From NCBI GenBank assembly GCA_949841355.1, contig CATKZP010000014.1, positions 1-64,000 on the forward strand: 64,000 nucleotides of DNA, written 5' to 3'. Made by a program: the position numbers and the translations under genes. The DNA is from an uncultured Oscillospiraceae bacterium. Lineage in GTDB: Bacteria > Bacillota > Clostridia > Oscillospirales > Oscillospiraceae. This document shows positions 1 to 64,000 of the stretch, in pieces (position 1 is the first letter of the stretch; each line of letters opens with the position of its first letter). The notes under the pieces are model-generated. The model saw only the letters and a program-made list of their open reading frames with translations. It did no database searches and was not told the origin of the DNA.

Positions 1-2
1 CC

Positions 3-542
3 ATGATGAAGAAGGGGTATGCTGCCATTATCATTCAAAATTCTGCCGGCTCCGGCAAAGCGGTTGAATACAATAAGAAAATTTTGAGGCAAAGCACGCT
101 TCTTGCCAGCATCAAAATGCCAATTGATTTGTTTATTGGAAAATCCAGTGTGCAGACTAATATCTATGTGTTCCGTGTTGGGGAACCGCACCAGAAAGAT
201 GATACAGTTAAGTTTATCGACTTCTCTTATGACGGCTATTCCCGCAGTAATCGCAAAAAGGCGAGCAATAACCTGAGAGATACTGACCATGCAAAAGAGC
301 GCTATCAGGAGGTTGTTGATCTTGTCAGGTTTGGGAAATCAAAGCTGCATTACCTTACGGAAAAGGACTACTATGAGGGGACAATTGACCCTGAAAATGG
401 TGCTGACTGGAACCAGACCGCACCAATTGATATAAAGCCGACCCTGGAGGATTTCAAAAAAACAGTCAGTGATTATCTTGCATTTGAAGTAGCCCATATT
501 TTGAGAAATGCTGGCAAGGGGGATGACCGCCTGGGAAAATAA
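3..542 (+). CDS. hsdM: Type I restriction-modification DNA methylase (M subunit), C-terminal part
   Basis: The frame is already open at the left edge, so only the last ~179 residues of a type I adenine methyltransferase are present and the ATG at the edge is probably internal. The segment reads as the end of an N6-methylase fold (GYAAIIIQNSAGSG, then LRQSTLLASIKMPIDLFIGKSSVQTNIYVF, quoted here as the strand after the catalytic region), followed by the helical tail that docks the S subunit. The catalytic NPPF-type motif must lie upstream of the window. The next gene is an S subunit 18 bp downstream, as expected for hsdM-hsdS. Base composition is much more AT-rich than the chromosome to the right, suggesting horizontal acquisition. 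HsdM methylates the host target site and forms the M2S1 core with HsdS. Confidence 0.8.
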   Translation: MMKKGYAAIIIQNSAGSGKAVEYNKKILRQSTLLASIKMPIDLFIGKSSVQTNIYVFRVGEPHQKDDTVKFIDFSYDGYSRSNRKKASNNLRDTDHAKERYQEVVDLVRFGKSKLHYLTEKDYYEGTIDPENGADWNQTAPIDIKPTLEDFKKTVSDYLAFEVAHILRNAGKGDDRLGK

Positions 543-559
543 ATGCCTCACTCGATAAA

Positions 560-1687
560 ATGCTCAGAGAAGTCGAGTGGGGCGAATACAGGTTGGGCGA
601 TTTGTTTGAGGTGTGTACATATAAGAAACGGTTTGACGCAAATAAAGTTTCCGTTCTTGGAAACGGAGAGTATCCTTACATTGTCAGGATGTCTTCGGAT
701 AACGGTCAAAAGGGATTTATTAACGAAGATAAAGATTTCTTGAATGATGGAAACACATTATCTTTTGGGCAGGATACTGCAACCATATTTTATCAGGAAA
801 GGCCATATTTTACTGGGGATAAAATAAAAGTGTTAAAGTGCAAATACCCGCATTTCGGAAAACAAAATGCTCAATTTTTTGTTGCGGCTATATCTCGAGC
901 TTTTCATCATTATTCTTGGGGAACCTCAAGCTACAGTGTTGAAATGATAGAGGGGCAAAAAGTGAGCCTGCCTGTTAAAAACGGGGAGATAGATTTTCAC
1001 TTTATGGAAAAATTTGTTGCTGAGCTGGAGGCTAAGCGGATTACCGAGCTGGAGGCTTATCTTTTAGCGACAGGACTTACAGATTATTTCTTGACAGTAG
1101 AGGAAGAAAAAGCACTACAGGAACTCAATACCCATAAAATGAGCTTGTTTAGGATTGGCAACCTGTTCGAAAGAGTCAAAGTAAATAAACTGCCCTATAA
1201 GGCAAATGATTTACCAAAAACGCCAACGGAAGAGAATATACTTCCATGTCTAACATCCAGTTTCCATAATCAAGGCTTAAACTACTATATTCCGGTGAAA
1301 GGCACTACTGTACTCAAGAATGTGATTTCTATCCCCTCAAATAGTGATGTATATCGAGCATACTTTCAATCAAGAGATTTCACAGTTTTATCGGATGCCT
1401 ATGCAATCAGGTGGAAATATACAGAAGCTCCCTTATCGTCTAAGCAATACCTGTTCTTTGTGCAGTGCATCAATAAGGTCACAGATTTGCCGACTTTTTC
1501 CTATAAGAACAAGCTGGGTGGTTGGAATGTAGTAAAAGATCTGTACATAGCGCTACCGATCAAGGATCGAGAGATTGACCTGCCTTTTATGGATTTGTTA
1601 ATTTCCGCCCTTCAAAAGTTGATTATCAAAGACGTTGTGCTGTATGTTGAAGCAAAAGTAAATGCTACAAAAAATGGTTGTCAATAG
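560..1687 (+). CDS. hsdS: Type I restriction-modification specificity (S) subunit
   Basis: A 375-aa protein with two target-recognition halves. Residues ~5-140 (EWGEYRLGDLFEV onward) and ~190-350 (HKMSLFRIGNLFERV onward) each begin with the same 'lfriGdLFe' pattern. Each ends with a predicted helical stretch (FMEKFVAELEAK and FMDLLISALQKL), the conserved spacer coiled coil. Family members recognise the two halves of a split DNA target and guide HsdM and HsdR. The ATG at 560 is the first usable start after an in-frame TGA at 524; no strong ribosome site precedes it, so coupling to hsdM translation is likely. No hsdR is visible in the window. The gene is AT-rich like its partner. Confidence 0.85.
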   Translation: MLREVEWGEYRLGDLFEVCTYKKRFDANKVSVLGNGEYPYIVRMSSDNGQKGFINEDKDFLNDGNTLSFGQDTATIFYQERPYFTGDKIKVLKCKYPHFGKQNAQFFVAAISRAFHHYSWGTSSYSVEMIEGQKVSLPVKNGEIDFHFMEKFVAELEAKRITELEAYLLATGLTDYFLTVEEEKALQELNTHKMSLFRIGNLFERVKVNKLPYKANDLPKTPTEENILPCLTSSFHNQGLNYYIPVKGTTVLKNVISIPSNSDVYRAYFQSRDFTVLSDAYAIRWKYTEAPLSSKQYLFFVQCINKVTDLPTFSYKNKLGGWNVVKDLYIALPIKDREIDLPFMDLLISALQKLIIKDVVLYVEAKVNATKNGCQ

Positions 1688-1718
1688 ATATCTTAAAATG
1701 CATGTATATATCCATGTT

Positions 1719-1931
1719 TCAAAAGCAAGAGCAGAAAAAGCAGCGGGTTGTGCCATTCAAAGTGGCAAACCCACCGCTTTTTATCATGGCAACTATTGTT
1801 CGCAGAAATAAAACGTTTTGGTGAAAATATCCTTGACAAATCTCGTCTTGATTCTGGATTGAAAAACTGTCCCCGTTTAATTCATCGTCACGGCTCAATC
1901 TTTCGTACAATGGGGTGATTTTGGTTTTCAG
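1719..1931 (-). pseudogene. Decayed N-terminus of a large serine recombinase
   Basis: On the minus strand, from about 1931, the frame reads KTKITPLYERLSRDDELNGD and continues SFSIQNQDEI. This is the hallmark N-terminus of large serine recombinases of conjugative or mobilisable elements in Firmicutes (Y-x-R-x-S-R-D-D with the catalytic serine in LSRDD). Family identity is lost after ~35 residues and the frame ends at 1719; a real family member is ~500 residues. A good ribosome site (AAGGAGGAC) lies at 1942-1950, but the expected ATG has become ATACTG, so the start is also damaged. This is the scar of an integrated element beside the restriction genes. Confidence 0.7.
1734..1786 (+). terminator. 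Putative terminator after hsdS
   Basis: An imperfect hairpin (AAAGCAGCGGGTTGTGCCA pairing with TGGCAAACCCACCGCTTT, with bulges) is followed by TTTTTAT about 50 bp after the hsdS stop codon. It overlaps the recombinase remnant on the other strand, so pairing may be partly coincidental. Confidence 0.45.
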
Positions 1932-1945
1932 TATTGGAAAAGTCC

Positions 1946-2180
1946 TCCTTCAATGAAAAATGTCCTAAGAGCCTCTACTTACCCAAAATCGGATAAACAT
2001 GTCTCTTAGAGCATAAATCACCAGTCCCATCCATATCAATATTCAAGCTGCGCTCGCATGTCGAAGCATGCCCCCACCAGCGGGTACATGCTTCCAGCGA
2101 GGAAGAAGATATTGTGAAGAGATGTTTGACTTCGTCTGGGATCGCACCATGAGGCTTTTGTGGAAATCTACTTCAACAGT
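1946..2180. other. Non-coding or degraded stretch between the RM remnant and the butyrate operon
   Basis: No intact gene is visible. The plus strand near 2110-2220 has short open fragments interrupted by stops (e.g. EAFVEIYFNSKQERHAKQ), which look like decayed coding DNA. No family could be assigned. Base composition is intermediate between the AT-rich left edge and the GC-rich chromosome. Confidence 0.4.
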
Positions 2181-2227
2181 AAACAGGAAAGACACGCTAA
2201 GCAGCGTGTCTTTCCTGTTTGATTTTT
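2181..2227. terminator. Strong hairpin terminator
   Basis: A perfect 18-bp stem (AAACAGGAAAGACACGCT / AGCGTGTCTTTCCTGTTT, loop AAGC) is followed by GATTTTT on the plus strand. On the minus strand the acyl-CoA dehydrogenase gene converges on it (stop at 2340), so it may end transcription from both sides. It marks the right border of the foreign DNA. Confidence 0.8.
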
Positions 2228-2339
2228 ACCGCAGGACGGTGCCACACTGCACCCTGGAGGGGGGTAGATTCCACCCTTTTCGTCAACATTGAACAGACCA
2301 AATAACCCCATAAATTAAGCAGGGACGCTCTATTGTGTT

Positions 2340-3491
2340 CTATTTCAGACGCATGGAGCTGGAAATTACCATTTTCATCACCTCGGAGGTCCCTTCATAG
2401 ATCTCGGTGATTTTTGCGTCGCGCATCATGCGCTCCACGGCATACTCCCGGGCATACCCATAGCCGCCCAGCAGCTGGACGCAGCCACGGGTCACCTGAT
2501 TGGCCACATCGGAGGCCAGCAGTTTGGCCATGGCGGCATAGGTGCTGTAGTTTTGCCCCTGATCCTTGGCAACGGCGGCGCGGTAGGTCATCAGGCGGGC
2601 TGCGTCCACCATGGTCTGCATTTCAGCCAGCTTAAATTGGGTATTTTGGAACGCGGCAATGGGGCGGCCGAACTGCACGCGCTCTTTCACATAGCGGACA
2701 GCCTCGTCAATGGTGCCCTGGGCGATGCCGACAGCTTGCGCGGCAATGCCGATCCGCCCGCCGTCCAGCGTTTTCATGGCGATTTTGAACCCTGTGCCTG
2801 CTATGCCGCCCAGCAGGTTTGCAGCGGGAACGCGCACGTCCTGATAGGTGACCGCCGCATTGGACGCGGCGCGGATGCCCATGCGGGGGATGTCGGGGCT
2901 GACGGTGACGCCCGGGGTGCTGCGGTCCACCAGGAAGGCGGACATGCCTTTGGAGGCCGGGAGGGACTGATCCGTGAGGGCGAACACCAAAAAGGTGTCG
3001 GCAAAGGCGGAGTTGGTGGTAAAAATCTTCTCGCCGTTGATGACGTAATGCTCACCGTCTTTTTCCGCCGTGGTGCGGGCTCCGGCCACATCGGAGCCGG
3101 CGTTGGGCTCGGTCAGGCCGAAGCAGCCAATTTTGCTGCCGTTTGCCAGGGGGCGCAGCCAGAGCTGTTTTTGCTCCTCGGTTCCGAATTCGTTGATGGC
3201 GGAGGCGCATAGAGAGGTGTGGACCGAAATGGTCAGGCCGGTGCTGGCGTCCACCTTGGACATCTCCTCTATGCATAATGCGTAGGACAGCACGTCGGCT
3301 CCCGCCCCGCCGTACCTTTTCTCAAAGGGAATGCTGAAAAAACCGTGTTCCTTCATCTCCTGAAGGAGGGCCATATCGAATTCTTCCCGCTCGTCCATCT
3401 CCCGGGCCAGAGGCTTTACGCGTCCCTGGGCAAAGCTGCGGTACAGCTGCTGGAGCTGTTGATGCTGGGGGGACAATGTAAAATCAAGCAT
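2340..3491 (-). CDS. Short-chain acyl-CoA dehydrogenase (butyryl-CoA dehydrogenase type)
   Basis: A 383-aa protein, full length for the flavin acyl-CoA dehydrogenase family. N-terminal helical domain with EEMSKVDASTGLTISVH; FAD-binding middle domain with FGLTEPNAGSDVAGARTTA and EKIFTTNSA; C-terminal helical domain ending KITEIYEGTSEVMKMVISS, which carries the catalytic glutamate (YEGTSE). It interconverts crotonyl-CoA and butyryl-CoA or a close homologue. Last gene of the minus-strand operon, 33 bp after the crotonase gene. No electron-transfer flavoprotein genes (etfAB) are adjacent, so electrons must go to an Etf encoded elsewhere. Start supported by an AAAGGAA ribosome site. The exact acyl chain preference cannot be read from sequence. 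Confidence 0.9.
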   Translation of the reverse strand: MLDFTLSPQHQQLQQLYRSFAQGRVKPLAREMDEREEFDMALLQEMKEHGFFSIPFEKRYGGAGADVLSYALCIEEMSKVDASTGLTISVHTSLCASAINEFGTEEQKQLWLRPLANGSKIGCFGLTEPNAGSDVAGARTTAEKDGEHYVINGEKIFTTNSAFADTFLVFALTDQSLPASKGMSAFLVDRSTPGVTVSPDIPRMGIRAASNAAVTYQDVRVPAANLLGGIAGTGFKIAMKTLDGGRIGIAAQAVGIAQGTIDEAVRYVKERVQFGRPIAAFQNTQFKLAEMQTMVDAARLMTYRAAVAKDQGQNYSTYAAMAKLLASDVANQVTRGCVQLLGGYGYAREYAVERMMRDAKITEIYEGTSEVMKMVISSSMRLK

Positions 3492-3524
3492 GAGGCGTGA
3501 TTCCTTTCGTTGAAATTGTGATGG

Positions 3525-4304
3525 TCACCGGCCCTGGAAGGCCGCTTCCCGCTTTTCCAGGAAGGCGGACATCCCTTCGATGCGGTCCGATGCCTGGAAG
3601 CAGGTGGTATAAGCCTCGGCCTCATAGGCGATGCCGGAGCTCATGTCGGTGTCCTGAGCCGTGTTAATGGCGCACTTGGCCATGAGGATTGCCACGGGGG
3701 CCTTGGAGAGGATGAGCTGAGCGATCCGCTCGGCCTCGCCCATCAGCGCTTCGGGAGGAACGACCTTCTGCACCAGGCCGATGCGCAGGGCCTCCTGGGC
3801 GGAGATGTGTTCCCCGGTCATGATGAGGTATTTCGCCATTCCCTTTCCCACCAGCCTGGGCAGGCGCTGGGTGCCGCCAAAGCCGGGGATGATGCCCAGA
3901 TTGACCTCTGGCTGGCCGAACTTGGCTTTTTCGGAGGCGACGCGGATGTCGCAGGCCATGGCCAGCTCGCAGCCGCCGCCCAGCGCAAAGCCGTTCACCG
4001 CCGCGATGACGGGCTGGCGGAGATGTTCCACATAGTCCATCAGCCGCTGGCCGTACATAGTGAAGTCCCGGCCGGGAAGCACAGCAAAGTCTCGCATGGC
4101 GCCGATGTCGGCCCCCGCCACAAAGGAGCGGCCGTTACCGGTGAGAATCACGCAGCCGATGCCGGAGTTGTTGTTGATGGACTGAAAACAGTCCAAAAGC
4201 TCGGAGATAACCGCGGCGTTCAGCGCGTTGAGTGCCGCAGGGCGGTTGATGGTAACATAGGCCAGCCGGCCCTGTGTCCGGTATTCCACAAATTGATAGT
4301 CCAT
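3525..4304 (-). CDS. Enoyl-CoA hydratase / crotonase
   Basis: A 259-aa crotonase-fold enzyme that hydrates crotonyl-CoA to 3-hydroxybutyryl-CoA, or the reverse. Oxyanion-hole segment SFVAGADIGAM near residue 65; both catalytic glutamates are present in GGGCELAMACD (~110) and FGQPEVNLGIIPGFGGTQRL (~130). Length and motifs match crotonases of the clostridial butyrate pathway. It is preceded by a GGGAGGG ribosome site and lies 16 bp after the dehydrogenase gene, in the same sigma-54-controlled operon. Confidence 0.92.
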   Translation of the reverse strand: MDYQFVEYRTQGRLAYVTINRPAALNALNAAVISELLDCFQSINNNSGIGCVILTGNGRSFVAGADIGAMRDFAVLPGRDFTMYGQRLMDYVEHLRQPVIAAVNGFALGGGCELAMACDIRVASEKAKFGQPEVNLGIIPGFGGTQRLPRLVGKGMAKYLIMTGEHISAQEALRIGLVQKVVPPEALMGEAERIAQLILSKAPVAILMAKCAINTAQDTDMSSGIAYEAEAYTTCFQASDRIEGMSAFLEKREAAFQGR

Positions 4305-4319
4305 GCTTCACCCTCCCAT

Positions 4320-5171
4320 TCAGTATTTGAAAAAGCCTTCTCCGGTCTTTTTGCCCAGCTTACCGGCGCGCACCATCTTTTTCAGTAGCGGAGCGGGGCG
4401 GTATTTGCTGTCGGCATACTCCCGGTAGAGCACCTCCATCACAGCCAGCAGCACGTCCAGGCCGATGAGATCTGCCAAGGCCAGCGGTCCCATGGGGTGG
4501 TTGCAGCCAAACTTCAGGCCGTTGTCAATGTCTTCGGCGGTACCAACGCCCTCTTCCAGCAGGAAAATGGCCTCGTTGAGCATGGGGTCTAGGACACGGT
4601 TGACGATGAAGCCCGCCTTGTCCAGCGACAGGATGGTGACCTTGTTCATCCGTCTGCCGATGGCCATGACCGTGTCGATGGTTTCCTGGCTGGTGGAGCA
4701 GCCTTTTACCACCTCCAACAGCTTCATCACAGGGGCGGGATTGAAAAAGTGCATCCCAATCACCTTGTCCGGCCGGCCGGTGGCTGACGCGATCTCGGTG
4801 AGGGAGATGGAGGAGGTGTTGGAAGCCAGAATTACGTCGGGTGCGGCAGCCTGGTCCAGGGAGGCGAAGATCTCTTTTTTCAGCTCCACCTGCTCTACCG
4901 CAGCTTCCACCACAAGGTCCGCCCGGGCTGCGGCCTTCAGCGTGTCCGCCACGGCGACGGCCTGGACGGCGGTGTCAAAGACGGCCTGCTCCAGCTTTCC
5001 CTTTGCCAGCAGCTTGGACAGGTTGGCCTGAATGCGTTCCGAGGCTTTGGCGGCCGCGCCGGGGAGCGTATCGAACAGCAGCACACGATAGCCGGAGACG
5101 GCGGCCACTTGAGCGATGCCGGTCCCCATCTGTCCGGCTCCTACCACGCCGATGGTTTTGATTTCTCTCAT
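4320..5171 (-). CDS. hbd: 3-hydroxybutyryl-CoA dehydrogenase
   Basis: A 283-aa NAD(P)-dependent dehydrogenase. The N-terminal Rossmann fold starts GVVGAGQMGTGIAQVAA; the catalytic histidine sits in GMHFFNPAPVMKLLEVV; the C-terminal dimerisation domain contains KFGCNHPMGPLALADLIGLD. It oxidises or reduces 3-hydroxybutyryl-CoA/acetoacetyl-CoA. The length matches single-domain clostridial Hbd. Strong AAAGGAGGA ribosome site; 19 bp after the thiolase gene. The operon order thiolase-Hbd-crotonase-acyl-CoA dehydrogenase is a complete acetyl-CoA to butyryl-CoA module apart from Etf. Confidence 0.93.
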   Translation of the reverse strand: MREIKTIGVVGAGQMGTGIAQVAAVSGYRVLLFDTLPGAAAKASERIQANLSKLLAKGKLEQAVFDTAVQAVAVADTLKAAARADLVVEAAVEQVELKKEIFASLDQAAAPDVILASNTSSISLTEIASATGRPDKVIGMHFFNPAPVMKLLEVVKGCSTSQETIDTVMAIGRRMNKVTILSLDKAGFIVNRVLDPMLNEAIFLLEEGVGTAEDIDNGLKFGCNHPMGPLALADLIGLDVLLAVMEVLYREYADSKYRPAPLLKKMVRAGKLGKKTGEGFFKY

Positions 5172-5190
5172 AAATAGTTCCTCCTTTGGC

Positions 5191-6393
5191 TCAGATGCGT
5201 TCGACCAGGGTGGCGATGCCCTGGCCGCCGCCGATACACAGGGAGACCACGCCGTAGCGGACGTCCCGGCGCTCCATCTCCGCCATAATGGTCATGACCA
5301 GCCGTGCGCCCGTGGCGCCCACGGGATGGCCCAGGGCAATTGCGCCGCCGTTTACATTGACTTTTTCCATGTCCAGGCCCAGGTCTTTGACGCAGGCCAG
5401 CGCTTGGGCGGCAAAGGCCTCGTTGAGCTCCCACAGACCGATGTCCTCTTTTTTGAGCCCGGTTTTGGCCAGCAGCTTCTGTACGGCGTAGACAGGCGCG
5501 TAGCCCATGATGGAGGGGTGGACGCCCGCAGAGGCAAAGCCCCGCACGGCGCACTTGGGGACAAGGCCCAGCTCCCGGGCCTTGCCCAGGCTCATCATGA
5601 CCACGGCGGCCCCCTCGTCGTTGCAGGGAGAGGCGTTTCCCGCGGTGACCATGCCGGTGCCGTCGGTAAGGAAGCAGGGCTTCAGCCTCTGAAAATCCTC
5701 CAGCTTTGCGCCAAAGCGAATAGTCTCATCCGCGTCGAACACAACGACGCCTTTCTTGCCCTTGATTTCCACGGGCACAATGTCGTCTTTGAATTTGCCG
5801 GCGTTGGCGGCGGCCTCCGCTTTCTGATGGCTGGCCAGGGCAAACTCGTCCATCTGCTCCCGGGTGATGCCGCACTTTTTGGCTACGTTTTCGGCGGTGA
5901 TTCCCATGTGGTAGTGCATAAAGGGGTCTACGAGCCCATCGTACAGCATGCCGTCCTGAAGGGTGTCCGGCCCCATATATGCGCCGAAGCGGTGAGAGAT
6001 GGAAAGGTAGGGGATGCGGCTCATAGTGTCGCACCCGCCGGAGATGTAAATATCTCCCTCCTCCAGCATGATCTGCTGGGCGGTGATATTAATGGCCTTC
6101 AGCCCGGTGCCGCAGTTTTTGTTCACCGTCCACGCGGGCACTTCCTCCGGGCAGCCGGCACCCAGCGCCACCTGACGGGCGGAGTTGGCCCCAATGCCTG
6201 CCTGGAAATGGGTGCCGAACACCACTTCGTCCACCATGTCTCCGGTGATTCCCGCCCGCTTCATGGCCTCCCTGGCGCAGACAGCGCCCAGCTCCGGGCA
6301 GTTGATTTTACTGAGCGCGCCGCCAAATCTGCCGGTCGCTGTCCTCGCCGCGCTGACGATGACGGGCGTCCGGCTCTCCTCAATGTGATACAT
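5191..6393 (-). CDS. Acetyl-CoA acetyltransferase (thiolase)
   Basis: A 400-aa thiolase that condenses two acetyl-CoA to acetoacetyl-CoA or cleaves the latter. The acyl-accepting cysteine is in VNKNCGTGLKAI; the histidine motif is GGAIALGHPVGATGAR; the second catalytic cysteine is near the C-terminus in SLCIGGGQGIA. First gene of the minus-strand operon, with GGAGG just before the ATG. A perfect sigma-54 promoter lies about 85 bp upstream. In the degradative direction it would finish oxidation of crotonyl-CoA produced by the plus-strand operon. Confidence 0.93.
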   Translation of the reverse strand: MYHIEESRTPVIVSAARTATGRFGGALSKINCPELGAVCAREAMKRAGITGDMVDEVVFGTHFQAGIGANSARQVALGAGCPEEVPAWTVNKNCGTGLKAINITAQQIMLEEGDIYISGGCDTMSRIPYLSISHRFGAYMGPDTLQDGMLYDGLVDPFMHYHMGITAENVAKKCGITREQMDEFALASHQKAEAAANAGKFKDDIVPVEIKGKKGVVVFDADETIRFGAKLEDFQRLKPCFLTDGTGMVTAGNASPCNDEGAAVVMMSLGKARELGLVPKCAVRGFASAGVHPSIMGYAPVYAVQKLLAKTGLKKEDIGLWELNEAFAAQALACVKDLGLDMEKVNVNGGAIALGHPVGATGARLVMTIMAEMERRDVRYGVVSLCIGGGQGIATLVERI

Positions 6394-6475
6394 GATCGTT
6401 CCTCCTGTTCGTAATGTATTAAATGGACATCGGACCTTGCGTTGCTGCTGTAGAAACCGTCAGTCTATATGGTGA

Positions 6476-6492
6476 AGCAAAATCCGTGCCAA
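6476..6492 (-). promoter_or_regulatory. Sigma-54 (-24/-12) promoter of the thiolase operon
   Basis: On the minus strand the sequence is TTGGCACGGATTTTGCT, matching the RpoN consensus TTGGCACG-N4-TTGCW at every defined position, with GG and GC at the required spacing. Predicted transcript start ~6466, leaving a ~70-nt leader before the thiolase ATG. It lies in the 190-bp space shared with the divergent activator gene. Confidence 0.88.
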
Positions 6493-6529
6493 CTCTCAGC
6501 CGACGCGGCACGGCGCTCAGCTGCATGGC

Positions 6530-6558
6530 TTTACACTAGGGGCGGCTGGTGTTAAAAT
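6530..6558 (+). promoter_or_regulatory. Sigma-A promoter of the enhancer-binding protein gene
   Basis: TTTACA and TAAAAT are separated by 17 bp, 27 bp before the activator's ATG. The activator would thus be made by the housekeeping holoenzyme while its targets need sigma-54. Confidence 0.7.
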
Positions 6559-6584
6559 GATAAAAAGAAAGGGGGCGGGCGTAT

Positions 6585-7985
6585 ATGACGGAATGGCGCA
6601 AAGAGATGCTTCGCGTGGAGGATTGGGAGCACATCGCGGATATTTTTCAGGATGGAATTTATATTACCAACTCCGCCGGACTCACCCTGCGGGTGAATTC
6701 CGCCTATGAGAAAATGACGGGAATCGCGGCGGAAAAGGTGGTGGGGCGGTACATGGAAGACATTGTCCGGGAGGGCATCTTGTCTTCCTCCATCACCCAA
6801 AAGGTGATCTCAACCCGCGGCGAAATCATCCGGGAACAGATCTCTTACAGCGGCGCGCACGTGACGCTGCGGGGTATTCCCATCTACGAAAACGGGGATA
6901 TTGCCCTGGTGGTCACCATTGTGCGGGACATTACGGCTATGAACAGCTTGCAGCGGGAGTTGGATCAAAACCGTTCGATCATGGAGCAATACAAATCACG
7001 TTTGGAGGAGCTGGACGGCAATAAGAATTTCGTGGCGGTCAGCCAGGAATTCCGCGCCGCCGTGGCGCTGGCGCAGCAGGTAGCCAAGGTGGACACGACG
7101 GTGCTTATTCTGGGGGAGTCTGGGACCGGCAAGGAGGTCCTGGCCCGGGAAATCCACGAGAAAAGCCACCGGCGGGAGCAGGCGTTTCTCAAAACAAACT
7201 GCGGCGCTATTCCGGAGAACCTTTTGGAGTCAGAGCTGTTCGGCTATGTGAGCGGTGCCTTCACCGGGGCGCAAAAGGGCGGTCATGTGGGGCTGTTCGA
7301 GGCGGCCAGCGACGGGACCCTCTTTTTGGACGAGATCGGTGACATGCCCCTCCACCTGCAGGTCAAGCTGCTGCGGGTGCTTCAGGAGAGAACGGTCACC
7401 CGCATCGGCTCCACAAAGGCCATTCCCATCAATACGCGAATCATCGCCGCCACCAACCGGGACCTGGTGCAGATGGTACGGCGAAAGGAGTTCCGTGAGG
7501 ACCTGTATTACCGGCTCAACATTGTGGCGGTGAAGTCCCCGCCGCTGCGGGAACGCAAGGAGGACATCCCGGGCTTGGTGGATTTTTTCGTGAAAAAGTT
7601 GAATAAGAAGTATCATTTTTCCAAACGGCTTTCGCCCCAGCTGATTGCGGCCTTTATGGAGTACGACTGGCCGGGAAACGTCCGGGAGCTGGAGAACATG
7701 ATTGAGCGGCTGCTGGTGACCAGCAGCGCAGATTTCATCACCACGGAAAGCAGCAGGCTGCCCTGGACCGCCGCAGGGACGGCGGCTATCCCGGAGGAGA
7801 TCGCGGGTTGCGCCGAGGACATCTCTCTTCGAGAGGCGGTGGAGCGGCTGGAGCGGCAAATGCTCGCCAACGCCGTAAAGCGGTGCAGCACCACCTATGA
7901 GATCGCGGCAGCGCTGCAGATCAGTCAGCCGTCCGTATCCCGGAAGCTGAAAAAATATGGTCTGCGAATGGCGGACCAGGCGTGA
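6585..7985 (+). CDS. Sigma-54-dependent transcriptional activator with PAS sensor
   Basis: A 466-aa enhancer-binding protein. An N-terminal PAS domain (~8-120; DGIYITNSAGLTLRVNSAYE) senses an unknown signal. The central AAA+ domain has Walker A GESGTGKE (~175), the sigma-54-contacting GAFTGA loop in YVSGAFTGA (~223), Walker B GTLFLDEIGD (~245) and an arginine-rich second region of homology. A C-terminal HTH (~438-458; AAALQISQPSVSRKLKKYG) binds upstream sites. No receiver domain, so it is not a two-component regulator. It sits between two operons that both have -24/-12 promoters, making it their likely activator (inference). Ribosome site AAAGGGGGCGG; the gene ends in a strong hairpin terminator. 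Confidence 0.93.
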   Translation: MTEWRKEMLRVEDWEHIADIFQDGIYITNSAGLTLRVNSAYEKMTGIAAEKVVGRYMEDIVREGILSSSITQKVISTRGEIIREQISYSGAHVTLRGIPIYENGDIALVVTIVRDITAMNSLQRELDQNRSIMEQYKSRLEELDGNKNFVAVSQEFRAAVALAQQVAKVDTTVLILGESGTGKEVLAREIHEKSHRREQAFLKTNCGAIPENLLESELFGYVSGAFTGAQKGGHVGLFEAASDGTLFLDEIGDMPLHLQVKLLRVLQERTVTRIGSTKAIPINTRIIAATNRDLVQMVRRKEFREDLYYRLNIVAVKSPPLRERKEDIPGLVDFFVKKLNKKYHFSKRLSPQLIAAFMEYDWPGNVRELENMIERLLVTSSADFITTESSRLPWTAAGTAAIPEEIAGCAEDISLREAVERLERQMLANAVKRCSTTYEIAAALQISQPSVSRKLKKYGLRMADQA

Positions 7986-7993
7986 TCTATTAC

Positions 7994-8051
7994 TGAATCA
8001 CAATTTAATTATGAATCAGGGAAACGGCCCGCATGATTCAACAATGAATCA
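7994..8051. repeat. Four TGAATCA boxes between activator gene and CoA-transferase promoter
   Basis: TGAATCA occurs at 7994-8000, 8012-8018 and 8045-8051, and its complement TGATTCA at 8034-8040. The last two are also in the arms of the terminator stem. The cluster lies 170-230 bp upstream of the -24/-12 promoter, a usual distance for enhancer-binding protein sites. No copies were noticed upstream of the divergent promoter. Binding is inference. Confidence 0.35.
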
Positions 8052-8067
8052 TGCGGGCCGTTTTTTA
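8022..8067 (+). terminator. Intrinsic terminator of the activator gene
   Basis: A perfect 19-bp stem (AAACGGCCCGCATGATTCA / TGAATCATGCGGGCCGTTT, loop ACAA) ends in TTTTTTA. It insulates the activator gene from the downstream sigma-54 operon. Confidence 0.9.
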
Positions 8068-8222
8068 GCAGGCTTCGGCGGCCGTCCGGCTGAATTGGAA
8101 AATGAGGAAAAAATGTATGACTGCCCATGGCGGATAAAAAGAAGGCGCTAAGGCTCACGCCGGCCGCAAATTTTCGAGGAACTGAGTGCGCGCCCCTGCG
8201 GACTGGCAGTTGTGCAAAAAAG

Positions 8223-8239
8223 TTGGCACAGTTTTTGCT
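8223..8239 (+). promoter_or_regulatory. Sigma-54 (-24/-12) promoter of the CoA-transferase/4-HB-CoA dehydratase operon
   Basis: TTGGCACAGTTTTTGCT matches the RpoN consensus (TGGCAC, N5, TTGCT) with exact spacing. Predicted start ~8250, ~50 nt before the ATG at 8301. No better sigma-A promoter is visible between the terminator at 8067 and the gene. Confidence 0.9.
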
Positions 8240-8300
8240 CAAAGTATATAAATGCTGAACAAAGCGCAATGCCGATAAACAGTTAGGAGGGATAGATTCC

Positions 8301-9494
8301 ATGCATGGAGCAAGCGCCTTACAGGGGCTGAAGGTCCTTGACTTTACCAGAGTGTACTCAGGCCCCTACTGTACTATGCTGCTGGCCGACCTGGGCGCGG
8401 AGGTCATCAAGGTGGAGGCCGTAGGCAGGGGAGACGATACACGCAGCTTTTACCCCATCAAAAACGGACAGAGCGGATACTTCACCTATCTTAACCGCAG
8501 CAAAAAGAGCGTCACACTGAACCTGAAGTCCCAGGAGGGAAGGCGGGCCGCGATGGAGCTGGCGCAGTGGGCGGACGTGGTGGTGGAAAACTTTTCCGCG
8601 GGGACAATCGCCAAGCTGGGCCTGGGCTACGAGGCGGTGAAGAAGGTCAACCCGGAGGTCATTTACGCCTCCATCTCCGGCTTCGGACAGTCCGGCCCCT
8701 ACAGCAGGAAGGCGGCCTATGACGCCGTGGCTCAGGCCATGGGCGGCATGACCTATCTGACCGGCTACCCCGATGCTGCGCCGGTCAAGGTGGGTCCAGC
8801 CATTTCCGATGCGGCCACAGGCGTTCACACCGTGGTGGCTATTCTGGCAGCGCTGCATTACCGGGAAAAAACCGGGCGGGGGCAGTACATCGACATCGCC
8901 ATGCTGGACACAGTGTTTTCCATGCTGGAAAATTCGGTTCCCATCATGACCATGCTGGGCGAGAACCCCCAGCGTATCGGCAACGCGAATCCAGGTTCCG
9001 CGCCGTACAATATGTACCGCACCGCCGATGGAATGGTGGTGATCGCCACCGCCAACGACTCCCTGTTTCGGCGGCTGGCGGGAGTGATGGGGCGGCCGGA
9101 TCTGCCAGACGATCCCCGCTTCAGCACCAACCCCAGCCGCAAGGCCCACGAAAAGGAGATCGACGCCATTGTGGAGCAGTGGACCCAGAGGCACAGCACC
9201 GCGGAAGTGGAGCGGCTGCTGGATGAAGTGGGCGTCCCCGTGGCTGCGGCCAGATCGGTGGAACAGCTGGTGGAGGACCCGCAGCTGCTCCACCGGGAAA
9301 TGATCGTGGAGCACGAGGTCCCCGGAGTGGGGTGGGTCAAATTTCCGGCCAACCCACTGCGTCTGCAGCTGACTCCGCCGGACCCATCCCGCCGCGCGCC
9401 GGAGCTGGGGGAGCACACAGCGGAAATTCTCAGCGCAGTCCTGCACTACAGCGACGCCCAGATCCAGCAGATGAGGGAAAACCAGGCCATTTAA
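8301..9494 (+). CDS. Family III CoA-transferase (CaiB/BaiF type)
   Basis: A 397-aa class III acyl-CoA transferase. These enzymes move CoA between carboxylic acids through an aspartyl-CoA intermediate. The N-terminal signature is LQGLKVLDFTRVYSGPYCTMLLADLGAEVIKVE (shown in part); the likely catalytic aspartate is in YIDIAMLDTVFSML (~200), equivalent to the MxD motif of formyl-CoA transferase. First gene of the plus-strand sigma-54 operon, with TAGGAGGG before the ATG and only 19 bp before the dehydratase gene. It probably activates the acid that becomes the dehydratase substrate. Described 4-hydroxybutyrate CoA-transferases are of family I, so use of a family III enzyme is unusual. The substrate is inferred from context only. 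Confidence 0.88.
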   Translation: MHGASALQGLKVLDFTRVYSGPYCTMLLADLGAEVIKVEAVGRGDDTRSFYPIKNGQSGYFTYLNRSKKSVTLNLKSQEGRRAAMELAQWADVVVENFSAGTIAKLGLGYEAVKKVNPEVIYASISGFGQSGPYSRKAAYDAVAQAMGGMTYLTGYPDAAPVKVGPAISDAATGVHTVVAILAALHYREKTGRGQYIDIAMLDTVFSMLENSVPIMTMLGENPQRIGNANPGSAPYNMYRTADGMVVIATANDSLFRRLAGVMGRPDLPDDPRFSTNPSRKAHEKEIDAIVEQWTQRHSTAEVERLLDEVGVPVAAARSVEQLVEDPQLLHREMIVEHEVPGVGWVKFPANPLRLQLTPPDPSRRAPELGEHTAEILSAVLHYSDAQIQQMRENQAI

Positions 9495-9513
9495 TTTGAG
9501 GAGGAATGCCATT

Positions 9514-10956
9514 ATGATGAACGCGCAGCAATACAAAGACAGCTTGAAAAGCCTGCACCCGCTGATTTACTGCAGCGGCAGGAAAATTGAGAACGTAGTG
9601 GACGACCCCATGACGGCTCCCCATGTGAATTCTGCGGCCCTCACCTATGAGCTGGCCTTTGACCCGGAGTATGAGGACCTGATGACCGCCACCTCCAGCC
9701 TCACGGGGAAGAAAATCAACCGCTTCACTCATATCCACCAGAGCACGGAGGACCTGGTGAAAAAGGTAAAGATGATGCGCATGATCGGTCAAAAGACAGG
9801 CACCTGCTTCCAGCGCTGCGTGGGCTTTGACGCCATGAACGCTTCCTTTATCACCACCTATAAAATCGACAAAAAGTACGGCACGAACTATCATGAGCGG
9901 CTGAAGAAGTATATAGAATACGTTCAGGAGAGTGACATCATGGTGGCTGGCTCCATGACCGATCCCAAGGGCGACCGGAGTAAAAAGCCCAGCCAGCAGG
10001 CCGACCCGGATTTGTTCGTCCACATTGTGGAGCGCCGGGAGGACGGTATTGTGGTCCGGGGAGCTAAGGCCCACCAGACCGGCATGGTGAATTCCCACGA
10101 GATGCTGATTCTGCCCACCACCAACCTGGGACCCGACGACGCGGACTATGCCGTGGCCGCCGCCATCCCTGTGGACGCGCCGGGGGTGATTCATTTCTTT
10201 GGACGCCAGACCAACGAAAACCGCCGCCTGGAGGGCGATATCGACTGCGGCAACGCGCAATACGCCATCGTGGGCGGCGAGACGCTCACCGTTCTCGACG
10301 ACGTGTTCGTACCCTGGAACCGGGTGTTTATGTGCGGCGAGTACGATCTGGCCCAGGAATTTGTGGAGACCTTCGCCTCCTACCACCGGCAGAACTATGG
10401 CGGCTGCAAGGTGGGCGTGGCCGATGTAATCATCGGGGCCGCCGCAGCGATGGCGGAGTACAATGGCTGTCACAAGGCATCCCATATCAAGGATAAACTG
10501 GTGGAGATGGTCCACCTGTCCGAGACTATGCACTGCTGCTCCATCGCCTGCTCCGCCATGGGCCATAAGACCGAGGCGGGCAGCTATTACGTGGACACTC
10601 TGCTGGCCAATACGGTGAAGCTCAACTGTACCCGCACCATGTACGAGATTTCCCGCCTGGCCCACGACATCGCCGGCGGCTTCATCGCCACCCTTCCCTA
10701 TGAAACCGACTACCGCTCCGATGTCGGCCACGAGTATATCGACAAGTATTTCGCCGGAGACGCCCGGTTTAAAACCGAGGACCGCATCCGCATGGCCCGC
10801 CTGCTGGAGAATATGACCGGCGGCACCGCCTTGGCGGAGTCCATGCACGGCGCAGGCTCGCCCCAGGCCATGCGGGTGATGATCCAGCGCCAGACCAACT
10901 GGGAGCAGAAAAAGACTTATGCCAAGAAGCTGGCAAAAATCAGCACGGAGGATTGA
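9514..10956 (+). CDS. abfD: 4-hydroxybutyryl-CoA dehydratase / vinylacetyl-CoA delta-isomerase
   Basis: A 480-aa radical flavoenzyme converting 4-hydroxybutyryl-CoA to crotonyl-CoA; it also isomerises vinylacetyl-CoA. All four [4Fe-4S] ligands known from the Clostridium aminobutyricum enzyme are recognisable: C98 and C102 in TGTCFQRCVG, and the His/Cys pair in SYHRQNYGGCKVG with the same H-x6-C spacing. These ligands separate it from the related flavin hydroxylases (HpaB), which lack the cluster. The start at 9514 follows a GAGGAGG ribosome site; an upstream TTG at 9496 overlaps that site and is rejected. Neighbours fit: a CoA-transferase upstream, a C4-acid carrier downstream, and divergent genes that use crotonyl-CoA. 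No 4-hydroxybutyrate dehydrogenase or succinate semialdehyde gene is nearby. Confidence 0.93.
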   Translation: MMNAQQYKDSLKSLHPLIYCSGRKIENVVDDPMTAPHVNSAALTYELAFDPEYEDLMTATSSLTGKKINRFTHIHQSTEDLVKKVKMMRMIGQKTGTCFQRCVGFDAMNASFITTYKIDKKYGTNYHERLKKYIEYVQESDIMVAGSMTDPKGDRSKKPSQQADPDLFVHIVERREDGIVVRGAKAHQTGMVNSHEMLILPTTNLGPDDADYAVAAAIPVDAPGVIHFFGRQTNENRRLEGDIDCGNAQYAIVGGETLTVLDDVFVPWNRVFMCGEYDLAQEFVETFASYHRQNYGGCKVGVADVIIGAAAAMAEYNGCHKASHIKDKLVEMVHLSETMHCCSIACSAMGHKTEAGSYYVDTLLANTVKLNCTRTMYEISRLAHDIAGGFIATLPYETDYRSDVGHEYIDKYFAGDARFKTEDRIRMARLLENMTGGTALAESMHGAGSPQAMRVMIQRQTNWEQKKTYAKKLAKISTED

Positions 10957-11024
10957 CGCACCCTTGCGGCCCCGCGCAGGAGCGGGCGGGTCTTCCTGAC
11001 AGGGAGAGGCATATAAGGATCGGT

Positions 11025-11297
11025 TTGAAATACTGCGGCGGCTGTAATCCAAACTATGAGCGCAGCGGCATTGTGAAGCGGGCCAGATCGGAATATCCCC
11101 GCGCCGAATTCACACCATATGATAAGGCCGGGTATTATGACCTGGTGCTGGTGATCTGCGGCTGCCTGGAGGAGTGCTTTACATTTGCCTGCTCCAACAG
11201 CCGCCACGGCGCCATTCCCATACGCGCCCCAGAGGAGTACCGGCGGCTCCAAGCGTTTATGGAGGCTGTGGGAGAACGCGCCGAAACTACGAACTGA
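11025..11297 (+). CDS. Small cysteine-rich protein with CGGCNP motif, function unknown
   Basis: About 90 residues, beginning KYCGGCNPNYERSG, with further cysteines in LVICGCLEECFTFACSNSRHG. The CxxC plus C-x-C-x3-C pattern would suit a metal or Fe-S site, though none is proven. The start is uncertain: TTG at 11025 has AAGGA 5 nt upstream; the frame is open back to a TTG at 10953 overlapping the dehydratase stop, but those residues look non-coding. It sits between the dehydratase and the carrier on the same strand, so it is part of the sigma-54 operon and may serve the dehydratase, for instance in cluster maintenance or electron supply (inference). I do not recognise a characterised family. 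Confidence 0.65.
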   Translation: MKYCGGCNPNYERSGIVKRARSEYPRAEFTPYDKAGYYDLVLVICGCLEECFTFACSNSRHGAIPIRAPEEYRRLQAFMEAVGERAETTN

Positions 11298-11342
11298 CGC
11301 TGCTTGATATGATTCCAGCTTTCACACAAGAGGAGGTAAAAC

Positions 11343-12722
11343 ATGGATTCCACAAAAGAGAGAGATAATATCCTGACCCGTTTTGGTACCGCTATGGGCA
11401 ATATTTCCATGAAGTATATGCCGGATGCGGCGACCTTCGCTGTGATTTTTACCATCATCGCCTTTGTGGGGGGCATTGTGCTGGCTAAGCAGACCCCCAT
11501 GCAGATGGTGGGCCACTGGTACACCGGCTTTTGGAGCCTGCTGGCCTTCAGCATGCAGATCGCCCTGGGCGTGACCACCGGCTCGGCCATTGCCCACCAC
11601 CCCACCGTCAAACGCTGGATACGTGCCGCCTGCGACAAGCCCAAGACCGGCGCGCAGGGCGCGGCTCTGGCCTGTGTGTTCGGCATACTGGCCCACTATA
11701 TCCACTGGGGGCTGGGCATCATCGTGGGCGCCATCGCCTCTCTGGAAATTGCGCGGGCCCTGCGGCGCAAGGGTGTGAAATTCCACTACGGACTGATCGT
11801 CGCCGCCGGTTTCACCGGAGAGATGTGCTGGCATGGCGGTCTGTCCGCCTCCGTGGGCCTGACCATTGCTCAGCCCGGTCATTTTCTGGAGGCCGAGATG
11901 GGCGTGATCCCCTTCATCAACTACCTGGTCAATCCCATGAACATCATCCTTCTCATTGCCTTCGCCGTCATTCCGCCTGTCATCTGCTATGTGCTCCATC
12001 CCAAGGAGGACAAATGCCCCGAGCTGCGTCCCGAGACCATCGCCGTGCTGGACGAGCCCGACGTGGAGGCCAAAAAGCTGGATCTGGCCAGCGCCTCCAC
12101 AGGAGACCGCATCAGCCACAGCAGGATTCTGGGCTGGGCGCTGGCGGCCATCGGCTGGGTGTTCCTCATCAATCATTTCATCAAGAACGGCTTCTCGCTG
12201 GATATGGACGTGGTTAACACCATCTTCCTGTTTGTGGGCATTGCCATGTACGGCGACCTGACCCAGTATGTGGCGGCGGTGCGCAACTCCATCGGCGGCA
12301 TCACCGGCATCGTGTTCCAGTTCCCCCTGTACGGCGGCGTGCTGGGAATGGTGCGCTACTCCGGCCTGGTGGCCATTCTGGCCAACGGTCTGGCCTCCAT
12401 CAGCACCCAGCTCACCTTCCCTCTGGTTACCTTCCTGACGGCAGCCATCGTCAACCTGTTCGTCCCCTCCGGCGGCGGGCAGTGGGCGGTACAGGGGCCC
12501 GTGTCCATCGCCTCGGCCAAGCTCATGGGCGCGGACCTGCTGAAAACCTCCCTGTGCGTGGCCTACGGCAATACCTGGACCAACATGGCGCAGCCCTTCT
12601 GGGCCATCGCCACGCTGGGTATCTGCGGCCTGAAGCCCAAGGATATCATGGGCTATACCTGGGCCATCATGCTGCTGAGCGGCCCCATCTTCATGCTGGG
12701 GGTCACCTTCCTGCCGGTTTGA
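11343..12722 (+). CDS. atoE: AtoE-type short-chain fatty acid transporter
   Basis: A 459-aa polytopic membrane protein of the AtoE (short-chain fatty acid transporter) family. About 11-12 hydrophobic segments are visible, with loops such as HYIHWGLGIIVGAIASLE, GFTGEMCWHGGLSASVGLTIAQPGH (in part) and FVPSGGGQWAVQGP. AtoE is linked to uptake of acetoacetate and other short-chain acids in Escherichia coli, where it too is driven by a sigma-54 activator (AtoC). Here it probably imports the substrate of the CoA-transferase, e.g. a hydroxy- or unsaturated C4 acid. Strong AGAGGAGGT ribosome site; 45 bp after the CGGCNP gene. Confidence 0.9.
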   Translation: MDSTKERDNILTRFGTAMGNISMKYMPDAATFAVIFTIIAFVGGIVLAKQTPMQMVGHWYTGFWSLLAFSMQIALGVTTGSAIAHHPTVKRWIRAACDKPKTGAQGAALACVFGILAHYIHWGLGIIVGAIASLEIARALRRKGVKFHYGLIVAAGFTGEMCWHGGLSASVGLTIAQPGHFLEAEMGVIPFINYLVNPMNIILLIAFAVIPPVICYVLHPKEDKCPELRPETIAVLDEPDVEAKKLDLASASTGDRISHSRILGWALAAIGWVFLINHFIKNGFSLDMDVVNTIFLFVGIAMYGDLTQYVAAVRNSIGGITGIVFQFPLYGGVLGMVRYSGLVAILANGLASISTQLTFPLVTFLTAAIVNLFVPSGGGQWAVQGPVSIASAKLMGADLLKTSLCVAYGNTWTNMAQPFWAIATLGICGLKPKDIMGYTWAIMLLSGPIFMLGVTFLPV

Positions 12723-12785
12723 CCTGTGGCAGGACGCCGCTGTGGATTAACCCCAATTCGCTGAAAAGAAAAAGGAGCTGATATA

Positions 12786-13553
12786 ATGAAGAATTTGTTT
12801 GACTTGACGGGCAAGGTCGCCGTTGTGGTGGGCGGCGCCACCGGCCTGGGTCGGGGCATGGCCTGCGCGCTGGCGGACGCCGGGGCCACCGTGGTGATAG
12901 CCAGCCGCCGGCAGGAGGTTTTGGAGCGGGCCGCCGGTGAGATGTCCGCCGAAACCGGCGGGAGAGTGGTTCCCATTCAGCTCAACGTGACCTCGCTGCC
13001 CGCCATCCGTTCCTTTGTGGAAGAGGTGGACCGTCGGTTTGGCAGGATCGACATTCTCATCAACAGCGCGGGCATCAATATCCGCAAATCCGCCCTGGAC
13101 TTTGAAGCGGAGGACTGGGATAAGGTCACCGACACCCAGATCAAGTATGTGTTCTTTATGGACCAGGCGGTGGGCCGGTACATGGTGGAGCACGGGATCA
13201 AAGGGCGCATCATCAACGTGGGCTCTTTGTCCAGCGCCATCGGGTTGAAAAACATGGTAGCCTACTGCGCCTCTAAGGGGGCGATTGTTCAGCTGACCAA
13301 GGCGCTGGCCAACGAGTGGGCACAGTACGGCATCTGCGTCAACGCCATCGGGCCGGGCTACTACTTCACTGAGATGACCGAGCCGCTACTGAAAGACCCT
13401 GCCGTGGTGCGCGGGTATGAGGAGAAAATCCCCATGGCCCGGCTGGGACTGCCCGCCGATCTGGCCACGACGGCGGTATATCTGGCGTCGGACGCCTCCA
13501 GCTATGTCACCGGCCAGATTGTCTATGTGGACGGCGGGTGGCTGATTAACTGA
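12786..13553 (+). CDS. SDR-family oxidoreductase
   Basis: A 255-aa classical short-chain dehydrogenase. Nucleotide-binding motif GGATGLGRGMA near residue 15; NSAGIN structural motif; catalytic serine in NVGSLSS; Tyr/Lys pair in YCASK. The C-terminus YVDGGWLIN is typical of the gluconate 5-dehydrogenase/3-oxoacyl reductase branch. Last gene of the sigma-54 operon, with AAAAGGAG before the ATG. It could oxidise a hydroxy acid or hydroxyacyl-CoA belonging to the pathway, but its substrate cannot be deduced. No iron-dependent 4-hydroxybutyrate dehydrogenase is present, so this SDR is one candidate for the alcohol/aldehyde or hydroxyacid step. Confidence 0.9.
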   Translation: MKNLFDLTGKVAVVVGGATGLGRGMACALADAGATVVIASRRQEVLERAAGEMSAETGGRVVPIQLNVTSLPAIRSFVEEVDRRFGRIDILINSAGINIRKSALDFEAEDWDKVTDTQIKYVFFMDQAVGRYMVEHGIKGRIINVGSLSSAIGLKNMVAYCASKGAIVQLTKALANEWAQYGICVNAIGPGYYFTEMTEPLLKDPAVVRGYEEKIPMARLGLPADLATTAVYLASDASSYVTGQIVYVDGGWLIN

Positions 13554-13607
13554 TGTGTTTTCTCCCCACCTGCGCAGGCGGAGGTGGGGGCCGGACCGGC
13601 AAAAAGA

Positions 13608-13637
13608 CCATGCGCAGCTTGCTGCGCATGGCTTTTT
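13608..13637 (+). terminator. Terminator of the CoA-transferase operon
   Basis: Perfect 11-bp stem CCATGCGCAGC / GCTGCGCATGG with a TT loop, followed by CTTTTT and preceded by AAAAAGA. A GC-rich hairpin (CCCCACCTG...GAGGTGGGG) lies just before it at ~13564-13590. Confidence 0.85.
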
Positions 13638-13696
13638 GCACTGTCTCTGGGGGGGCAGCAGAGAGATATGACAGATGAGAACTGGGGGCGATAGGT

Positions 13697-15064
13697 ATGG
13701 ATCTGGACATTTCCGTGAAGCAGACACAGAACCTTTCCCCGCAGATGGTCCAGGCCATGAAAATATTGCGAATGGGCGCCCAGGAGCTGACGCAGTACCT
13801 GGAAGAGGCCGCGGAGGAAAATCCCGTGCTGGAGGTGGAAATCAGCTGCGGCGTTCCGGAACAGGTTCCCGAGCTGTGCCGGAGGCTGGAGTGGCTGGCG
13901 GCAGGGGACGTCCAGAACGGCTGCTACCACCGGCAGGACGCCGAGGAGGCGTATGAAGCGCTGGAGCATTATGGCGTGACGGACGACAGGGAGGAAAGTC
14001 TGTACCGCCATATCGCCGCGCAGCTGCAAGGGCTGAACCTGGAGCCGGAGCTGGCAGCCTGCGCCGGATTTCTGGCTGCGGATCTGGACCGGAATGGCTG
14101 GCTGAGCGGGCCGCTGGAGGTGCTGGCGGCGGAGATTCATCAGCCGCTGTCCCGGATGGAGCGGGCGCTGGAGGTGCTGCAGTCCCTGGAGCCGGCGGGG
14201 GTGGCGGCCCGAGACCTGTTGGAGTGCCTGTGCTTGCAGCTGCTGCGCCTGCGGCCAGTGGACAAGCTGGCGCTGGCCATTGCCACAGACCACCTGGACG
14301 CTCTGGCCAAGCATCATTATGGATATATCGCCAGGCAGCTGGAGGCGGATCAGGAGGCAGTGGAACGGTCATGCCGGCTGATCCGAACGCTGAATCCCCG
14401 CCCGGCCTCCAGGTTTGAGTCTCTGGAGCATGTCGTGTATATCACGCCGGATGTCATCGCCACAGTGCGCGGCGGCCGCCTGGAACTGGTGGCCAACGAC
14501 CGGATCGTCCCTGTGTTGGGCATCAGCGCCTACTACACCCGGATGCTGAAGGCGGGGGATGTGCCAGAGGTGAGGGAATATCTGACGGAAAAGGTGCGCC
14601 AGGCGAAATACTTGCTTCAGGCGGTGGAGCAGCGAAAGAGCACCCTGCTGGCCTGTGCCCGGTGTATCGCGGAGATCCAGCAGGATTTTTTCCGGAAGGG
14701 AGCGGGCAGCCTGGTTCCCATGTCTCTGCAGGATGTGGCGCGGCGGGTGGGCATCCACGAGTCCACCGTCAGCCGGGCCGTTGGCAATAAGTACCTCCAA
14801 TGTCCGTCGGGGCTATATCCGTTCCGTGTGTTCTTTTCCCGCGGGCTGGGTGGAGAGACGGGCGGAAAAGCATCCCCTGACGCGGCCAAAGCTCTGCTGA
14901 AAGAGCTGATCCAGCAGGAGGACAAGGCGCGGCCGCTCTCCGACCAAAAGCTGTGCGGGCGTATGGCGGCCCAGGGCTGCGCGATTTCCCGACGCACGGT
15001 GGCCAAATACTGCGGGGAGCTCCAAATTCCCGGCATGTCCCAGCGCCGGACAAAGGGCGGGTGA
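13697..15064 (+). CDS. rpoN: RNA polymerase sigma-54 factor
   Basis: A 455-aa RpoN. The Gln/Leu-rich activator-interacting region I lies at the N-terminus (KQTQNLSPQMVQAMKILRMG). The core-binding domain is in the middle, an HTH is in MSLQDVARRVGIHESTVSRAVGNKYLQ (shown in part), and the RpoN box SRRTVAKYCGEL is at ~431, where the consensus is ARRTVAKYRE. It directs polymerase to -24/-12 promoters and needs an AAA+ activator. Located 140 bp after the sigma-54-driven operon but behind a terminator, so presumably expressed separately; no clear promoter was seen. It directly matches the regulatory logic of its neighbours. Confidence 0.95.
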   Translation: MDLDISVKQTQNLSPQMVQAMKILRMGAQELTQYLEEAAEENPVLEVEISCGVPEQVPELCRRLEWLAAGDVQNGCYHRQDAEEAYEALEHYGVTDDREESLYRHIAAQLQGLNLEPELAACAGFLAADLDRNGWLSGPLEVLAAEIHQPLSRMERALEVLQSLEPAGVAARDLLECLCLQLLRLRPVDKLALAIATDHLDALAKHHYGYIARQLEADQEAVERSCRLIRTLNPRPASRFESLEHVVYITPDVIATVRGGRLELVANDRIVPVLGISAYYTRMLKAGDVPEVREYLTEKVRQAKYLLQAVEQRKSTLLACARCIAEIQQDFFRKGAGSLVPMSLQDVARRVGIHESTVSRAVGNKYLQCPSGLYPFRVFFSRGLGGETGGKASPDAAKALLKELIQQEDKARPLSDQKLCGRMAAQGCAISRRTVAKYCGELQIPGMSQRRTKGG

Positions 15065-15284
15065 AGCCCATGCAGAGAATCTTATTTTTTGAGTCCCCGG
15101 CGCCAAAGCCCAGGACATAAAAAGTGAAGGGGGCCTGATCTGGCGCCCTGTAGGGCAAGCCGCCCCTTATTTTTCCGCTGAAACAGCCGAAAGGAATAAA
15201 GAAACCGGCGCTCCGGACGGCGCGGCGGGAAAGCGCTGTTCCAGCTGCCCGTCGGAAAGAACGAACAATTGGGAGGAAAGGATT

Positions 15285-16322
15285 ATGAAGAAAACAAAGA
15301 CGCTCCTGGCCATGCTGTTGGCCTTCCTGCTGCTGGCATCGGCCGGATGCTCACTGTCCGATCCGGGAGCGCAGAACACGGACGGCGAACCGTCCGCCGC
15401 CGCGGACCCGACGCAGGAGCCCACCCCTTCGGAGAGCGAGCCAGAGGAATCGCTGGACCCGGAACTGGTGGACATGGTAAAGTACAATATCTACGTGGAA
15501 ATGAACAACAAGATCGTGGATGTGCTGGATACCCTTTACAGCTACTATGAGGTGGTGGAGTACGCGGACGAGTTTGCCCTGCGCTCCGACAGCGAGTACA
15601 CCTATAAATACGACATTTCCCCCTACAATACCGACTTACTGGAGGAGGCGGAGTACGTGGCGGTGCTGGAACCCGCCTTTGAGACGCTGGACGATCTGAC
15701 GCTCCAGATCATCGACCCGCTGCGGACGCTGATGGATACATTTTCCGACATCTATTCCGACTACAGCTATGCAGACGACCAGTATGCCCGGCCCAAGGAG
15801 TATCATAAGGCGATCCAGGCCAATGCGGCGGTCTTTGAGGACCTGGCTTACCAGTACATGGACGCCCTGGAGGAGCTGAGCATCCAGCGGGTGGAGAAAG
15901 AGGAAAAGGAGATGCAGGAGGAGGGCCGCCTGCTGATCTATGGCTTCAGCCACTCCATCACCGTGGTCAAGAGGATCACCGCAGAGTGCTATAATCAGGG
16001 GATTTCCGACTATAACATCGAGGAGCTGAATTTGGAGCCCATCCGCCCGCTGTACCAGGAGCTGCTGGACACCATTGAGGCGTACAAGGCGGCCGCCGAG
16101 GACAATAACCAGCTGATGGAGGAGTCCATGAGCGCGGACAACGCATACCACTATGGCACCCAGATGGACCGGATGGCGTCGGCTATCGACTGGATGATTC
16201 GCCAGGTGGAAAGCGGCTATCCCATCGAGGACCCGGGCCGTGAGTTTTTGGGCGGCCTGATCCACGTGGAGGAAGTGCTGTCCGACTGCATCGACCTGTA
16301 TAACAGCGCGTTCGCGTCCTGA
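15285..16322 (+). CDS. Lipoprotein of unknown function (DUF3829-like)
   Basis: A 345-aa secreted lipoprotein. It has a charged N-terminus, hydrophobic core LLAMLLAFLLLASAGC and a lipobox (ASAGC, Cys ~22), then an acidic, Pro/Ser-rich linker. The rest is a mostly helical, acidic domain from ~60 to the end (VDMVKYNIYVEMNNKIVDVLDTLYSYY, in part) with conserved-looking Tyr residues. It resembles YiiG/DUF3829 proteins; that match is from memory of the pattern and is only moderate. Anchored to the outer face of the membrane. GGGAGGAAAGG ribosome site. Monocistronic, bounded by a hairpin terminator at 16356. Confidence 0.75.
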   Translation: MKKTKTLLAMLLAFLLLASAGCSLSDPGAQNTDGEPSAAADPTQEPTPSESEPEESLDPELVDMVKYNIYVEMNNKIVDVLDTLYSYYEVVEYADEFALRSDSEYTYKYDISPYNTDLLEEAEYVAVLEPAFETLDDLTLQIIDPLRTLMDTFSDIYSDYSYADDQYARPKEYHKAIQANAAVFEDLAYQYMDALEELSIQRVEKEEKEMQEEGRLLIYGFSHSITVVKRITAECYNQGISDYNIEELNLEPIRPLYQELLDTIEAYKAAAEDNNQLMEESMSADNAYHYGTQMDRMASAIDWMIRQVESGYPIEDPGREFLGGLIHVEEVLSDCIDLYNSAFAS

Positions 16323-16355
16323 ACAGGGTGCGGTTGGAGAAAAATTCAAACCAGC

Positions 16356-16396
16356 AGAAAGCGGGGCCGCGCAGGGAGCGCGGCCCCGCTTTCTTT
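16356..16396 (+). terminator. Terminator after the lipoprotein gene
   Basis: 17-bp perfect stem AGAAAGCGGGGCCGCGC / GCGCGGCCCCGCTTTCT with a five-base loop, followed by TTGT; the T-tract is short. Confidence 0.75.
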
Positions 16397-16432
16397 GTGG
16401 GGGAACCGTGGGGGCCTTTTGTAAAAAAGGGG

Positions 16433-16461
16433 TTTCCTTTTTGCGGGCGTTCGTGTATAAT
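16433..16461 (+). promoter_or_regulatory. Promoter candidate for the nusB gene cluster
   Basis: A perfect TATAAT (16456-16461) with TTTCCT 17 bp upstream. The -35 is weak but the -10 is exact and the position (about 80 bp before nusB) is appropriate. Confidence 0.55.
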
Positions 16462-16539
16462 AGAGTGAATATACAAAATGGGCCGTTGTGCCCATAGGAC
16501 GCATACCGGCGACAGGTCCGCCGGGGGAGGAGGAGTCCC

Positions 16540-16995
16540 ATGAACAGAAGTACTGCCCGGGAGATTGCCGTCCATTTCGCCTTTGAGCTGGCCTTTTCCG
16601 ACGAGAGGGCCGAGGCGCTGTTGGAACGGGAGCTGACAGATGAGTCCTTTGCCCTGCGGGGCAGGGAGGAGCCGCTGTACGCCCAGATGCCCGGAGAGGG
16701 AGAGCGGGAGTATATCACGCGGCTGGTGCGCGGGGTGGGCAGCCATGGCGCGGAGCTGGACGGCTATATTGACAAGTACGCCAAGGGCTGGAAGTTCTAC
16801 CGCATCGACCGGGTGGCCGCCGCCATCATGCGGGTGACCATGTATGAGATTTTGTATATGCCCGACATCCCCAACAAGGTGGCCATCAACGAGGCGGTGG
16901 AGATCGCGAAAAACTACCTGGATGACGACGTGGTGAAGTTTATCAACGGCATCCTGGGGTCCTTTGTCCGGGCGGAGTTCCCGGAGCAGGAATGA
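16540..16995 (+). CDS. nusB: Transcription antitermination factor NusB
   Basis: A 151-aa all-helical NusB. N-terminal RSTAREIAVHFAFELAF; C-terminal signature IPNKVAINEAVEIAKNYL followed by FINGILGSF, the RNA/S10-binding helices. With NusE (S10) it binds boxA RNA in rRNA leaders and suppresses premature termination. Start supported by GGGGGAGGAGG. First gene of a long co-directional run with overlapping stops and starts, so probably operonic with the genes that follow. Confidence 0.95.
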   Translation: MNRSTAREIAVHFAFELAFSDERAEALLERELTDESFALRGREEPLYAQMPGEGEREYITRLVRGVGSHGAELDGYIDKYAKGWKFYRIDRVAAAIMRVTMYEILYMPDIPNKVAINEAVEIAKNYLDDDVVKFINGILGSFVRAEFPEQE

Positions 16996-17009
16996 GCGGA
17001 GGGACGGCC

Positions 17010-17954
17010 ATGGACCGGCAGTGCATCGGATTTGATACCAGCAATTACACCACCTCCGCCGCCGTGTTCGGCGCGGGAAGGGCGGAGAACCGGGGAAAGC
17101 TGCTCACCGTGCCCGAGGGGGCGCTGGGCCTGCGGCAGAGCGACGCGTTATTTCAGCACGTGAAGCGGTTGCACCTGATGGCGGAGCAGCTGCGCGCCGA
17201 TGGGGCGGTGGGGGACATTGCCGCCGTGGGGGCGTCCACCCGCCCTCGGGAAGTGGAAGGGTCTTATATGCCCTGCTTCCTGGTAGGAGAGGGGGAGGGC
17301 CGAACCCTGGCGGCGGCGCTGGGGGTGCCCTTCTATCCCTGCTCCCACCAGCAGGGCCATGTGGCCGCTGCGGCCTGGTCGGCGGGGCGGGAGGACCTGC
17401 TGGACAGGCCCCACCTGGCCTGGCACCTGTCCGGCGGCACCACGGAGCTTCTGCGGGTGGAGCCGGAGGGCCACACCGTCCGGGCGGAGGTGATCGGCGG
17501 CACCAGCGATATCGCAGCGGGACAGCTTATCGACCGCACGGGAGTGCTGCTGGGCCTGCCCTTTCCGGCGGGCAAGGCGCTGGATGCGCTCTACCCCGAG
17601 GCGGACGCGGCCACGGATTTTCGCGTCAAGCTGAAGGATTTGAGCTTTTCCCTGTCCGGCATGGAGAATAAGGTAAAGGAGCTGATGGAAAAGGGCGAAA
17701 AGCCCGCCAACATCGCCCGCTTTACCTTGGATACCGTCACCGGCGTGGTGATCCGCGCCACCCATGAGGCGCAAAAGCGGTGGCCGGGATTGCCGGTGCT
17801 GTGCTCCGGGGGAGTGGCCTCCAACCGCCAGCTGCGTGCCGCCATGGAGCGGGAGTGCGGCGCGGTATTTGCCCAGCCCCAGTACTCCACCGACAACGCC
17901 CTGGGGGTGGCCATCCTCGCCCATCGGGCGCTGGAGCGGGAGGTCAGGGAGTGA
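17010..17954 (+). CDS. TsaD/Kae1-like protein (divergent M22 paralogue)
   Basis: A 314-aa ASKHA-fold protein related to TsaD (formerly O-sialoglycoprotein endopeptidase). The metal-site motif HxxGH appears as SHQQGHVAAA (~110), with LSGGTTELL (nucleotide loop), GKALDALYPEA and GGVASNRQLRAAM near the C-terminus. The usual N-terminal and ASRAH segments of true TsaD are not conserved, and the protein is shorter, so it is likely a paralogue common in clostridia rather than the t6A enzyme. The start at 17010 has GGAGGG 7 nt upstream; an ATG at 16992 overlapping nusB is less likely. The stop overlaps the xseA start (GTGA). Confidence 0.8.
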   Translation: MDRQCIGFDTSNYTTSAAVFGAGRAENRGKLLTVPEGALGLRQSDALFQHVKRLHLMAEQLRADGAVGDIAAVGASTRPREVEGSYMPCFLVGEGEGRTLAAALGVPFYPCSHQQGHVAAAAWSAGREDLLDRPHLAWHLSGGTTELLRVEPEGHTVRAEVIGGTSDIAAGQLIDRTGVLLGLPFPAGKALDALYPEADAATDFRVKLKDLSFSLSGMENKVKELMEKGEKPANIARFTLDTVTGVVIRATHEAQKRWPGLPVLCSGGVASNRQLRAAMERECGAVFAQPQYSTDNALGVAILAHRALEREVRE

Positions 17955-19237
17955 ATACCGCCGGCTTTCCTGTCTATACTGTATCTCAGGTCAACGGCTA
18001 CGTGAAGGACCTGATGGAGGACGATCCCCTGCTCACCGGCCTTCTGGTGCGGGGCGAGGTGTCCAATTACAAGTGCTATCCCTCCGGCCATCACTACTTC
18101 TCGCTGAAGGATGAGCAGGGTTCTCTGCGGTGCGTCATGTTTCGGGGGGAGGCGGTGCGCCTGCGCTTCCGCCCGGCCAACGGGATGCGGGTGGTGGCCT
18201 TCGGCCGGGTGTCGGTCTTTCCCCGGGACGGGCAGTATCAGCTCTATTGCGCCGAGCTGATGCAGGATGGGCGCGGGGCGCTGGACGAGGCGTTTGAAAA
18301 GCTGCGCCGCCGCCTGGAGGCGGAGGGGCTGTTCGACGAGGCCAGCAAGCAGCCCCTACCCAGGTACCCCAGGAAGATCGCCCTGGTCACCTCCCCTGCG
18401 GGGGCGGCGGTGCGGGATATGGTGCGCGTGCTGGGGGCCCGGTGGCCGCTGGCCCAGGTGCTGGTGGTCCCCGTCCGGGTTCAGGGGTCCGAGGCGGCGG
18501 GGGAAATCGCCGCCGCCATCCACCGCCTCAACAACCGCTCGGACATCGAGCTCATCATCACCGGCCGGGGAGGCGGCTCCCGGGAGGACCTGTGGGCCTT
18601 CAATGAGGAGATCGTGGCCCGGGCCGTCTATCTGTCCAATATCCCGGTGATCTCCGCCGTGGGACATGAGCCCGACGTGACCATTACAGACTACGCGGCG
18701 GACCTGCGGGCGGCCACCCCCTCCAACGGGGCGGAGCTGGCCGTTCCCCATCAGGACGAGGAGCGCGCCCAGCTGGCGCAGCTGTCCGCCCGGCTGGCTC
18801 GGGCGCTCCAGGCCCGGCTGGACGGAGCGCGGCGGGAGCTGGCGAGATTGAAAGGAAGCCGCGCGCTGCGCGCCGTCAAGGCCCCCATCCAGGACCGGCG
18901 GATGGCGGTGGACGCGTTGCGCCGCCGCCTGGCTCTGGCCCTCCGGGGCAGGGTGGAGGGGGGCAGGCAGGCGCTGGGCGCAGCCCAGGAGCGGCTGCCT
19001 CTGGCGCTGAGCGCGCAGACTGCGAGAAAAAGGGCCAAGCTGGGCCGCCTGGCGGCGGGGCTGGACGCGCTGAGCCCGCTGAAGGTGCTGGGCCGGGGCT
19101 ACGCCATCGCCCGCAGGGGGGAGGACGTGGTGTCCTCCATCGCCCAAATTGAGCCGGGGGACCGGCTGGACATGCTGGTGAGCGACGGCGTGCTGAGATG
19201 TGTCGTGGAGGAGAAGGAGGAGAGGACATGGCGGTGA
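17951..19237 (+). CDS. xseA: Exodeoxyribonuclease VII large subunit
   Basis: A 428-aa XseA. N-terminal OB-fold (LVRGEVSNYKCYPSGHHYFSLKD, in part) and central catalytic domain with LVTSPAGAAVRDMVRVL and ITGRGGGSREDLWAFN, then a long Arg/Ala-rich coiled coil and the C-terminal LSPLKVLGRGYAIA segment. With XseB it forms the nuclease that degrades single-stranded DNA into oligonucleotides. The GTG start overlaps the previous stop and has GGAGG 7 nt upstream; open frame further upstream is discarded because it lies in the preceding gene. Overlaps xseB by 10 bp. Confidence 0.95.
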   Translation: MNTAGFPVYTVSQVNGYVKDLMEDDPLLTGLLVRGEVSNYKCYPSGHHYFSLKDEQGSLRCVMFRGEAVRLRFRPANGMRVVAFGRVSVFPRDGQYQLYCAELMQDGRGALDEAFEKLRRRLEAEGLFDEASKQPLPRYPRKIALVTSPAGAAVRDMVRVLGARWPLAQVLVVPVRVQGSEAAGEIAAAIHRLNNRSDIELIITGRGGGSREDLWAFNEEIVARAVYLSNIPVISAVGHEPDVTITDYAADLRAATPSNGAELAVPHQDEERAQLAQLSARLARALQARLDGARRELARLKGSRALRAVKAPIQDRRMAVDALRRRLALALRGRVEGGRQALGAAQERLPLALSAQTARKRAKLGRLAAGLDALSPLKVLGRGYAIARRGEDVVSSIAQIEPGDRLDMLVSDGVLRCVVEEKEERTWR

Positions 19238-19464
19238 AAAAACAGCAGTCCTTTGAGGAGGCCATGAGCCGGCTGGAGGCCGTCGTGGCGCAGCTGGAGA
19301 AGGGCGAATGCGGCCTGGACCAGTCCTTGAAGCTGTTTGAGGAGGGGGCCGGGCTGGCGGGCATGTGCGAGCAGCTGTTGGACCAGGCGGAGCAGAAGGT
19401 GAATCTTCTGCTGGCCAATGATGAAGAAGTTCCCTTTGCGGGGGAGGAATCCGATGGGCTTTGA
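19228..19464 (+). CDS. xseB: Exodeoxyribonuclease VII small subunit
   Basis: A 78-aa XseB, a two-helix hairpin protein (SFEEAMSRLEAVVAQLEKGE, then LDQSLKLFEEG and CEQLLDQAEQKV) that wraps the coiled coil of XseA. Normal length for the family. The ATG at 19228 follows GGAGGAGAGG. It overlaps xseA upstream and ispA downstream, the conserved xseA-xseB-ispA order. Confidence 0.95.
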   Translation: MAVKKQQSFEEAMSRLEAVVAQLEKGECGLDQSLKLFEEGAGLAGMCEQLLDQAEQKVNLLLANDEEVPFAGEESDGL

Positions 19465-20344
19465 CGCGGAATACCGGCAGGCCCTGGCCCTGGTGGAGGG
19501 CGAGCTGGAAGGCAGCTTTCAAGAGTGGATGGACGGCCCTCATCGGGAGCTGATGGAGGCCATGCGCTACAGCCTGCTGGCCGGGGGCAAGCGGGTGCGG
19601 CCGGTGCTGGCGCTGAAGTTCTGTGAGGCGCTGTGCGGGGAGATGGAGCCCGCGCTGGATTACGCTTGCGGGATTGAGATGCTCCACACCTATTCCCTCA
19701 TTCACGACGACCTGCCCTGTATGGACAACGACGACCTGCGCCGGGGCAAGCCTACCTGTCATGTGGCGTACGGCGAATGGCTGGCCCTGCTGGCGGGGGA
19801 CGCCCTCCAGGCCGCGGCGTTTGAGCGCCTGGCATGCTCCAAGCGGACCACTGCGGCGGCCAACGGCAGGGCGTGCGCGGTGCTGGCCCGTGCGGCAGGC
19901 TGTGCGGGCATGTGCGCCGGGCAGTATTTGGACATCCAATGGGAGGGCCGGGCGCTGGATGCCGGTGAGCTGAGCCGGATTGACGATTGGAAAACCGGGG
20001 CGCTGCTGGAGGCGGCCTGCCTGCTGGGGCTTACCGCCTCTCCGGTGGAGCCCGCTCTGGAGCAGTGGGAGGCGGCGAAGCAGTACGCCCGGCAGCTGGG
20101 CGTAGCCTTCCAGATCCGGGATGACATGCTGGATGTGGAGTCCACCGAGGAGGAGCTGGGCAAGCCCATCGGCTCTGACGCGGAAAACGGCAAGCACACC
20201 TATGCCGCCTGCTACGGCTTGGAGCGATGCGGGGAGCTGGTGGCGGAGCTGACGGACCAGGCCAAGCAGAGCGTGCGGGGAGCCTTTGAGCGCCCGGAAT
20301 TTCTGTGCGCCCTGGCAGATTCCCTGGCAAAACGGAAAAATTGA
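19454..20344 (+). CDS. ispA: Farnesyl diphosphate synthase (polyprenyl synthetase)
   Basis: A 296-aa short-chain trans-prenyltransferase. It joins isopentenyl diphosphate to dimethylallyl/geranyl diphosphate to make farnesyl diphosphate. First aspartate-rich motif IHDDLPCMDNDDLRRG, second IRDDMLDVE, with LAGGKRVRP for diphosphate binding. Two residues separate the aspartates of the first motif as in bacterial FPP synthases (DDxxxxD form). Start at 19454 (MGFDAEYR) after GGGGAGG, overlapping xseB by 11 bp. Supplies UppS, encoded at 45 kb. Confidence 0.94.
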   Translation: MGFDAEYRQALALVEGELEGSFQEWMDGPHRELMEAMRYSLLAGGKRVRPVLALKFCEALCGEMEPALDYACGIEMLHTYSLIHDDLPCMDNDDLRRGKPTCHVAYGEWLALLAGDALQAAAFERLACSKRTTAAANGRACAVLARAAGCAGMCAGQYLDIQWEGRALDAGELSRIDDWKTGALLEAACLLGLTASPVEPALEQWEAAKQYARQLGVAFQIRDDMLDVESTEEELGKPIGSDAENGKHTYAACYGLERCGELVAELTDQAKQSVRGAFERPEFLCALADSLAKRKN

Positions 20345-20399
20345 GGGAAAGGGCGGGGAAAGAGCCGCGGATTTCCCACTCATAGAGGAGAGATGTGTG

Positions 20400-20837
20400 A
20401 TGATTCCGGTACTGTTCATTGCCATAGCCGCCTGGGCGATTGCCCAGGTGCTGAAGCTGCTGATCGCCACGGCGGTTTACCGAAAATTTGACGTCACCTA
20501 TCTCGTCACCGGAGGCGGTATGCCCAGCTCCCACTCGGCGTTGGTGTGCGCCGCCGCCACCTCCTGCGGCATGAGCGCGGGGTTTGATTCGACGGTGTTT
20601 GCTATCGCGGCGGTGATGGCGTTCATTGTCATGTATGACGCCGCCCACGTCCGCCGGGAGACGGGGGAGCAGGCCAAAGTGCTCAACTATATCATCCACA
20701 ATTGGGAGGAGTTCAAGCCGGAAAATTTCGAGCGGGACTTCAAAGAGCTCATCGGGCATACGCCCCTCCAGGTGGCGGTGGGCGCGGTGCTGGGCATTGC
20801 CGTGGGGGTGGCGGGCAGCCTGACGTTTGGGCTGTGA
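20400..20837 (+). CDS. Divergent PAP2 family membrane protein (DUF212/YuiD type)
   Basis: A 145-aa membrane protein with 3-4 hydrophobic segments and the conserved block GGGMPSSHSALVCAAA, which resembles the SRSxxH phosphatase motif of PAP2 enzymes; MYDAAHVRRETGEQA is also typical of the DUF212 family. Lipid-phosphate phosphatase activity has been suggested for the family, and its place between ispA and dxs would fit a polyprenyl-phosphate substrate, but this is unproven. Start at ATG 20400 (a GTG three bases earlier is possible) after AGAGGAGA. Confidence 0.85.
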   Translation: MIPVLFIAIAAWAIAQVLKLLIATAVYRKFDVTYLVTGGGMPSSHSALVCAAATSCGMSAGFDSTVFAIAAVMAFIVMYDAAHVRRETGEQAKVLNYIIHNWEEFKPENFERDFKELIGHTPLQVAVGAVLGIAVGVAGSLTFGL

Positions 20838-20871
20838 GCCGGAGGAATTTGACATAGAAGGAGGCGCGGCC

Positions 20872-22707
20872 ATGGGCCCCGAGCAGCTGAATACCCTCAC
20901 CGACATCCAGGCCAAGCTGCTGTGCGACCAGCTGCGGGAGCAGATTATCGCCAGCGTGTCCAAGACAGGAGGACATCTGGCCTCCAGCCTGGGGGTGGTG
21001 GAGGCCACGGTGGCCGTCCACCGGGTATTCGATTTGGAGACCGACCGGCTGGTATTTGACGTGGGCCACCAGTGCTACGCCCACAAGATTTTGACCGGCC
21101 GCGGCGGGCAGATGGACACCCTGCGCAAGCTGGGAGGGCTGTCCGGCTTTCCCAAGCCCCGGGAGCACCGCTCGGACGCCTTTATTGCGGGGCACGCCTC
21201 CAACGCGGTGTCGGTGGCGCTGGGCATGGCCCGGGCCCGGACGCTGAGCGGCGAGAACTATTGCGTCCTGGCGATGCTGGGGGACGGGGCCATGACCGGG
21301 GGGCTGGCCTACGAGGGCCTGTCCGACGCGGGGCAGAGCGGGGAGCAGCTGGTGGTCATCCTCAATGACAACGGTATGTCCATCACCAAAAACGTGGGCG
21401 GCGTGGCCCAGCATCTGGCCCAGCAGCGGCTCAAGCCCCAGTACCTGCAATTTAAGAAGCTGTACCGGCGGGCCACCGGAGCCACGGCGGTGGGCCGGGG
21501 GCTGTACCGCTTTACCCATCGGGCCAAGCAGGCGGTGAAAAACGCCGTGCTCCATTGCAGCATGTTCGAGGATATGGGCTTTACATATCTTGGCCCGGTG
21601 GACGGCCATGATGTGAATTACCTCACCCGGCTGCTGCGGTACGCCAAGGAGCTGAACGGCCCTGTTCTGCTGCACATCAAGACCATCAAAGGAAAGGGCT
21701 ATCTCCCGGCGGAGCGGGAGCCCGACCGCTTCCATGGCGTAGGGCCCTTTGACCGGGAGACCGGCGAAGCTCTGAATCATGGGGGCGAGACCTTTTCCAG
21801 CGTGTTCGGAGACACCATGCGCCGGCTGGCCCGGGAGCGGGACGACGTGTGCGCTGTCACTGCTGCCATGCCCGACGGCACGGGGCTGATGGGCTTTGCC
21901 AAAGAATTTCCGGCGCGCTTTTTCGACGTGGGCATTGCCGAGGGCCACGCGGTGGCCATGGCGGCGGGCATGGCCAAGCAGCGCATGGTCCCGGTGGCGG
22001 CCGTTTACTCCACCTTTTTGCAGCGGGCCTACGACATGCTCATCCACGACGTGGCCATCCAGGGGCTCCATGTGGTGCTGGGGGTGGACCGGGCGGGGCT
22101 GTCCGGCGAGGACGGGGAGACCCACCACGGCGTGTTCGATGTAAATTATCTCAGCTCGGTGCCCGGCATGAAGATCTACTGCCCCGCCAGTTTTGAGGAG
22201 CTGCGCGCCATGCTGCGCTGGGCGGTGGAGAAGTGCCGGTGCCCGGCGGCGGTGCGCTACCCCCGGGGGGGCGAGGGCGAGTTCACCGCCCTGTGCGGTG
22301 TGGAGGGTGCCAGTGTCATCCGCCCCGGAACGGACGTGACCATTGCCGCCTATGGCACTATGGTGAACGAGGCGCTGGCGGCGGTGCGGCTTTTGGAGGA
22401 AAAAGGCAGGTCTGCCCAGGTGGTGAAGCTCAACAGCATCGCGCCCCTGGACATGGACACTGTCGCTGCCTGCGCTCAGAAAACCGGGCGGCTGGTGGTG
22501 GCGGAGGAATGCGTGGACGCGGGCTGTGTGGGCCGGCGCATTGCCGCTGAGCTGGTTCTGCGGGAGGTGACGGGTGTGCGGCTGGTTCTGGTGAACCTGG
22601 GGGACCGTTTTGTCCGGCAGGGCACAGTGGCCGAGCTGCGGCAGCTGTGCGGCATCGACGGGGCGTCCATCGCCCGAAAAGCGCTGGAGGTGATGGACCG
22701 TGGCTAA
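20872..22707 (+). CDS. dxs: 1-deoxy-D-xylulose-5-phosphate synthase
   Basis: A 611-aa thiamine-diphosphate transketolase-like enzyme. It condenses pyruvate and glyceraldehyde 3-phosphate, the first step of the MEP isoprenoid pathway. Motifs: VFDVGHQCYAHKILTGR; GDGAMTGGLAYEGLSDAG with the TPP-binding GDG...N pattern continuing to LNDNGMSI; central FDVGIAEGHAVAMAAGMA with the catalytic glutamate; C-terminal transketolase domain. Slightly short (usual 620-640). Start chosen at 20872 behind GGAGG; the frame is open earlier but lacks a ribosome site. Its stop overlaps tlyA. Confidence 0.95.
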   Translation: MGPEQLNTLTDIQAKLLCDQLREQIIASVSKTGGHLASSLGVVEATVAVHRVFDLETDRLVFDVGHQCYAHKILTGRGGQMDTLRKLGGLSGFPKPREHRSDAFIAGHASNAVSVALGMARARTLSGENYCVLAMLGDGAMTGGLAYEGLSDAGQSGEQLVVILNDNGMSITKNVGGVAQHLAQQRLKPQYLQFKKLYRRATGATAVGRGLYRFTHRAKQAVKNAVLHCSMFEDMGFTYLGPVDGHDVNYLTRLLRYAKELNGPVLLHIKTIKGKGYLPAEREPDRFHGVGPFDRETGEALNHGGETFSSVFGDTMRRLARERDDVCAVTAAMPDGTGLMGFAKEFPARFFDVGIAEGHAVAMAAGMAKQRMVPVAAVYSTFLQRAYDMLIHDVAIQGLHVVLGVDRAGLSGEDGETHHGVFDVNYLSSVPGMKIYCPASFEELRAMLRWAVEKCRCPAAVRYPRGGEGEFTALCGVEGASVIRPGTDVTIAAYGTMVNEALAAVRLLEEKGRSAQVVKLNSIAPLDMDTVAACAQKTGRLVVAEECVDAGCVGRRIAAELVLREVTGVRLVLVNLGDRFVRQGTVAELRQLCGIDGASIARKALEVMDRG

Positions 22708-23497
22708 AAAGCGCGTGGACCTGCTGCTGGTGGAGCGTGGGCTGGCGGACACCCGCCAGAAGGCTCAGGCCGTCATTATGGCGGGGCAGGTGTTTACCGG
22801 GGAGCGCCGGTGCGACAAGCCGGGCATGACCCTGGAAGAGGACGCTCCTTTGGAAGTCCGGGGCCAGCTGCGTTACGTCAGCCGGGGGGGACTGAAGCTG
22901 GAAAAGGCCATGCAGGTCTTTCCTATTACGCTGGAAGGGAAAACTGCCGCCGACATCGGCGCGTCCACCGGCGGCTTCACCGACTGTATGCTCCAAAATG
23001 GGGCGGCGCGGGTGTACGCCGTGGATGTGGGCTATGGCCAGCTGGCCTGGTCCATCCGCAGCGACCCGCGGGTGGTATGTCTGGAGCGCACCAACGCCCG
23101 GTATCTGACGGCTGAACAGATCCCTGAGGCGTTGGACTTTGCCTCCATCGACGTGTCCTTCATCTCCCTGGGGCTGATCCTGCCCGCCCTGCGGCCGCTG
23201 ATGGCGGCGGACGGCCAGATCGCCGCCCTGGTGAAGCCTCAGTTCGAGGCGGGGCGGGACAAGGTGGGCAAGAAGGGCGTGGTCCGCGATCCGGCGGTCC
23301 ATTTGGAGGTGCTGGAGCACTTTTTGGACCACGCGGCCCAGGCGGATTTCTCCGTGCTGGGGCTGGATTTCTCCCCTATTCGGGGGCCGGAGGGAAATAT
23401 TGAATACCTGGGCTTTCTCCAGGCGGGGGCCGGAGAACGGGCCGGGGTGGATCTGAAGGAGCTGGTCGACCGCTCCCATCAGGCGCTGAAAGGGTGA
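22700..23497 (+). CDS. tlyA: TlyA-family rRNA (cytidine-2'-O)-methyltransferase
   Basis: A 265-aa protein with an N-terminal S4 RNA-binding domain (KKRVDLLLVERGLADTRQKA) and a C-terminal Rossmann methyltransferase domain (TAADIGASTGGFTDCMLQNGA). TlyA proteins methylate 16S and 23S rRNA; the old name hemolysin A reflects a secondary phenotype. Overlaps dxs by 8 bp. The dxs-tlyA-nadK-argR-recN order is widely conserved in Firmicutes. Confidence 0.93.
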   Translation: MAKKRVDLLLVERGLADTRQKAQAVIMAGQVFTGERRCDKPGMTLEEDAPLEVRGQLRYVSRGGLKLEKAMQVFPITLEGKTAADIGASTGGFTDCMLQNGAARVYAVDVGYGQLAWSIRSDPRVVCLERTNARYLTAEQIPEALDFASIDVSFISLGLILPALRPLMAADGQIAALVKPQFEAGRDKVGKKGVVRDPAVHLEVLEHFLDHAAQADFSVLGLDFSPIRGPEGNIEYLGFLQAGAGERAGVDLKELVDRSHQALKG

Positions 23498-23504
23498 GGG
23501 AAGG

Positions 23505-24371
23505 TTGAAAATCGTACTGAGTCCCAACCCCTACCGGGACCGGGGGCTGCGAGCCGCCCAGGCCGCTCAGCGCATTCTGGAGGGCGCCGGGGCGTCCACC
23601 GCCATCTGCCTGCCCTTTGAGGTAGAGCAGGGAGGACGGCTGGATCTGCCGCCCAACGTGCCCCTGGGAAGTTTGGGGGAGGAGCTGGCCGACGCCGGCG
23701 CCCTGGTGTGCTTCGGCGGGGATGGGACCATTCTGCACGCCGCCCACGAGGCCAACGCCAGGGGCATCCCGGTGCTGGGGATTAACCTGGGCAGCGTGGG
23801 GTTCATGGCGGAGCTGGAGCACGGGGAGCTGTCCCTGCTGTCCCGGCTGGCGGCGGGGCGGTTTGGCATCGAGCGGCGGATGATGCTGGACGTGGCCGTT
23901 CGCCGGGAGGGGCACGTGGTGTTCACCGAGCACGCTCTCAACGACGCGGTGGTCACTAAGGGCGCGGTGGCCCGGGTGCTGGATTTGGAGGTCACCGGGG
24001 ACCGGGCGGTCATCTCAGCTTTCGCGGGGGACGGGCTGGTGGTGGCCACCCCGACCGGCTCCACCGCCTACTCCATGGCGGCGGGGGGGCCCATCGTGGA
24101 GCCCACGGCGGAGAACATTATCGTCACCCCCATCTGCGGCCACTCGCTCCACGCCAAGCCCTTCGTGCTGGGAGCGGGCCGGGCTGTGGGCGTGCGGCTG
24201 GCGCCGGGGGGCAAAAAGACCGCCTACCTGTCGGTGGACGGGGGGCGGGCGTTTCGCATACAGCCGGGGGACTGGGTGGAGTGCCGCCGTTCGCGCCAGG
24301 TCACCCAGCTGGTGAAGCTCACCGGCCGGAGCTTTTACGAGCGGATCAATCAAAAACTGGGAAAGGTGTGA
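23505..24371 (+). CDS. nadK: NAD kinase
   Basis: A 288-aa NAD kinase that phosphorylates NAD to NADP. Catalytic GGDGT in CFGGDGTILHAAHEA; NLGSVGFMAELE; ATPTGSTAYSMAAGGPIV. The start is TTG at 23505 (LKIVLSPNPYRDRGL), matching the usual MKI-x-PNP-x-R N-terminus; ribosome site GAGGG/AAGG is very close, so translation is likely coupled to tlyA 7 bp upstream. Normal length. Confidence 0.95.
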   Translation: MKIVLSPNPYRDRGLRAAQAAQRILEGAGASTAICLPFEVEQGGRLDLPPNVPLGSLGEELADAGALVCFGGDGTILHAAHEANARGIPVLGINLGSVGFMAELEHGELSLLSRLAAGRFGIERRMMLDVAVRREGHVVFTEHALNDAVVTKGAVARVLDLEVTGDRAVISAFAGDGLVVATPTGSTAYSMAAGGPIVEPTAENIIVTPICGHSLHAKPFVLGAGRAVGVRLAPGGKKTAYLSVDGGRAFRIQPGDWVECRRSRQVTQLVKLTGRSFYERINQKLGKV

Positions 24372-24376
24372 GGGAG

Positions 24377-24835
24377 TTGAAGAGCAGGCGTCAGGCGGAG
24401 ATCCTGCGCATCATCCGCGAGCAGGACGTGGAGACCCAGGAGCAGATGCTGGACCAGCTGGGACGGCGAGGCATCCGGGCCACCCAGGCCACCATTTCCC
24501 GGGATATCAAGGAGCTGAACCTGGTAAAGCAGCCGGGTGGGAGCGGAAACTACCGCTATGTGGCCTCCAGACCAAAGCCGGCGGAGCACAGCTTTGCCGG
24601 GCGGCTGAAGAACATTTTTAAAGAGGGGGTGACCTCCTGCGAGGCCGCCCAGAACATTGTGGTGGTCAAGACCATGCCGGGGCTGGCCCCGGCGGCGGCT
24701 GCCGCGCTGGACGGCATGGAGCTGGAGGGCTTTGTGGGCTCGCTGGCCGGGGACGATACCGCCATCCTCATCATGCGCACCAGCCAAGTGGCGGAGGAAC
24801 TGACCCGGGAAATTGAATCCATGCTGGAGGGGTGA
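24377..24835 (+). CDS. argR: Arginine repressor
   Basis: A 152-aa ArgR. Winged-helix N-terminus (KSRRQAEILRIIREQDVETQ) with recognition helix RGIRATQATISRDIKELNL; C-terminal oligomerisation/arginine-binding domain with GDDTAILIMR. It represses arginine biosynthesis genes when bound to arginine. TTG at 24377 is favoured because GAGGGAG sits just upstream and the protein then starts at the normal place; a GTG at 24368 overlapping the nadK stop is the alternative. Confidence 0.93.
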   Translation: MKSRRQAEILRIIREQDVETQEQMLDQLGRRGIRATQATISRDIKELNLVKQPGGSGNYRYVASRPKPAEHSFAGRLKNIFKEGVTSCEAAQNIVVVKTMPGLAPAAAAALDGMELEGFVGSLAGDDTAILIMRTSQVAEELTREIESMLEG

Positions 24836-24841
24836 GGAAAC

Positions 24842-26542
24842 GTGCTCAGCTTGCTGCATATCGAAAACATCGCGGTGATCTCTCAGGCGGACATCACCTT
24901 CGGTCAGGGGTTCAATGTCCTCACCGGTGAGACCGGCGCGGGCAAATCTATCGTCATCGACTCCATCGGGGCTATCATGGGAGAGCGCACCAGCCGGGAT
25001 CTTATCCGCACGGGGGCCAAGTCCGCCCGGGTGTCCGCCCTGTTTCGGGACCTGCCCGCCCTGCCTTGGTTCCAGGAGCAGGGGATGGGGCCGGACGAAA
25101 ACGGGGAGCTGCTCATCGAGCGCTCCATTCAGGCCGACGGAAAAAACGCCTGCCGGGTGAACGGTCGGCCTCTGCTGGTCACTCAGCTGCGGGAGCTGGG
25201 CCAGCAGCTGGTGAACGTCCACGGCCAGCACGACGGCCAGCAGCTGCTGGACGAGGAGTGCCATCTGGGCTATCTGGACAGTTTTGGAGGGGTGCAGGAC
25301 AGCCTAACGGCCTTCTCCGCGGCCTATGCCCAGGTGCGGGAGCTGCGCCGGGAGCGGGACAAGCTCCAGATGGACGACGGGGAGAAGGCCCGACGGATGG
25401 ACACCCTCACCTACCAGATTGAGGAGCTGGAAAAGGCGCAGCTGCGCCAGGGCGAGGACGAGGAGCTCTCTCAGCGCCGGGAGGTGCTGCGCAACGCCGA
25501 GCGGCTCACCGACGCGGTGGACGGGGCGTGGCAGGCGCTCACCGGCGGGGAGGACGGCGAGGGGGCCGTATCCCTGCTGATGGAGGCGGAAAACCGCCTG
25601 TCCCAGGGAGGGCGGTACAGCGGCGAGCTTCAGGCGCTGTCGGAGAAGGCGGCACAGCTGCGCTGCGACGCGGACGATCTGGCGGAGCTGGTGCGGGACC
25701 TGCGGGGGACGCTGGACTTCTACCCCGGGGAGCTGGACGAGATCGAAGAGCGGCTGGACCGGCTGTACCGCCTGAAAAAGAAGTATGGCGGTACGGTGGA
25801 GGAGATGCTGGACTACTTGGACAAGTGCCGGCAGGAGCTGGACGCCATCCAGTTTTCCGAGGACCGGCTGAACCGGCTGGACAAGGAGCTGGAGAAGGCC
25901 CTTGCGCAGGCGGCGAAGCTGGGGCGGGCGCTGTCCGACCGGCGGCGCAAGGCGGCGGATATGCTGGCCAAGCGCATCCAGTCAGAGCTCAAGGCGCTGG
26001 ACATGCCCAAGGTCCAGTTCCAGGTGGAATTCGCGCCCAAGGACGCCCCCGACGGCATGGACGCCACCGGCATGGATACGGTGCGCTTTCTCATGTCCGC
26101 CAACGTGGGGGAAGCCCTCAAGCCCATCAACAAAATTGCGTCCGGCGGTGAACTGTCCCGGATTATGCTGGCCCTGAAAAACGTGCTGGCGGAGACGGAG
26201 CAGGTGAGCACCCTCATCTTCGACGAGGTGGACACCGGCGTGTCCGGTCGGGCGGCGGTGAAGGTGGCCCAAAAGCTGTTCCAGGTGTCTCAGGGCCGCC
26301 AGGTACTGTGCGTCACCCACCTGCCCCAGATCGCCGCCATGGGGGACGTGCACTTCTCCGTGGAGAAGGGAGAAGCGGATGGGCGCACCTTTACCCGGGT
26401 GGAGCAGCTGGACCGTCCCCGCCGCCGGGAGGAACTGGCCCGGCTCAGCGGCGGCCAGACCACCGCCGTCATGCTGGAGGGCGCGGAGGAGCTGCTGGCC
26501 ACGGCAGAAAACTACAAGACGGGAGCAGACAAGAAAAAATGA
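24842..26542 (+). CDS. recN: DNA repair protein RecN
   Basis: A 566-aa SMC-like ATPase. Walker A GETGAGKS at ~30; long heptad-rich coiled coil (~150-370); signature KIASGGELSRIMLALK and Walker B TLIFDEVDTGVSGRAA in the C-terminal head. It acts early in double-strand break repair. GTG start behind GTGAGG, 6 bp after argR. Normal length. The stop overlaps the next ATG (ATGA). Confidence 0.96.
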   Translation: MLSLLHIENIAVISQADITFGQGFNVLTGETGAGKSIVIDSIGAIMGERTSRDLIRTGAKSARVSALFRDLPALPWFQEQGMGPDENGELLIERSIQADGKNACRVNGRPLLVTQLRELGQQLVNVHGQHDGQQLLDEECHLGYLDSFGGVQDSLTAFSAAYAQVRELRRERDKLQMDDGEKARRMDTLTYQIEELEKAQLRQGEDEELSQRREVLRNAERLTDAVDGAWQALTGGEDGEGAVSLLMEAENRLSQGGRYSGELQALSEKAAQLRCDADDLAELVRDLRGTLDFYPGELDEIEERLDRLYRLKKKYGGTVEEMLDYLDKCRQELDAIQFSEDRLNRLDKELEKALAQAAKLGRALSDRRRKAADMLAKRIQSELKALDMPKVQFQVEFAPKDAPDGMDATGMDTVRFLMSANVGEALKPINKIASGGELSRIMLALKNVLAETEQVSTLIFDEVDTGVSGRAAVKVAQKLFQVSQGRQVLCVTHLPQIAAMGDVHFSVEKGEADGRTFTRVEQLDRPRRREELARLSGGQTTAVMLEGAEELLATAENYKTGADKKK

Positions 26543-27330
26543 TCAAAGCGGCTTTTTTTGACATAGACGGGACGCTGGTGTCCTTTGAGCAGAAATTTTT
26601 GTCCGACCAACTGATGGCGGACCTGAACGCCCTGCGGCAGCGGGGAATCAAAACATTTCTGAGCACGGGCCGGGCTTTGCAGGATCTGGAGACCACCGGG
26701 ATGCTCCGAGGGGCGCGGTTCGACGGCTATGTGACCATCAACGGCCAGTTCTGCTGCGATGGGCAGGGCGTTCCCTTCCGGGACCGGCCCATTGACGTTG
26801 CGGACATGCGGGGGGCCTATCAGGTGCTGAAGGACCACCCTGAAATACCCGCCCTGCTGGAGGGAAACGGGGAGAGCTTTCTCACCCAGATCAATGACCG
26901 GGTGCGGGATATTTACCGGTTTCTCCACACCACGCTGTACCCGGTGTGCCCGCTGGAGTGGATGCTGGAGGGGAAGGTATATCAGTTTGTCCCCTTTGTC
27001 CCGCCCAATGAGGAAAGCGTGTTTTTGGACGTTATGCCGGGCTGCACCTATACCCGCTGGCATCCGCTGGGCATTGACGTGATACCCAGGGACGGCGGCA
27101 AGGAGGTGGGCGTTCAGGCCGCTATGGAACGGTACGGCCTGCTGCCCGAGGAGGTCATAGCCTTCGGTGACGGAGAGAATGACATGGGCATGATGGCGCT
27201 GGCTGGGATCAGTGTGGCCATGGGGAACGGTGAGGAGCAGGTGAAGGCCATGGCCAGCTATGTCACCGGCACGGTGGAACAGGGCGGCGTGTCCAAGGCT
27301 CTGCGGCACTTTGGACTGCTGCCGGAATAA
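26539..27330 (+). CDS. HAD-superfamily Cof-type phosphatase
   Basis: A 263-aa HAD hydrolase of the Cof (IIB) type. Motif I FFDIDGTLVS carries the nucleophile aspartate; motif II is LSTGR; motif III/IV is in AFGDGENDMGMMALAG. A large cap domain lies between them. These enzymes dephosphorylate sugar phosphates or cofactors; the substrate is unknown. Translationally coupled to recN by the ATGA overlap. Last gene of the nusB-recN run before the T-box promoter. Confidence 0.9.
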   Translation: MIKAAFFDIDGTLVSFEQKFLSDQLMADLNALRQRGIKTFLSTGRALQDLETTGMLRGARFDGYVTINGQFCCDGQGVPFRDRPIDVADMRGAYQVLKDHPEIPALLEGNGESFLTQINDRVRDIYRFLHTTLYPVCPLEWMLEGKVYQFVPFVPPNEESVFLDVMPGCTYTRWHPLGIDVIPRDGGKEVGVQAAMERYGLLPEEVIAFGDGENDMGMMALAGISVAMGNGEEQVKAMASYVTGTVEQGGVSKALRHFGLLPE

Positions 27331-27335
27331 ATGAT

Positions 27336-27364
27336 TTGACAAAGAGTGCACATTGTGGTATCAT
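27336..27364 (+). promoter_or_regulatory. Sigma-A promoter of the tyrosine T-box transcript
   Basis: TTGACA and TATCAT with exactly 17 bp between them; start predicted ~27371, immediately before the T-box leader. Confidence 0.85.
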
Positions 27365-27370
27365 CCTGTC

Positions 27371-27636
27371 AATGCGGAGATGAGGACCAGTAACTGCCAT
27401 TTTCCTGCCCAGAGAGCCCCCGGTTTGGTGGAAGGGGGAGAGGGAACGGCGGCGAATACCCCTCGGAGCGGCCGCCTGAACGGGATTTCCCCCAGTAGGG
27501 TCGGACGGGTGCGCCCGGTAAAGCGCCGGGGTCCTGCTGGGGACCCCCTGAGGCCGTTTTTGTGAGAAAGCGGCAAAGCAGAGGTGGTACCGCGAGCTTT
27601 CGCCCTCTGTCCTTGACGGGACAGGGGGTGATTTTG
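27371..27636 (+). promoter_or_regulatory. T-box riboswitch, tyrosine specificity
   Basis: The T-box core AGGTGGTACCGCG is at 27582-27594. The specifier region GAATACCCCTCGGAG (27455-27469) offers TAC, a tyrosine codon, at 27457-27459, matching tyrS downstream. Stem I elements AGGACCAGTA and CAGAGAG are also present (27375-27415). The leader ends in a stem CCCTCTGTCC / GGACAGGGGG with a short T-run (27602-27635). Uncharged tRNA-Tyr should favour the antiterminator and allow transcription. The 3' arm of the terminator also holds the ribosome site of the next gene. Confidence 0.9.
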
Positions 27637-28104
27637 ATGAAGGGCAAAATACAGTTGGCAAAGGTTTCGCAGGAAGAGGCGGAACAGCTTTGGCGTATGC
27701 AGCGGCTGGCTTTTTTGGAGCTGTTGGCAAGGTATCAGGACAGGGAGACCAATCCGGCCTGTGAAACGCTGGAACGCGTGCGGGAAAAGATGGAACAGTC
27801 AGACTCTTTCTTTTACTGGATCAAATGGGGAGAAGAACCAGTTGGAGGTATTCGAATCGTTGCTCGAGAGAATGAAAGCAAACGAATTTCTCCACTGTTC
27901 GTTCTGCCGGAATACCGCAATCGGGGGATCGCTCAGCAGGCGATCAGGCTGGCAGAGGAACTGTACGGGGGCAAAAACTGGGAGCTGGATACGATCCTGC
28001 AAGAAAAGGGGAACTGCCATCTGTATGAAAAGGTGGGCTACCGCCCAACTGGGGAGACGCGTGAGATCAATCATAAAATGACATTGATATATTATAAAAA
28101 ATAA
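27637..28104 (+). CDS. GNAT-family N-acetyltransferase under T-box control
   Basis: A 155-aa GCN5-related acetyltransferase. The acetyl-CoA loop is FVLPEYRNRGIAQQAIRLAEELYG (in part; R-x-x-G-x-A), followed by the C-terminal strand YEKVGYRPTGETREIN. Acceptor unknown. It lies between the tyrosine T-box and tyrS, 14 bp before tyrS, so both genes should respond to tRNA-Tyr charging. ATG at 27637 is preceded by GGGGGTG that is part of the terminator hairpin. A role in protecting against or detoxifying a tyrosine-related metabolite, or an aminoacyl-AMP analogue, is conceivable but only inference. Confidence 0.88.
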   Translation: MKGKIQLAKVSQEEAEQLWRMQRLAFLELLARYQDRETNPACETLERVREKMEQSDSFFYWIKWGEEPVGGIRIVARENESKRISPLFVLPEYRNRGIAQQAIRLAEELYGGKNWELDTILQEKGNCHLYEKVGYRPTGETREINHKMTLIYYKK

Positions 28105-28118
28105 AGGAGATAAAGATC

Positions 28119-29351
28119 ATGACACTTTACGATGAGCTGGTGGCCCGGGGCCTGGTAGCCCAGGTCACCAGCGAGGACGAGGTGAAAAACCTCATCAACA
28201 ACGGCAAGGCCACCTTTTATATCGGCTACGACTGCACGGCGGACAGCCTGACGGCGGGCCATTTTGTGACCCTCACGCTGATGAAGCGCCTCCAGCAGGC
28301 GGGGAATAAGCCCATCGCCCTCATCGGCGGCGGAACCACCACCATTGGAGACCCTTCGGGGCGCACCGATATGCGCAAGATGCTGAGCCGGGAGGACATC
28401 AACCACAACGCCGCCTGCTTCAAAAAGCAGATGGAGCGGTTCATTGACTTTGGCGACGGCCCCGGTCAGGCCATGATGCTCAACAACGCCGACTGGCTGC
28501 TCAGCCTCAACTATGTGGACCTGCTGCGGGAGGTGGGCGCCTGCTTCTCTGTGAACAATATGCTCCGGGCAGACTGCTACAAGCAGCGCATGGAGAAGGG
28601 CCTCAGCTTCCTGGAATTCAACTATATGATTATGCAGTCCTACGACTTCTATCATATGTTCCAGACGGTGGGCTGCAACCTCCAGTGTGGCGGCAATGAC
28701 CAGTGGTCCAATATGCTGGGCGGCACCGAGCTCATCCGGCGCAAGCTGGGGAAGGACTCCCACTGTATGACCATCAACCTGCTCACCGACTCCCAGGGGA
28801 ACAAGATGGGCAAGACCGCCGGCAACGCCGTGTGGCTGGACCCCAACAAGACCAGCCCCTACGACTTCTACCAGTACTGGCGCAACGTGGGGGACGCGGA
28901 CGTGATGAAGTGCGTGCGCTGGCTCACCTTCCTGCCCCTGGAGCAGATCGACGAGATGGACCACTGGAAGGACGCCCAGCTCAACCAGGCTAAGGAGATT
29001 CTGGCCTGGGAGCTGACCAATATGGTCCACGGCAGGGAGGAGGCGGACAAGGCCCAGGCCGCCGCCCGGGCACTGTTCTCCAATGGCGGGGCCGCTACGG
29101 ATATGCCGTCCACCGCGCTGTCCGACGGCGACTTCCCAAATGGCTCTATCGGTGCGCTGACGCTGCTGGTGAAGTGCGGGCTTGCCGCCTCCAACGGTGA
29201 GGCCCGGAGGCTCATCCAGCAGGGGGGTGTGCTGGTGGCCGATGAGAAGCTCACCGACCCCGCCGCCCAATTCCCCCGGGAGCAGTTCGCCGGAGAGGGC
29301 GTCATCATCAAAAAGGGCAAGAAGGTATTCCACCGGGCCGTGCTGGCATAA
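28119..29351 (+). CDS. tyrS: Tyrosyl-tRNA synthetase
   Basis: A 410-aa class I synthetase charging tRNA-Tyr. HIGH-like segment in DSLTAGHFVTL; tyrosine pocket GYDCTADSLT; NDQWSNMLGG; KMSKS-like KMGKT at ~228; C-terminal S4-like RNA-binding domain (ASNGEARRLIQQGGVLV). Strong AAAGGAG ribosome site. Followed by a clean terminator, so the T-box operon is GNAT-tyrS. Confidence 0.97.
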   Translation: MTLYDELVARGLVAQVTSEDEVKNLINNGKATFYIGYDCTADSLTAGHFVTLTLMKRLQQAGNKPIALIGGGTTTIGDPSGRTDMRKMLSREDINHNAACFKKQMERFIDFGDGPGQAMMLNNADWLLSLNYVDLLREVGACFSVNNMLRADCYKQRMEKGLSFLEFNYMIMQSYDFYHMFQTVGCNLQCGGNDQWSNMLGGTELIRRKLGKDSHCMTINLLTDSQGNKMGKTAGNAVWLDPNKTSPYDFYQYWRNVGDADVMKCVRWLTFLPLEQIDEMDHWKDAQLNQAKEILAWELTNMVHGREEADKAQAAARALFSNGGAATDMPSTALSDGDFPNGSIGALTLLVKCGLAASNGEARRLIQQGGVLVADEKLTDPAAQFPREQFAGEGVIIKKGKKVFHRAVLA

Positions 29352-29371
29352 CGGCTGGGGTATAAAGCGTT

Positions 29372-29396
29372 TAAGGGACCGCATTGCGGTCCCTTT
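29372..29396 (+). terminator. Terminator of the T-box/tyrS operon
   Basis: Stem AAGGGACCGCA / TGCGGTCCCTT followed by TT. Confidence 0.85.
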
Positions 29397-29410
29397 TCGC
29401 GTAACGCGGC

Positions 29411-29440
29411 TTGTCCGGTGGGCGGGGGATGTGCTATAAT
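29411..29440 (+). promoter_or_regulatory. Promoter of the rlmA-like gene
   Basis: TTGTCC and TATAAT 18 bp apart, with TGC before the -10 (extended -10). Confidence 0.7.
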
Positions 29441-29466
29441 GGCGAAAAAAGAGAGGAGGGCGGCGT

Positions 29467-30303
29467 GTGAAAAGTCTATTTTGCTGTCCTGTGTGCGGCG
29501 GCGCGCTGAGCCGGGAGGCGGGGCGCTGCCTCTGCGAAAGCGGGCACAGCTTCGACATTGCCAGGGAGGGTTATGTCAACCTGCTCCCGGCCAACCGGCA
29601 GCACTCTAAAACGCCGGGAGACGACAAAGAGATGGCCGCGGCCCGGAGCCGGTTTTTGGATGGCGGCTGGTATGGGCCTCTCCAGATAAAATTATGTAAA
29701 CTTGTGGAGGAACTGGCCCCTTCCGCGCCTGTCCTGCTGGACGCGGGGTGCGGAGAGGGGTGGTATACGCAGGCCCTGGCGGAGACGGCCGCCGCCAAGG
29801 GCGGGCGGACCGCGGGAATCGACCTGTCCAAGCCGTCGGTGAAGCGGGCGGCGAGGCGCTGTCCCGCCGGGGAGTTTGCCGTGGGGACGGTGTACCACCT
29901 GCCGGTGGCGCGGGACAGCGTGGACGTGCTGGTGGACTGCTTTTCCCCGCTGGCGGCGGGGGAATTTGCCCGTGTGGTGCGGCCGGGCGGGGTATTTCTC
30001 TACGTGGTGCCCGGGCCCCGGCACTTGTGGGAGCTGAAGGAAGTTTTGTATGAGGCTCCCTATGAGAACGAGGAGCGGCAAGAGGAGTACCCCGGCTTTC
30101 GCTGGCTGGAGGAGGTCCCGGTAGAGACGGAGTTTACGCTGACGCAGAGGGAGGCAATCCGGGACCTGTTTCGCATGACGCCCTATTTTTGGAAAACGCC
30201 AAAAGCCGGAGCGGAGCGGCTGGCAGAGCTGGACCGGCTGACGGTGAGGGCGCAGTTTCGCATTCACATCCTGAAAAGAACAGAGGGGAGGGGCCTCCTG
30301 TGA
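29467..30303 (+). CDS. rlmA: 23S rRNA (guanine-N1)-methyltransferase RlmA family
   Basis: A 278-aa methyltransferase. N-terminal zinc finger (FCCPVCGGAL with a C-x6-H follow-up, CESGHSFD) and the RlmA hallmark EGYVNLLPANRQHSKTPGDDKEM (in part), then a SAM-binding Rossmann fold (LLDAGCGEGWYT) and C-terminal MTPYFWKTPKA. Family members modify G745 or G748 of 23S rRNA. GTG start after GAGGAGGG. The stop overlaps the start of the next gene (GTGA). Confidence 0.9.
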   Translation: MKSLFCCPVCGGALSREAGRCLCESGHSFDIAREGYVNLLPANRQHSKTPGDDKEMAAARSRFLDGGWYGPLQIKLCKLVEELAPSAPVLLDAGCGEGWYTQALAETAAAKGGRTAGIDLSKPSVKRAARRCPAGEFAVGTVYHLPVARDSVDVLVDCFSPLAAGEFARVVRPGGVFLYVVPGPRHLWELKEVLYEAPYENEERQEEYPGFRWLEEVPVETEFTLTQREAIRDLFRMTPYFWKTPKAGAERLAELDRLTVRAQFRIHILKRTEGRGLL

Positions 30304-31850
30304 CGGTGTTTGAGAAGTTTCAGGCGCTGGAGCTGGACAAATCCCAACTGGGGCTGGAGCCGGGAGAAGAACACAGCGATTATTTCTGTGCGCCCGTGGG
30401 GACCAGGGCCTTCGGCTGGGCGGGGGTGGACGGCATCCACTACTGCTTTGTGGAGGGCTTCGGGGATACGGTGTTCGCCGTCAGCCCGGCAAACCTGCCG
30501 GGGGATTATGTCCACCCGCTGGCTGGGAACTTTGAAGATTTTGTGCGCATGGTGCTGGCCTGTAACGGCACCGACGCGGCGGAGCAGGCCCACGGCTGGA
30601 CCCGAGAGCAGTTTGACGGGTATCTGGCACAGTACCCGCCCGAGGGGGAGCGGCAGGCTGCCCTGGATGCGCTGGGCGCGGGGCTGGCCCTGGAGCCCAT
30701 GGACGACCCCTACGGCTATATTAAAGGCGTGCAGTCCGCTTTTGACTACGGCGCGCTGCGCTTCGGGGAAGATTACTGGGATTTTGTGGGCAGGCCGGCT
30801 CCGCCGCCTAAACCGCCGGAGTGGCGGGTGACCTATGACGGGGGCTGGTGGAGCCGCGAAAGCCGGGAACAGCCGGGGAAGGAGATCTCTGTGGAGAAGA
30901 CTTTCGCTTGGGGCGGAAACGTCTGGCACGTCCCGGCGGTATACCTCTGCGGCAAGGGGCTGGTGGCGGATCTCTGCATGGAGATTGAGCCGGACCGGAT
31001 GCGTCAGTTCTGGGCGCGGTGGCGGCCGTGGATGGCGGAGGGCCGGGCTCTCACCCCGGAGGCAGGGGACCGGCAGAGGCTGGAAAATCCCATGAGCGTA
31101 AATTGCGGCGTCACTGCGTGGGTGAACGGCAGAGAGCTGCGGTGCGCCAGCGGCTCCGGTTTTGGCTGGACTCCGCTGGACTGCCGCCCGGATTGGGAGG
31201 AGCAGGGGGAGGTAAAGCAGGAGTATGAGGGTCTGTGGGTGCTGGAGCACTATGGGCTGGATCAGGAAAAGTGCTGGCTGTTCTGGCGGGAGTCCTTTCC
31301 CTGGGTTACAAAGACAAAACCGAAGCTGAGGGAGCTGACGCTTACCCTCTCTCAGCCGCCGCAGGCCAGGCCGGGCGCCCGCTTCACGGTGTCCGGAGCG
31401 GGAGAGGATATCCCCTTCACCCATCCGGTCACGGGACGGGAGCACGTCCTCCACGTGGAGGAGTATGAGCCCCAGGAGCTGGACGCCGGACAGCTGGCCC
31501 ATATGGATGACGGAGTGTGGGAATATCCCACTCAGTTCACCTCCATGACCTACGCCGTGTGGCCGGATCTGCCCCAGGGGGCGGTGTCCGTCCAGGACTG
31601 CGGGGAGGGAGACCGGCCCCGCAGAAAAGCGCTTCCCGACCCCATGGGACCTACTGCGTCCAACGCGGTGGCGCTGGGGGTGATCGGGGGTGCGTCCGGA
31701 CCGGTGGCGGTGGTGCTGGCCAACAGGGAGAGCGCCCGGCGGCGGGGCTCCTGCTCCGCTCTGCGCTTCCATGCGGGAGAGCCGGTGGAGTGGCGGCTGG
31801 TGTTTTACGAAAAGACTGCGGAGGACCTGAACGTGAATATCATGCCCTGA
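30300..31850 (+). CDS. Large protein of unknown function, coupled to rlmA
   Basis: A 516-aa soluble protein, acidic and rich in Trp, Pro and Gly, without signal peptide or membrane segment. The first ~170 residues (EHSDYFCAPVGTRAFGWAGVDG, in part, then VFAVSPANLPGDYVHPLAGNFEDFVRMVLAC) have the cadence of SUKH/SMI1-KNR4-like domains. The remaining ~340 residues (CGKGLVADLCMEI, CWLFWRESFPW, FTSMTYAVWPDLP) match nothing I recognise. GTG at 30300 overlaps the rlmA stop. Ends before a convergent hairpin. The function is unknown, and the SUKH resemblance is weak. Confidence 0.75.
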   Translation: MTVFEKFQALELDKSQLGLEPGEEHSDYFCAPVGTRAFGWAGVDGIHYCFVEGFGDTVFAVSPANLPGDYVHPLAGNFEDFVRMVLACNGTDAAEQAHGWTREQFDGYLAQYPPEGERQAALDALGAGLALEPMDDPYGYIKGVQSAFDYGALRFGEDYWDFVGRPAPPPKPPEWRVTYDGGWWSRESREQPGKEISVEKTFAWGGNVWHVPAVYLCGKGLVADLCMEIEPDRMRQFWARWRPWMAEGRALTPEAGDRQRLENPMSVNCGVTAWVNGRELRCASGSGFGWTPLDCRPDWEEQGEVKQEYEGLWVLEHYGLDQEKCWLFWRESFPWVTKTKPKLRELTLTLSQPPQARPGARFTVSGAGEDIPFTHPVTGREHVLHVEEYEPQELDAGQLAHMDDGVWEYPTQFTSMTYAVWPDLPQGAVSVQDCGEGDRPRRKALPDPMGPTASNAVALGVIGGASGPVAVVLANRESARRRGSCSALRFHAGEPVEWRLVFYEKTAEDLNVNIMP

Positions 31851-31854
31851 AAAG

Positions 31855-31903
31855 CGGTGCGCCACGGGGCCGTGGGAACTTCCCTCGGCTCCGCGGCGCA
31901 CCG
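31855..31903. terminator. Convergent hairpin between two opposing genes
   Basis: Outer stem CGGTGCGCC / GGCGCACCG with an inner GGGAA/TTCCC hairpin, in the 65 bp between the converging stops. It has no T-tract, so termination is plausible but unproven. Confidence 0.5.
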
Positions 31904-31915
31904 TCCGCATTCTGC

Positions 31916-32986
31916 CTATTGCTCCAGAGTGACCGTAATGGACACCGGATTGTGGTCGGTGAATTGGAACTGGTGATCCAGCGTCTCCACATGGTCCAGC
32001 CTCACGTTGGGGGAGAGGATGAAGCCGTCGATGACGTAAAACTGATTGCCTGCGGGGTCCGGGTCATAGGGATGGTTGAGCAGGCGGCAGCTGGGGACCG
32101 TGAGGTCGCAGGCGAACTGCCAGCCCTGGGGGAGGATGCTGTCCTCCAGCACGCCGGGGGTCCACAGAGAGGGATCTTGGATGGGAAAGGCGTCCAGCGC
32201 GCCGGGGAAGGTTTGGTTGAAGTCGCCTCCGGCGATGACGTAATTGCCCTTTTCATACTCGCCGGAGAGGAAGTCCATGAGCATTTTTGTCTGGGCGGCC
32301 TTGCCCTCGCCGTCGTCATAGGCTTCCAGATGGAGGTTCACCAGCACCAGCTGCTTGTCGGAGCCCTCCAGCGGCACATAGTTCACCAGCAGGCACCGCT
32401 TCAGGTTGGCGGCGGACACCGGCCAGGAGAAGGGGCAGGGCAGGGCGATGCGCTGGGCTTTCTCCACGGGGAATGCGCTGAGGCTCTGCAAGCCGCTGTG
32501 GACCTTGCCAAGAGGCGGCCAGGGGAAGGGAACGAAGTCACAGGAGTAATTCAGGGCGTAGGAGCTGGAATAGTATAGCTCAGAGGACTCGTTCAGGGTG
32601 TGGAGATAGCTCTGATTGACGCCGTAGGTACGGGAGGAATCGGTGTCCACCTCTTGGAGGAAGTACACATCCGCCTTTTGTCCGGTCAGCTGGCCGGAGA
32701 GGCCCGCCAGGTTGGTCTCCATCTGCTCCCGAGTGGGAGCCACGTCCGCTCCGCCGTCCATGAAGAAGTCGGAGCTGGCGCCCAGACCCGCGTAGCCGGT
32801 GTTTTGGGTGAGCACGGTGAGGCTGTCCCCCGGGGCGATGGCCCGATTGGCAAAGGCGGCAATGTCCAAATCCTCCACCGGGGCAGGCTTATACTCCCGC
32901 ACGGTGAGCCAGAGAATGAGGACAACGGCGGCCAGCGCGACCGCGCCCAAGGCGATGCCCACCCACTTCAATATCTTCTTGGCCAT
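31916..32986 (-). CDS. Membrane-anchored endonuclease/exonuclease/phosphatase-family protein
   Basis: A 356-aa protein with one N-terminal transmembrane anchor (VGIALGAVALAAVVLILWLTV) and an extracytoplasmic EEP domain. Metal-binding VYFLQEVDTDSS, active-site VIAGGDFNQTF, and the C-terminal TDHNPVSI pair. Members hydrolyse phosphodiesters of nucleic acids, lipids or nucleotides; the substrate here is unknown. ATG 32986 (MAKKILKW) has GGAAAGG upstream; the frame extends further but lacks a signal. Single gene, convergent with the unknown protein to its left. Confidence 0.88.
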   Translation of the reverse strand: MAKKILKWVGIALGAVALAAVVLILWLTVREYKPAPVEDLDIAAFANRAIAPGDSLTVLTQNTGYAGLGASSDFFMDGGADVAPTREQMETNLAGLSGQLTGQKADVYFLQEVDTDSSRTYGVNQSYLHTLNESSELYYSSSYALNYSCDFVPFPWPPLGKVHSGLQSLSAFPVEKAQRIALPCPFSWPVSAANLKRCLLVNYVPLEGSDKQLVLVNLHLEAYDDGEGKAAQTKMLMDFLSGEYEKGNYVIAGGDFNQTFPGALDAFPIQDPSLWTPGVLEDSILPQGWQFACDLTVPSCRLLNHPYDPDPAGNQFYVIDGFILSPNVRLDHVETLDHQFQFTDHNPVSITVTLEQ

Positions 32987-33125
32987 GACGATCCAACCTT
33001 TCCAAATTCTTTCTCTGCCCAGCATAACACAAAGGCGGACGGTTATCAAGCCTCATCCTGTCACGGAAGGGGCGCGTGTATAGTATGGGCGGATTTGCCG
33101 CTGCCCGGCCTGCGGTGAAATGCGC

Positions 33126-33155
33126 TTGACAAATGTTCGTGTTTCGGCCTATAAT
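33126..33155 (+). promoter_or_regulatory. Promoter of ogt
   Basis: TTGACA and TATAAT, both perfect, 18 bp apart, ~55 bp before the ogt start. Confidence 0.85.
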
Positions 33156-33208
33156 GGGGCAAACGGCCGTATTTTGCGGCAGCATGACGGTGAAGGAGGC
33201 GGGACACC

Positions 33209-33742
33209 ATGCAGTACACAAGCGTCTGCCCATCCCCGCTGGGGGAAATGCTGCTGGCCTGTGATGAGCTTGGGCTCACCGGGCTGTGGTTCAAAGGGGG
33301 AAAATACTTTGCTCTGGGCCTTGCCCAGGAGCATGAGGAGCGGGAGACGCCGGTTTTCACGCAGGCGCGGCGGTGGCTGGACGTCTACTTCTCGGGGCGG
33401 GAGCCGGACTTCATGCCGCCCATCCACCTGATCGGAACGCCCTTTCAGATGGTGGTGTGGGACATTCTGCGCCAGATTCCCTACGGAAAAACGAGAACCT
33501 ATGGAGAGATTGCGGCGCAGGCGGCGGCACAGCGTGGGCTGGCGCGCATGTCCGCCCAGGCGGTGGGCGGAGCCGTGGGACACAATCCCGTATCCATTCT
33601 GGTGCCTTGCCACCGGGTGGTGGGGGCGGACGGCAGCCTGACCGGCTATGCGGGTGGCCTGGAGCGTAAAACCAAGCTCCTGAGCTTGGAAGGGGCGGAT
33701 ATGAGGCAGTTCTTTGCGCCGGGAAAGGGCAGCGCGCTGTGA
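33209..33742 (+). CDS. ogt: Methylated-DNA-protein-cysteine S-methyltransferase
   Basis: A 177-aa suicide repair protein that removes alkyl groups from O6-alkylguanine. The acceptor cysteine is in VPCHRVVGADGSLTGYAGG (~133), HTH DNA-binding helix in PYGKTRTYGEIA with ARMSAQAVGGAVGHNP (arginine finger). Normal length. Preceded by a perfect promoter and GAAGGAGG. Followed closely by a DUF7674-like gene that is probably co-transcribed. Confidence 0.95.
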   Translation: MQYTSVCPSPLGEMLLACDELGLTGLWFKGGKYFALGLAQEHEERETPVFTQARRWLDVYFSGREPDFMPPIHLIGTPFQMVVWDILRQIPYGKTRTYGEIAAQAAAQRGLARMSAQAVGGAVGHNPVSILVPCHRVVGADGSLTGYAGGLERKTKLLSLEGADMRQFFAPGKGSAL

Positions 33743-33768
33743 GCTGCGTAGGGCGGAGAACCGGGCGG

Positions 33769-34173
33769 ATGACCAAGGAATATTTTGCGAAAAAACTGGT
33801 GCGGGAGTTCCCGGAGTATCAGCGGGCGTATCAGGACCATCTCAGGGCCTATGGAGCAGTATTGGGCCATGTGTTCTTCTGTGAGATCAATCCCGTCTTG
33901 TCCGGGCTGTTACGGTCCAACGAGGACCGGACACAGATCCGAAAATACGTCAATTTCATAGAGGACATGTACGCCAACGGCGATGATGGGGTGAAAAATA
34001 TCGTCACAGTGACCATGCTGGAATACCTGGGCGACGACGAGAGCGTCCTGCGCAACGCTTTTAGGTATTTCTCGCCGGCGCTCATGGAGGCGTCCAAGGC
34101 GGTGGAGGCGGGCTGGGGCCGCCGGGAGATCCGGCTCTACCGCAGGCGCGGAAAGCTGCTTTACGAATGGTGA
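33769..34173 (+). CDS. DUF7674-like protein of unknown function
   Basis: A 134-aa helical protein (EFPEYQRAYQDHLRAYGAVLG, in part, and VKNIVTVTMLEYLGDDE), with the layout of DUF7674 proteins: an HVF-x-E segment then a helix with IEDMYANGDDGVKN. This family has no established role. Start at ATG 33769; a GTG at 33739 overlapping ogt is possible. Ends at a strong bidirectional hairpin. Family call is moderate. Confidence 0.7.
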   Translation: MTKEYFAKKLVREFPEYQRAYQDHLRAYGAVLGHVFFCEINPVLSGLLRSNEDRTQIRKYVNFIEDMYANGDDGVKNIVTVTMLEYLGDDESVLRNAFRYFSPALMEASKAVEAGWGRREIRLYRRRGKLLYEW

Positions 34174-34198
34174 CTGCGGACCGGCGCCGCATTTGCGA

Positions 34199-34230
34199 AG
34201 GCCCCGGGCGGAATGTTCCGCCCGGGGCCT
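34199..34230. terminator. Bidirectional terminator hairpin
   Basis: Perfect 15-bp stem AGGCCCCGGGCGGAA / TTCCGCCCGGGGCCT, two-base loop, placed between converging genes; no long T-run. Confidence 0.7.
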
Positions 34231-34233
34231 CTC

Positions 34234-35379
34234 TCAGCCAACTACCTGCCGGCCGTTGATGAATACCGCTTTTACCGTGGTGTCGCTCACCATGGGGTCG
34301 CCGTCAGTGAGCACGAGGTCGGCGTCCTTGCCCACCTCCAGCGAGCCCACTCGATCCGCCACGCCCAGGTGCTTGGCCGGATTGATGGTGATGGCCTGGA
34401 GCGCGGCAAAGGGGTCCATTCCGGCCTTGACCGCCAGCCCGGCGCACAGGGAGAGATACTGCTGGGGGATTACCGAGGAGTCGGTGATAATGCTCACCTG
34501 ACAGCCGGCGCGGGCCAGCACTCCGGGAGTTTCGAAGCTCTTGTGGGCAAGCTCCAGCTTGCTGGCGTGGGTAAGGGTGGGGCCCACTGCCACAGGGCAG
34601 CCGGAACGGGCCACCACCTCCGGGATCAGGTGCCCCTCGGTGCAGTGCTCCAGGGTGAGCTTGAGGCCAAACTCCCGGGCGATGCGGATGGCGGTGCAGA
34701 TGTTGTCCGCCCGGTGTGCGTGGGCCTTCAGAGGAATCTCTCCCCGAAGCACAGGGATAAGGGACTCCATTTTCAGATCAAACTTGGGACGTTTTTGGAT
34801 GTCGTCTCCGGCGGCGTCCTTGCGCTCCATGTAGTCTCGGGCGGCGAAGAGGGTCTCCCGCAGCTTGGCGGCGGTGGACATGCGGGCGGAATTACCCTTA
34901 TCTCGATAGCACCGCTTGGGGTTTTCACCGAAGGCGCACTTCATGGCCACCGGGTCCCGCAGGATCATGTCATCCACGCAGTCACCCACGGTTTTGACGG
35001 CGAAAAAGGTGCCGCCCAGCACGTTTGCGCTGCCGGGGCCCACGCCCACGGTGGTGACGCCGCCCTGCCGGGCCATTTCAATGGAGCGGTCCTGGGGGTT
35101 GAAGCTGTCGCTGCCCCGGAGCTGGGGAGAGATGATGTTTCCCATCTCGTTGTAGTCGATGCTGTCGTGGCCCATGCCGTAGCCGTCCAGCGCGAGGTGG
35201 CTGTGGGCGTCCACAAAGCCGGGATAGGCGCGCAGGCCGGCGGCGTCTAGCACTTCCTCGCCGGGAGCGGGAGAGAGGCCGGGGGCGATGGCTTTGATTT
35301 TGCCATCCTCCAGGGCGATGTCGGCTTGGAGGGGATCGGGATGAACTGCGGTGTATACAGCTGCGTTTTTGATGAGCAT
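34234..35379 (-). CDS. Amidohydrolase (imidazolonepropionase-like)
   Basis: A 381-aa metal-dependent amidohydrolase. N-terminal beta-sandwich, then the metal motif FVDAHSHLALDG (HxH), further metal histidines in KAHAHRADN and TLEHCTEGHLI, and a C-terminal ITINPAKHLGVADRVGSLEVGKDADLVL (in part) signature. Such enzymes cleave cyclic amides, hydantoins or peptides; the substrate is unknown. AAAAGGAGG ribosome site. Stand-alone minus-strand gene. Confidence 0.9.
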   Translation of the reverse strand: MLIKNAAVYTAVHPDPLQADIALEDGKIKAIAPGLSPAPGEEVLDAAGLRAYPGFVDAHSHLALDGYGMGHDSIDYNEMGNIISPQLRGSDSFNPQDRSIEMARQGGVTTVGVGPGSANVLGGTFFAVKTVGDCVDDMILRDPVAMKCAFGENPKRCYRDKGNSARMSTAAKLRETLFAARDYMERKDAAGDDIQKRPKFDLKMESLIPVLRGEIPLKAHAHRADNICTAIRIAREFGLKLTLEHCTEGHLIPEVVARSGCPVAVGPTLTHASKLELAHKSFETPGVLARAGCQVSIITDSSVIPQQYLSLCAGLAVKAGMDPFAALQAITINPAKHLGVADRVGSLEVGKDADLVLTDGDPMVSDTTVKAVFINGRQVVG

Positions 35380-35445
35380 GTTGGCGCCTCCTTTTATGTG
35401 TTAAGAAAAAGTATACACCCAACGGAGGAAAAAGAAAAGCCCCGC

Positions 35446-35474
35446 TTGCGGCCAATGGCGCATTGTGGTACAAT
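35446..35474 (+). promoter_or_regulatory. Promoter of rarA
   Basis: TTGCGG and TACAAT with 17 bp spacing, ~35 bp before the rarA ATG. Confidence 0.65.
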
Positions 35475-35515
35475 GTCAGCAATCGTTTGAAGTGGAGAGA
35501 GGGAGGGGAGCGCAT

Positions 35516-36781
35516 ATGTACCAGCCGCTGGCGGACCGCATTCGCCCGCAAAATCTGGACGAGGTGCTGGGCCAGGGGCATATCCTGGGGCAGGACGGAC
35601 TGCTGCGCCGGGTGATCGACAGCGGAAAAATCCCCAATATGGTGTTCTATGGCCCCTCCGGCACCGGCAAAACCACCGTGGCCAATATCATCGCCCAGCG
35701 CTCGGGCCGCACTCTGCGGCGGCTCAACGCCACCACCGCCTCCCTGGCGGACGTGCGGGACGTGATGGACCAGGTGGGCACCTTGCTGGCTCCCAACGGT
35801 GTGCTGCTCTACCTGGACGAGATTCAATACTTTAATAAGAAGCAGCAGCAATCCCTGCTGGAGTTCATTGAAAACGGCAAGATCACGCTCATCGCCTCCA
35901 CCACGGAAAACCCGTATTTCACCATTTTCAACGCAATTCTGTCCCGTTCCACGGTGTTCGAGTTCAAAATGCTCACCGCGGAGGATATCGTGCCCGCCGT
36001 GGACCGAGGCATTGCCCTACAGGCCGGGGAGATGGGAATAGAAGCGGTCTGTGAGGCCGGGGTGCGGGAGCATCTGGCCGCCTCCTGTGGAGGAGACGTG
36101 CGCAAGGCGCTCAACGCTGTGGAGCTGCTTATGACTGCCAGCCGCATCAAAGAGGGGGTGCTCACGGTCACCCTGGATGACGCCAAGCTGGTGGCCCAGC
36201 GCTCCGCCATGCGGTATGACCGGGACGGGGACGACCACTTTGATATCGCGTCTGCGCTGATGAAGTCCATGCGGGGCTCGGACCCGGACGCGGCGCTCCA
36301 CTATCTGGCGCGGCTTTTGGAGGCGGGGGACATGCTCACCGCCATCCGGCGGATTCTGTGCTCCGCCAGCGAGGACATCGGCATGGCCTATCCCCAGGCG
36401 GCAGCCATCGTCAAGTCCTGCGTGGACAGCGCCCTTCAGCTGGGACTGCCCGAGGCGCGGCTTCCCCTGGCCCAGGCGGTAATCCTGCTGGCCACGGCGC
36501 CCAAGTCCAACAGCGTGCTCAACGCCATTGATGCCGCCCTGGCGGATGTGCGGGCGGGGCGGACGGGAGATTACCCCCGGCATCTGCAAAATGTCCACGC
36601 CGACGGCGCGGGCTTTGAGCGGGAACAGGGCTACCTCTATCCCCACAGCTATTCGGGGCATTGGGTGGCGCAGCAGTATCTGCCGGACGCCATCAAAGAC
36701 CATGTCTATTATGAGTACGGCCCCAACAAAACGGAGCAGGTCGCCAAGGCGTACTGGGACAAAATCAAGGGAAATCTCTGA
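35516..36781 (+). CDS. rarA: Replication-associated recombination protein A (MgsA/RarA)
   Basis: A 421-aa AAA+ ATPase related to clamp loaders. N-terminal PLADRIRPQNLDEVLGQGHI; Walker A GPSGTGKTTVA; Walker B VLLYLDEIQYF; sensor region ASTTENPYFTIFNAILSR (in part); C-terminal tetramerisation domain. It acts at stalled forks. The ATG at 35516 has GGGAGGGGAG upstream. Followed by a DUF951 gene and hisC, close enough to be co-transcribed. Confidence 0.94.
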   Translation: MYQPLADRIRPQNLDEVLGQGHILGQDGLLRRVIDSGKIPNMVFYGPSGTGKTTVANIIAQRSGRTLRRLNATTASLADVRDVMDQVGTLLAPNGVLLYLDEIQYFNKKQQQSLLEFIENGKITLIASTTENPYFTIFNAILSRSTVFEFKMLTAEDIVPAVDRGIALQAGEMGIEAVCEAGVREHLAASCGGDVRKALNAVELLMTASRIKEGVLTVTLDDAKLVAQRSAMRYDRDGDDHFDIASALMKSMRGSDPDAALHYLARLLEAGDMLTAIRRILCSASEDIGMAYPQAAAIVKSCVDSALQLGLPEARLPLAQAVILLATAPKSNSVLNAIDAALADVRAGRTGDYPRHLQNVHADGAGFEREQGYLYPHSYSGHWVAQQYLPDAIKDHVYYEYGPNKTEQVAKAYWDKIKGNL

Positions 36782-36796
36782 GGAGGGCGGATGAAT

Positions 36797-36994
36797 ATGC
36801 CCATGGATATACAGATTGGCGACGTTTTGGAGCTGAAAAAAAACCATCCCTGCGGCAGCAGGGAGTGGAAGGTGCTTCGAGTGGGGATGGATTTCAAGCT
36901 GAAATGCCTGGGCTGCGGCCACGAGATGATGACGTCCCGGAGCAAGGCGGAAAAGGCCGTTAAAAAAGTAAAGCGAGAGGAACGGGAGCCATGA
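36797..36994 (+). CDS. DUF951 family protein
   Basis: A ~65-aa basic protein (IQIGDVLELKKNHPCGSREW, then LKCLGCGHEMMTSR). This family in Firmicutes has a CxxC and an SH3-like fold and is often near ribosome or DNA maintenance genes; function unknown. ATG 36797 is nine bases after GGAGGG; an ATG at 36791 is too close to it. The end overlaps hisC by 4 bp. Confidence 0.9.
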   Translation: MPMDIQIGDVLELKKNHPCGSREWKVLRVGMDFKLKCLGCGHEMMTSRSKAEKAVKKVKREEREP

Positions 36995-38046
36995 ACAGGT
37001 ATTGGAGCGGACGCATTCGGGATATCGTGCCCTACACCCCCGGCGAACAGCCCAGAGAGAGAACATTCATCAAACTGAACACCAACGAATGTCCCTATCC
37101 GCCTTCCCCCCAGGTGGCAGAGGCCGTCCAGGCGGCGGCAGGGGAGAGCCTGCGGCTCTATCCGGACCCGGAATGTCTGGAGCTGCGTACAGCCATTGCC
37201 CGGCGGGAAGGGCTGGAGGTGGATCAGGTGTTCTGCGGCAACGGCTCGGACGAGATCCTGGCATTTGCCTTCCAGGCGTTTTTTGATCCGGAGCGGACGG
37301 TTGTGTTCCCCAAGATTACATACAGCTTTTACCCGGTATATACCGACTTTTTCGGCCTCACCCGCCGAGAAGTGCCTATGAACCCGGACTTCTCCAACCC
37401 TATCGACCTGCTGTGCGGCCATAACGGCGGGGTGGTGCTGGCCAATCCCAACGCCCCCACCGGCATCGCCGTGGGGCTGGACACGGTGGAAAAGCTGCTG
37501 GGCGCCAACCCGGACGTGGTGGTCATTGTGGACGAGGCGTATATCGACTTCGGCGGGGAGAGCGCGGTGGGGCTCATCGGCCGCCATTCCAATCTGCTGG
37601 TGGTGCAGACCGCCTCCAAGTCCAGGGCGCTGGCGGGGCTTCGGGTGGGCTGGGCCATGGGCGATCCGGGGCTCATTGACGGCCTGCGCTGTGTGCGGGA
37701 CTCCATCAACTCCTACACGGTGGACCGGCTGGCCCAGGCGGGCGCGGCGGCGGCTATCCGGGACGAGGACTATTTCCAATCCGTCCGCCGCCGGGTGATG
37801 GACACTCGGGAGCGCACGAAAAAAACACTAAAGGAGAAGGGCTTTACAGTCCTTCCATCCCAAGCAAATTTCCTGTTTGTCAGCCACCCAGACCACAGTG
37901 GGAAGAAGCTGCTGGACGGTTTGCGGGCGCGGGGCGTGCTGGTGCGCTGGTGGGATAAGCCGGAGATCAAAGACTGGCTCCGAATCAGCATCGGGACCGA
38001 TGAGGACATGGAAGCGCTGGTGCAGGCGCTTTGCGAATTGATATAG
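36991..38046 (+). CDS. hisC: Histidinol-phosphate aminotransferase
   Basis: A 351-aa PLP enzyme (fold type I) converting imidazole-acetol phosphate to L-histidinol phosphate. LNTNECPYPPSP N-terminus; ANPNAPTG; VDEAYIDFGG; PLP-lysine in QTASKSRALAGLRVGW; arginine in RISIGTDEDM. Located 17 kb from the main his operon, in a rarA-DUF951-hisC group. ATGA overlap with the previous gene. A general aromatic aminotransferase role is an alternative common for HisC paralogues, but no second hisC is present in the window. Confidence 0.9.
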   Translation: MNRYWSGRIRDIVPYTPGEQPRERTFIKLNTNECPYPPSPQVAEAVQAAAGESLRLYPDPECLELRTAIARREGLEVDQVFCGNGSDEILAFAFQAFFDPERTVVFPKITYSFYPVYTDFFGLTRREVPMNPDFSNPIDLLCGHNGGVVLANPNAPTGIAVGLDTVEKLLGANPDVVVIVDEAYIDFGGESAVGLIGRHSNLLVVQTASKSRALAGLRVGWAMGDPGLIDGLRCVRDSINSYTVDRLAQAGAAAAIRDEDYFQSVRRRVMDTRERTKKTLKEKGFTVLPSQANFLFVSHPDHSGKKLLDGLRARGVLVRWWDKPEIKDWLRISIGTDEDMEALVQALCELI

Positions 38047-38056
38047 CGGAGCAGCG

Positions 38057-38087
38057 GCCCGCCGGGCAGAACCGGCGGGCTTTTTTT
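38057..38087 (+). terminator. Terminator after hisC
   Basis: Stem GCCCGCCGG / CCGGCGGGC, six-base loop, followed by TTTTTTT. Confidence 0.92.
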
Positions 38088-38102
38088 ATTTCTTGGACTT
38101 GC

Positions 38103-38136
38103 TTCGGCTTTTTTTGATGTCATACCAGGCTATAAT
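38103..38136 (+). promoter_or_regulatory. Candidate Spo0A-influenced promoter of spoIIGA
   Basis: A perfect TATAAT (38131-38136) lacks a -35 at normal distance. A 0A-box-like TTCGGCT (6 of 7 to the complement of TGNCGAA) lies at 38103-38109. The Bacillus spoIIG promoter is also sigma-A plus Spo0A with abnormal spacing, so the arrangement is suggestive but weak. Confidence 0.4.
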
Positions 38137-38169
38137 TTTGGGCAGACCGATAGAGAGGAGGCCCGCCCG

Positions 38170-39006
38170 GTGACAGTGGTATACATAGATCTTTTGTTTC
38201 TGCTGAATCTGACCGCCAACTATGTGCTGCTGCTGGCGGCGGGCCGGATGGCGGGGGCGGTGCTGGTGCGGTGGCGCATTGGGCTGGGAGCCGCCATGGG
38301 GGCGCTGTACGCGGCGCTGATTTTTCTGCCAGGGCTGGTCTGGCTGGCCTTTTGGCCTTGTAAGCTGGCCGCCGGGGTGCTGATGGCTTTGGTCGCTTAC
38401 GGCGGGGAGCGGTATCTTCTGCGGGTGACGGTGCTGTTTTTCGGCGTGTCCGCAGCCCTGGCCGGGGCGGTGCTGGGGCTGGAGCTATTGGGCAGCGTAT
38501 CGCTGACGCTGGAGCACGGAGTATTCTATTCTAAATTGGATCTTCGGCTGCTTTTGCTGCTGTTTGCGGCGTGTTATTTTGTGCTGTCTATTTTTTTTCG
38601 CCGGGTGGGGCGTCATGGGGGCGGGGAGCTGGCCCGGTTGGAGGTCACCCTGGATGGGGGCGCCGTGGCGCTCACCGCCCTGCGGGATACCGGGCATACC
38701 CTGAGCGATCCGGCTACCAACCGCCCGGTGGTGGTGGTTTGCTGGCGGGCGCTGGAGGGTATTCTGCCGGGCTGGGCGGACCCCTGCGACCCCATCGGCT
38801 CAGTGGAGCGCTGCCACGAGGCGGGGTCCAGGCAGGCCCAGCTGGTGCCCTACAGAGCTGTGGGGGTAGAGCACGGGGTGCTGCTGGCTCTGCGTGCCCG
38901 GCAGGTTATGGCGGACGGGAAGCCGCTGGGGCGGCTTCTGGTTGCGCTGTCCCCCACGCCGGTGGACGACGGCGGGGGATATCAGGCGTTGATTGGGGGA
39001 ATCTAA
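38170..39006 (+). CDS. spoIIGA: Sigma-E processing peptidase SpoIIGA
   Basis: A 278-aa membrane aspartic protease that matures pro-sigma-E in the mother cell. The N-terminal half has five hydrophobic segments (starting [23 protein letters not shown], in part). The C-terminal domain contains the catalytic [18 protein letters not shown] motif (Asp of D-T-G). GTG start behind AGAGGAGG. It lies directly before sigE, the conserved spoIIG pair, and indicates sporulation capacity. Confidence 0.93.
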
Positions 39007-39007
39007 C

Positions 39008-39730
39008 GTGCATTTGACGATTACATATCTTTGGCTGTGCCGCCTGCTGGAACGGCTGGGCATTCCGCTCCACGGGTCGCTCCACTATATCGGCGGAAGC
39101 GACACCCTGCCGGCTCCGCTGACCCGGGAGGAGGAGGGCCGCCTTTTGGCCCAGCTGGAGAGGGAGGACACCCGTTCGGAGGCCCGATCCCGGCTGATTG
39201 AGCACAATTTGCGGCTGGTGGTGTATATTGCCCGGCGGTTTGAAAACACCGGGGTAGGCATTGAGGACCTCATTTCCATCGGCACCATCGGGCTGATTAA
39301 GGCGGTGGAGACCTATAAACCCGCCAAAAACATCAAGCTGGCTACTTATGCCTCCCGGTGCATTGAGAACGAGATTTTAATGCACTTGCGGAAAAACGCC
39401 AACCGCCGGGGGGAGGTCTCCCTGGACGAGCCGCTGAATACCGACTGGGACGGCAATGAACTGCTGCTCTCCGATGTGTTGGGCACCGACAGCGACAGCA
39501 TTGAGAAGCCCATCGAGGATGACGTGGACCGGGATTTGCTGTTCACCGCCATCACCCGCCTGTCAGAGCGGGAACGGACCATCATCACCATGCGCTTTGG
39601 GCTGGACGGACGGCGGGAGCGCACCCAGAAGGAGGTGGCCGATCAGCTGGGCATCAGCCAGTCGTATATTTCCCGTCTGGAAAAGCGCATCATCAGCCGT
39701 CTGAAAAAGGAGATTCTGCGGATGATGTGA
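39008..39730 (+). CDS. sigE: RNA polymerase sporulation sigma factor, pro-sigma-E
   Basis: A 240-aa sigma-70-family factor for early mother-cell genes. The first ~28 residues ([18 protein letters not shown]) form the hydrophobic/amphipathic pro-sequence that SpoIIGA removes. Region 2 is [23 protein letters not shown] (in part) and [18 protein letters not shown]; region 4 HTH is [25 protein letters not shown] 39008 gives the normal length (Bacillus 239). Immediately follows spoIIGA. Confidence 0.95.
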
Positions 39731-39801
39731 CGCGGGAACCGGGAAAGGAAAAGTCCATCGAAAGCGGTCTTACGATAAAAAATATACCCGGCTCCGCCGC
39801 C

Positions 39802-39830
39802 GTATGAAAGAGCGCCCATCGGAAATACTG
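39802..39830 (+). promoter_or_regulatory. Candidate sigma-F-type promoter of sigG
   Basis: GTATG (39802-39806) and GGAAATACTG (39821-39830) are 14 bp apart. The -10 matches the sigma-F consensus GGNNANANTR completely and the -35 matches GYATA in four of five positions. In Bacillus sigG is switched on by sigma-F in the forespore. Confidence 0.5.
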
Positions 39831-39866
39831 GTTTAGAATCCATTCCGAGTAGTGAGGTGCTGTGCG

Positions 39867-40637
39867 GTGCAGGGAAAGGTGGAGATCTGCGGGGTCAATA
39901 CGGCCAAGCTGAAGGTGTTGAAAAGTGAAGAGAGCTTGGAACTGCTCCGCCGGGCCCGGGAAGGGGACATGCAGGCCCGAGAGGAGCTGATTTCCGGCAA
40001 TCTGCGGCTGGTGTTGTCCGTCATTCAGAAGTTTTCCGGGCGGGGAGAGAATGTGGACGACCTGTTTCAGGTGGGCTGTATCGGACTCATCAAGGCTATC
40101 GACAACTTCAACATCGACATGGACGTGCGTTTTTCCACCTACGGCGTACCCATGATTGTGGGAGAGATTCGCCGTTATCTCCGGGATAACAGCGCCATAC
40201 GTGTGTCTCGGTCGGTGCGGGACACCGCTTACCGGGTGCTCCAGGCCAAGGAAAAATATATGGCGGAGCACCAGAAGGAGCCTACGGTGGATGAGATCGC
40301 CAAGCTGCTGGAGCTGCGCCGGGAGGATGTGGTGATGGCGCTGGATGCGGTGGTGGACCCGGTATCCCTCTTCGAGCCGGTGTACTCCGACGGCGGGGAC
40401 ACGGTATGCGTCATGGACCAAGTGAAGGACCGGAAAAACACTGATGAGGCATGGCTGGAGCATATTGCTCTGGGGGACGCTATCAGCAAGCTGGATGAGC
40501 GGGAGAGGCGCATTCTCGCCCTGCGTTTTTTTCAGGGCAAGACCCAGATGGAGGTGTCCGCCGAGGTGGGGATATCCCAGGCCCAGGTCTCCCGCCTGGA
40601 GAAGAACGCGCTGAACCGGATACGAAAAGAGCTGTAA
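39867..40637 (+). CDS. sigG: RNA polymerase sporulation sigma factor SigG
   Basis: A 256-aa forespore sigma factor for late genes. The N-terminus KVEICGVNTAKLKVL is specific to SigG. Region 2: LISGNLRLVLSVIQKFSGRG, VDDLFQVGCIGLIKAIDNF; region 4 HTH: KTQMEVSAEVGISQAQVSR. GTG 39867 is preceded by AGGTG; a GTG at 39852 would add five residues. Follows sigE by 136 bp with its own promoter candidate. The spoIIGA-sigE-sigG order is conserved in spore formers. Confidence 0.96.
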   Translation: MQGKVEICGVNTAKLKVLKSEESLELLRRAREGDMQAREELISGNLRLVLSVIQKFSGRGENVDDLFQVGCIGLIKAIDNFNIDMDVRFSTYGVPMIVGEIRRYLRDNSAIRVSRSVRDTAYRVLQAKEKYMAEHQKEPTVDEIAKLLELRREDVVMALDAVVDPVSLFEPVYSDGGDTVCVMDQVKDRKNTDEAWLEHIALGDAISKLDERERRILALRFFQGKTQMEVSAEVGISQAQVSRLEKNALNRIRKEL

Positions 40638-40653
40638 AGTAAAAATAGCGTAC

Positions 40654-40696
40654 AAAAAGCGCCGCACAGACTGTTGAAGGCAGTGCGGCGCTTTTT
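40654..40696 (+). terminator. Terminator after sigG
   Basis: Perfect 14-bp stem AAAAAGCGCCGCAC / GTGCGGCGCTTTTT, 15-base loop, ending in TTTTT. Confidence 0.9.
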
Positions 40697-40711
40697 GCGC
40701 AAGGTTTGCTC

Positions 40712-40803
40712 CAAAAAAAGGGCCCAGGAACGAATTCCTGAGCCCCTTTTGTGGGTCGCCATTGGGGTGTTGACATGTTCAAGATTGGAGAGACGAGAAC
40801 ACA
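40712..40803. repeat. Direct repeat copy 1 (terminator-containing element)
   Basis: About 90 bp, sharing with 41199-41290 an A7-GG start, the hairpin core CCCAGGAACGAATTCCTGAG, CCCCTTTTGTGG, then ACATGTTCAAGA and AGACGAGAACA after a variable middle. On the minus strand both copies still read as similar peptide (CSRLS-x-LEHV ... HKRGSGIRSWA). Copy 1 lies right after the sigG terminator. Confidence 0.75.
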
Positions 40804-41198
40804 TCTTGTCGGCGTTCGACGAGAAACGCACGAATTGCCTAGCTATCTTGACCACTTTTTCTCCCCAGGCATCACCCCCGCCACGCCCTCATTTCTTCCC
40901 TTCCGGGGGCAAACGTCCAATTTAGCCTCTGCACTCAATAATTTCTCAAAAACCGGTGCTATTTGATTGAAAAAGCCAGGATTTCCATCCGCCCGCGCCG
41001 ATTTTGTTCGGGATTTTCATGGGGATGGCATGGGGAGTGTGAAAATCAAACGGAGGGCGTTGGACAGGGCATAGGGGGAAGAATTTGCTTGGGAAAACCT
41101 TGTTTTTCTGGATTATTTCGTACAAGTTTTAACTATTCCGGTGCCCCTGAAGGAGAGAGAGTGAGGGGATGGCGGGGGATGGTCTGGGGCGCTGAACA
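40804..41198. other. 395-bp spacer between the two repeat copies, no recognised gene
   Basis: No frame with a start, ribosome site and family resemblance was found on either strand. The AT content is higher than in the flanking genes. A minus-strand frame (GDAWGEKVVKIARQFVR, near 40810-40890) runs into copy 1 but has an in-frame stop just upstream and no start signal. It could be the remnant of a duplicated or inserted element. Confidence 0.4.
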
Positions 41199-41290
41199 CA
41201 AAAAAAGGAGCCCAGGAACGAATTCCTGAGCCCCTTTTGTGGGGTGTTATTGAGATGAAAACATGTTCAAGACCGGAAAGACGAGAACAA
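41199..41290. repeat. Direct repeat copy 2, also the tsf terminator
   Basis: The second copy of the ~90-bp repeat. On the minus strand it lies just downstream of the tsf stop and contains the hairpin GGGGCTCAGGAA / TTCCTGGGCTCC followed by TTTTTTT. It is thus very likely the rpsB-tsf terminator. Confidence 0.75.
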
Positions 41291-41297
41291 CAACTGA

Positions 41298-42209
41298 TTA
41301 CTGCGCCAGTTTGGCAATCTCCTCAGCGAAATTTTCCTGCTTCTTCTCAATGCCTTCGCCCTTTTCGAAACGCACGGCGTTTTTCAAAACGATGGTCCCG
41401 CCCAGCTTCTTGGCGGCAGCGTTCATATACTGCTCCACGGTGACATCGCCGTCCTTGACAAAGGACTGCTGGAGCAGGCAGTTTTCGGCGTAGAATTTGT
41501 TGAGCTTGCCCTCGACGATCTTCTCTTTGACCTGGGCAGGCTTGCTGACCATCTTGGGATCGTTGTCCATCTGGGCCAGCAGGATCTTCTTTTCCTCGTC
41601 CAGCACGTCCTGGGTGACCTGGCTCTTGTCCAAGAACCGGGGGTTCAGCGCGGCGATCTGCATGGCCATATCCTTGCCGACCTCGGTGACATCAATGCTG
41701 CCGGTGACTTCCAGATTGACCAGCACGCCGATTTTGCCGCCGGCGTGGATATAGGGGACGGAAGTGTCCTCGGCGAAGCGGGCAAAGCGGCGGACCTTGA
41801 TGTTCTCGCCGATGACCAGAACCATCTCCTGCTGCTGCTGGGTGACAGTGAGATCGGTGCCGTTGTACTTGCACTCCATCAGCGCGTCCAGATCGGCGGG
41901 AGCGCAGGCGGCCACGGTGGCGGCCACGCCCTTGACGAAGTCCACGAACTTCTCGTTCTTGCCCACGAAGTCGGTCTCGGCGTTGACCTCGACCACCACG
42001 CCCACGCCGTCGATGACGCCGGCGTAAGCCATACCCTCGGCGGCGATACGGCCAGCCTTCTTGGCGGAGGCGGCCAGGCCCTTCTCACGCAGCCACTCGA
42101 CGGCCTTGTCCATGTCGCCGTCGGAGGCGGCCAGGGCCTTCTTGCAGTCCATCATGCCCACGCCGGTCATTTCCCGCAGGGCCTTTACATCCTGAGCAGT
42201 AATTGCCAT
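41298..42209 (-). CDS. tsf: Translation elongation factor Ts
   Basis: A 303-aa EF-Ts, the guanine nucleotide exchange factor for EF-Tu. N-terminal UBA-like domain ITAQDVKALREMTGVGMMDCKKALA (in part; TGVGMMDCK is the EF-Tu contact motif), then EVNAETDFVGKNEKF. Normal length. Second gene of the rpsB-tsf pair, 87 bp after rpsB with a hairpin between, which may set the ratio of the two products. Ribosome site GGAGGTAACG. Confidence 0.97.
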   Translation of the reverse strand: MAITAQDVKALREMTGVGMMDCKKALAASDGDMDKAVEWLREKGLAASAKKAGRIAAEGMAYAGVIDGVGVVVEVNAETDFVGKNEKFVDFVKGVAATVAACAPADLDALMECKYNGTDLTVTQQQQEMVLVIGENIKVRRFARFAEDTSVPYIHAGGKIGVLVNLEVTGSIDVTEVGKDMAMQIAALNPRFLDKSQVTQDVLDEEKKILLAQMDNDPKMVSKPAQVKEKIVEGKLNKFYAENCLLQQSFVKDGDVTVEQYMNAAAKKLGGTIVLKNAVRFEKGEGIEKKQENFAEEIAKLAQ

Positions 42210-42242
42210 TTGTCGTTACCTCCAAAAAATATTGTAAAAGGA

Positions 42243-42269
42243 AGCGCCCGCCCGCCTCGGGCGGGCGCT
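42243..42269 (-). promoter_or_regulatory. Intercistronic hairpin between rpsB and tsf
   Basis: Perfect 12-bp GC-rich stem (AGCGCCCGCCCG / CGGGCGGGCGCT, loop of three) in the rpsB-tsf spacer. On the minus strand it is followed by TCCTTTTAC, a weak T-tract, so partial termination or mRNA processing/stabilisation are both possible. Confidence 0.6.
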
Positions 42270-42296
42270 GAAGAACACGTTTGAAAGGGGGGACGC

Positions 42297-43028
42297 TTAC
42301 TCAGTGGCGGGCTCCTCGGCCTTCTCGGGAGCGGGAGCGGCATCCACGCCCTGACGGCCCTCCTGCACGGCGTTGGCCATGACGGAGGAGATCAGCTTGA
42401 TGGCGCGGATGGCGTCGTCGTTGCCGGGGATCACGTAGTCGATCTCATCGGGATCGCAGTTGGTGTCCACGATGGCCACGATGGGGATGTTCAGCTTGCG
42501 GGCCTCGTTGATGGCGTTGCGCTCCTTGCGGGGGTCAACGACAAACAGGGCGCCGGGGAGCTTGCGCATCTCGACAACGCCGCCCAGGTACTTCTCCAGC
42601 TTGGAGATCTCGCCCAGCAGCTTCATGACCTCCTTCTTGGGGAGCATGTCGAAGGTGCCGTCCTCCTGCATCTTCTTGAGCTGGTTGAGGCGGTCCACGC
42701 GGGTGCGCATGGTCTTGAAGTTGGTCATCATGCCGCCCAGCCAGCGGGCGTTGACGTAGTACATGCCGCAGCGGGCGGCTTCCTCGCGGATGGCGTCCTG
42801 CGCCTGCTTCTTGGTGCCCACGAACAGCAGGGACTGGCCGTTGCCGGACAGGTCCTTGACGAAGTTATAGGCCTCTTCCAGCTTCTTCACGGTCTTCTGC
42901 AGGTCAATGATATAGATGCCGTTGCGCTCCGTGTAGATGTAGGTGGCCATTTTGGGGTTCCACCGGCGGGTCTGGTGGCCGAAGTGCACGCCGGCCTCCA
43001 GCAGCTGCTTCATAGATACGACTGCCAT
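42297..43028 (-). CDS. rpsB: 30S ribosomal protein S2
   Basis: A 243-aa S2. Begins [20 protein letters not shown]; contains [26 protein letters not shown] (in part), [23 protein letters not shown] (in part) and [26 protein letters not shown]-like sequence. Assembles late onto the small subunit. The gene and tsf run opposite to pyrH-frr, although these genes are usually co-directional. Preceded by AGGAGGAAAAA and a promoter at 43138-43166. Confidence 0.97.
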
Positions 43029-43137
43029 TGTTTTTTCCTCCTATTATTTGGTTTTACCTCCGAGGGCCTCATTTTTTCCGCCCACTTTCCTGAAAAGCAC
43101 CGGGTGAAAAATCAGCTCTCGTGCGGAATGCCTGGGT

Positions 43138-43166
43138 ATTTTACCACAAGCTATGGTGGAATGCAA
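43138..43166 (-). promoter_or_regulatory. Sigma-A promoter of rpsB-tsf
   Basis: On the minus strand TTGCAT and TAAAAT are 17 bp apart, giving a ~100-nt leader ahead of rpsB. Confidence 0.75.
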
Positions 43167-43195
43167 GTGCTTTTCTCCGATTTCTTGAGAAAAAG

Positions 43196-43462
43196 TCAGC
43201 GATTTCCGCGTCTGCGGCCGTTTGCGGCGGCGCCGTCCACCAGAATGATGTCCGCGCCGAAGCGCTTGACGGCGCTCCAGGGGAACACGGCGTCCGCCTC
43301 CCGGCCCAGCAGTCCCAGCAGGCGGGGCTGTCCCCGCACGACGATGCTTTGAATGGCTCCGCGGTCTGGGTCCAGCTCCACGTCGCTGACAAATCCGTAC
43401 CGTGTGCCGTCAGCGATGTCGATGACCTCCTTATATTGCAGGTCAGCGATGCGGCAGATCAT
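43196..43462 (-). CDS. ymxH: YlmC/YmxH family PRC-barrel protein
   Basis: An 88-aa PRC-barrel protein of the YlmC/YmxH sporulation-associated family (MICRIADLQYKEVIDIADGT, then RYGFVSDVELDPDRGAIQSIVV in part, GREADAVFPWSAVKRFGADIILVD). Family members are expressed in sporulating cells; the molecular role is unknown. GGAGGG before the ATG; on the minus strand TTGACA and TACAAT (43492-43518) lie upstream but only 15 bp apart. It separates rpsB-tsf from pyrH. Confidence 0.9.
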   Translation of the reverse strand: MICRIADLQYKEVIDIADGTRYGFVSDVELDPDRGAIQSIVVRGQPRLLGLLGREADAVFPWSAVKRFGADIILVDGAAANGRRRGNR

Positions 43463-43629
43463 AGTATGCCCTCCTTTCCCTTATGCCATCAATTGTATGA
43501 GCGGGGGAGGTCTGTCAATCCGAGCCGGGGAAAAATACACGGAAAATTTTCATTTGCCCCCTATGCAAGAGACATATTTTCCAGTATAATACTATCCATA
43601 AGCCGTACTAAGACTAGGGAGCGGAGAGG

Positions 43630-44376
43630 GTGAACGACGTGAGTGAGCTGAAATATAAACGCATTCTGTTAAAAGTCAGCGGTGAAGCGCTGGGCGGCGA
43701 GATGGGCCGGGGCTTGGACTTCGACGTCATTGAAAAGGTATGCGATGTGGTGGCCCGCTGTGCCGGAGAAGGCGTCCAGGTAGGCATCGTCGTGGGCGGC
43801 GGCAATTTCTGGCGCGGGCTGAAGGACGGCAGGGGCATGAGCAACCGCACCCGGGCCGATCACATGGGGATGCTGGCCACGGTAATCAATTCCCTGGCTC
43901 TGGCCGATATGCTGGAGCGGCTGGGTGTGGACGTGCGGGTGCAGACCGCCATTGAGATGCGTTCCATTGCCGAGCCCTATGTCCGCTCCCGGGCCATCCG
44001 CCATCTGGAGAAGGGGCGGGTAGTGATTTTTGGAGGCGGGACCGGCTGCCCCTTTTTCTCCACGGATACCACGGCGGTGCTCCGGGCGGCGGAAATCGAC
44101 GCGGATATCATCCTGCTGGCCAAGAATGTGGACGGCGTATACAGCGCCGACCCCCTCAAGGACCCGGAGGCGGTGAAGTACGACAGCATTACCTACGACG
44201 ACGTGCTGGCCCGCCACCTGGGCGTGATGGATTCCACCGCCACATCCCTGTGCATGGACAATAATATCCCCATTATCCTGTTTGCGCTGAAGGACCCGGA
44301 AAATATTCTCCGCGTGGTGCACGGGGAGAAAATAGGCACAATTGTGAAAGACATAGGAGGAAAGGATCATGACTGA
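43630..44376 (+). CDS. pyrH: Uridylate kinase
   Basis: A 248-aa UMP kinase of the amino acid kinase fold, making UDP from [59 protein letters not shown] at 43630 or 43639 are both possible (GGAGAGGG between them); the difference is three residues. A perfect TATAAT lies at 43585-43590 without a clear -35. Starts the pyrH-frr-uppS-cdsA-dxr-rseP-ispG-polC run. Confidence 0.95.
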
Positions 44377-44923
44377 TTTCTGCAAGAACTATGATGTAAA
44401 GATGGGCAAGACCATCGAGTCGGTGAAGGGCGACTTTGCCAGCGTCCGGGCGGGGAGGGCCAACGCCGGCGTGCTGGACCGCATCCAGGTGGAGTACTAC
44501 GGCACCCCCACCCCCATTCAGCAGGTGGCCAGCATTTCCACCCCCGACCCCCGCACCCTCCAAATTCAGCCCTGGGACGGCAGCATCCTCAAGGCCATCG
44601 AGAAGGCCATCCAGACCTCCGATTTGGGCATCAATCCCCAGAACGACGGGCGGGTCATCCGTCTGGCCTTCCCTCAGCTCACCGAGGAGCGCCGCATGGA
44701 GCTCACCAAGCAGGTGCGCAAGTACGGGGAGAACGGCAAGGTGGCCATCCGCAACATCCGCCGGGACGCCATGGATACCTTGAAATCCTTGGAGAAGAAG
44801 TCGGAGATCACCGAGGACGACCGCAAGGAGAGCGAGAAGGAGCTCCAGGAGCTGACGGATAAGCGCTGCAAGGAGATCGACGCCCTCACCGCCGCCAAGG
44901 AAAAGGAATTGATGGCGGTCTGA
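44369..44923 (+). CDS. frr: Ribosome recycling factor
   Basis: A 184-aa RRF with the usual two domains: a three-helix bundle with [21 protein letters not shown] (in part) and [20 protein letters not shown] and a beta domain. C-terminal [20 protein letters not shown] (in part) helix. It splits post-termination ribosomes with EF-G. AGGAGGAAAGG ribosome site; overlaps pyrH by 8 bp. Confidence 0.97.
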
Positions 44924-44941
44924 GTCGTATTTTGCGCATAT

Positions 44942-44963
44942 CAAGGGGGGCGCGCCCCCCTTG
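44942..44963 (+). terminator. GC-rich palindrome after frr
   Basis: CAAGGGGGGCGCGCCCCCCTTG is a perfect palindrome, stated here by its arms CAAGGGGGGCG / CGCCCCCCTTG. A weak T-run follows (TGTGTGCTGTTTT). Probably a partial terminator within the gene run. Confidence 0.6.
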
Positions 44964-45032
44964 TGTGCTGTTTTGAGGACTATATGCAGTTCTGTTTCGT
45001 CAACACTTTCAATAAAGTTAGGATGGGTGCGT

Positions 45033-45779
45033 ATGGCTTTCTTTCGCCGCCGAAAGGCTGAGGAGCCCAAAGTAGACTTGGAACACCTGCCCGGCCACGT
45101 GGCGATCATCATGGATGGTAATGGGCGCTGGGCCAAAAGCCGCGGCCTGCCGCGGAAAGCGGGCCACGCCGCCGGGGCGGAGACCTTTCGGACCATCGCT
45201 ACCTTTGCCAAGGAGCTGGGGCTGTCTTATCTGACGGTGTACGCCTTTTCCACCGAGAACTGGAAGCGCCCTGCCGACGAGGTGGCCTCCATTATGAACC
45301 TGCTGGAGAAGTACCTCCACGAGGCGATTGAGACCATGGCCCGGGACAAGGTAAAGATGGCCTTTTTTGGTGATCTGTCCCCACTGCCTCCCCATCTTCA
45401 GACCCTGTGCCATGAGACGGAGGAGATTTCCAAGGGCTACGACGGCTGCCAGGTGAACATCTGCCTGAACTACGGCGGCCGGGACGAGCTGGTGCGGGCG
45501 GCGAAAGCCTTTGCGCTGGACTGCGTGGAGGGCAGGGCGGACCCTGGGCATCTCACAGAGGACGCCTTTGGCCGCTACCTTTACTCTGCCGGGGTGCCGG
45601 ACCCGGATCTCATCATCCGGCCCAGCGGGGAGATCCGCACATCCAATTTCCTGGTTTGGCAGTCTGCGTACGCGGAATTTTACTTTACCGACGTGCTTTG
45701 GCCTGATTTCACAAAAGAGGAGCTGCTGAGAGCGATGGCGTCCTATCAGCACCGCTCCCGGCGGTATGGAGGTGTGTGA
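45033..45779 (+). CDS. uppS: Undecaprenyl diphosphate synthase
   Basis: A 248-aa cis-prenyltransferase that extends farnesyl diphosphate to the C55 carrier of cell wall synthesis. Catalytic aspartate in HVAIIMDGNGRWAKSRGL; YAFSTENWKRP; NICLNYGGRDELVRA; IRPSGEIRTSNFLVWQSAYAE (in part), the RxG and final Glu motif. The ATG at 45033 is preceded by AGGATGG; the frame is open earlier through non-coding sequence. Overlaps or abuts cdsA. Confidence 0.96.
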   Translation: MAFFRRRKAEEPKVDLEHLPGHVAIIMDGNGRWAKSRGLPRKAGHAAGAETFRTIATFAKELGLSYLTVYAFSTENWKRPADEVASIMNLLEKYLHEAIETMARDKVKMAFFGDLSPLPPHLQTLCHETEEISKGYDGCQVNICLNYGGRDELVRAAKAFALDCVEGRADPGHLTEDAFGRYLYSAGVPDPDLIIRPSGEIRTSNFLVWQSAYAEFYFTDVLWPDFTKEELLRAMASYQHRSRRYGGV

Positions 45780-45780
45780 C

Positions 45781-46605
45781 TTGGCAAAACGGATTATTGT
45801 GGCCTGTATTTTCACGCCTGTCATGCTGTGGATCATGCTGGTGCCGCCGCCGCTGGCGTGGACGGCATTGGTGTGCTTCATTTCAGCGATGGCCGCCTTT
45901 GAGCTGCTCCGGGCGGTGGGGGAGGAAAAGATAACCCTGCCCATGCGGGTGGTGACCATGGCGTCCGCCGCCCTGCTGCCCTTCGGGAGCTGGGCGGGGC
46001 TGGGCATGGCCTACGTGAATCTGCTGTCCTTTGTGGTGATGGCGGCGTGTTTCTGGTGCGCCATCCGTGCCTATGACGAGGGCGGGGTCAAAATCGGTTT
46101 TTCCCATGTGCTGGCCTGTCTGTTCGGCGGGGTCATCATTCCGCTGGCGCTGTCCGCCCTGGTGGAGCTGCGGCGGATGGATCACGGGCAGTATTTGGTG
46201 CTGCTGGCGGTGCTGCTCACCTTTGCCACGGATGCCGGGGCCTATTTTGCCGGAGTATTTCTGGGCAAGCACAAGGGCGTCACCAAAGTGAGCCCCAACA
46301 AGAGCCTGGAGGGGTATATCGGCGGTTTTGTCTCGGGGGTGGTGTTCGCCATCCTCTATGGAATTGTGGCCAGCAAGATCGCGGGTGACAGCGTCAACCT
46401 GCTGCCCCTGGCCCTGTGCGGGCTGTTCGGGGCGCTGGCCACCGAGGTGGGCGATCTAGCCTTTTCCTTCATCAAGCGGCAGTACGGCGTGAAGGATTAC
46501 GGTCATCTCCTGCCCGGCCATGGCGGGATGCTGGACCGCTTTGACAGCATGATGTTCTGCGGACCGGTGGTGCTGTTTATCGTCCAGTGCCTGCCGGTGT
46601 TTTGA
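45781..46605 (+). CDS. cdsA: Phosphatidate cytidylyltransferase
   Basis: A 274-aa membrane enzyme with ~7-8 hydrophobic segments that makes CDP-diacylglycerol. C-terminal signature KRQYGVKDYGHLLPGHGGMLDRFDS (in part), with the catalytic aspartates. TTG at 45781 sits 6 nt after GGAGGTG; ATG 45766 inside uppS is the alternative. Same order (uppS-cdsA-dxr) as in many Firmicutes. Confidence 0.95.
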   Translation: MAKRIIVACIFTPVMLWIMLVPPPLAWTALVCFISAMAAFELLRAVGEEKITLPMRVVTMASAALLPFGSWAGLGMAYVNLLSFVVMAACFWCAIRAYDEGGVKIGFSHVLACLFGGVIIPLALSALVELRRMDHGQYLVLLAVLLTFATDAGAYFAGVFLGKHKGVTKVSPNKSLEGYIGGFVSGVVFAILYGIVASKIAGDSVNLLPLALCGLFGALATEVGDLAFSFIKRQYGVKDYGHLLPGHGGMLDRFDSMMFCGPVVLFIVQCLPVF

Positions 46606-46615
46606 GGATGACAAT

Positions 46616-47764
46616 ATGAAGAGGACCCTTTCAATTTTAGGCTCCACCGGCTCTATCGGACAGCAGACGCTGAAGGTAGCCCAGGCCTGCGGCCACAAGG
46701 TGGCCGCCATCACGGTAAATCGCAGCGTAGAGCTGGCCGAGGCCCAGGCCCGGCGGTTCAAGCCAAGCCTGGCGGTGGCGGTGGAGGAGAAGGCCGCCGC
46801 CGACCTGCGCACGCGGCTGGCGGATACCGGCACCAAGGTGCTGTCCGGACGGGGAGGACTGTTGGAGGCGGCGTCCCTGTCCGAGGCGGACACAGTGGTT
46901 ACGGCTATCGTGGGCGTGGCTGGGCTGGAACCCACCCTGGCCGCCATCGAGTGCGGAAAGCGCATCGCTCTGGCCAACAAGGAGACTCTGGTGTGCGCCG
47001 GGGAGCTGGTGATGGCCAGGGCCAAAGAGCGGGGGGCGGAGATTGTCCCCGTGGACTCGGAGCACTCCGCCATTTTCCAGTGCCTCCAGGGGTGCAGAGA
47101 CAAGGGAGCGGTCAGGCGGCTCATCATCACCGCATCCGGCGGGCCATTCTACGGCAAGAGCTGTGAAGAACTTTCCCTTGTCACTAAGGCCCAGGCACTG
47201 AAGCATCCCAACTGGGCCATGGGGGCCAAAATCACGATTGACTCCGCCACCCTGATGAACAAGGGGCTGGAGTTCATTGAGGCCATGCGCCTGTACGCCA
47301 TGCCTCCCGAGAGAATCCAGATCGTGGTCCACCGGGAGAGCATTGTCCACTCCCTGGTGGAATTTGAGGACGGAGCCATTCTAGCTCAGCTGGGCAGTGC
47401 GGACATGTGCCTGCCCATCCAATACGCCCTCACTTGGCCGGAGCGGACGCCGGGGCCTGCCAAACCGCTGGACCTGTTGAGCTGTCCGCCGCTGACCTTC
47501 CAAAAGCCGGACCCGGATACCTTCCGGTGTCTGGGGCTGGCGCTGGAGTGCGCGGAGAAGGGCGGAACCTCCACCGCCATCCTCAATGGGGCCAACGAGG
47601 CGGCGGTGGGGCTGTTTTTGGAGGACAAAATTGGTTTTCTGGACATTCCGCGCCTGGTGGAACGGGCGCTGGAGCAGGTGCCGGCGGCGGACCGCCCCAG
47701 CCTGGACGATATCCTGGAGGCCGACCAGGCCGCCCGCGGGGCGGTCTATGATTCTGTGAGGTGA
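46616..47764 (+). CDS. dxr: 1-deoxy-D-xylulose 5-phosphate reductoisomerase
   Basis: A 382-aa MEP-pathway enzyme making 2-C-methyl-D-erythritol 4-phosphate. NADPH-binding ILGSTGSIGQQTLKVA; LANKETLVCAGEL; metal ligands in VPVDSEHSAIFQCLQG; TASGGPFYGKS (substrate loop); HPNWAMGAKITIDSATLMNKGLE (in part). Normal length. GAGGATG ribosome site. Confidence 0.97.
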   Translation: MKRTLSILGSTGSIGQQTLKVAQACGHKVAAITVNRSVELAEAQARRFKPSLAVAVEEKAAADLRTRLADTGTKVLSGRGGLLEAASLSEADTVVTAIVGVAGLEPTLAAIECGKRIALANKETLVCAGELVMARAKERGAEIVPVDSEHSAIFQCLQGCRDKGAVRRLIITASGGPFYGKSCEELSLVTKAQALKHPNWAMGAKITIDSATLMNKGLEFIEAMRLYAMPPERIQIVVHRESIVHSLVEFEDGAILAQLGSADMCLPIQYALTWPERTPGPAKPLDLLSCPPLTFQKPDPDTFRCLGLALECAEKGGTSTAILNGANEAAVGLFLEDKIGFLDIPRLVERALEQVPAADRPSLDDILEADQAARGAVYDSVR

Positions 47765-47770
47765 CGCGTT

Positions 47771-48880
47771 TTGACAAGATTCCTGTATATCCTGCTGGTG
47801 GTGCTGCTGTTCGGCATTCTCATCGCCATCCACGAATTCGGCCACTTCATCACCGCCAAGCTGCTGGGGGTGAAGGTGAACGAATTCGCCATCGGTATGG
47901 GTCCAGCCCTCTGGCAGAGCCGGAAGGGGAAGGATGAACCGTGGAACGATGAAGGGGAAACCCTTTACAGCCTGCGCCTGTTCCCCGTTGGCGGCTACTG
48001 CGCCATGGAGGGAGAGGATGAGGACACCGGCGATCCCCGGGCCTTTTCCCGGCAGAAGGGCTGGAAGAAAGTGCTCATTCTGTGCGCCGGGTCCTTTATG
48101 AACTTCCTGCTGGGACTGGTGATCGTGGTGGCGCTGGCCCTGGGTTCCTCCCAGGTGGCGGTGCCGGTGGTGACCGAGCTGGTGGACGGCTTCCAGCACC
48201 AGGGGAAGGCTGGCCTTATGGTGGGCGACCAAATCCTCAGCGTGGACGGGAACCCCATCCTGGTGAACAGCGACGCATCCTTTTTCATCCGCCGCAACGA
48301 CGGGAACGGCATGGATCTGGTGGTGAAGCGGAACGGGGCCAGGGTGGAGCTGAACGATCTGCGGATGGAGCGGTTTGAGTACGTCCACGAGGGCCAGACC
48401 ACCAGGGGCTTCGGCATTGTGATGGGGGAGACGCGGTACGCAAGCATCCCCCAGCGGATCGCGTCGGGCTTTGCGGAGACCATTGATTTTGTGCGCATCG
48501 TGTGGGTGAGTTTGGGCGATCTGGTAACGGGCCGGGTGGCGGTGTCTGAGCTGTCCGGTGTGATCGGCGTGGTGGACGTGGTGTCCGAGATGGGGGAGCA
48601 GGCCCAGGATCAGGCCCAGTCCGCCCTAGCAGGGGTACTGGGCGTGTTCAGCATGATGGCCCTTATCGCCGTCAACCTGGCGGTGATGAATATGCTGCCC
48701 ATCCCGGCGCTGGACGGCGGGCGAATCTTCTTCGTGCTGCTCAACGGACTGCTCTACGCGGTGGCCCGCCGGAGGATTCCCGAGAAGTACGAGGGCTATG
48801 TCCACGCCGGGGCCTTTGTGGTGCTGCTGGCGCTGATGGCGGTGGTGGCCCTCCACGACGTATGGAATATTTTTGTCTAG
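47771..48880 (+). CDS. rseP: RIP zinc metalloprotease (RseP/SpoIVFB-like site-2 protease)
   Basis: A 369-aa intramembrane protease. Zinc motif HEFGH at 21-25 in the first transmembrane segment; PDZ domain in the middle ([18 protein letters not shown]); C-terminal [15 protein letters not shown] with the third zinc ligand. It cleaves membrane proteins such as anti-sigma factors. TTG start at 47771 gives the normal N-terminus. Between dxr and ispG as in related genomes. Confidence 0.95.
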
Positions 48881-48893
48881 GCAGGTGCGGGCA

Positions 48894-49931
48894 ATGACCA
48901 GAAAAATCAACGTGGGCGGCGTCTCCGTAGGCGGAGGCGCCCCCGTCTCGATCCAGTCCATGACCAATACCCCCACCCACGATGTGGAGGCCACCCTGGC
49001 GCAGATCCGGGCGCTGGCCTCCGCCGGGTGTGATATCGTCCGGGTGGCGGTGCCCGACATGGCGGCGGCCCAAGCGGTGGGCGCGCTGAAGGCGGGCAGC
49101 CCGGTTCCGCTGGTGGCGGATATCCACTTTGACTACCGGCTGGCGTTGGAGGCGGCGGAGCAGGGGATCGACAAAATCCGCATCAACCCTGGAAATATCG
49201 GCCTTCCGGAGCGGGTAGAGGCGGTGGCCAAGGCCTGCAAGGAGCGGGGCATCCCCATCCGGGTGGGGGTGAACGGCGGCTCGCTGGAGAAGGAGCTGCT
49301 GGTCAAATACGGCGGCCCCACCCCGGAGGCCATGGTGGACAGCGCCCTGGGCCACATCCGGCTACTGGAGCGGTACGGCTTCGAGGACATCTGCGTGTCG
49401 CTGAAAGCCTCCTCTGTACCCGCCACCATGCGGGCCTGCCGGCTGATGGCGGAGCGGTACGACTACCCCCTGCACCTGGGCGCCACCGAGGCGGGCACCC
49501 GGGACATGGGGGAGCTGAAGGCGGCGGCTGGCATCGGCGGGCTGCTGGCTTTGGGCATCGGGGACACCCTGCGGGTGAGCCTCACCGCCGACCCAGTGGA
49601 GGAAGTATACGCCGCCCGGCGGATTTTGAAGGCCATCGGCCTGCGCCGGGAAGGTCCGGAGCTGATCTCCTGCCCCACCTGCGGGCGGACCCAGATCGAC
49701 CTCATCCCCATGGCGATGCGGGTGGAGGAATTATTGAAGGATGTGGACAAGCCCATCACCGTGGCGGTGATGGGGTGCATCGTCAACGGCCCCGGCGAGG
49801 CCCGGCACGCGGATGTGGGGCTGGCCGGAGGCAGAGGAGAGGGCGTGCTGTTCCAGCGCGGGGAGATTGTGGCCAGGGTGCCGGAGGACCAGCTGGTGCC
49901 CGGGCTGATGAAGCTGATTGAGGAGCTGTAA
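48894..49931 (+). CDS. ispG: 4-hydroxy-3-methylbut-2-enyl-diphosphate synthase
   Basis: A 345-aa Fe-S enzyme of the MEP pathway. N-terminal TIM barrel ([42 protein letters not shown]), C-terminal cluster domain with ISCPTCGRT and [12 protein letters not shown] giving the CPxC and C-x6-E ligand pattern. ATG 48894 is preferred over the TTG at 48873 that overlaps rseP. Normal length. Confidence 0.96.
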
Positions 49932-50042
49932 AGGGAAAAGATTTGACACAGCAATCCATGATGAAGTGACAAAATTCCAGGCTGGATGACCAGAATACTG
50001 ATGTGATTGAGCGCGGCGGGAGATAAGGAGCGAGACATAGAT

Positions 50043-53000
50043 ATGCCGACATTTCAACAGACCTTTGCCAACTGCCCCTTCCCGGAGGGGGTTTTGGCTG
50101 TTTTGGGGAGCTTTCCCGCCCAGGTGCGGGTGCTCAAGGCACAGCGGGCCATGGAGGTGGCCGTCTCCGGAACGAACGTTTCACGTGAAACATTGGCCCA
50201 GGCGGAGGAGTGCTTAAAGCGGGCCTTCGGCCTCAGCGCCGCCACGGTGGACGTAAATGAGCCGGTGCCAACGGCTCCCGCCGGGGCGGAGCAGTCCCCC
50301 GCGCCGGAGCCGGACAGCCCCCAGAGCGCACCGGAGCCGTCCGCTCCAGTGCCACCGGGAGACTTAGAGGCGCAGATGGCGGCCATGCGCCGCAAGTTGC
50401 TGCGCGCAGACACCCCCGCCGCCGGAAAGGGGAAAAAGAAGGTCAGGCAGATTTACGGCAAGATCAGCGGCAAAAAGAAGCCCGTGCCCATGAACGAGCT
50501 GACGCTGGACATGGGCAGCGTGCTGGTGGAGGGCGAGGTGTTCAACGTGGAGCACCGGGAGCTCACCCGCCGGAAGGCGTGGGTGGTGTGCTTCGACCTC
50601 ACCGATCTGACCAGTTCCATTCGGATCACCCGGTTCATGGAGGGGGAAGAGGCCAAGCCCATCATCGACCAGGTGAAAAAGGGCCAGCGGCTCCAGGTGC
50701 AGGGACGGCTCACCCTGGGGCGGTTCGACAACAACGATCTGGTGATGGAGCCCTACGGCATCAACGAGGCGCCCAAGCCCGAGGGGCGGCAGGATACCGC
50801 CCCCGACAAGCGGGTGGAGCTCCACTTACATACCAAGATGTCCACCATGGACGCCCTGTGCGACACCAAAGCGGTGGTGAAGCGGGCCATCGAGTGGGGC
50901 CACCCCGCCATCGCCATCACGGACCACGGGGTGGTGCAGTCCTTCCCCGACGCTTACAGCGCCTCCGGCCGGGGGGAGAAGATCAAGGTGCTGTACGGGG
51001 TGGAGGCCTACTACCAGAATGACGTGGACGAGCAGGCGGCGGTCCACGGCCCCGGCGATATGCCTCTGGACGGGGAATTTGTGGCCTTTGACCTGGAGAC
51101 CACCGGCCTGGATGCCCGGGCCGACGCTATCATTGAGATTGGCGCGGTGCGGGTTCGGGGCGGAGAAGTGGTGGACAAGTTCGCCTCCTTTGCCCAGCCG
51201 GGTCGGCCGCTGAGCGCTAAGACCGTGTCCCTCACTGGCATCACAGACGAAATGCTGAAGGGCGCGCCCGCGCCGGAGGAGGCGGTGGACGCCTTCCTGG
51301 ACTGGGTAGGGGATACGCCTCTGTGCGCCCACAACGCCGCCTTTGACACCGGCTTCATCCGGGAGTACTGCTTCCGTGCGGGCCGGCGGTTTGATCCGCT
51401 GTATTTCGACACCTTGATTTTGGCCCAGTACCTGTGCCCTAAGCTGCCAAATCATAAGCTGGACACGGTGGCCAGCGCCCTTGGCCTGCCCCCGTTCCAG
51501 CACCACCGGGCCTATGACGACGCGGAGACCTGCGGGCTCATCCTGGCGGCGCTGGTTCCGCTGCTCCGGGAGCAGGGGGTGGAGCGGGCGGCCCAGATTA
51601 ACCGGGTGTTCGCCGGAAAGAGGCGGGGGGGCAGGGGCCGCCGGTCCGCCTTCCACCTGATCGTGCTGGCGAAGAACCAGACCGGTCTGCGCAACCTCTA
51701 TAAGCTGGTGTCCAAGGCCCATTTGGAGCACTTCAACCGCTACCCCATCATGCCAAAGTCCCTCATTGACGAAAACCGGGAGGGGCTTATCATCGGCTCC
51801 GCCTGCGAGGCCGGAGAGCTGTTCCAGGCGGTGGCGGCGGGACGGGAGGACCGGGAGTTGGAGCGCATCGCCGCTTGGTACGACTACCTGGAGATCCAGC
51901 CCCTGTCCAACAACGCCTATATGCTCCGACCCAATAAGGAGGGCCGGTCCATCGCCCGGGACTGGGAGGACCTGCGGAATTTCAATCGGCGGGTGGTGGA
52001 GCTGGGAGAGAGGCTGAGCAAGCCGGTGTGCGCCACCGGGGACGTCCACTTCATGGAGCCCACGGACGAGGTATACCGCCATGTGCTGCTAGCGGCCAAG
52101 GAGTTCGAGGATGCTGACCAGCCCAATCCCCTCTATTTCCGCACCACCGACGAGATGCTGGAGGAATTCTCCTACCTGGGCGCGGAAAAGGCCCGGGAGG
52201 TGGTGGTGGACAGCCCCAGGCTCATCGCGGACTGGTGCGACAATGTGCGGCCGCTGCCCGACGGGCTATTTGCACCCAAGCTGGAAAATTCCGATGGCGA
52301 ACTGAAGGATTTGGTGTGGGGTAAAGCTAAACGCCTTTACGGAGAAGAGCCGCCCCAGATTGTGGTGGACCGCATCAACGCGGAGCTGGTGGACATCATC
52401 CGGTGCAAATACGACGTGATTTACATGTCCGCCCAGAAGCTGGTGCAGAACTCGCTGGAACACGGCTATCTGGTGGGCTCCCGGGGATCGGTGGGATCGT
52501 CCCTGGTGGCGTTCATGTCGGGCATCACCGAGGTGAATTCCCTGCCCGCCCACTACCGCTGCCCCAGCTGCAAGCACGCCGACTTCGACTATGCCCAGGA
52601 CCCCTCCCATCCCTACGGCTGCGGCGCGGACATGCCGGACATGAAGTGCCCGGTTTGCGGCGCGGACTATGAGAAGGACGGGTTCAATATCCCCTTTGAG
52701 ACATTTTTGGGCTTTGGCGGGGACAAAGTGCCCGATATCGACCTGAATTTCTCCGGCGAGTACCAGTCCAGCGCCCATAAGTATACCTTTGAGCTGTTCG
52801 GCAAGGACCACGTGTTCCGGGCGGGAACCATCGGCACGGTGGCGGAAAAGACCGCCATCGGCTACGCCAAAAAGTATTTGGAGCTGGTGGGCAGGCTGGA
52901 CGCCCCCTTTGCCGAGGTGCTCCGGCTGGCCAAGGGCTGCGAGGGGGTCAAGCGCACCACCGGTCAGCATCCCGGCGGCATGGTGGTCATCCCCCAGGAC

Positions 53001-54182
53001 AAGGAGATCTATGATTTCTGTCCCGCCCAGCACCCGGCGGACGACAAGGACTCGGACATCATCACCACCCACTTTGAATATCATTCCATGGAGTCCAACC
53101 TCCTCAAGCTGGATATGCTGGGCCACGATGACCCGTCCATGATCCGAATGCTGGAGGATATCACCCAGGTAAACGCCCAGAAGATCCCCCTGGACGACCC
53201 CAAGACCATGAGCCTGTTCACCACCTCGGAGGAGCTGGGCTTTGCCGACGACCCCGTCCTGGGGCCCACAGGCGCGGTGGCCATTCCGGAGTTCGGCACC
53301 TCTTTCGTGCGGGGAATGCTGGAGGACACGCATCCCAACCAATTCGACATCCTCGTCCGGCTGTCCGGCTTCTCCCATGGCACCGACGTGTGGCTGGGCA
53401 ATGCCAAGGACCTGATTACCTCCGGCACCGCCAAGGTCAACGAGGCCATCGGCTGCCGGGACGATATCATGATCTTCCTCATCTCCAAGGGGTTCAAGGA
53501 TACCCGGGCCTTCAAAATTATGGAGGCGGTGCGCAAAGGCCGGGGGCTGCCCGAGGGGGCGGAGGACGAGATGAAGGAGCACGGCGTCCCAGAGTGGTAC
53601 ATCGAGTCGTGTAAAAAAATCGCCTACCTGTTCCCCAAAGCCCATGCGGTGGCCTACGTGATGATGGCGTTTCGCATCGCATGGTTCAAGGTGCATCGGC
53701 CGCTGGCCTTTTACGCCGCCTATTTTTCCATCCGGGCAAAGGCCTTTGATGAGAAATACATGTGCCGGGGAATGGAAGTGGTGAAGCAGAAAATGGCGGA
53801 AATCAACGCCAAAAAGAACGCTAAAGAGAAAAAAGACCGGCCTTCTGCGGTGGAAGAGGATATGCTCACCACGCTGGAGGTGTGTTATGAGTTCTATCTG
53901 CGGGGGTTCAGCTTCGCCCGGATGGATATTTGCCGGTCTCACGCCGTCAACTTCCTGGTGGATGAGGGGAAGGGGGCGCTCATTCCGCCCTTTACCTCGG
54001 TGGCTGGACTGGGAGAGACGGTGGGCTGGGATATCATGGACAAGCGTCAGGGGAAGGACTTTTTGTCCATCGAGGAGTTTTCCCTGGCGTGCAGCAAGGT
54101 ATCGAGCACCCATCTGGCTCAGCTCAAGGAGGCGGGGGCCTTCGGGGACCTGCCGGACAGCAGCCAGTTTTCGCTGTTTTGA
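50043..54182 (+). CDS. polC: DNA polymerase III alpha subunit, PolC type
   Basis: A 1379-aa Gram-positive replicative polymerase. Order: N-terminal domain with a Pro/Glu-rich linker (~70-120); OB domain (~150-240); PHP domain from HLHTKMSTMDAL (~258); inserted DnaQ-like proofreading exonuclease with FVAFDLETTGLD (~343) through HRAYDDAETCGLIL; zinc-binding region CPSCKHAD...CPVCGADY (~838-876); palm with PDIDLNFSGEYQ (~896), which holds catalytic aspartates; GTIGTVAEKTAIGYAKK; C-terminal fingers/HhH. AAGGAG lies 13 nt before the ATG. A parS-like site occupies codons ~45-50. Last gene of the pyrH run. Confidence 0.97.
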   Translation: MPTFQQTFANCPFPEGVLAVLGSFPAQVRVLKAQRAMEVAVSGTNVSRETLAQAEECLKRAFGLSAATVDVNEPVPTAPAGAEQSPAPEPDSPQSAPEPSAPVPPGDLEAQMAAMRRKLLRADTPAAGKGKKKVRQIYGKISGKKKPVPMNELTLDMGSVLVEGEVFNVEHRELTRRKAWVVCFDLTDLTSSIRITRFMEGEEAKPIIDQVKKGQRLQVQGRLTLGRFDNNDLVMEPYGINEAPKPEGRQDTAPDKRVELHLHTKMSTMDALCDTKAVVKRAIEWGHPAIAITDHGVVQSFPDAYSASGRGEKIKVLYGVEAYYQNDVDEQAAVHGPGDMPLDGEFVAFDLETTGLDARADAIIEIGAVRVRGGEVVDKFASFAQPGRPLSAKTVSLTGITDEMLKGAPAPEEAVDAFLDWVGDTPLCAHNAAFDTGFIREYCFRAGRRFDPLYFDTLILAQYLCPKLPNHKLDTVASALGLPPFQHHRAYDDAETCGLILAALVPLLREQGVERAAQINRVFAGKRRGGRGRRSAFHLIVLAKNQTGLRNLYKLVSKAHLEHFNRYPIMPKSLIDENREGLIIGSACEAGELFQAVAAGREDRELERIAAWYDYLEIQPLSNNAYMLRPNKEGRSIARDWEDLRNFNRRVVELGERLSKPVCATGDVHFMEPTDEVYRHVLLAAKEFEDADQPNPLYFRTTDEMLEEFSYLGAEKAREVVVDSPRLIADWCDNVRPLPDGLFAPKLENSDGELKDLVWGKAKRLYGEEPPQIVVDRINAELVDIIRCKYDVIYMSAQKLVQNSLEHGYLVGSRGSVGSSLVAFMSGITEVNSLPAHYRCPSCKHADFDYAQDPSHPYGCGADMPDMKCPVCGADYEKDGFNIPFETFLGFGGDKVPDIDLNFSGEYQSSAHKYTFELFGKDHVFRAGTIGTVAEKTAIGYAKKYLELVGRLDAPFAEVLRLAKGCEGVKRTTGQHPGGMVVIPQDKEIYDFCPAQHPADDKDSDIITTHFEYHSMESNLLKLDMLGHDDPSMIRMLEDITQVNAQKIPLDDPKTMSLFTTSEELGFADDPVLGPTGAVAIPEFGTSFVRGMLEDTHPNQFDILVRLSGFSHGTDVWLGNAKDLITSGTAKVNEAIGCRDDIMIFLISKGFKDTRAFKIMEAVRKGRGLPEGAEDEMKEHGVPEWYIESCKKIAYLFPKAHAVAYVMMAFRIAWFKVHRPLAFYAAYFSIRAKAFDEKYMCRGMEVVKQKMAEINAKKNAKEKKDRPSAVEEDMLTTLEVCYEFYLRGFSFARMDICRSHAVNFLVDEGKGALIPPFTSVAGLGETVGWDIMDKRQGKDFLSIEEFSLACSKVSSTHLAQLKEAGAFGDLPDSSQFSLF
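50177..50192. other. parS site (ParB/Spo0J binding) inside polC
   Basis: CGTTTCACGTGAAACA matches the parS consensus TGTTTCACGTGAAACA at 15 of 16 positions; the 14-bp palindromic core is perfect. It encodes part of NVSRET in PolC. ParB loads at such sites, which cluster around oriC and promote origin segregation and condensin loading. Confidence 0.8.
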
Positions 54183-54197
54183 GGAGAATGACGCAAA

Positions 54198-54230
54198 AAA
54201 AGAGGCTGCTCCACGCCGAGCGGCCTCTTT
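54198..54230 (+). terminator. Terminator after polC
   Basis: Stem AAAGAGGC / GCCTCTTT with an inner GCTC/GAGC helix, followed by CCTTT. Confidence 0.7.
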
Positions 54231-54289
54231 CCTTTAATTCCCTTATTAACCTTGTGCTGTTCCTTTATTCAAAATTGCAGATATTCATA

Positions 54290-54682
54290 TCATAACCAGT
54301 GCAATTCACATTTGCCTGTGGCATTTCTAAACTCCCAACGCAAATAGTATCTGCGTTTTTCCTCTAACTCTGCCGTTCCGGTAGGAAACTGCCTATTTAA
54401 TTTCAATAATTGTTCCTTGTTCCTGTCTAATAAGAATACCTCTGCATCTCCTTGCGACAGTTGACAATCAAAGATAAACTTGTATGTCCTGCCTCCATGG
54501 AATCTGCCCGCATGTCTGACCCAGCCGGTGCAAGAATCCAGTGCTGCCCTGTCTGCATCTTTCCCTGGTCGAAATACACACAAAACGGCCTGTGTGCTTT
54601 TGGATACCGCAAGACCTTTGATATATAGAAGATACATCACAATGCTGAACGGCAATATGAAAAAGCATATCCACCAGCCCAT
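54290..54682 (-). CDS. Small membrane protein of unknown function
   Basis: About 130 residues with one N-terminal membrane segment (WWICFFILPFSIVMYLLYI) and a soluble C-terminal part of mixed strands (RTYKFIFDCQLSQGDAEVFLL, in part). ATG 54682 is preceded by AGAAGGA; an upstream ATG at 54700 is possible. Clearly more AT-rich than the genes around it, which suggests recent arrival or weak selection. No family recognised. Confidence 0.6.
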   Translation of the reverse strand: MGWWICFFILPFSIVMYLLYIKGLAVSKSTQAVLCVFRPGKDADRAALDSCTGWVRHAGRFHGGRTYKFIFDCQLSQGDAEVFLLDRNKEQLLKLNRQFPTGTAELEEKRRYYLRWEFRNATGKCELHWL

Positions 54683-54776
54683 GGCGCGTCCTTCTCTCAA
54701 ATTTCGATTTTATACAGTAAATTTGCTGGTCATTTACTTTTTCGATCAGCAGCACGCAAATAGATCAGGGACTCCT

Positions 54777-55202
54777 TTAAAAAATGTTCCGGCAGATTTC
54801 TTCGGCGTCCGGGCAGCCGTTGTGGACGTGAAAGTCGTGGGACTCGCTGTCGAAGCAGCCGTGCTTTTTCTCCAGCATCATGGCCACCGGAGCGGGAAGA
54901 TTTCCGTGCATCCGGGCGGCGAAGCGCTCCTTGATGGTGTCCAATTCCGCCGTAACAAGGATGCGGACGGCGCCGTCTGGAAGCAGCGCCAGGTGCTCCC
55001 GCTCGGTGGTGACGTAGATGATGGTGTCCCCTTGAACGGCGTCGGATAGCTGCTGCCGGAACAGGCGGACGGCCTCGGCTTCGCTTTTGGCCAGGCGCAG
55101 GTAGTCCTTGCCGCTGTAGATTTTGCCGTGGGCGGCGTCGTTGATGCGGTCGGCCAATGTGGTTTTGCCGGTGCAGCTTTCGCCAAAAATCGCAATCAGC
55201 AT
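54777..55202 (-). CDS. Small P-loop nucleotide kinase-like protein
   Basis: A 141-aa P-loop protein (MLIAIFGESCTGKTTLADRI; Walker A GESCTGKT) with a kinase-like layout, including EREHLALLPDGAVRILVTAE (in part) and an Arg-containing lid (TIKERFAARMHG). Resembles short shikimate/adenylate-kinase-like ATPases; substrate unknown. GGAGG at normal distance before 55202. Divergent from the histidine operon promoter. Confidence 0.8.
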   Translation of the reverse strand: MLIAIFGESCTGKTTLADRINDAAHGKIYSGKDYLRLAKSEAEAVRLFRQQLSDAVQGDTIIYVTTEREHLALLPDGAVRILVTAELDTIKERFAARMHGNLPAPVAMMLEKKHGCFDSESHDFHVHNGCPDAEEICRNIF

Positions 55203-55281
55203 AATAAAATCCTCCAAATCCTCTTATGTGTTGGTGATTGTAGCAGAAAAAGTATTTTTTGTCAAGAAAGCCATTCTTGAC

Positions 55282-55310
55282 TTGACACAGGGGATGGAAT
55301 GTGGTATCAT
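55282..55310 (+). promoter_or_regulatory. Sigma-A promoter of the histidine operon
   Basis: TTGACA and TATCAT with 17 bp between; start ~55317, leader ~35 nt. No T-box or attenuator is visible in this short leader, so control by histidine must act elsewhere or through HisZ/HisG feedback. Confidence 0.85.
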
Positions 55311-55351
55311 TCATCACATTAGTGAACTAAAGAACCTGGAGGCTGTATATT

Positions 55352-56518
55352 ATGAACGTCCATATCAATACCCCCGAGGGGACTCGGGACCGGCTGTTTT
55401 CCGAGTGCCTGGAACGCCGTCAGGTGCAGAGCGCCCTGGTGGAGCTGTTCCGCCGCCGGGGCTATACGGAGGTCATTACCCCTGAGGTGGAGTTTTACGA
55501 CCTGTTCATCCAGTCCGGCAACCCCATCCCCCAGGAGGCCATGCTGAAGATCATCGACCGCTCTGGGAAGATCATGGTGATGCGGCCCGACTGCACCGCT
55601 CCCATCGCAAGGGTGGCGGCCACCAAGCTGAAAAATCTGGCGCTGCCCCAGCGGCTGTACTATGACCAGACGGTGTTCCGCGACCGCCTGGCCCATGTGG
55701 GCGGCAGCCGTGAGATCGCTCAGTGCGGCGTAGAAATGATCGGCGCGGTGGGGGAAAAGGCCGATTTGGAGATGGTGGCCATGGCGGTGGACGCCCTGCG
55801 CTCCTGCGGGCTCAAGCAGTTCCACATTGAGCTGGGTCACGCCGGCTTCTACCGGACTCTGGCCGGGCGGATGAATATGCCGGAGGAGGAGCTGGAACGG
55901 CTGCGCGCCGCCATCGAGGGGAAAAACTTCGCCCTTCTGAACGATTTGTTGGAGCCATACCGGGGAGAGGGAGCCTGTGCCGCCCTGCGCCGCCTGCCCT
56001 ATCTGTTCGGCGGGGTGGAGGTGCTGGATGAGGCCCAGACGCTGGCAGGGTCCTGCGGCAGCTTGGACCATTTGCGGCGGCTGTATGCCGAGTTGGAGGC
56101 CGCCAGATACGGGAACTGCGTTCGGTTTGATTTGGGGCTGGTACATCAATTGGACTACTACACTGGGCTGGTGTTTCGGGGTTACGCTGAGGGTGCGGGG
56201 GCGCCTGTGCTGTCCGGAGGGCGGTACGACGGGCTGATGGAACAGTTCGGCCGCAGGGCGGAGGCCATCGGATTCGCGGTGGATGTGGACGCGGTGGGGG
56301 CCTGCCTCACGGTGGAGACGCCAAAGCTGGAGACGGTGATCCACTACGGCCCCAGTTTGCTTGCAAAGGCGCTGGCGGTGGTGGACAGCCGCCCGGCGGG
56401 ATGCTGTGAGCTGTCCCCCTGCCGGACGGTAGAGAGCACCTTGAACCTGGCCCGGGAGAAGGGCGCAAGCCGGGTGCTGGTGCTGGATAACGGAGAAGAG
56501 AGGTGGCTGACGGTATGA
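55352..56518 (+). CDS. hisZ: ATP phosphoribosyltransferase regulatory subunit
   Basis: A 388-aa HisRS-like protein that has lost tRNA charging and regulates the short HisG. NTPEGTRDRLFSECLERRQV (motif 1 region), MVMRPDCTAPIARVAA (motif 2 like), FDLGLVHQLDYYTGLVFRGYA (in part) and VLSGGRYDGLM. The C-terminal anticodon-binding domain is absent, as expected for HisZ. First gene of the operon; overlaps hisG (ATGA). GGAGG ribosome site. Confidence 0.93.
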   Translation: MNVHINTPEGTRDRLFSECLERRQVQSALVELFRRRGYTEVITPEVEFYDLFIQSGNPIPQEAMLKIIDRSGKIMVMRPDCTAPIARVAATKLKNLALPQRLYYDQTVFRDRLAHVGGSREIAQCGVEMIGAVGEKADLEMVAMAVDALRSCGLKQFHIELGHAGFYRTLAGRMNMPEEELERLRAAIEGKNFALLNDLLEPYRGEGACAALRRLPYLFGGVEVLDEAQTLAGSCGSLDHLRRLYAELEAARYGNCVRFDLGLVHQLDYYTGLVFRGYAEGAGAPVLSGGRYDGLMEQFGRRAEAIGFAVDVDAVGACLTVETPKLETVIHYGPSLLAKALAVVDSRPAGCCELSPCRTVESTLNLAREKGASRVLVLDNGEERWLTV

Positions 56519-57156
56519 GCGAACGGCTGCGCATTGCCCTGACAAAAGGGCGGCTACAGGATAAATCGGTGGAGCTGTTCGAGGCGGCGGGGCTGGACTG
56601 CGCCCCGGTGCGCAACCCCGGACGGCGGCTGATCCACGCTCTCCCCAACTATCCGCTGGATGTGGTGCTGGCAAAAGCGCCGGATGTGATTACCTACGTG
56701 GAACACGGAGTATGCGATTTGGGTGTGGTGGGCAAGGATACCATTTTGGAGAAGGGCGGAGCCTTCTACGAGGTGCTGGATCTGGGCTTTGGCCGCTGCC
56801 GGTTCGCCTTGGCGGTAAAAAAGGACAGCGATTTTTACGGCACTTACAAGACCCGGCGCATCGCCTCCAAGTATCCCAACGTCACCCGGGCCTTCTTCGA
56901 GGGCAAGGGGATGGACGTGGACATCATCAAAATTGAGGGCAGTGTGGAGCTGGCCCCTATTTTAGAGCTGGCGGACGGCATCGTGGACATTGTGGAGACG
57001 GGGGCTACGCTGAAAGAAAATGGGCTGGAGCCCATTGAGGATGTGGCCCGTGTGTCGGCGCGGCTTATTGTCAATACTGCGTCCATGAAGCTCTACAAAA
57101 CCGAGATCACCGACTTTTTATCCCGCGTGGAGCGGGAATTGGGGGGACGGACATGA
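56515..57156 (+). CDS. hisG: ATP phosphoribosyltransferase, short form
   Basis: A 213-aa HisG, first committed step of histidine synthesis (ATP + PRPP to phosphoribosyl-ATP). LRIALTKGRLQDKSVELFE, DLGVVGKDTI, the PRPP loop ADGIVDIVETGATLKENGL (in part). The short form lacks the C-terminal regulatory domain and requires HisZ, which precedes it. Confidence 0.96.
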   Translation: MSERLRIALTKGRLQDKSVELFEAAGLDCAPVRNPGRRLIHALPNYPLDVVLAKAPDVITYVEHGVCDLGVVGKDTILEKGGAFYEVLDLGFGRCRFALAVKKDSDFYGTYKTRRIASKYPNVTRAFFEGKGMDVDIIKIEGSVELAPILELADGIVDIVETGATLKENGLEPIEDVARVSARLIVNTASMKLYKTEITDFLSRVERELGGRT

Positions 57157-58427
57157 TTACCATGATAAAAGCGGACGGCGCTGCCGAACGTCGGCAGCTG
57201 GACGCCATGCGGGCGCGGGCGGCGGAAAAAAACGCGGATATTGAGCAGGCCGTCAAGGCCATTATGGAAGATGTGAAGGTAAATGGCTTGCCGGCAGTGG
57301 AGCGCTATTCCGTTCAATTCGACCACAGCGCGCCCTATGAGCTGCCGAAGGAGCGGCTGGATCAGGCGTATGCCGCCTGCCCGGGAGAGCTCATCGCGGC
57401 GCTGGAGCATGCCGCCCGGAACATCCGGGATTACAACGAAAAGCTGCTGGTCAAATCGGCAGAGTGGACGTCCCCCGACGGGGGACGGGTGGGGCGCGTC
57501 GTCCGGGGGCTGAGCCGGGTGGGCATTTATGTCCCCGGCGGCACCGCGGCTTACCCCAGCTCGGTGCTGATGAACGCCGTTCCCGCTAAAGTAGCGGGGG
57601 TGGAGGAGATCGTCATGCTCACGCCGCCTACGGAAAACCTCAGCGATGCGGTTTTGGCGGCGGCGAAAATCGCGGGGGTGGACCGGGTTATCGCTGTGGG
57701 CGGGGCCCAGGCGGTGGCGGCGGTTACCTACGGCGCGGGATTTATTCCCCGGGTTGACAAGCTGGTGGGACCGGGGAATGCCTACGTGGCGGCGGCTAAG
57801 CGGATGGCTTACGGCGCGCTGGATATCGACATGGTGGCGGGTCCCTCTGAGGTGCTGGTCATCGCTGATGAGACCGCCGACCCCAAATTCATCGCCGCCG
57901 ACCTGCTCAGTCAGGCGGAACATGACAGGCTGGCCTCCGCCGTCCTGCTCACGGACTCGGAGGAACTGGCCCGTGCGGTAGACGGCGAGATTGTACGGCA
58001 GACAGGTTATCTCAGCCGGTCGGAGATCATGGAGGCGTCTCTGCGGGATTTTGGCTGCGCCATTGTGTGCGGCAGCTTGGAGCGGTGCGTGGAGCTGGCC
58101 AATGAGATCGCGCCGGAGCATTTGGAGATCGTCACAAAATCGCCCCGGGAGCTGCTTCCTATGGTGAAAAACGCCGGGGCGGTGTTCCTGGGGGCGTACA
58201 CGCCGGAGCCCCTGGGGGACTATCTGGCGGGGCCGGACCATGTGCTGCCCACCAGCGGGACAGCGCGGTTTTTCTCGCCGTTGAGTGTGGACAGCTTCCT
58301 GAAATCCATGAGCGTGCTGGAGTTTGGACGGGAGGCGCTGGAGCCCATTTCCCAGGAAATCATTGCGTTGGCCCGGGCGGAGAAGCTCACCGCCCACGCG
58401 AATTCCATCCAGATCCGGTTTGAATAA
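57153..58427 (+). CDS. hisD: Histidinol dehydrogenase
   Basis: A 424-aa zinc enzyme oxidising histidinol to histidine in two NAD-dependent steps. YVPGGTAAYPSSVLMNAVPAKVAG (in part), GPGNAYVAAAKR, DLLSQAEHD, catalytic EIAPEHLEIVTK and the zinc region GPDHVLPTSGTARF. Normal length. Four-base overlap with hisG. The next gene is 67 bp away behind a new promoter. Confidence 0.97.
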   Translation: MITMIKADGAAERRQLDAMRARAAEKNADIEQAVKAIMEDVKVNGLPAVERYSVQFDHSAPYELPKERLDQAYAACPGELIAALEHAARNIRDYNEKLLVKSAEWTSPDGGRVGRVVRGLSRVGIYVPGGTAAYPSSVLMNAVPAKVAGVEEIVMLTPPTENLSDAVLAAAKIAGVDRVIAVGGAQAVAAVTYGAGFIPRVDKLVGPGNAYVAAAKRMAYGALDIDMVAGPSEVLVIADETADPKFIAADLLSQAEHDRLASAVLLTDSEELARAVDGEIVRQTGYLSRSEIMEASLRDFGCAIVCGSLERCVELANEIAPEHLEIVTKSPRELLPMVKNAGAVFLGAYTPEPLGDYLAGPDHVLPTSGTARFFSPLSVDSFLKSMSVLEFGREALEPISQEIIALARAEKLTAHANSIQIRFE

Positions 58428-58439
58428 CATAAAAATGCC

Positions 58440-58468
58440 TTGCAAATTGCGCACAATTATGTTATAAT
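58440..58468 (+). promoter_or_regulatory. Internal promoter in the histidine operon
   Basis: TTGCAA and a perfect TATAAT, 17 bp apart, right after hisD and just ahead of the antitoxin-like gene; so this gene and hisB-hisE could be transcribed independently. Confidence 0.75.
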
Positions 58469-58494
58469 TTTGGGTATAGAAAGGAGGTCTTTTC

Positions 58495-58902
58495 ATGCCG
58501 AAAATTATACCGATTACCGATCTGCGCAATACCACCAAGATTTCGGAGCTCTGCCACGGAAAAAACGAGCCGGTATTTATCACAAAAAATGGTTACAGCG
58601 ACTTGGTGATTATGAGCATGGAGGCGTATGAAGCGCTGACAGAGGGGCCCAACGTGGAGCGGCCTGGGGAAAAGCGGGAGGATATGTGCTTTTTGACAGA
58701 GAAAAGCCCCGTTTGGGCGGGAATGCTGGCTGATGTGTTGGAGCAGCACGGGGTACCCTTCTTCCGGGAGAGCTCGCTGGGTGCGGGGATGGCCATCAAG
58801 GCGGGGTCCTTGTCTGAGCGCATTCGGTTTTTCGTCCCCGCGTCCCAGCTGGCGATGGGGAAGGAACTGGTGGAGGAGCTGTTTGAAAAAGAGGCGGAGT
58901 AA
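58495..58902 (+). CDS. Phd/YefM antitoxin domain fused to a DUF2007 domain
   Basis: A 135-aa two-domain protein. Residues 1-50 (IIPITDLRNTTKISELCHG, then FITKNGYSDLVIMSMEAYEAL) are a Phd/YefM prevent-host-death N-domain, a DNA-binding fold. Residues ~68-133 (VWAGMLADVLEQHGVPFFRES, in part, then IRFFVPASQLAMGKELVEELF) match the DUF2007 'signal transducing' fold in place of the usual toxin-neutralising tail. No toxin gene lies next to it. Own promoter; AAGGAGG ribosome site. It interrupts the his operon. A DNA-binding regulator role is inference. Confidence 0.85.
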   Translation: MPKIIPITDLRNTTKISELCHGKNEPVFITKNGYSDLVIMSMEAYEALTEGPNVERPGEKREDMCFLTEKSPVWAGMLADVLEQHGVPFFRESSLGAGMAIKAGSLSERIRFFVPASQLAMGKELVEELFEKEAE

Positions 58903-58977
58903 AAATCACATGCACTGAAATTAGATGAAAATGTAATTCAATTGCTATATTTAGGAGCAGATAAGGGGGAAATGTCC

Positions 58978-59553
58978 ATGCGGCAGGCATCCATTCAGCG
59001 CACCACAAAGGAGACGGATATCAGCCTCACCCTCTGCCTGGAGGGAGGAGAGGTGAGTGTCTCCACCGGCATAGGATTTTTTGATCACATGCTCACCGCC
59101 CTAGCGTTTTACGCCGGGTTTGGGTTGGAGTTGTCCGCGCTGGGAGATCTGCACGTGGACGGCCACCACACGGTGGAGGATGTGGGAATCGTGTTGGGGC
59201 AGGCGTTCCGAGAGGCGTTGGGGGACAGGAGAGGCATCCGCCGCTACGGTGTGGCTTCCGTGCCCATGGACGAGGCGCTGTGCCGCACGGTGCTAGACTG
59301 CTCCAACCGTCCCTATCTGGTGTTCGACGCGCCCATGCCTCAGCCTGTGATCGGTGGCTATGACAGCTGTTTAACGGTGGAATTCATGCGGGCGTTTACG
59401 GTGAACAGTGGAATCACTTTACATCAAAAATGTGAATACGGAGGCAATGCCCACCACATCACCGAGGCGCTGTTCAAATCGTTGGGGCTGGCATTGAAAG
59501 ATGCGGTGCGGGTGGAAGGAGACGCCGTCACCTCCACCAAGGGGGCGCTGTGA
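58978..59553 (+). CDS. hisB: Imidazoleglycerol-phosphate dehydratase
   Basis: A 191-aa monofunctional HisB (no phosphatase domain). FFDHMLTALAFYAG, metal motifs DGHHTVEDVGI and CEYGGNAHHITEALFKSLGLA (in part). ATG 58978 is best placed relative to GGGGG. Lies 75 bp after the antitoxin-like gene, with an AT-rich spacer. Confidence 0.96.
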   Translation: MRQASIQRTTKETDISLTLCLEGGEVSVSTGIGFFDHMLTALAFYAGFGLELSALGDLHVDGHHTVEDVGIVLGQAFREALGDRRGIRRYGVASVPMDEALCRTVLDCSNRPYLVFDAPMPQPVIGGYDSCLTVEFMRAFTVNSGITLHQKCEYGGNAHHITEALFKSLGLALKDAVRVEGDAVTSTKGAL

Positions 59554-60161
59554 TGGGCTATACGGCCATTGTGGATTACGGCGTGGGTAACTTGAAAAGC
59601 GTGTCCAACGCCATGGCTTATGTCGGACAGAAAACGATGATTACCGGCAATGCGGAAGAGGTGGAGCGGGCGGATGCTGTGATCCTCCCAGGAGTCGGGG
59701 CGTTCCCAGATGCGGCGGCCAAGCTGAGGGCGTCCGGGCTGGATAAGACCCTGCTCGCGCAGGCGGGACGCAAGCCGATTCTGGGCATCTGCCTGGGAAT
59801 GCAGCTGCTGTTCGATGTAGGAGAAGAAGGGGAAACCTGTGAGGGATTAAGACTTGTCAACGGCAGTGTTAAGCGCATTCAGACCGAGTTTAAGTTGCCT
59901 CATATTGGTTGGAACGGCTTGAACTTTTGTCACAGGTCTCCGCTGTTTCGCGGACTGGACGAGGGAGCGTATGTGTATTTTGTCCATTCCTTTTGCGGCC
60001 ATGCGGCCTGTGAAGAGGATGTGATCGCATACACTCAATATGGGCCGCCGCTGCTGGCCGCAGTGTCACACAATGGGGTGTACGGCTGTCAGTTCCATCC
60101 GGAAAAGAGCGGTGAGACGGGGCTACAGATTCTGAAGAATTTCGGAGAGTTAATCAGATGA
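59553..60161 (+). CDS. hisH: Imidazole glycerol phosphate synthase, glutaminase subunit
   Basis: A 202-aa class I glutamine amidotransferase delivering ammonia to HisF. Nucleophile cysteine in ILGICLGMQLLF; His/Glu pair in GCQFHPEKSGETG. Overlaps hisB by one base and hisA by 4 bp. The frame also allows a GTG at 59550. Confidence 0.96.
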   Translation: MGYTAIVDYGVGNLKSVSNAMAYVGQKTMITGNAEEVERADAVILPGVGAFPDAAAKLRASGLDKTLLAQAGRKPILGICLGMQLLFDVGEEGETCEGLRLVNGSVKRIQTEFKLPHIGWNGLNFCHRSPLFRGLDEGAYVYFVHSFCGHAACEEDVIAYTQYGPPLLAAVSHNGVYGCQFHPEKSGETGLQILKNFGELIR

Positions 60162-60883
60162 TTATTTTACCTGCTATTGATATGAAGGACGGATGTTGTG
60201 TCCGACTGCAAAAAGGAGAATTTTCTACGGTCAGCCAGGTGGCGGACGGCGCGCTAGAGACTGCCCGGGACTTTGAGGCGGCTGGAGCGAAGTGGATTCA
60301 TATGGTGGATCTGGACGGCGCCCGTGCGGGTGTGCGCACCAATTTCCCTCACTTCAGCGAGGTAATAGGGGGGGGCGGCCTACTTGTGGAGTTGGGCGGC
60401 GGCATCAAAACCCGGGATGATGTGGATGCGGTAGCCGGATCGGGCGTGGCCCGGTTGGTCATCGGTTCCGCCGCCGTAAGCCATCCCGAGGTGGTGGACT
60501 ACGCGCTGGAGCGGTACGGCGCCGGTCGGGTAGCGGTGGGCATCGACTGCTTGGATGGGCGGGTGCGCACGGCAGGCTGGGAGAGAGATTCTGGACTCAG
60601 CGGTCTGGAGTTGGCCCGGCAGATGGAGGAAAAAGGGGTGAAAATCCTTGTTTTTACCGATATTGCCACTGATGGAATGCTGTCTGGCCCGAGCTTTGAC
60701 CAACTGGCGGTTCTACAAAAAGCGGTGAAATGCGATATTGTAGCCTCCGGTGGGGTGACCACGCTGGACGATGTAAAGCGCTTGCGGGACATGGGCTTGT
60801 ATGGGGCCATCATTGGTAAGGCGTATTATGCTGGGACCATTGATTTGGCTGAGGCTATCCGGGAAGCGGGGCCCCAGCAATGA
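60158..60883 (+). CDS. hisA: ProFAR isomerase HisA
   Basis: A 241-aa TIM barrel catalysing an Amadori rearrangement of ProFAR. Catalytic aspartate at position 8 in LPAIDMKDGCCVRL; phosphate-binding GGGIKTRDDVD and GGVTTLDDVKRL. Overlaps hisH and the following kinase gene by 4 bp each, a tightly packed operon. Confidence 0.96.
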   Translation: MIILPAIDMKDGCCVRLQKGEFSTVSQVADGALETARDFEAAGAKWIHMVDLDGARAGVRTNFPHFSEVIGGGGLLVELGGGIKTRDDVDAVAGSGVARLVIGSAAVSHPEVVDYALERYGAGRVAVGIDCLDGRVRTAGWERDSGLSGLELARQMEEKGVKILVFTDIATDGMLSGPSFDQLAVLQKAVKCDIVASGGVTTLDDVKRLRDMGLYGAIIGKAYYAGTIDLAEAIREAGPQQ

Positions 60884-61389
60884 AAATTGCGGTAATCGGG
60901 TACAGCGGGGCGGGGAAATCCACCCTGGCCCGGGTTCTGGGGGAGCGGTACGGCATCCCGGTGCTGCATTTCGATACGGTGCAGTTCACGCCAAACTGGC
61001 AGGAGCGGGACTGGGCAGAGGCCCACCAGTTGGTTCGCGAGTTTATGGAACAGCCATCGTGGGTGTTGGATGGGAACTATACCAAGTTTGAGTATGAGCG
61101 GCGCTTGTCGGAGGCGGATAGGATCATCATTTTGGATTTTCCGCGGCTGATCTGCTTTGCCCGGGCGTGGAGACGTTTTTTCACGTTTCACGGTAAAACC
61201 AGGCCGGATATGGCAGACGGCTGCTTAGAAAAAATGGACCCGGCGTTTATGTGGTGGATATTGTGGAAAGGGCGCACCCGCAAAAAACAGAAGGAATTCC
61301 AGCAGGTTGCAGAGAAATACCCTGCGAAAACTGTGATTTTGCATAATCAGAGAGATATTGACCGATATTTGGAGGGGCTTTCATGTTAG
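60880..61389 (+). CDS. P-loop kinase-like protein (FlaR/topology-modulation type) within the his operon
   Basis: A 169-aa P-loop NTPase. Walker [32 protein letters not shown]; a tryptophan-rich middle ([14 protein letters not shown]) typical of adenylate-kinase-related proteins annotated as DNA topology modulation protein FlaR. It overlaps hisA by 4 bp and hisF by 7 bp, so it is co-translated with histidine enzymes. It is not a known histidine enzyme; no phosphatase motif for the missing HisN step is visible. Confidence 0.85.
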
Positions 61390-62138
61390 CCAAACGCATC
61401 ATCCCCTGCCTGGACGTGCGGGACGGCCGGGTGGTAAAGGGGGTCAACTTTGTCAATATCCGGGACGCAGGCGACCCGGTGGAGCTGGCAAAATTCTATT
61501 CCGATCAGGGTGCGGATGAGATCGTGTTCCTGGATATCACCGCCACCAGCGACGCCCGGGATACCGTGGCCGATGTGGTAGAGCGCACCGCCGCCCAGGT
61601 GTTTGTCCCTCTCACGGTGGGGGGCGGCATTCGCACGCTGGACGACTTTCAGCGGCTGCTCAGAGCGGGGGCGGATAAGATTTCTGTCAACTCCGCAGCT
61701 GTAAAGGATAAAACCTTGATTCCTCGCGCGGCACAGCGGTTTGGGTCCCAGTGTGTGGTGTTGGCCATTGATGCCCGGCGCCGCCCTGAGGAGGGATACG
61801 AGGTAGTGACTGCGGGGGGGCGCACCCCTACGGGACTGGATGCGGTGGAATGGGCCCGCAGGGGACAGGAGCTGGGAGCGGGGGAGATCTTGCTTACCTC
61901 CATGGACGCGGACGGTACCAAGACGGGCTTTGACCTGGAGATGACCAGGGCGGTGACACAGGCCGTCTCCATCCCGGTGATCGCCTCCGGCGGATGCGGC
62001 AGTTTGGAGCATTTCGCCCAGGTGTTTACGGAGACGGGGTGCGACGCGGCGCTGGCGGCGTCTTTGTTCCATTTTGGAGAGCTGACTGTGCCCCAAGTGA
62101 AGGAATTTCTGCGGGGAAAGAATATCCCAGTGCGGTGA
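61383..62138 (+). CDS. hisF: Imidazole glycerol phosphate synthase, cyclase subunit
   Basis: A 251-aa TIM barrel partner of HisH. Catalytic D11 in [15 protein letters not shown]; second aspartate in [10 protein letters not shown]; phosphate-binding [12 protein letters not shown] and [10 protein letters not shown]. Normal length and start. Confidence 0.97.
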
Positions 62139-62182
62139 TCTTTTGCGAAGAGGACTGTAATGAAGAAGATTGGGGTGAGACG

Positions 62183-62506
62183 ATGGATTTCGATTTGGAT
62201 ATGCTTTTTCAAAAATCGGAGCTTATTCCAGTGATTGTCCAAAACGTGGACAGCCGGGATGTGCTGATGCTGGGCTTTACCAACCGAGAGGCGATGGAGC
62301 GTACCCTGGAAACCAAAACCGCTTGGTTTTGGAGCCGCAGCAGGAAAAAGCTGTGGAACAAAGGGGAGACCAGCGGGAATTTTCTCCATGTGAAGGAGAT
62401 TTTTGCGGACTGCGATACGGACACCTTGCTCTACCTCTGCGTCCCGGACGGCCCCACCTGCCACACGGGGGCGGACAGTTGTTTTTTCAACCGAATCGCG
62501 CTATAA
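62183..62506 (+). CDS. hisI: Phosphoribosyl-AMP cyclohydrolase
   Basis: A 107-aa HisI, opening the adenine ring of PR-AMP. VIVQNVDSRDVLMLGFTNREA, WFWSRSRKKLWNKGETSGN (in part), metal-binding ADCDTDTLLY (DxDxD) and CHTGADSCFF. HisI and HisE are separate here. ATG 62183 follows GGGGTGAG. Confidence 0.96.
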   Translation: MDFDLDMLFQKSELIPVIVQNVDSRDVLMLGFTNREAMERTLETKTAWFWSRSRKKLWNKGETSGNFLHVKEIFADCDTDTLLYLCVPDGPTCHTGADSCFFNRIAL

Positions 62507-62532
62507 TGATTTTAGTTCAGGAGGGATATGCT

Positions 62533-62859
62533 ATGGAGAGTACGCTTGAGGCATTGTATCAGGTGGTATTGGATCGTAAGAAAAACCCCCAAGAGGGATC
62601 GTATACCTGCTACCTTTTTGACAAGGGGCTGGATAAGATTCTAAAAAAGGTGGGTGAGGAATGCGCTGAGACCATCATCGCTGCAAAAAACGACGTGCCT
62701 GTTGAGACGGTGGGGGAGGTTTCCGACCTCATATATCACTTGCTTGTGATGCTGGTGGAAAAGGGCATCCCGGTGAGCGACGTGCTGGCCGAGCTGGACC
62801 GCCGGGCGCATAAAATTGGGAACCTGAAGCGAATGAAGCAGGTGGATAAGGAGAGTTGA
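62533..62859 (+). CDS. hisE: Phosphoribosyl-ATP diphosphatase
   Basis: A 108-aa MazG-like alpha-helical pyrophosphohydrolase. EGSYTCYLFDKGLDKILKKVGEECAETIIAAK (in part) with the ExxE motif, then SDLIYHLLVMLVEKG. Strong AGGAGGG ribosome site. Closes the histidine operon; overlaps the upstream of the next gene. Confidence 0.96.
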   Translation: MESTLEALYQVVLDRKKNPQEGSYTCYLFDKGLDKILKKVGEECAETIIAAKNDVPVETVGEVSDLIYHLLVMLVEKGIPVSDVLAELDRRAHKIGNLKRMKQVDKES

Positions 62860-62861
62860 AT

Positions 62862-63584
62862 ATGGAAGAACGCAATATGAACCGCTATGACTTTGACAGC
62901 AGCTATGCGCAGAGAGGACTGACGCTGAATCAGTATGTATCCCGCACTTTCGGCTGGATGTTCGTGGGGCTGATGATTACCTTTTTGCTGGCGGCGGCGC
63001 TGGCTATGACCGGTGCGGTGATTTATCTCTTTGTGAATCCCTATATCCCCATGGTGCTGCTCATCGCAGAGGTCGCGGTGGTGTTCATCATGTCCGCGGG
63101 TATTTTGAAGCGGCCGGTGGGAGTTACCCGGATGCTGTTCGCGCTCTACTCCGTCCTCAATGGTTTGGTGTTCTCCGCGTACTTTGTGATCTATGACGTC
63201 GCTAATCTGGTGCTCATCTTTGGCCTGACCGCCCTGTTCTTCGGCGCGTTCGCCCTCTACGGCCGGTTTACCAAGACGGATCTGTCCAGGCTCCGCCCGC
63301 TGCTTTTCGGAGGACTTATCTTCCTGCTGATTGCCGGGATTCTGACCATGTTCCTCAACCTGAGTTCTATGGAACGGATCATCTGCATGGTAGGGATCGT
63401 GGTATTCTTGTGCTTCACCGCCTATGATGTGCAAAAGATCAAGGCCAACTACGAGTATTTCTGCGGCGACACGGTGATGCTGCAAAAAGCGTCCATTTAT
63501 TCCGCGCTCCAGCTGTATTTGGATTTCATTAACCTCTTCCTCTACCTGCTGCGCTTTTTGGGACGGGGCAGGAGCAGCAGGTAA
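62862..63584 (+). CDS. Bax inhibitor-1/YccA family membrane protein
   Basis: A 240-aa membrane protein with seven hydrophobic segments (e.g. TFGWMFVGLMITFLLAAALA, FGLTALFFGAFALYGRFTK, YLDFINLFLYLLRFLG). Family members are pH-sensitive Ca2+-leak channels or protease partners. ATG 62862 follows AAGGAGAG, right after hisE, so it may be the last gene of the operon. Ends at a clean terminator. Confidence 0.92.
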   Translation: MEERNMNRYDFDSSYAQRGLTLNQYVSRTFGWMFVGLMITFLLAAALAMTGAVIYLFVNPYIPMVLLIAEVAVVFIMSAGILKRPVGVTRMLFALYSVLNGLVFSAYFVIYDVANLVLIFGLTALFFGAFALYGRFTKTDLSRLRPLLFGGLIFLLIAGILTMFLNLSSMERIICMVGIVVFLCFTAYDVQKIKANYEYFCGDTVMLQKASIYSALQLYLDFINLFLYLLRFLGRGRSSR

Positions 63585-63605
63585 TTCAGCCTAGAGTACA
63601 AACGG

Positions 63606-63641
63606 AAAGAGACGCCGCTTTTTAAGCGGCGTCTCTTTTTT
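63606..63641 (+). terminator. Terminator after the BI-1-like gene
   Basis: Stem AAAGAGACGCCGCTT / AAGCGGCGTCTCTTT followed by TTT. Confidence 0.92.
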
Positions 63642-63651
63642 GCAAAATAAA

Positions 63652-63670
63652 AATCGTCCCTTTAAGGACG
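63652..63670 (-). terminator. Terminator of the small minus-strand gene
   Basis: Small hairpin CGTCC / GGACG (loop of six); on the minus strand it is followed by ATTTTTATTTT. Confidence 0.65.
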
Positions 63671-63704
63671 AGTTAAATCTTGTTACCATTGAAATTCCGT
63701 ATAT

Positions 63705-63788
63705 TCAGCGGTCGCTGGGAACGGTAGTCTCTCCGGCGAAGATCAACTCGTCGATATCAACGGGCATGGTCTGAAAGAAGACCTTCAT
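63705..63788 (-). CDS. 27-residue peptide gene, function unknown
   Basis: A short gene (MKVFFQTMPVDI..., ending VPSDR) with no signal peptide, cysteine or transmembrane stretch; acidic in the middle (DIDELIFAGE). It has every expression signal: a consensus promoter at 63821-63849, a full AAAGGAGGTGA ribosome site 5 nt before the ATG, and a terminator 35 bp downstream. It does not overlap another gene. It could be a regulatory or precursor peptide, or a leader; no family recognised. Confidence 0.65.
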   Translation of the reverse strand: MKVFFQTMPVDIDELIFAGETTVPSDR

Positions 63789-63820
63789 TTTCATCACCTC
63801 CTTTGCTATCCTTGTTGTGT

Positions 63821-63849
63821 ATTATAGCAATAAATGTTCAGTTTGTAAA
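63821..63849 (-). promoter_or_regulatory. Sigma-A promoter of the 27-residue gene
   Basis: On the minus strand TTTACA and a perfect TATAAT are 17 bp apart; start predicted ~63814. Confidence 0.85.
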
Positions 63850-63906
63850 GTACTATTTGTGAAAAATTTGAAATTCCATATCCTGTAAGTTCCGCTAAAA
63901 AAATGC

Positions 63907-63935
63907 TTGCTTTTTCGGCCAGGGTCTGCTATAAT
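63907..63935 (+). promoter_or_regulatory. Promoter of tRNA-Gly
   Basis: TTGCTT and TATAAT 17 bp apart, with TGC before the -10; transcript start a few bases before the tRNA. Confidence 0.8.
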
Positions 63936-63947
63936 GCAAAAACAGAT

Positions 63948-64000
63948 GCGGGTGTAGTTCAATGGCAGAATGTCAGCTTCCCAAGCTGAACACGGGGGTT
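63948..64000 (+). tRNA. tRNA-Gly(CCC), 3' end cut by the window edge
   Basis: GCGGGTGTAGTTCAATGGCA gives the acceptor and D arm; the anticodon arm TCAGC-TTCCCAA-GCTGA has anticodon CCC. The T arm begins at the window edge. A perfect promoter precedes it. Confidence 0.92.

Follow-up and report, generated by a model that had tools for sequence, protein, structure and literature searches.

Does the segment at 2340..15064 of the window (the whole 64,000-nucleotide stretch of DNA analysed, from an uncultured Oscillospiraceae bacterium) form a single sigma-54 regulon around a 4-hydroxybutyryl-CoA-dehydratase-type enzyme (AbfD), and for which acid? 4-Hydroxybutyryl-CoA dehydratase has a central role in GABA-to-butyrate metabolism and in archaeal CO2 fixation, and in the 4-aminobutyrate/4-hydroxybutyrate fermentation of Clostridium aminobutyricum it works with a family I CoA-transferase and an iron alcohol dehydrogenase. 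The original prediction was of an inducible pathway for an imported C4 acid. The sequence gives good support to a presumably inducible sigma-54 regulon around an AbfD-type enzyme and a crotonyl-CoA module; it cannot, however, fix the substrate. The predicted gene order was borne out in coordinates and families: an acd-crt-hbd-thl operon, an enhancer-binding protein (EBP), an operon of a family III CoA-transferase, AbfD, a small Cys-rich protein, AtoE and a short-chain dehydrogenase (SDR), and then rpoN.

Two sigma-54 promoters and one enhancer-binding protein

The first operon lies on the minus strand and opens with a thiolase gene (thl, 5191..6393; TIGR01930, 450 bits, above the cut-off of 240.55), followed by genes for a 3-hydroxybutyryl-CoA dehydrogenase (hbd, 4320..5171; Pfam 3HCDH_N/3HCDH; NCBIfam 393 bits, below the cut-off of 408), a crotonase (crt, 3525..4304; Pfam ECH_1; NCBIfam short-chain-enoyl-CoA hydratase, 353 bits, below the cut-off of 394) and, last, an acyl-CoA dehydrogenase of butyryl-/acryloyl-CoA type (acd, 2340..3491; Pfam Acyl-CoA_dh; best NCBIfam model acryloyl-CoA reductase, 450 bits, below the cut-off of 640). 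This crotonyl-CoA module had been called complete, but the operon lacks etfAB, and ETF genes lie elsewhere in the genome. Because the same genome carries a separate crt-hbd-bcd-etfBA operon on C13, the second copy could serve another acyl-CoA.

The -24/-12 sequence TTGGCACN5TTGCT has two exact matches in the 2.76 Mb genome and none in the reversed control, and, as had been predicted, one stands before each operon: TTGGCACGGATTTTGCT before thl (6476..6492, minus strand) and TTGGCACAGTTTTTGCT before the CoA-transferase gene (8223..8239, plus strand). Promoters and activator site are kept in close relatives. The thl promoter retains 12/12 elements in the related loci L017, L018 and L019 and at least 11/12 also in L020, while the CoA-transferase promoter retains 11/12 or 12/12 in L017-L019, L021-L023 and L030; of the 11 related loci with this CoA-transferase gene, seven have a site of at least 11/12 in front of it. 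L060 and L063 contain the family III CoA-transferase and AbfD, and no -24/-12 site of at least 11/12 was found there; this and the C13 operon speak against the favoured reading.

Between the operons lies the gene of the EBP (6585..7985, plus strand), which indeed has PAS, AAA+ and HTH domains (Pfam PAS, Sigma54_activat, HTH_50) with GAFTGA at residue 224, and for which the best NCBIfam model is PrdR, at 433 bits below its cut-off of 795. Its predicted binding motif, the palindrome TGATTCA-N4-TGAATCA learned from relatives, has a single exact match in the genome, TGATTCAACAATGAATCA (8034..8051, plus strand), 172 bp upstream of the -24 element of the CoA-transferase promoter and hence within the 100-250 bp given as usual for activator sites in Clostridiales (PMC6615313). 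A second predicted site with two mismatches overlaps the end of the EBP gene (7983..8000, plus strand). The exact site is embedded in an intrinsic terminator hairpin behind this gene (8019..8066, plus strand; -37.2 kcal/mol, z -9.9), in which the activator palindrome itself forms the inner stem and loop; the same design recurs in L017, L018 and L019 with differing outer stems. The locus thus combines a GAFTGA-bearing EBP and -24/-12 promoters with predicted upstream activator sites, the last for the CoA-transferase operon only.

The predicted rpoN gene was confirmed by its Pfam match (13697..15064, plus strand; Sigma54_DBD, 183 bits) and has an RRTVAKYC box. The genome has a second rpoN gene, with which it shares 55% identity, and both copies lie at most 3 kb from an AbfD gene. 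Among 295 genomes of the order, AbfD occurs in 24, a strong rpoN match in 18 and both in 11, as compared with 1.5 expected; the genus is represented in this sample by four further genomes, all without AbfD, strong rpoN or the CGGC protein. Since a strong rpoN match is missing from 13 of the 24 AbfD-positive genomes, AbfD needs no sigma-54 in general.

A sigma-54 regulon around AbfD and the crotonyl-CoA module, as proposed, is favoured by the promoters unique in the genome, the activator site, the conservation in relatives and the co-occurrence of AbfD and rpoN. The same EBP likely controls the thl operon too, although the window's predicted activator sites lie on the CoA-transferase side only and the motif scan found none close to the thl promoter. 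Alternatively, the EBP would control the CoA-transferase operon only, and thl-hbd-crt-acd would answer to another activator. We consider this improbable, although it is the best of the alternatives: in L017 and L018, sites with no more than two mismatches occur on that side of the EBP gene which faces thl, and GAFTGA is present in two of the genome's three strong EBP matches, the window's and one tied to its own module on C4.

A divergent AbfD and its neighbours

The CoA-transferase (8301..9494, plus strand) belongs to family III (CaiB/BaiF-type), the Pfam CoA_transf_3 domain spanning its full length with 452 bits. Every substrate-specific NCBIfam model stays below its cut-off, and the best solved chains are YfdE and succinate-hydroxymethylglutarate CoA-transferase. 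The AbfD-type enzyme (9514..10956, plus strand; HpaB_N/HpaB) matches 1u8v with 608 bits, as against 800 bits for the paralogue on C4. This predicted dehydratase retains the hallmarks of the HpaB-type family, namely three Cys and one His as cluster ligands together with active-site Tyr, Lys and Glu; the Fe-S-ligand, Tyr and Lys positions are identical in all 109 rows of the alignment, E455 in 108 and Q101 in 104. In the tree, this protein falls into a well supported part that excludes the classical-type copy of the same genome, and within this part the supply of the CoA ester seems to vary between a family III CoA-transferase, a glutaconate-CoA-transferase-like pair and a 2-oxoacid:ferredoxin oxidoreductase. 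Downstream lie genes for an AtoE-type short-chain fatty acid transporter (11343..12722, plus strand; Pfam SCFA_trans, 406 bits) and an SDR (12786..13553, plus strand) close to gluconate-5-dehydrogenase/KduD models (NCBIfam PRK08213 and KduD, both below cut-off; best solved chain 1vl8, gluconate 5-dehydrogenase). In L019, a close relative whose AbfD is 92% identical to that of the window, the SDR is missing and a symporter-like protein replaces AtoE, and hence neither gene is essential to the core.

Three AbfD genes are present in the genome, and an EBP homologue lies close to each of them. Neither operon of the window has a family I CoA-transferase or an iron alcohol dehydrogenase; their absence, as originally stated, is therefore true of both operons but not of the genome, because the C4 cluster L007 has a family I-type CoA-transferase (a profile match with confirmed domains) and, judged by its sequence, an iron-alcohol-dehydrogenase-like protein beside its AbfD. 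L007 also encodes a NifU-like protein, a CGGC-FabA-domain fusion, an acetyl-CoA hydrolase/transferase, an ACP-like protein, LuxE and LuxC; its EBP homologue has no GAFTGA motif, and the promoter search there gave no -24/-12 match of at least 10/12. With a classical-type 4-hydroxybutyrate cluster elsewhere in the genome, the window represents a second, divergent system. As in C. aminobutyricum, AbfD-type dehydration would feed crotonyl-CoA, but with a family III CoA-transferase and an SDR in place of the family I enzyme and the iron alcohol dehydrogenase.

The arrangement had been regarded as undescribed. As far as searched, this is so for the exact gene set, but abfD and crotonyl-CoA operons under sigma-54 are already in the literature: Table 1 of Nie 2019 (PMC6615313) assigns abfD to XanR, crt-hbd-thl-bcd to CrbR, caiB-bcd to YctR and atoE-hbd to AhcR in Clostridiales, with no abfD among the targets listed there for the last three. 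The XanR regulon of Clostridium likewise has an EBP and sigma-54 controlling abfD beside a hypothetical gene. Its published order (abfD, then nifU, a hypothetical gene and an acetyl-CoA hydrolase/transferase; PMC6615313) is matched in gene content by L007 and not by the window, which has no NifU-like gene but a family III CoA-transferase, AtoE, an SDR, a crotonyl-CoA operon and a divergent AbfD. The bbu cluster, converting gamma-butyrobetaine to crotonyl-CoA (PMC8364193), shares CoA-transferases, a C4 elimination and the product, whereas its BbuA is acyl-CoA-dehydrogenase-like with at most about 10% identity to 4-hydroxybutyryl-CoA dehydratase, as described there.

The small CGGC protein

The most novel point of the locus is the small CGGC protein of about 90 residues encoded behind AbfD (11013..11297, plus strand; start uncertain, ATA at 11013 or TTG at 11025). 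It has no significant sequence match in Pfam, NCBIfam or the PDB, and its fold was modelled with a pLDDT of 85. In two genome samples, all CGGC-positive genomes carry AbfD (19/19 and 26/26); the gene mostly adjoins that of AbfD, and about half of the AbfD genes lack it. The protein probably acts as a helper in AbfD assembly or protection. Our broader proposal is more tentative, with the odds somewhat against it: that many 4-hydroxybutyryl-CoA dehydratases of Bacteria and Archaea have in CGGC a dedicated accessory protein that has so far gone unrecognised, for cluster/flavin assembly or repair, and that the window AbfD marks a second functional branch, acting on 4-hydroxyacyl-CoA from family III CoA-transferases or 2-oxoacid oxidation and not from the GABA route.

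Proposed pathway and its substrate

Most likely, the locus serves the inducible breakdown of a 4-hydroxy (or 4-oxo) acid taken up from outside. The PAS-containing EBP would sense a signal, bind the sites located right after its own gene and open the sigma-54 promoter of the CoA-transferase operon, and probably activate the thl promoter as well. AtoE would import a short hydroxy- or oxo-acid, whose two forms the SDR may interconvert, and the CoA-transferase would form the 4-hydroxyacyl-CoA ester. AbfD, probably assisted by CGGC, would then use ketyl-radical chemistry to eliminate the 4-hydroxyl, leaving a product of crotonyl-CoA type, which Crt, Hbd and Thl would oxidise and cleave to acetyl-CoA, part being reduced to butyryl-CoA by the acyl-CoA dehydrogenase with ETF from elsewhere. 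We favour 4-hydroxybutyrate or a close 4-hydroxy/4-oxo acid as substrate, and give this reading as a whole, a substrate-induced sigma-54 regulon, a probability of roughly 0.7. The genes, the promoters, the activator site, their conservation and the link between CGGC and AbfD are read from the sequence itself; all reactions, the substrate, induction, binding by the EBP and the function of CGGC are inferred.

A secondary 4-hydroxy/4-oxo acid such as 4-hydroxyvalerate/levulinate, in place of 4-hydroxybutyrate, is a rather unlikely substrate. In this case, the SDR, which is closest to hydroxy/oxo-acid dehydrogenases, would reduce the 4-oxo acid, AbfD would dehydrate the CoA ester, and the thiolase, which scores equally with the BktB model (450.1 bits, cut-off 565) and the general acetyl-CoA C-acyltransferase model (450.2), would yield acetyl-CoA and propionyl-CoA. 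The classical-type 4-hydroxybutyrate cluster already present in the genome speaks for this reading, but the two operons contain no propionyl-CoA gene, the 92% identical AbfD of L019 comes from a locus without an SDR, and, as far as the literature was searched, no AbfD assay with such substrates was found. Least probable is that the ester of this AbfD branch comes from 5-hydroxy-2-oxopentanoate-type acids, the window version using the free 4-hydroxy acid that such sugar-acid/2-oxo-acid pathways release: four 2-oxoacid:ferredoxin-oxidoreductase-like genes stand directly 5' of AbfD in L024, L026, L054 and L056, as well as in L029, where CGGC separates them from AbfD, and the sister loci L053 (IlvD/Edd-like, GlcD-like) and L047 (UxaA-like) point the same way, but no such gene occurs in the window operons or in L017-L019 as mapped, and these neighbours were named from their sequences, not from profile searches.

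With 4-hydroxybutyrate or a close relative as the favoured substrate, this gut bacterium appears to keep under tight control a set of genes by which a small hydroxy-acid is imported, dehydrated by an unusual radical enzyme and converted to acetyl-CoA and butyrate. As the predicted circuit is complete, with regulator, binding site and two promoters, the substrate is directly testable by induction. A protein confined to AbfD genomes would point to an overlooked maturation need of 4-hydroxybutyryl-CoA dehydratase, and could aid the use of this enzyme in engineered pathways.

Promoters and a predicted activator site

The window carries acd, crt, hbd and thl on the minus strand (2340-6393), a gene for a PAS/AAA+/HTH enhancer-binding protein (EBP) on the plus strand (6585-7985) and, also on the plus strand (8301-15064), genes for a family III CoA-transferase, the 4-hydroxybutyryl-CoA-dehydratase-type enzyme AbfD, a small Cys-rich protein, an AtoE-type transporter, an SDR and RpoN. 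At the left edge (3-1687), ORFs resemble by sight part of a restriction-modification system. The source genome, in which the window is positions 1-64000 of contig C14, comprises 2.76 Mb in 44 contigs and is 94.6% complete; among named organisms, the window AbfD gene is closest to those of Oscillospiraceae, one of them Pseudoflavonifractor phocaeensis (94% identity).

The sigma-54 pattern TTGGCACN5TTGCT has two exact matches genome-wide, at 6476-6492 (-) and 8223-8239 (+), and the reversed control pattern has none; the shorter TGGCACN5TTGC has five matches versus one for its control. We scanned 80 related AbfD loci for -24/-12 sites at ≥11/12, with gene starts from our own gene calling. Such a site lies 12-154 bp 5' of the CoA-transferase III gene in seven (L017, L018, L019, L021, L022, L023 and L030) of the 11 loci that carry this gene at ≥40% identity. 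In L020, thl comes first and is the gene preceded by the site, and in L025 a site stands before an upstream gene of the cluster. Sites of 12/12 are also found before thl in L017, L018 and L019, and the scan gave no site at ≥11/12 in L060 and L063.

A motif search in 14 stretches of 170 bp upstream of -24/-12 promoters revealed a common palindrome, TGATTCA-N4-TGAATCA. The window stretch used in this search started at base 8053 and thus did not include 8034-8051, where an exact match was located after the motif had been derived. This predicted activator site is 172 bp from the -24 element, the usual distance being 100-250 bp according to PMC6615313. Genome-wide, the palindrome occurs with up to two mismatches at three places, 8034 (exact), 7983 (two mismatches) and position 118606 of contig C4 (two mismatches), and its control at one. 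With up to three mismatches, the window holds five sites versus 1.7 by chance; since two of 100 shuffles also reach five, we rely on the exact and conserved sites only.

Across the window and 13 other loci examined at up to two mismatches, L018 and L021 have four sites each and L017, L019, L022 and L023 three each, counts which are not independent because the motif was derived from L017-L023; single-base shuffles of L017-L019 gave 0.00-0.04 expected sites. One site each was found in L025 and L030, and none in L006, L007, L020, L046 and L060. The window thl promoter has no palindrome site nearby, whereas L017 and L018 do have sites on the thl side. Four loci with this gene order were examined (the window, L017, L018 and L019), and in each of them a terminator-like hairpin follows the EBP gene (8019-8066 in the window), with the palindrome as its inner stem and loop. 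The outer stems differ among the four, and all four hairpins fold at z-scores of -6.5 to -10.9.

A divergent AbfD branch and its neighbours

The window AbfD is 58% identical to the copy on contig C4; against the solved enzyme chain 1u8v it scores 608 bits, and the C4 copy 800. A quick maximum-likelihood tree built from 107 sequences, midpoint-rooted and with SH-aLRT rather than bootstrap supports, places the window AbfD within a 76-row set (SH-aLRT 100) that leaves the C4 copy outside, and also within an eight-row set (SH-aLRT 100) whose members all carry CoA-transferase III. Among the positions checked, whose roles follow the 1u8v literature, C99, C103, H292, Y296, C299 and K300 are identical in 109 of 109 AbfD rows, two of which repeat the window and C4 genes; Q101 is kept in 104 and E455 in 108.

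Gene maps of the branch show AbfD partnered by an SDR in some loci and by glutaconate-CoA-transferase-like genes in L042, L046, L049 and L055. Four-gene sets resembling 2-oxoacid:ferredoxin oxidoreductase stand directly upstream of AbfD in L024, L026, L054 and L056, and in L029 with the gene of the Cys-rich protein between; judged from sequence, they suggest that the CoA ester may be made there by oxidative decarboxylation. Of the 80 loci, 38 have 4 kb or more on each side; within these 38, and with several neighbours named by reading sequences without profile searches, an EBP homologue lies within 9 kb of AbfD in 18, an SDR within 8 kb in 11, thl, hbd and crt all within 9 kb in nine, CoA-transferase III within 6 kb in six, and an oxidoreductase pair within 4 kb in five; glutaconate-type and family I-type CoA-transferases occur in four each. 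L021-L023 add a EutH-like permease and a nitrilase-like protein, and L021 and L023 also a class III aminotransferase-like gene (named by sight), possibly pointing to an amine or GABA-type route.

The small Cys-rich protein

The product of the ORF after AbfD (11013-11297, +), here called the CGGC protein, has about 90 residues. CGxCxP and Cx3C are invariant in 50 sequences, the former partly by construction, as most members were collected by a CGxC pattern, and the latter free of that bias. A 16-member set gave no significant Pfam, NCBIfam or PDB sequence match. Structure prediction gives a small alpha/beta fold (pLDDT 85, pTM 0.77), less certain around the Cys motifs, and comparison of the predicted fold gave no convincing relative.

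Profiles built from AbfD neighbours were searched against whole genomes. Of the 295 genomes in a sample of the order, 24 have AbfD and 19 have CGGC, every one of the 19 being AbfD-positive; each of the 21 CGGC matches lies downstream of an AbfD, in the same orientation and no more than about 410 bp away (in G084 this AbfD is a fragment at a contig end). A phylum-wide sample of 398 genomes, overlapping the former in the source genome and a few others, has CGGC in 26, all among the 83 AbfD-positive genomes (weak ones counted). Here, 26 of 31 matches are downstream of AbfD in the same orientation, at 570 bp or less; two are on the opposite strand within 0.92 kb, two at 7.2 kb, and one on a contig for which no AbfD is listed. 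CGGC is not universal with AbfD, as it is near only 28 of 59 AbfD genes at ≥50% identity among the matches listed (best four per genome). A motif search placed it no more than 9 kb from AbfD in 49 of 80 loci, several on short contigs, including loci from Archaeoglobi, Chloroflexota and one Xanthobacteraceae member.

A NifU-like gene accompanies AbfD in L007, L017 and L018 (in L018 by similarity only), which favours a putative role of the CGGC protein in cluster assembly. NifU-like genes stand between EBP and thl in L017 (6552-6887), L018 and L019 and are missing in the window; those of L017 and L018 have their own 11/12 sigma-54-like site.

Further copies in the genome and distribution in the order

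The source genome contains three AbfD genes, three strong EBP matches (leaving out five weaker AAA+ matches) and two rpoN genes, whose products are 55% identical. Every AbfD has an EBP homologue within about 5 kb, and both rpoN genes are less than 3 kb from an AbfD. On C4, L006 has an EBP with the sigma-54 motif GAFTGA, an 11/12 promoter before a GntP-type permease gene, AbfD and rpoN. L007, a classical-type cluster likewise on C4, contains an iron-alcohol-dehydrogenase-like gene (named from sequence), AbfD, a NifU-like gene, a CGGC-FabA-domain fusion, acetyl-CoA hydrolase/transferase, LuxE and LuxC. The L007 EBP homologue (L007 4285-5709) is without GAFTGA, no -24/-12 site at ≥10/12 was found in the 20 kb scanned, and its sigma-54 dependence may have been lost. 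The two AbfD genes on C4 (L006 10019-11470 and L007 8887-10338), 47 kb apart, encode the same protein sequence and differ at 10 DNA positions, all confined to the first third, which suggests a recent duplication or gene conversion.

Contig C13 carries a separate crt-hbd-bcd-etfB-etfA operon (named by similarity to window genes and L019), and the window thl operon is therefore a second copy, without ETF. On C6, an acyl-CoA-dehydrogenase-like gene with 636 codons (L130 8112-10022), apparently a fusion, contains the second ETF-alpha match of the genome.

Nie et al. (2019, PMC6615313) give the XanR regulon as abfD-nifU-hyp-ach-golB plus acp-caiC-luxEC, which the gene content of L007 matches, list CrbR, YctR and AhcR for crotonyl-CoA, caiB and atoE operons, and count one sigL per genome in their 57 genomes. 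COG2368, the family with this dehydratase, is sigma-54-regulated primarily in Clostridia according to PMC12316311. The principle of regulation is thus already known. In the literature searched, mostly partial lists, we did not find the combination under one EBP, a family III CoA-transferase with a divergent AbfD, a doubled rpoN, an activator site within a terminator, or the CGGC/AbfD linkage.

Taking strong rpoN as E below 1e-20 and setting aside ten genomes with weaker matches, the order sample (n=295) has AbfD in 24 genomes and strong rpoN in 18. Both occur together in 11 versus 1.5 expected (hypergeometric 1.9e-9, not a clean probability as the genomes are related), and two strong rpoN matches occur in the source genome only. 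This sample includes four other genomes of the genus, all lacking AbfD, strong rpoN and CGGC, and the set is therefore probably an accessory trait.
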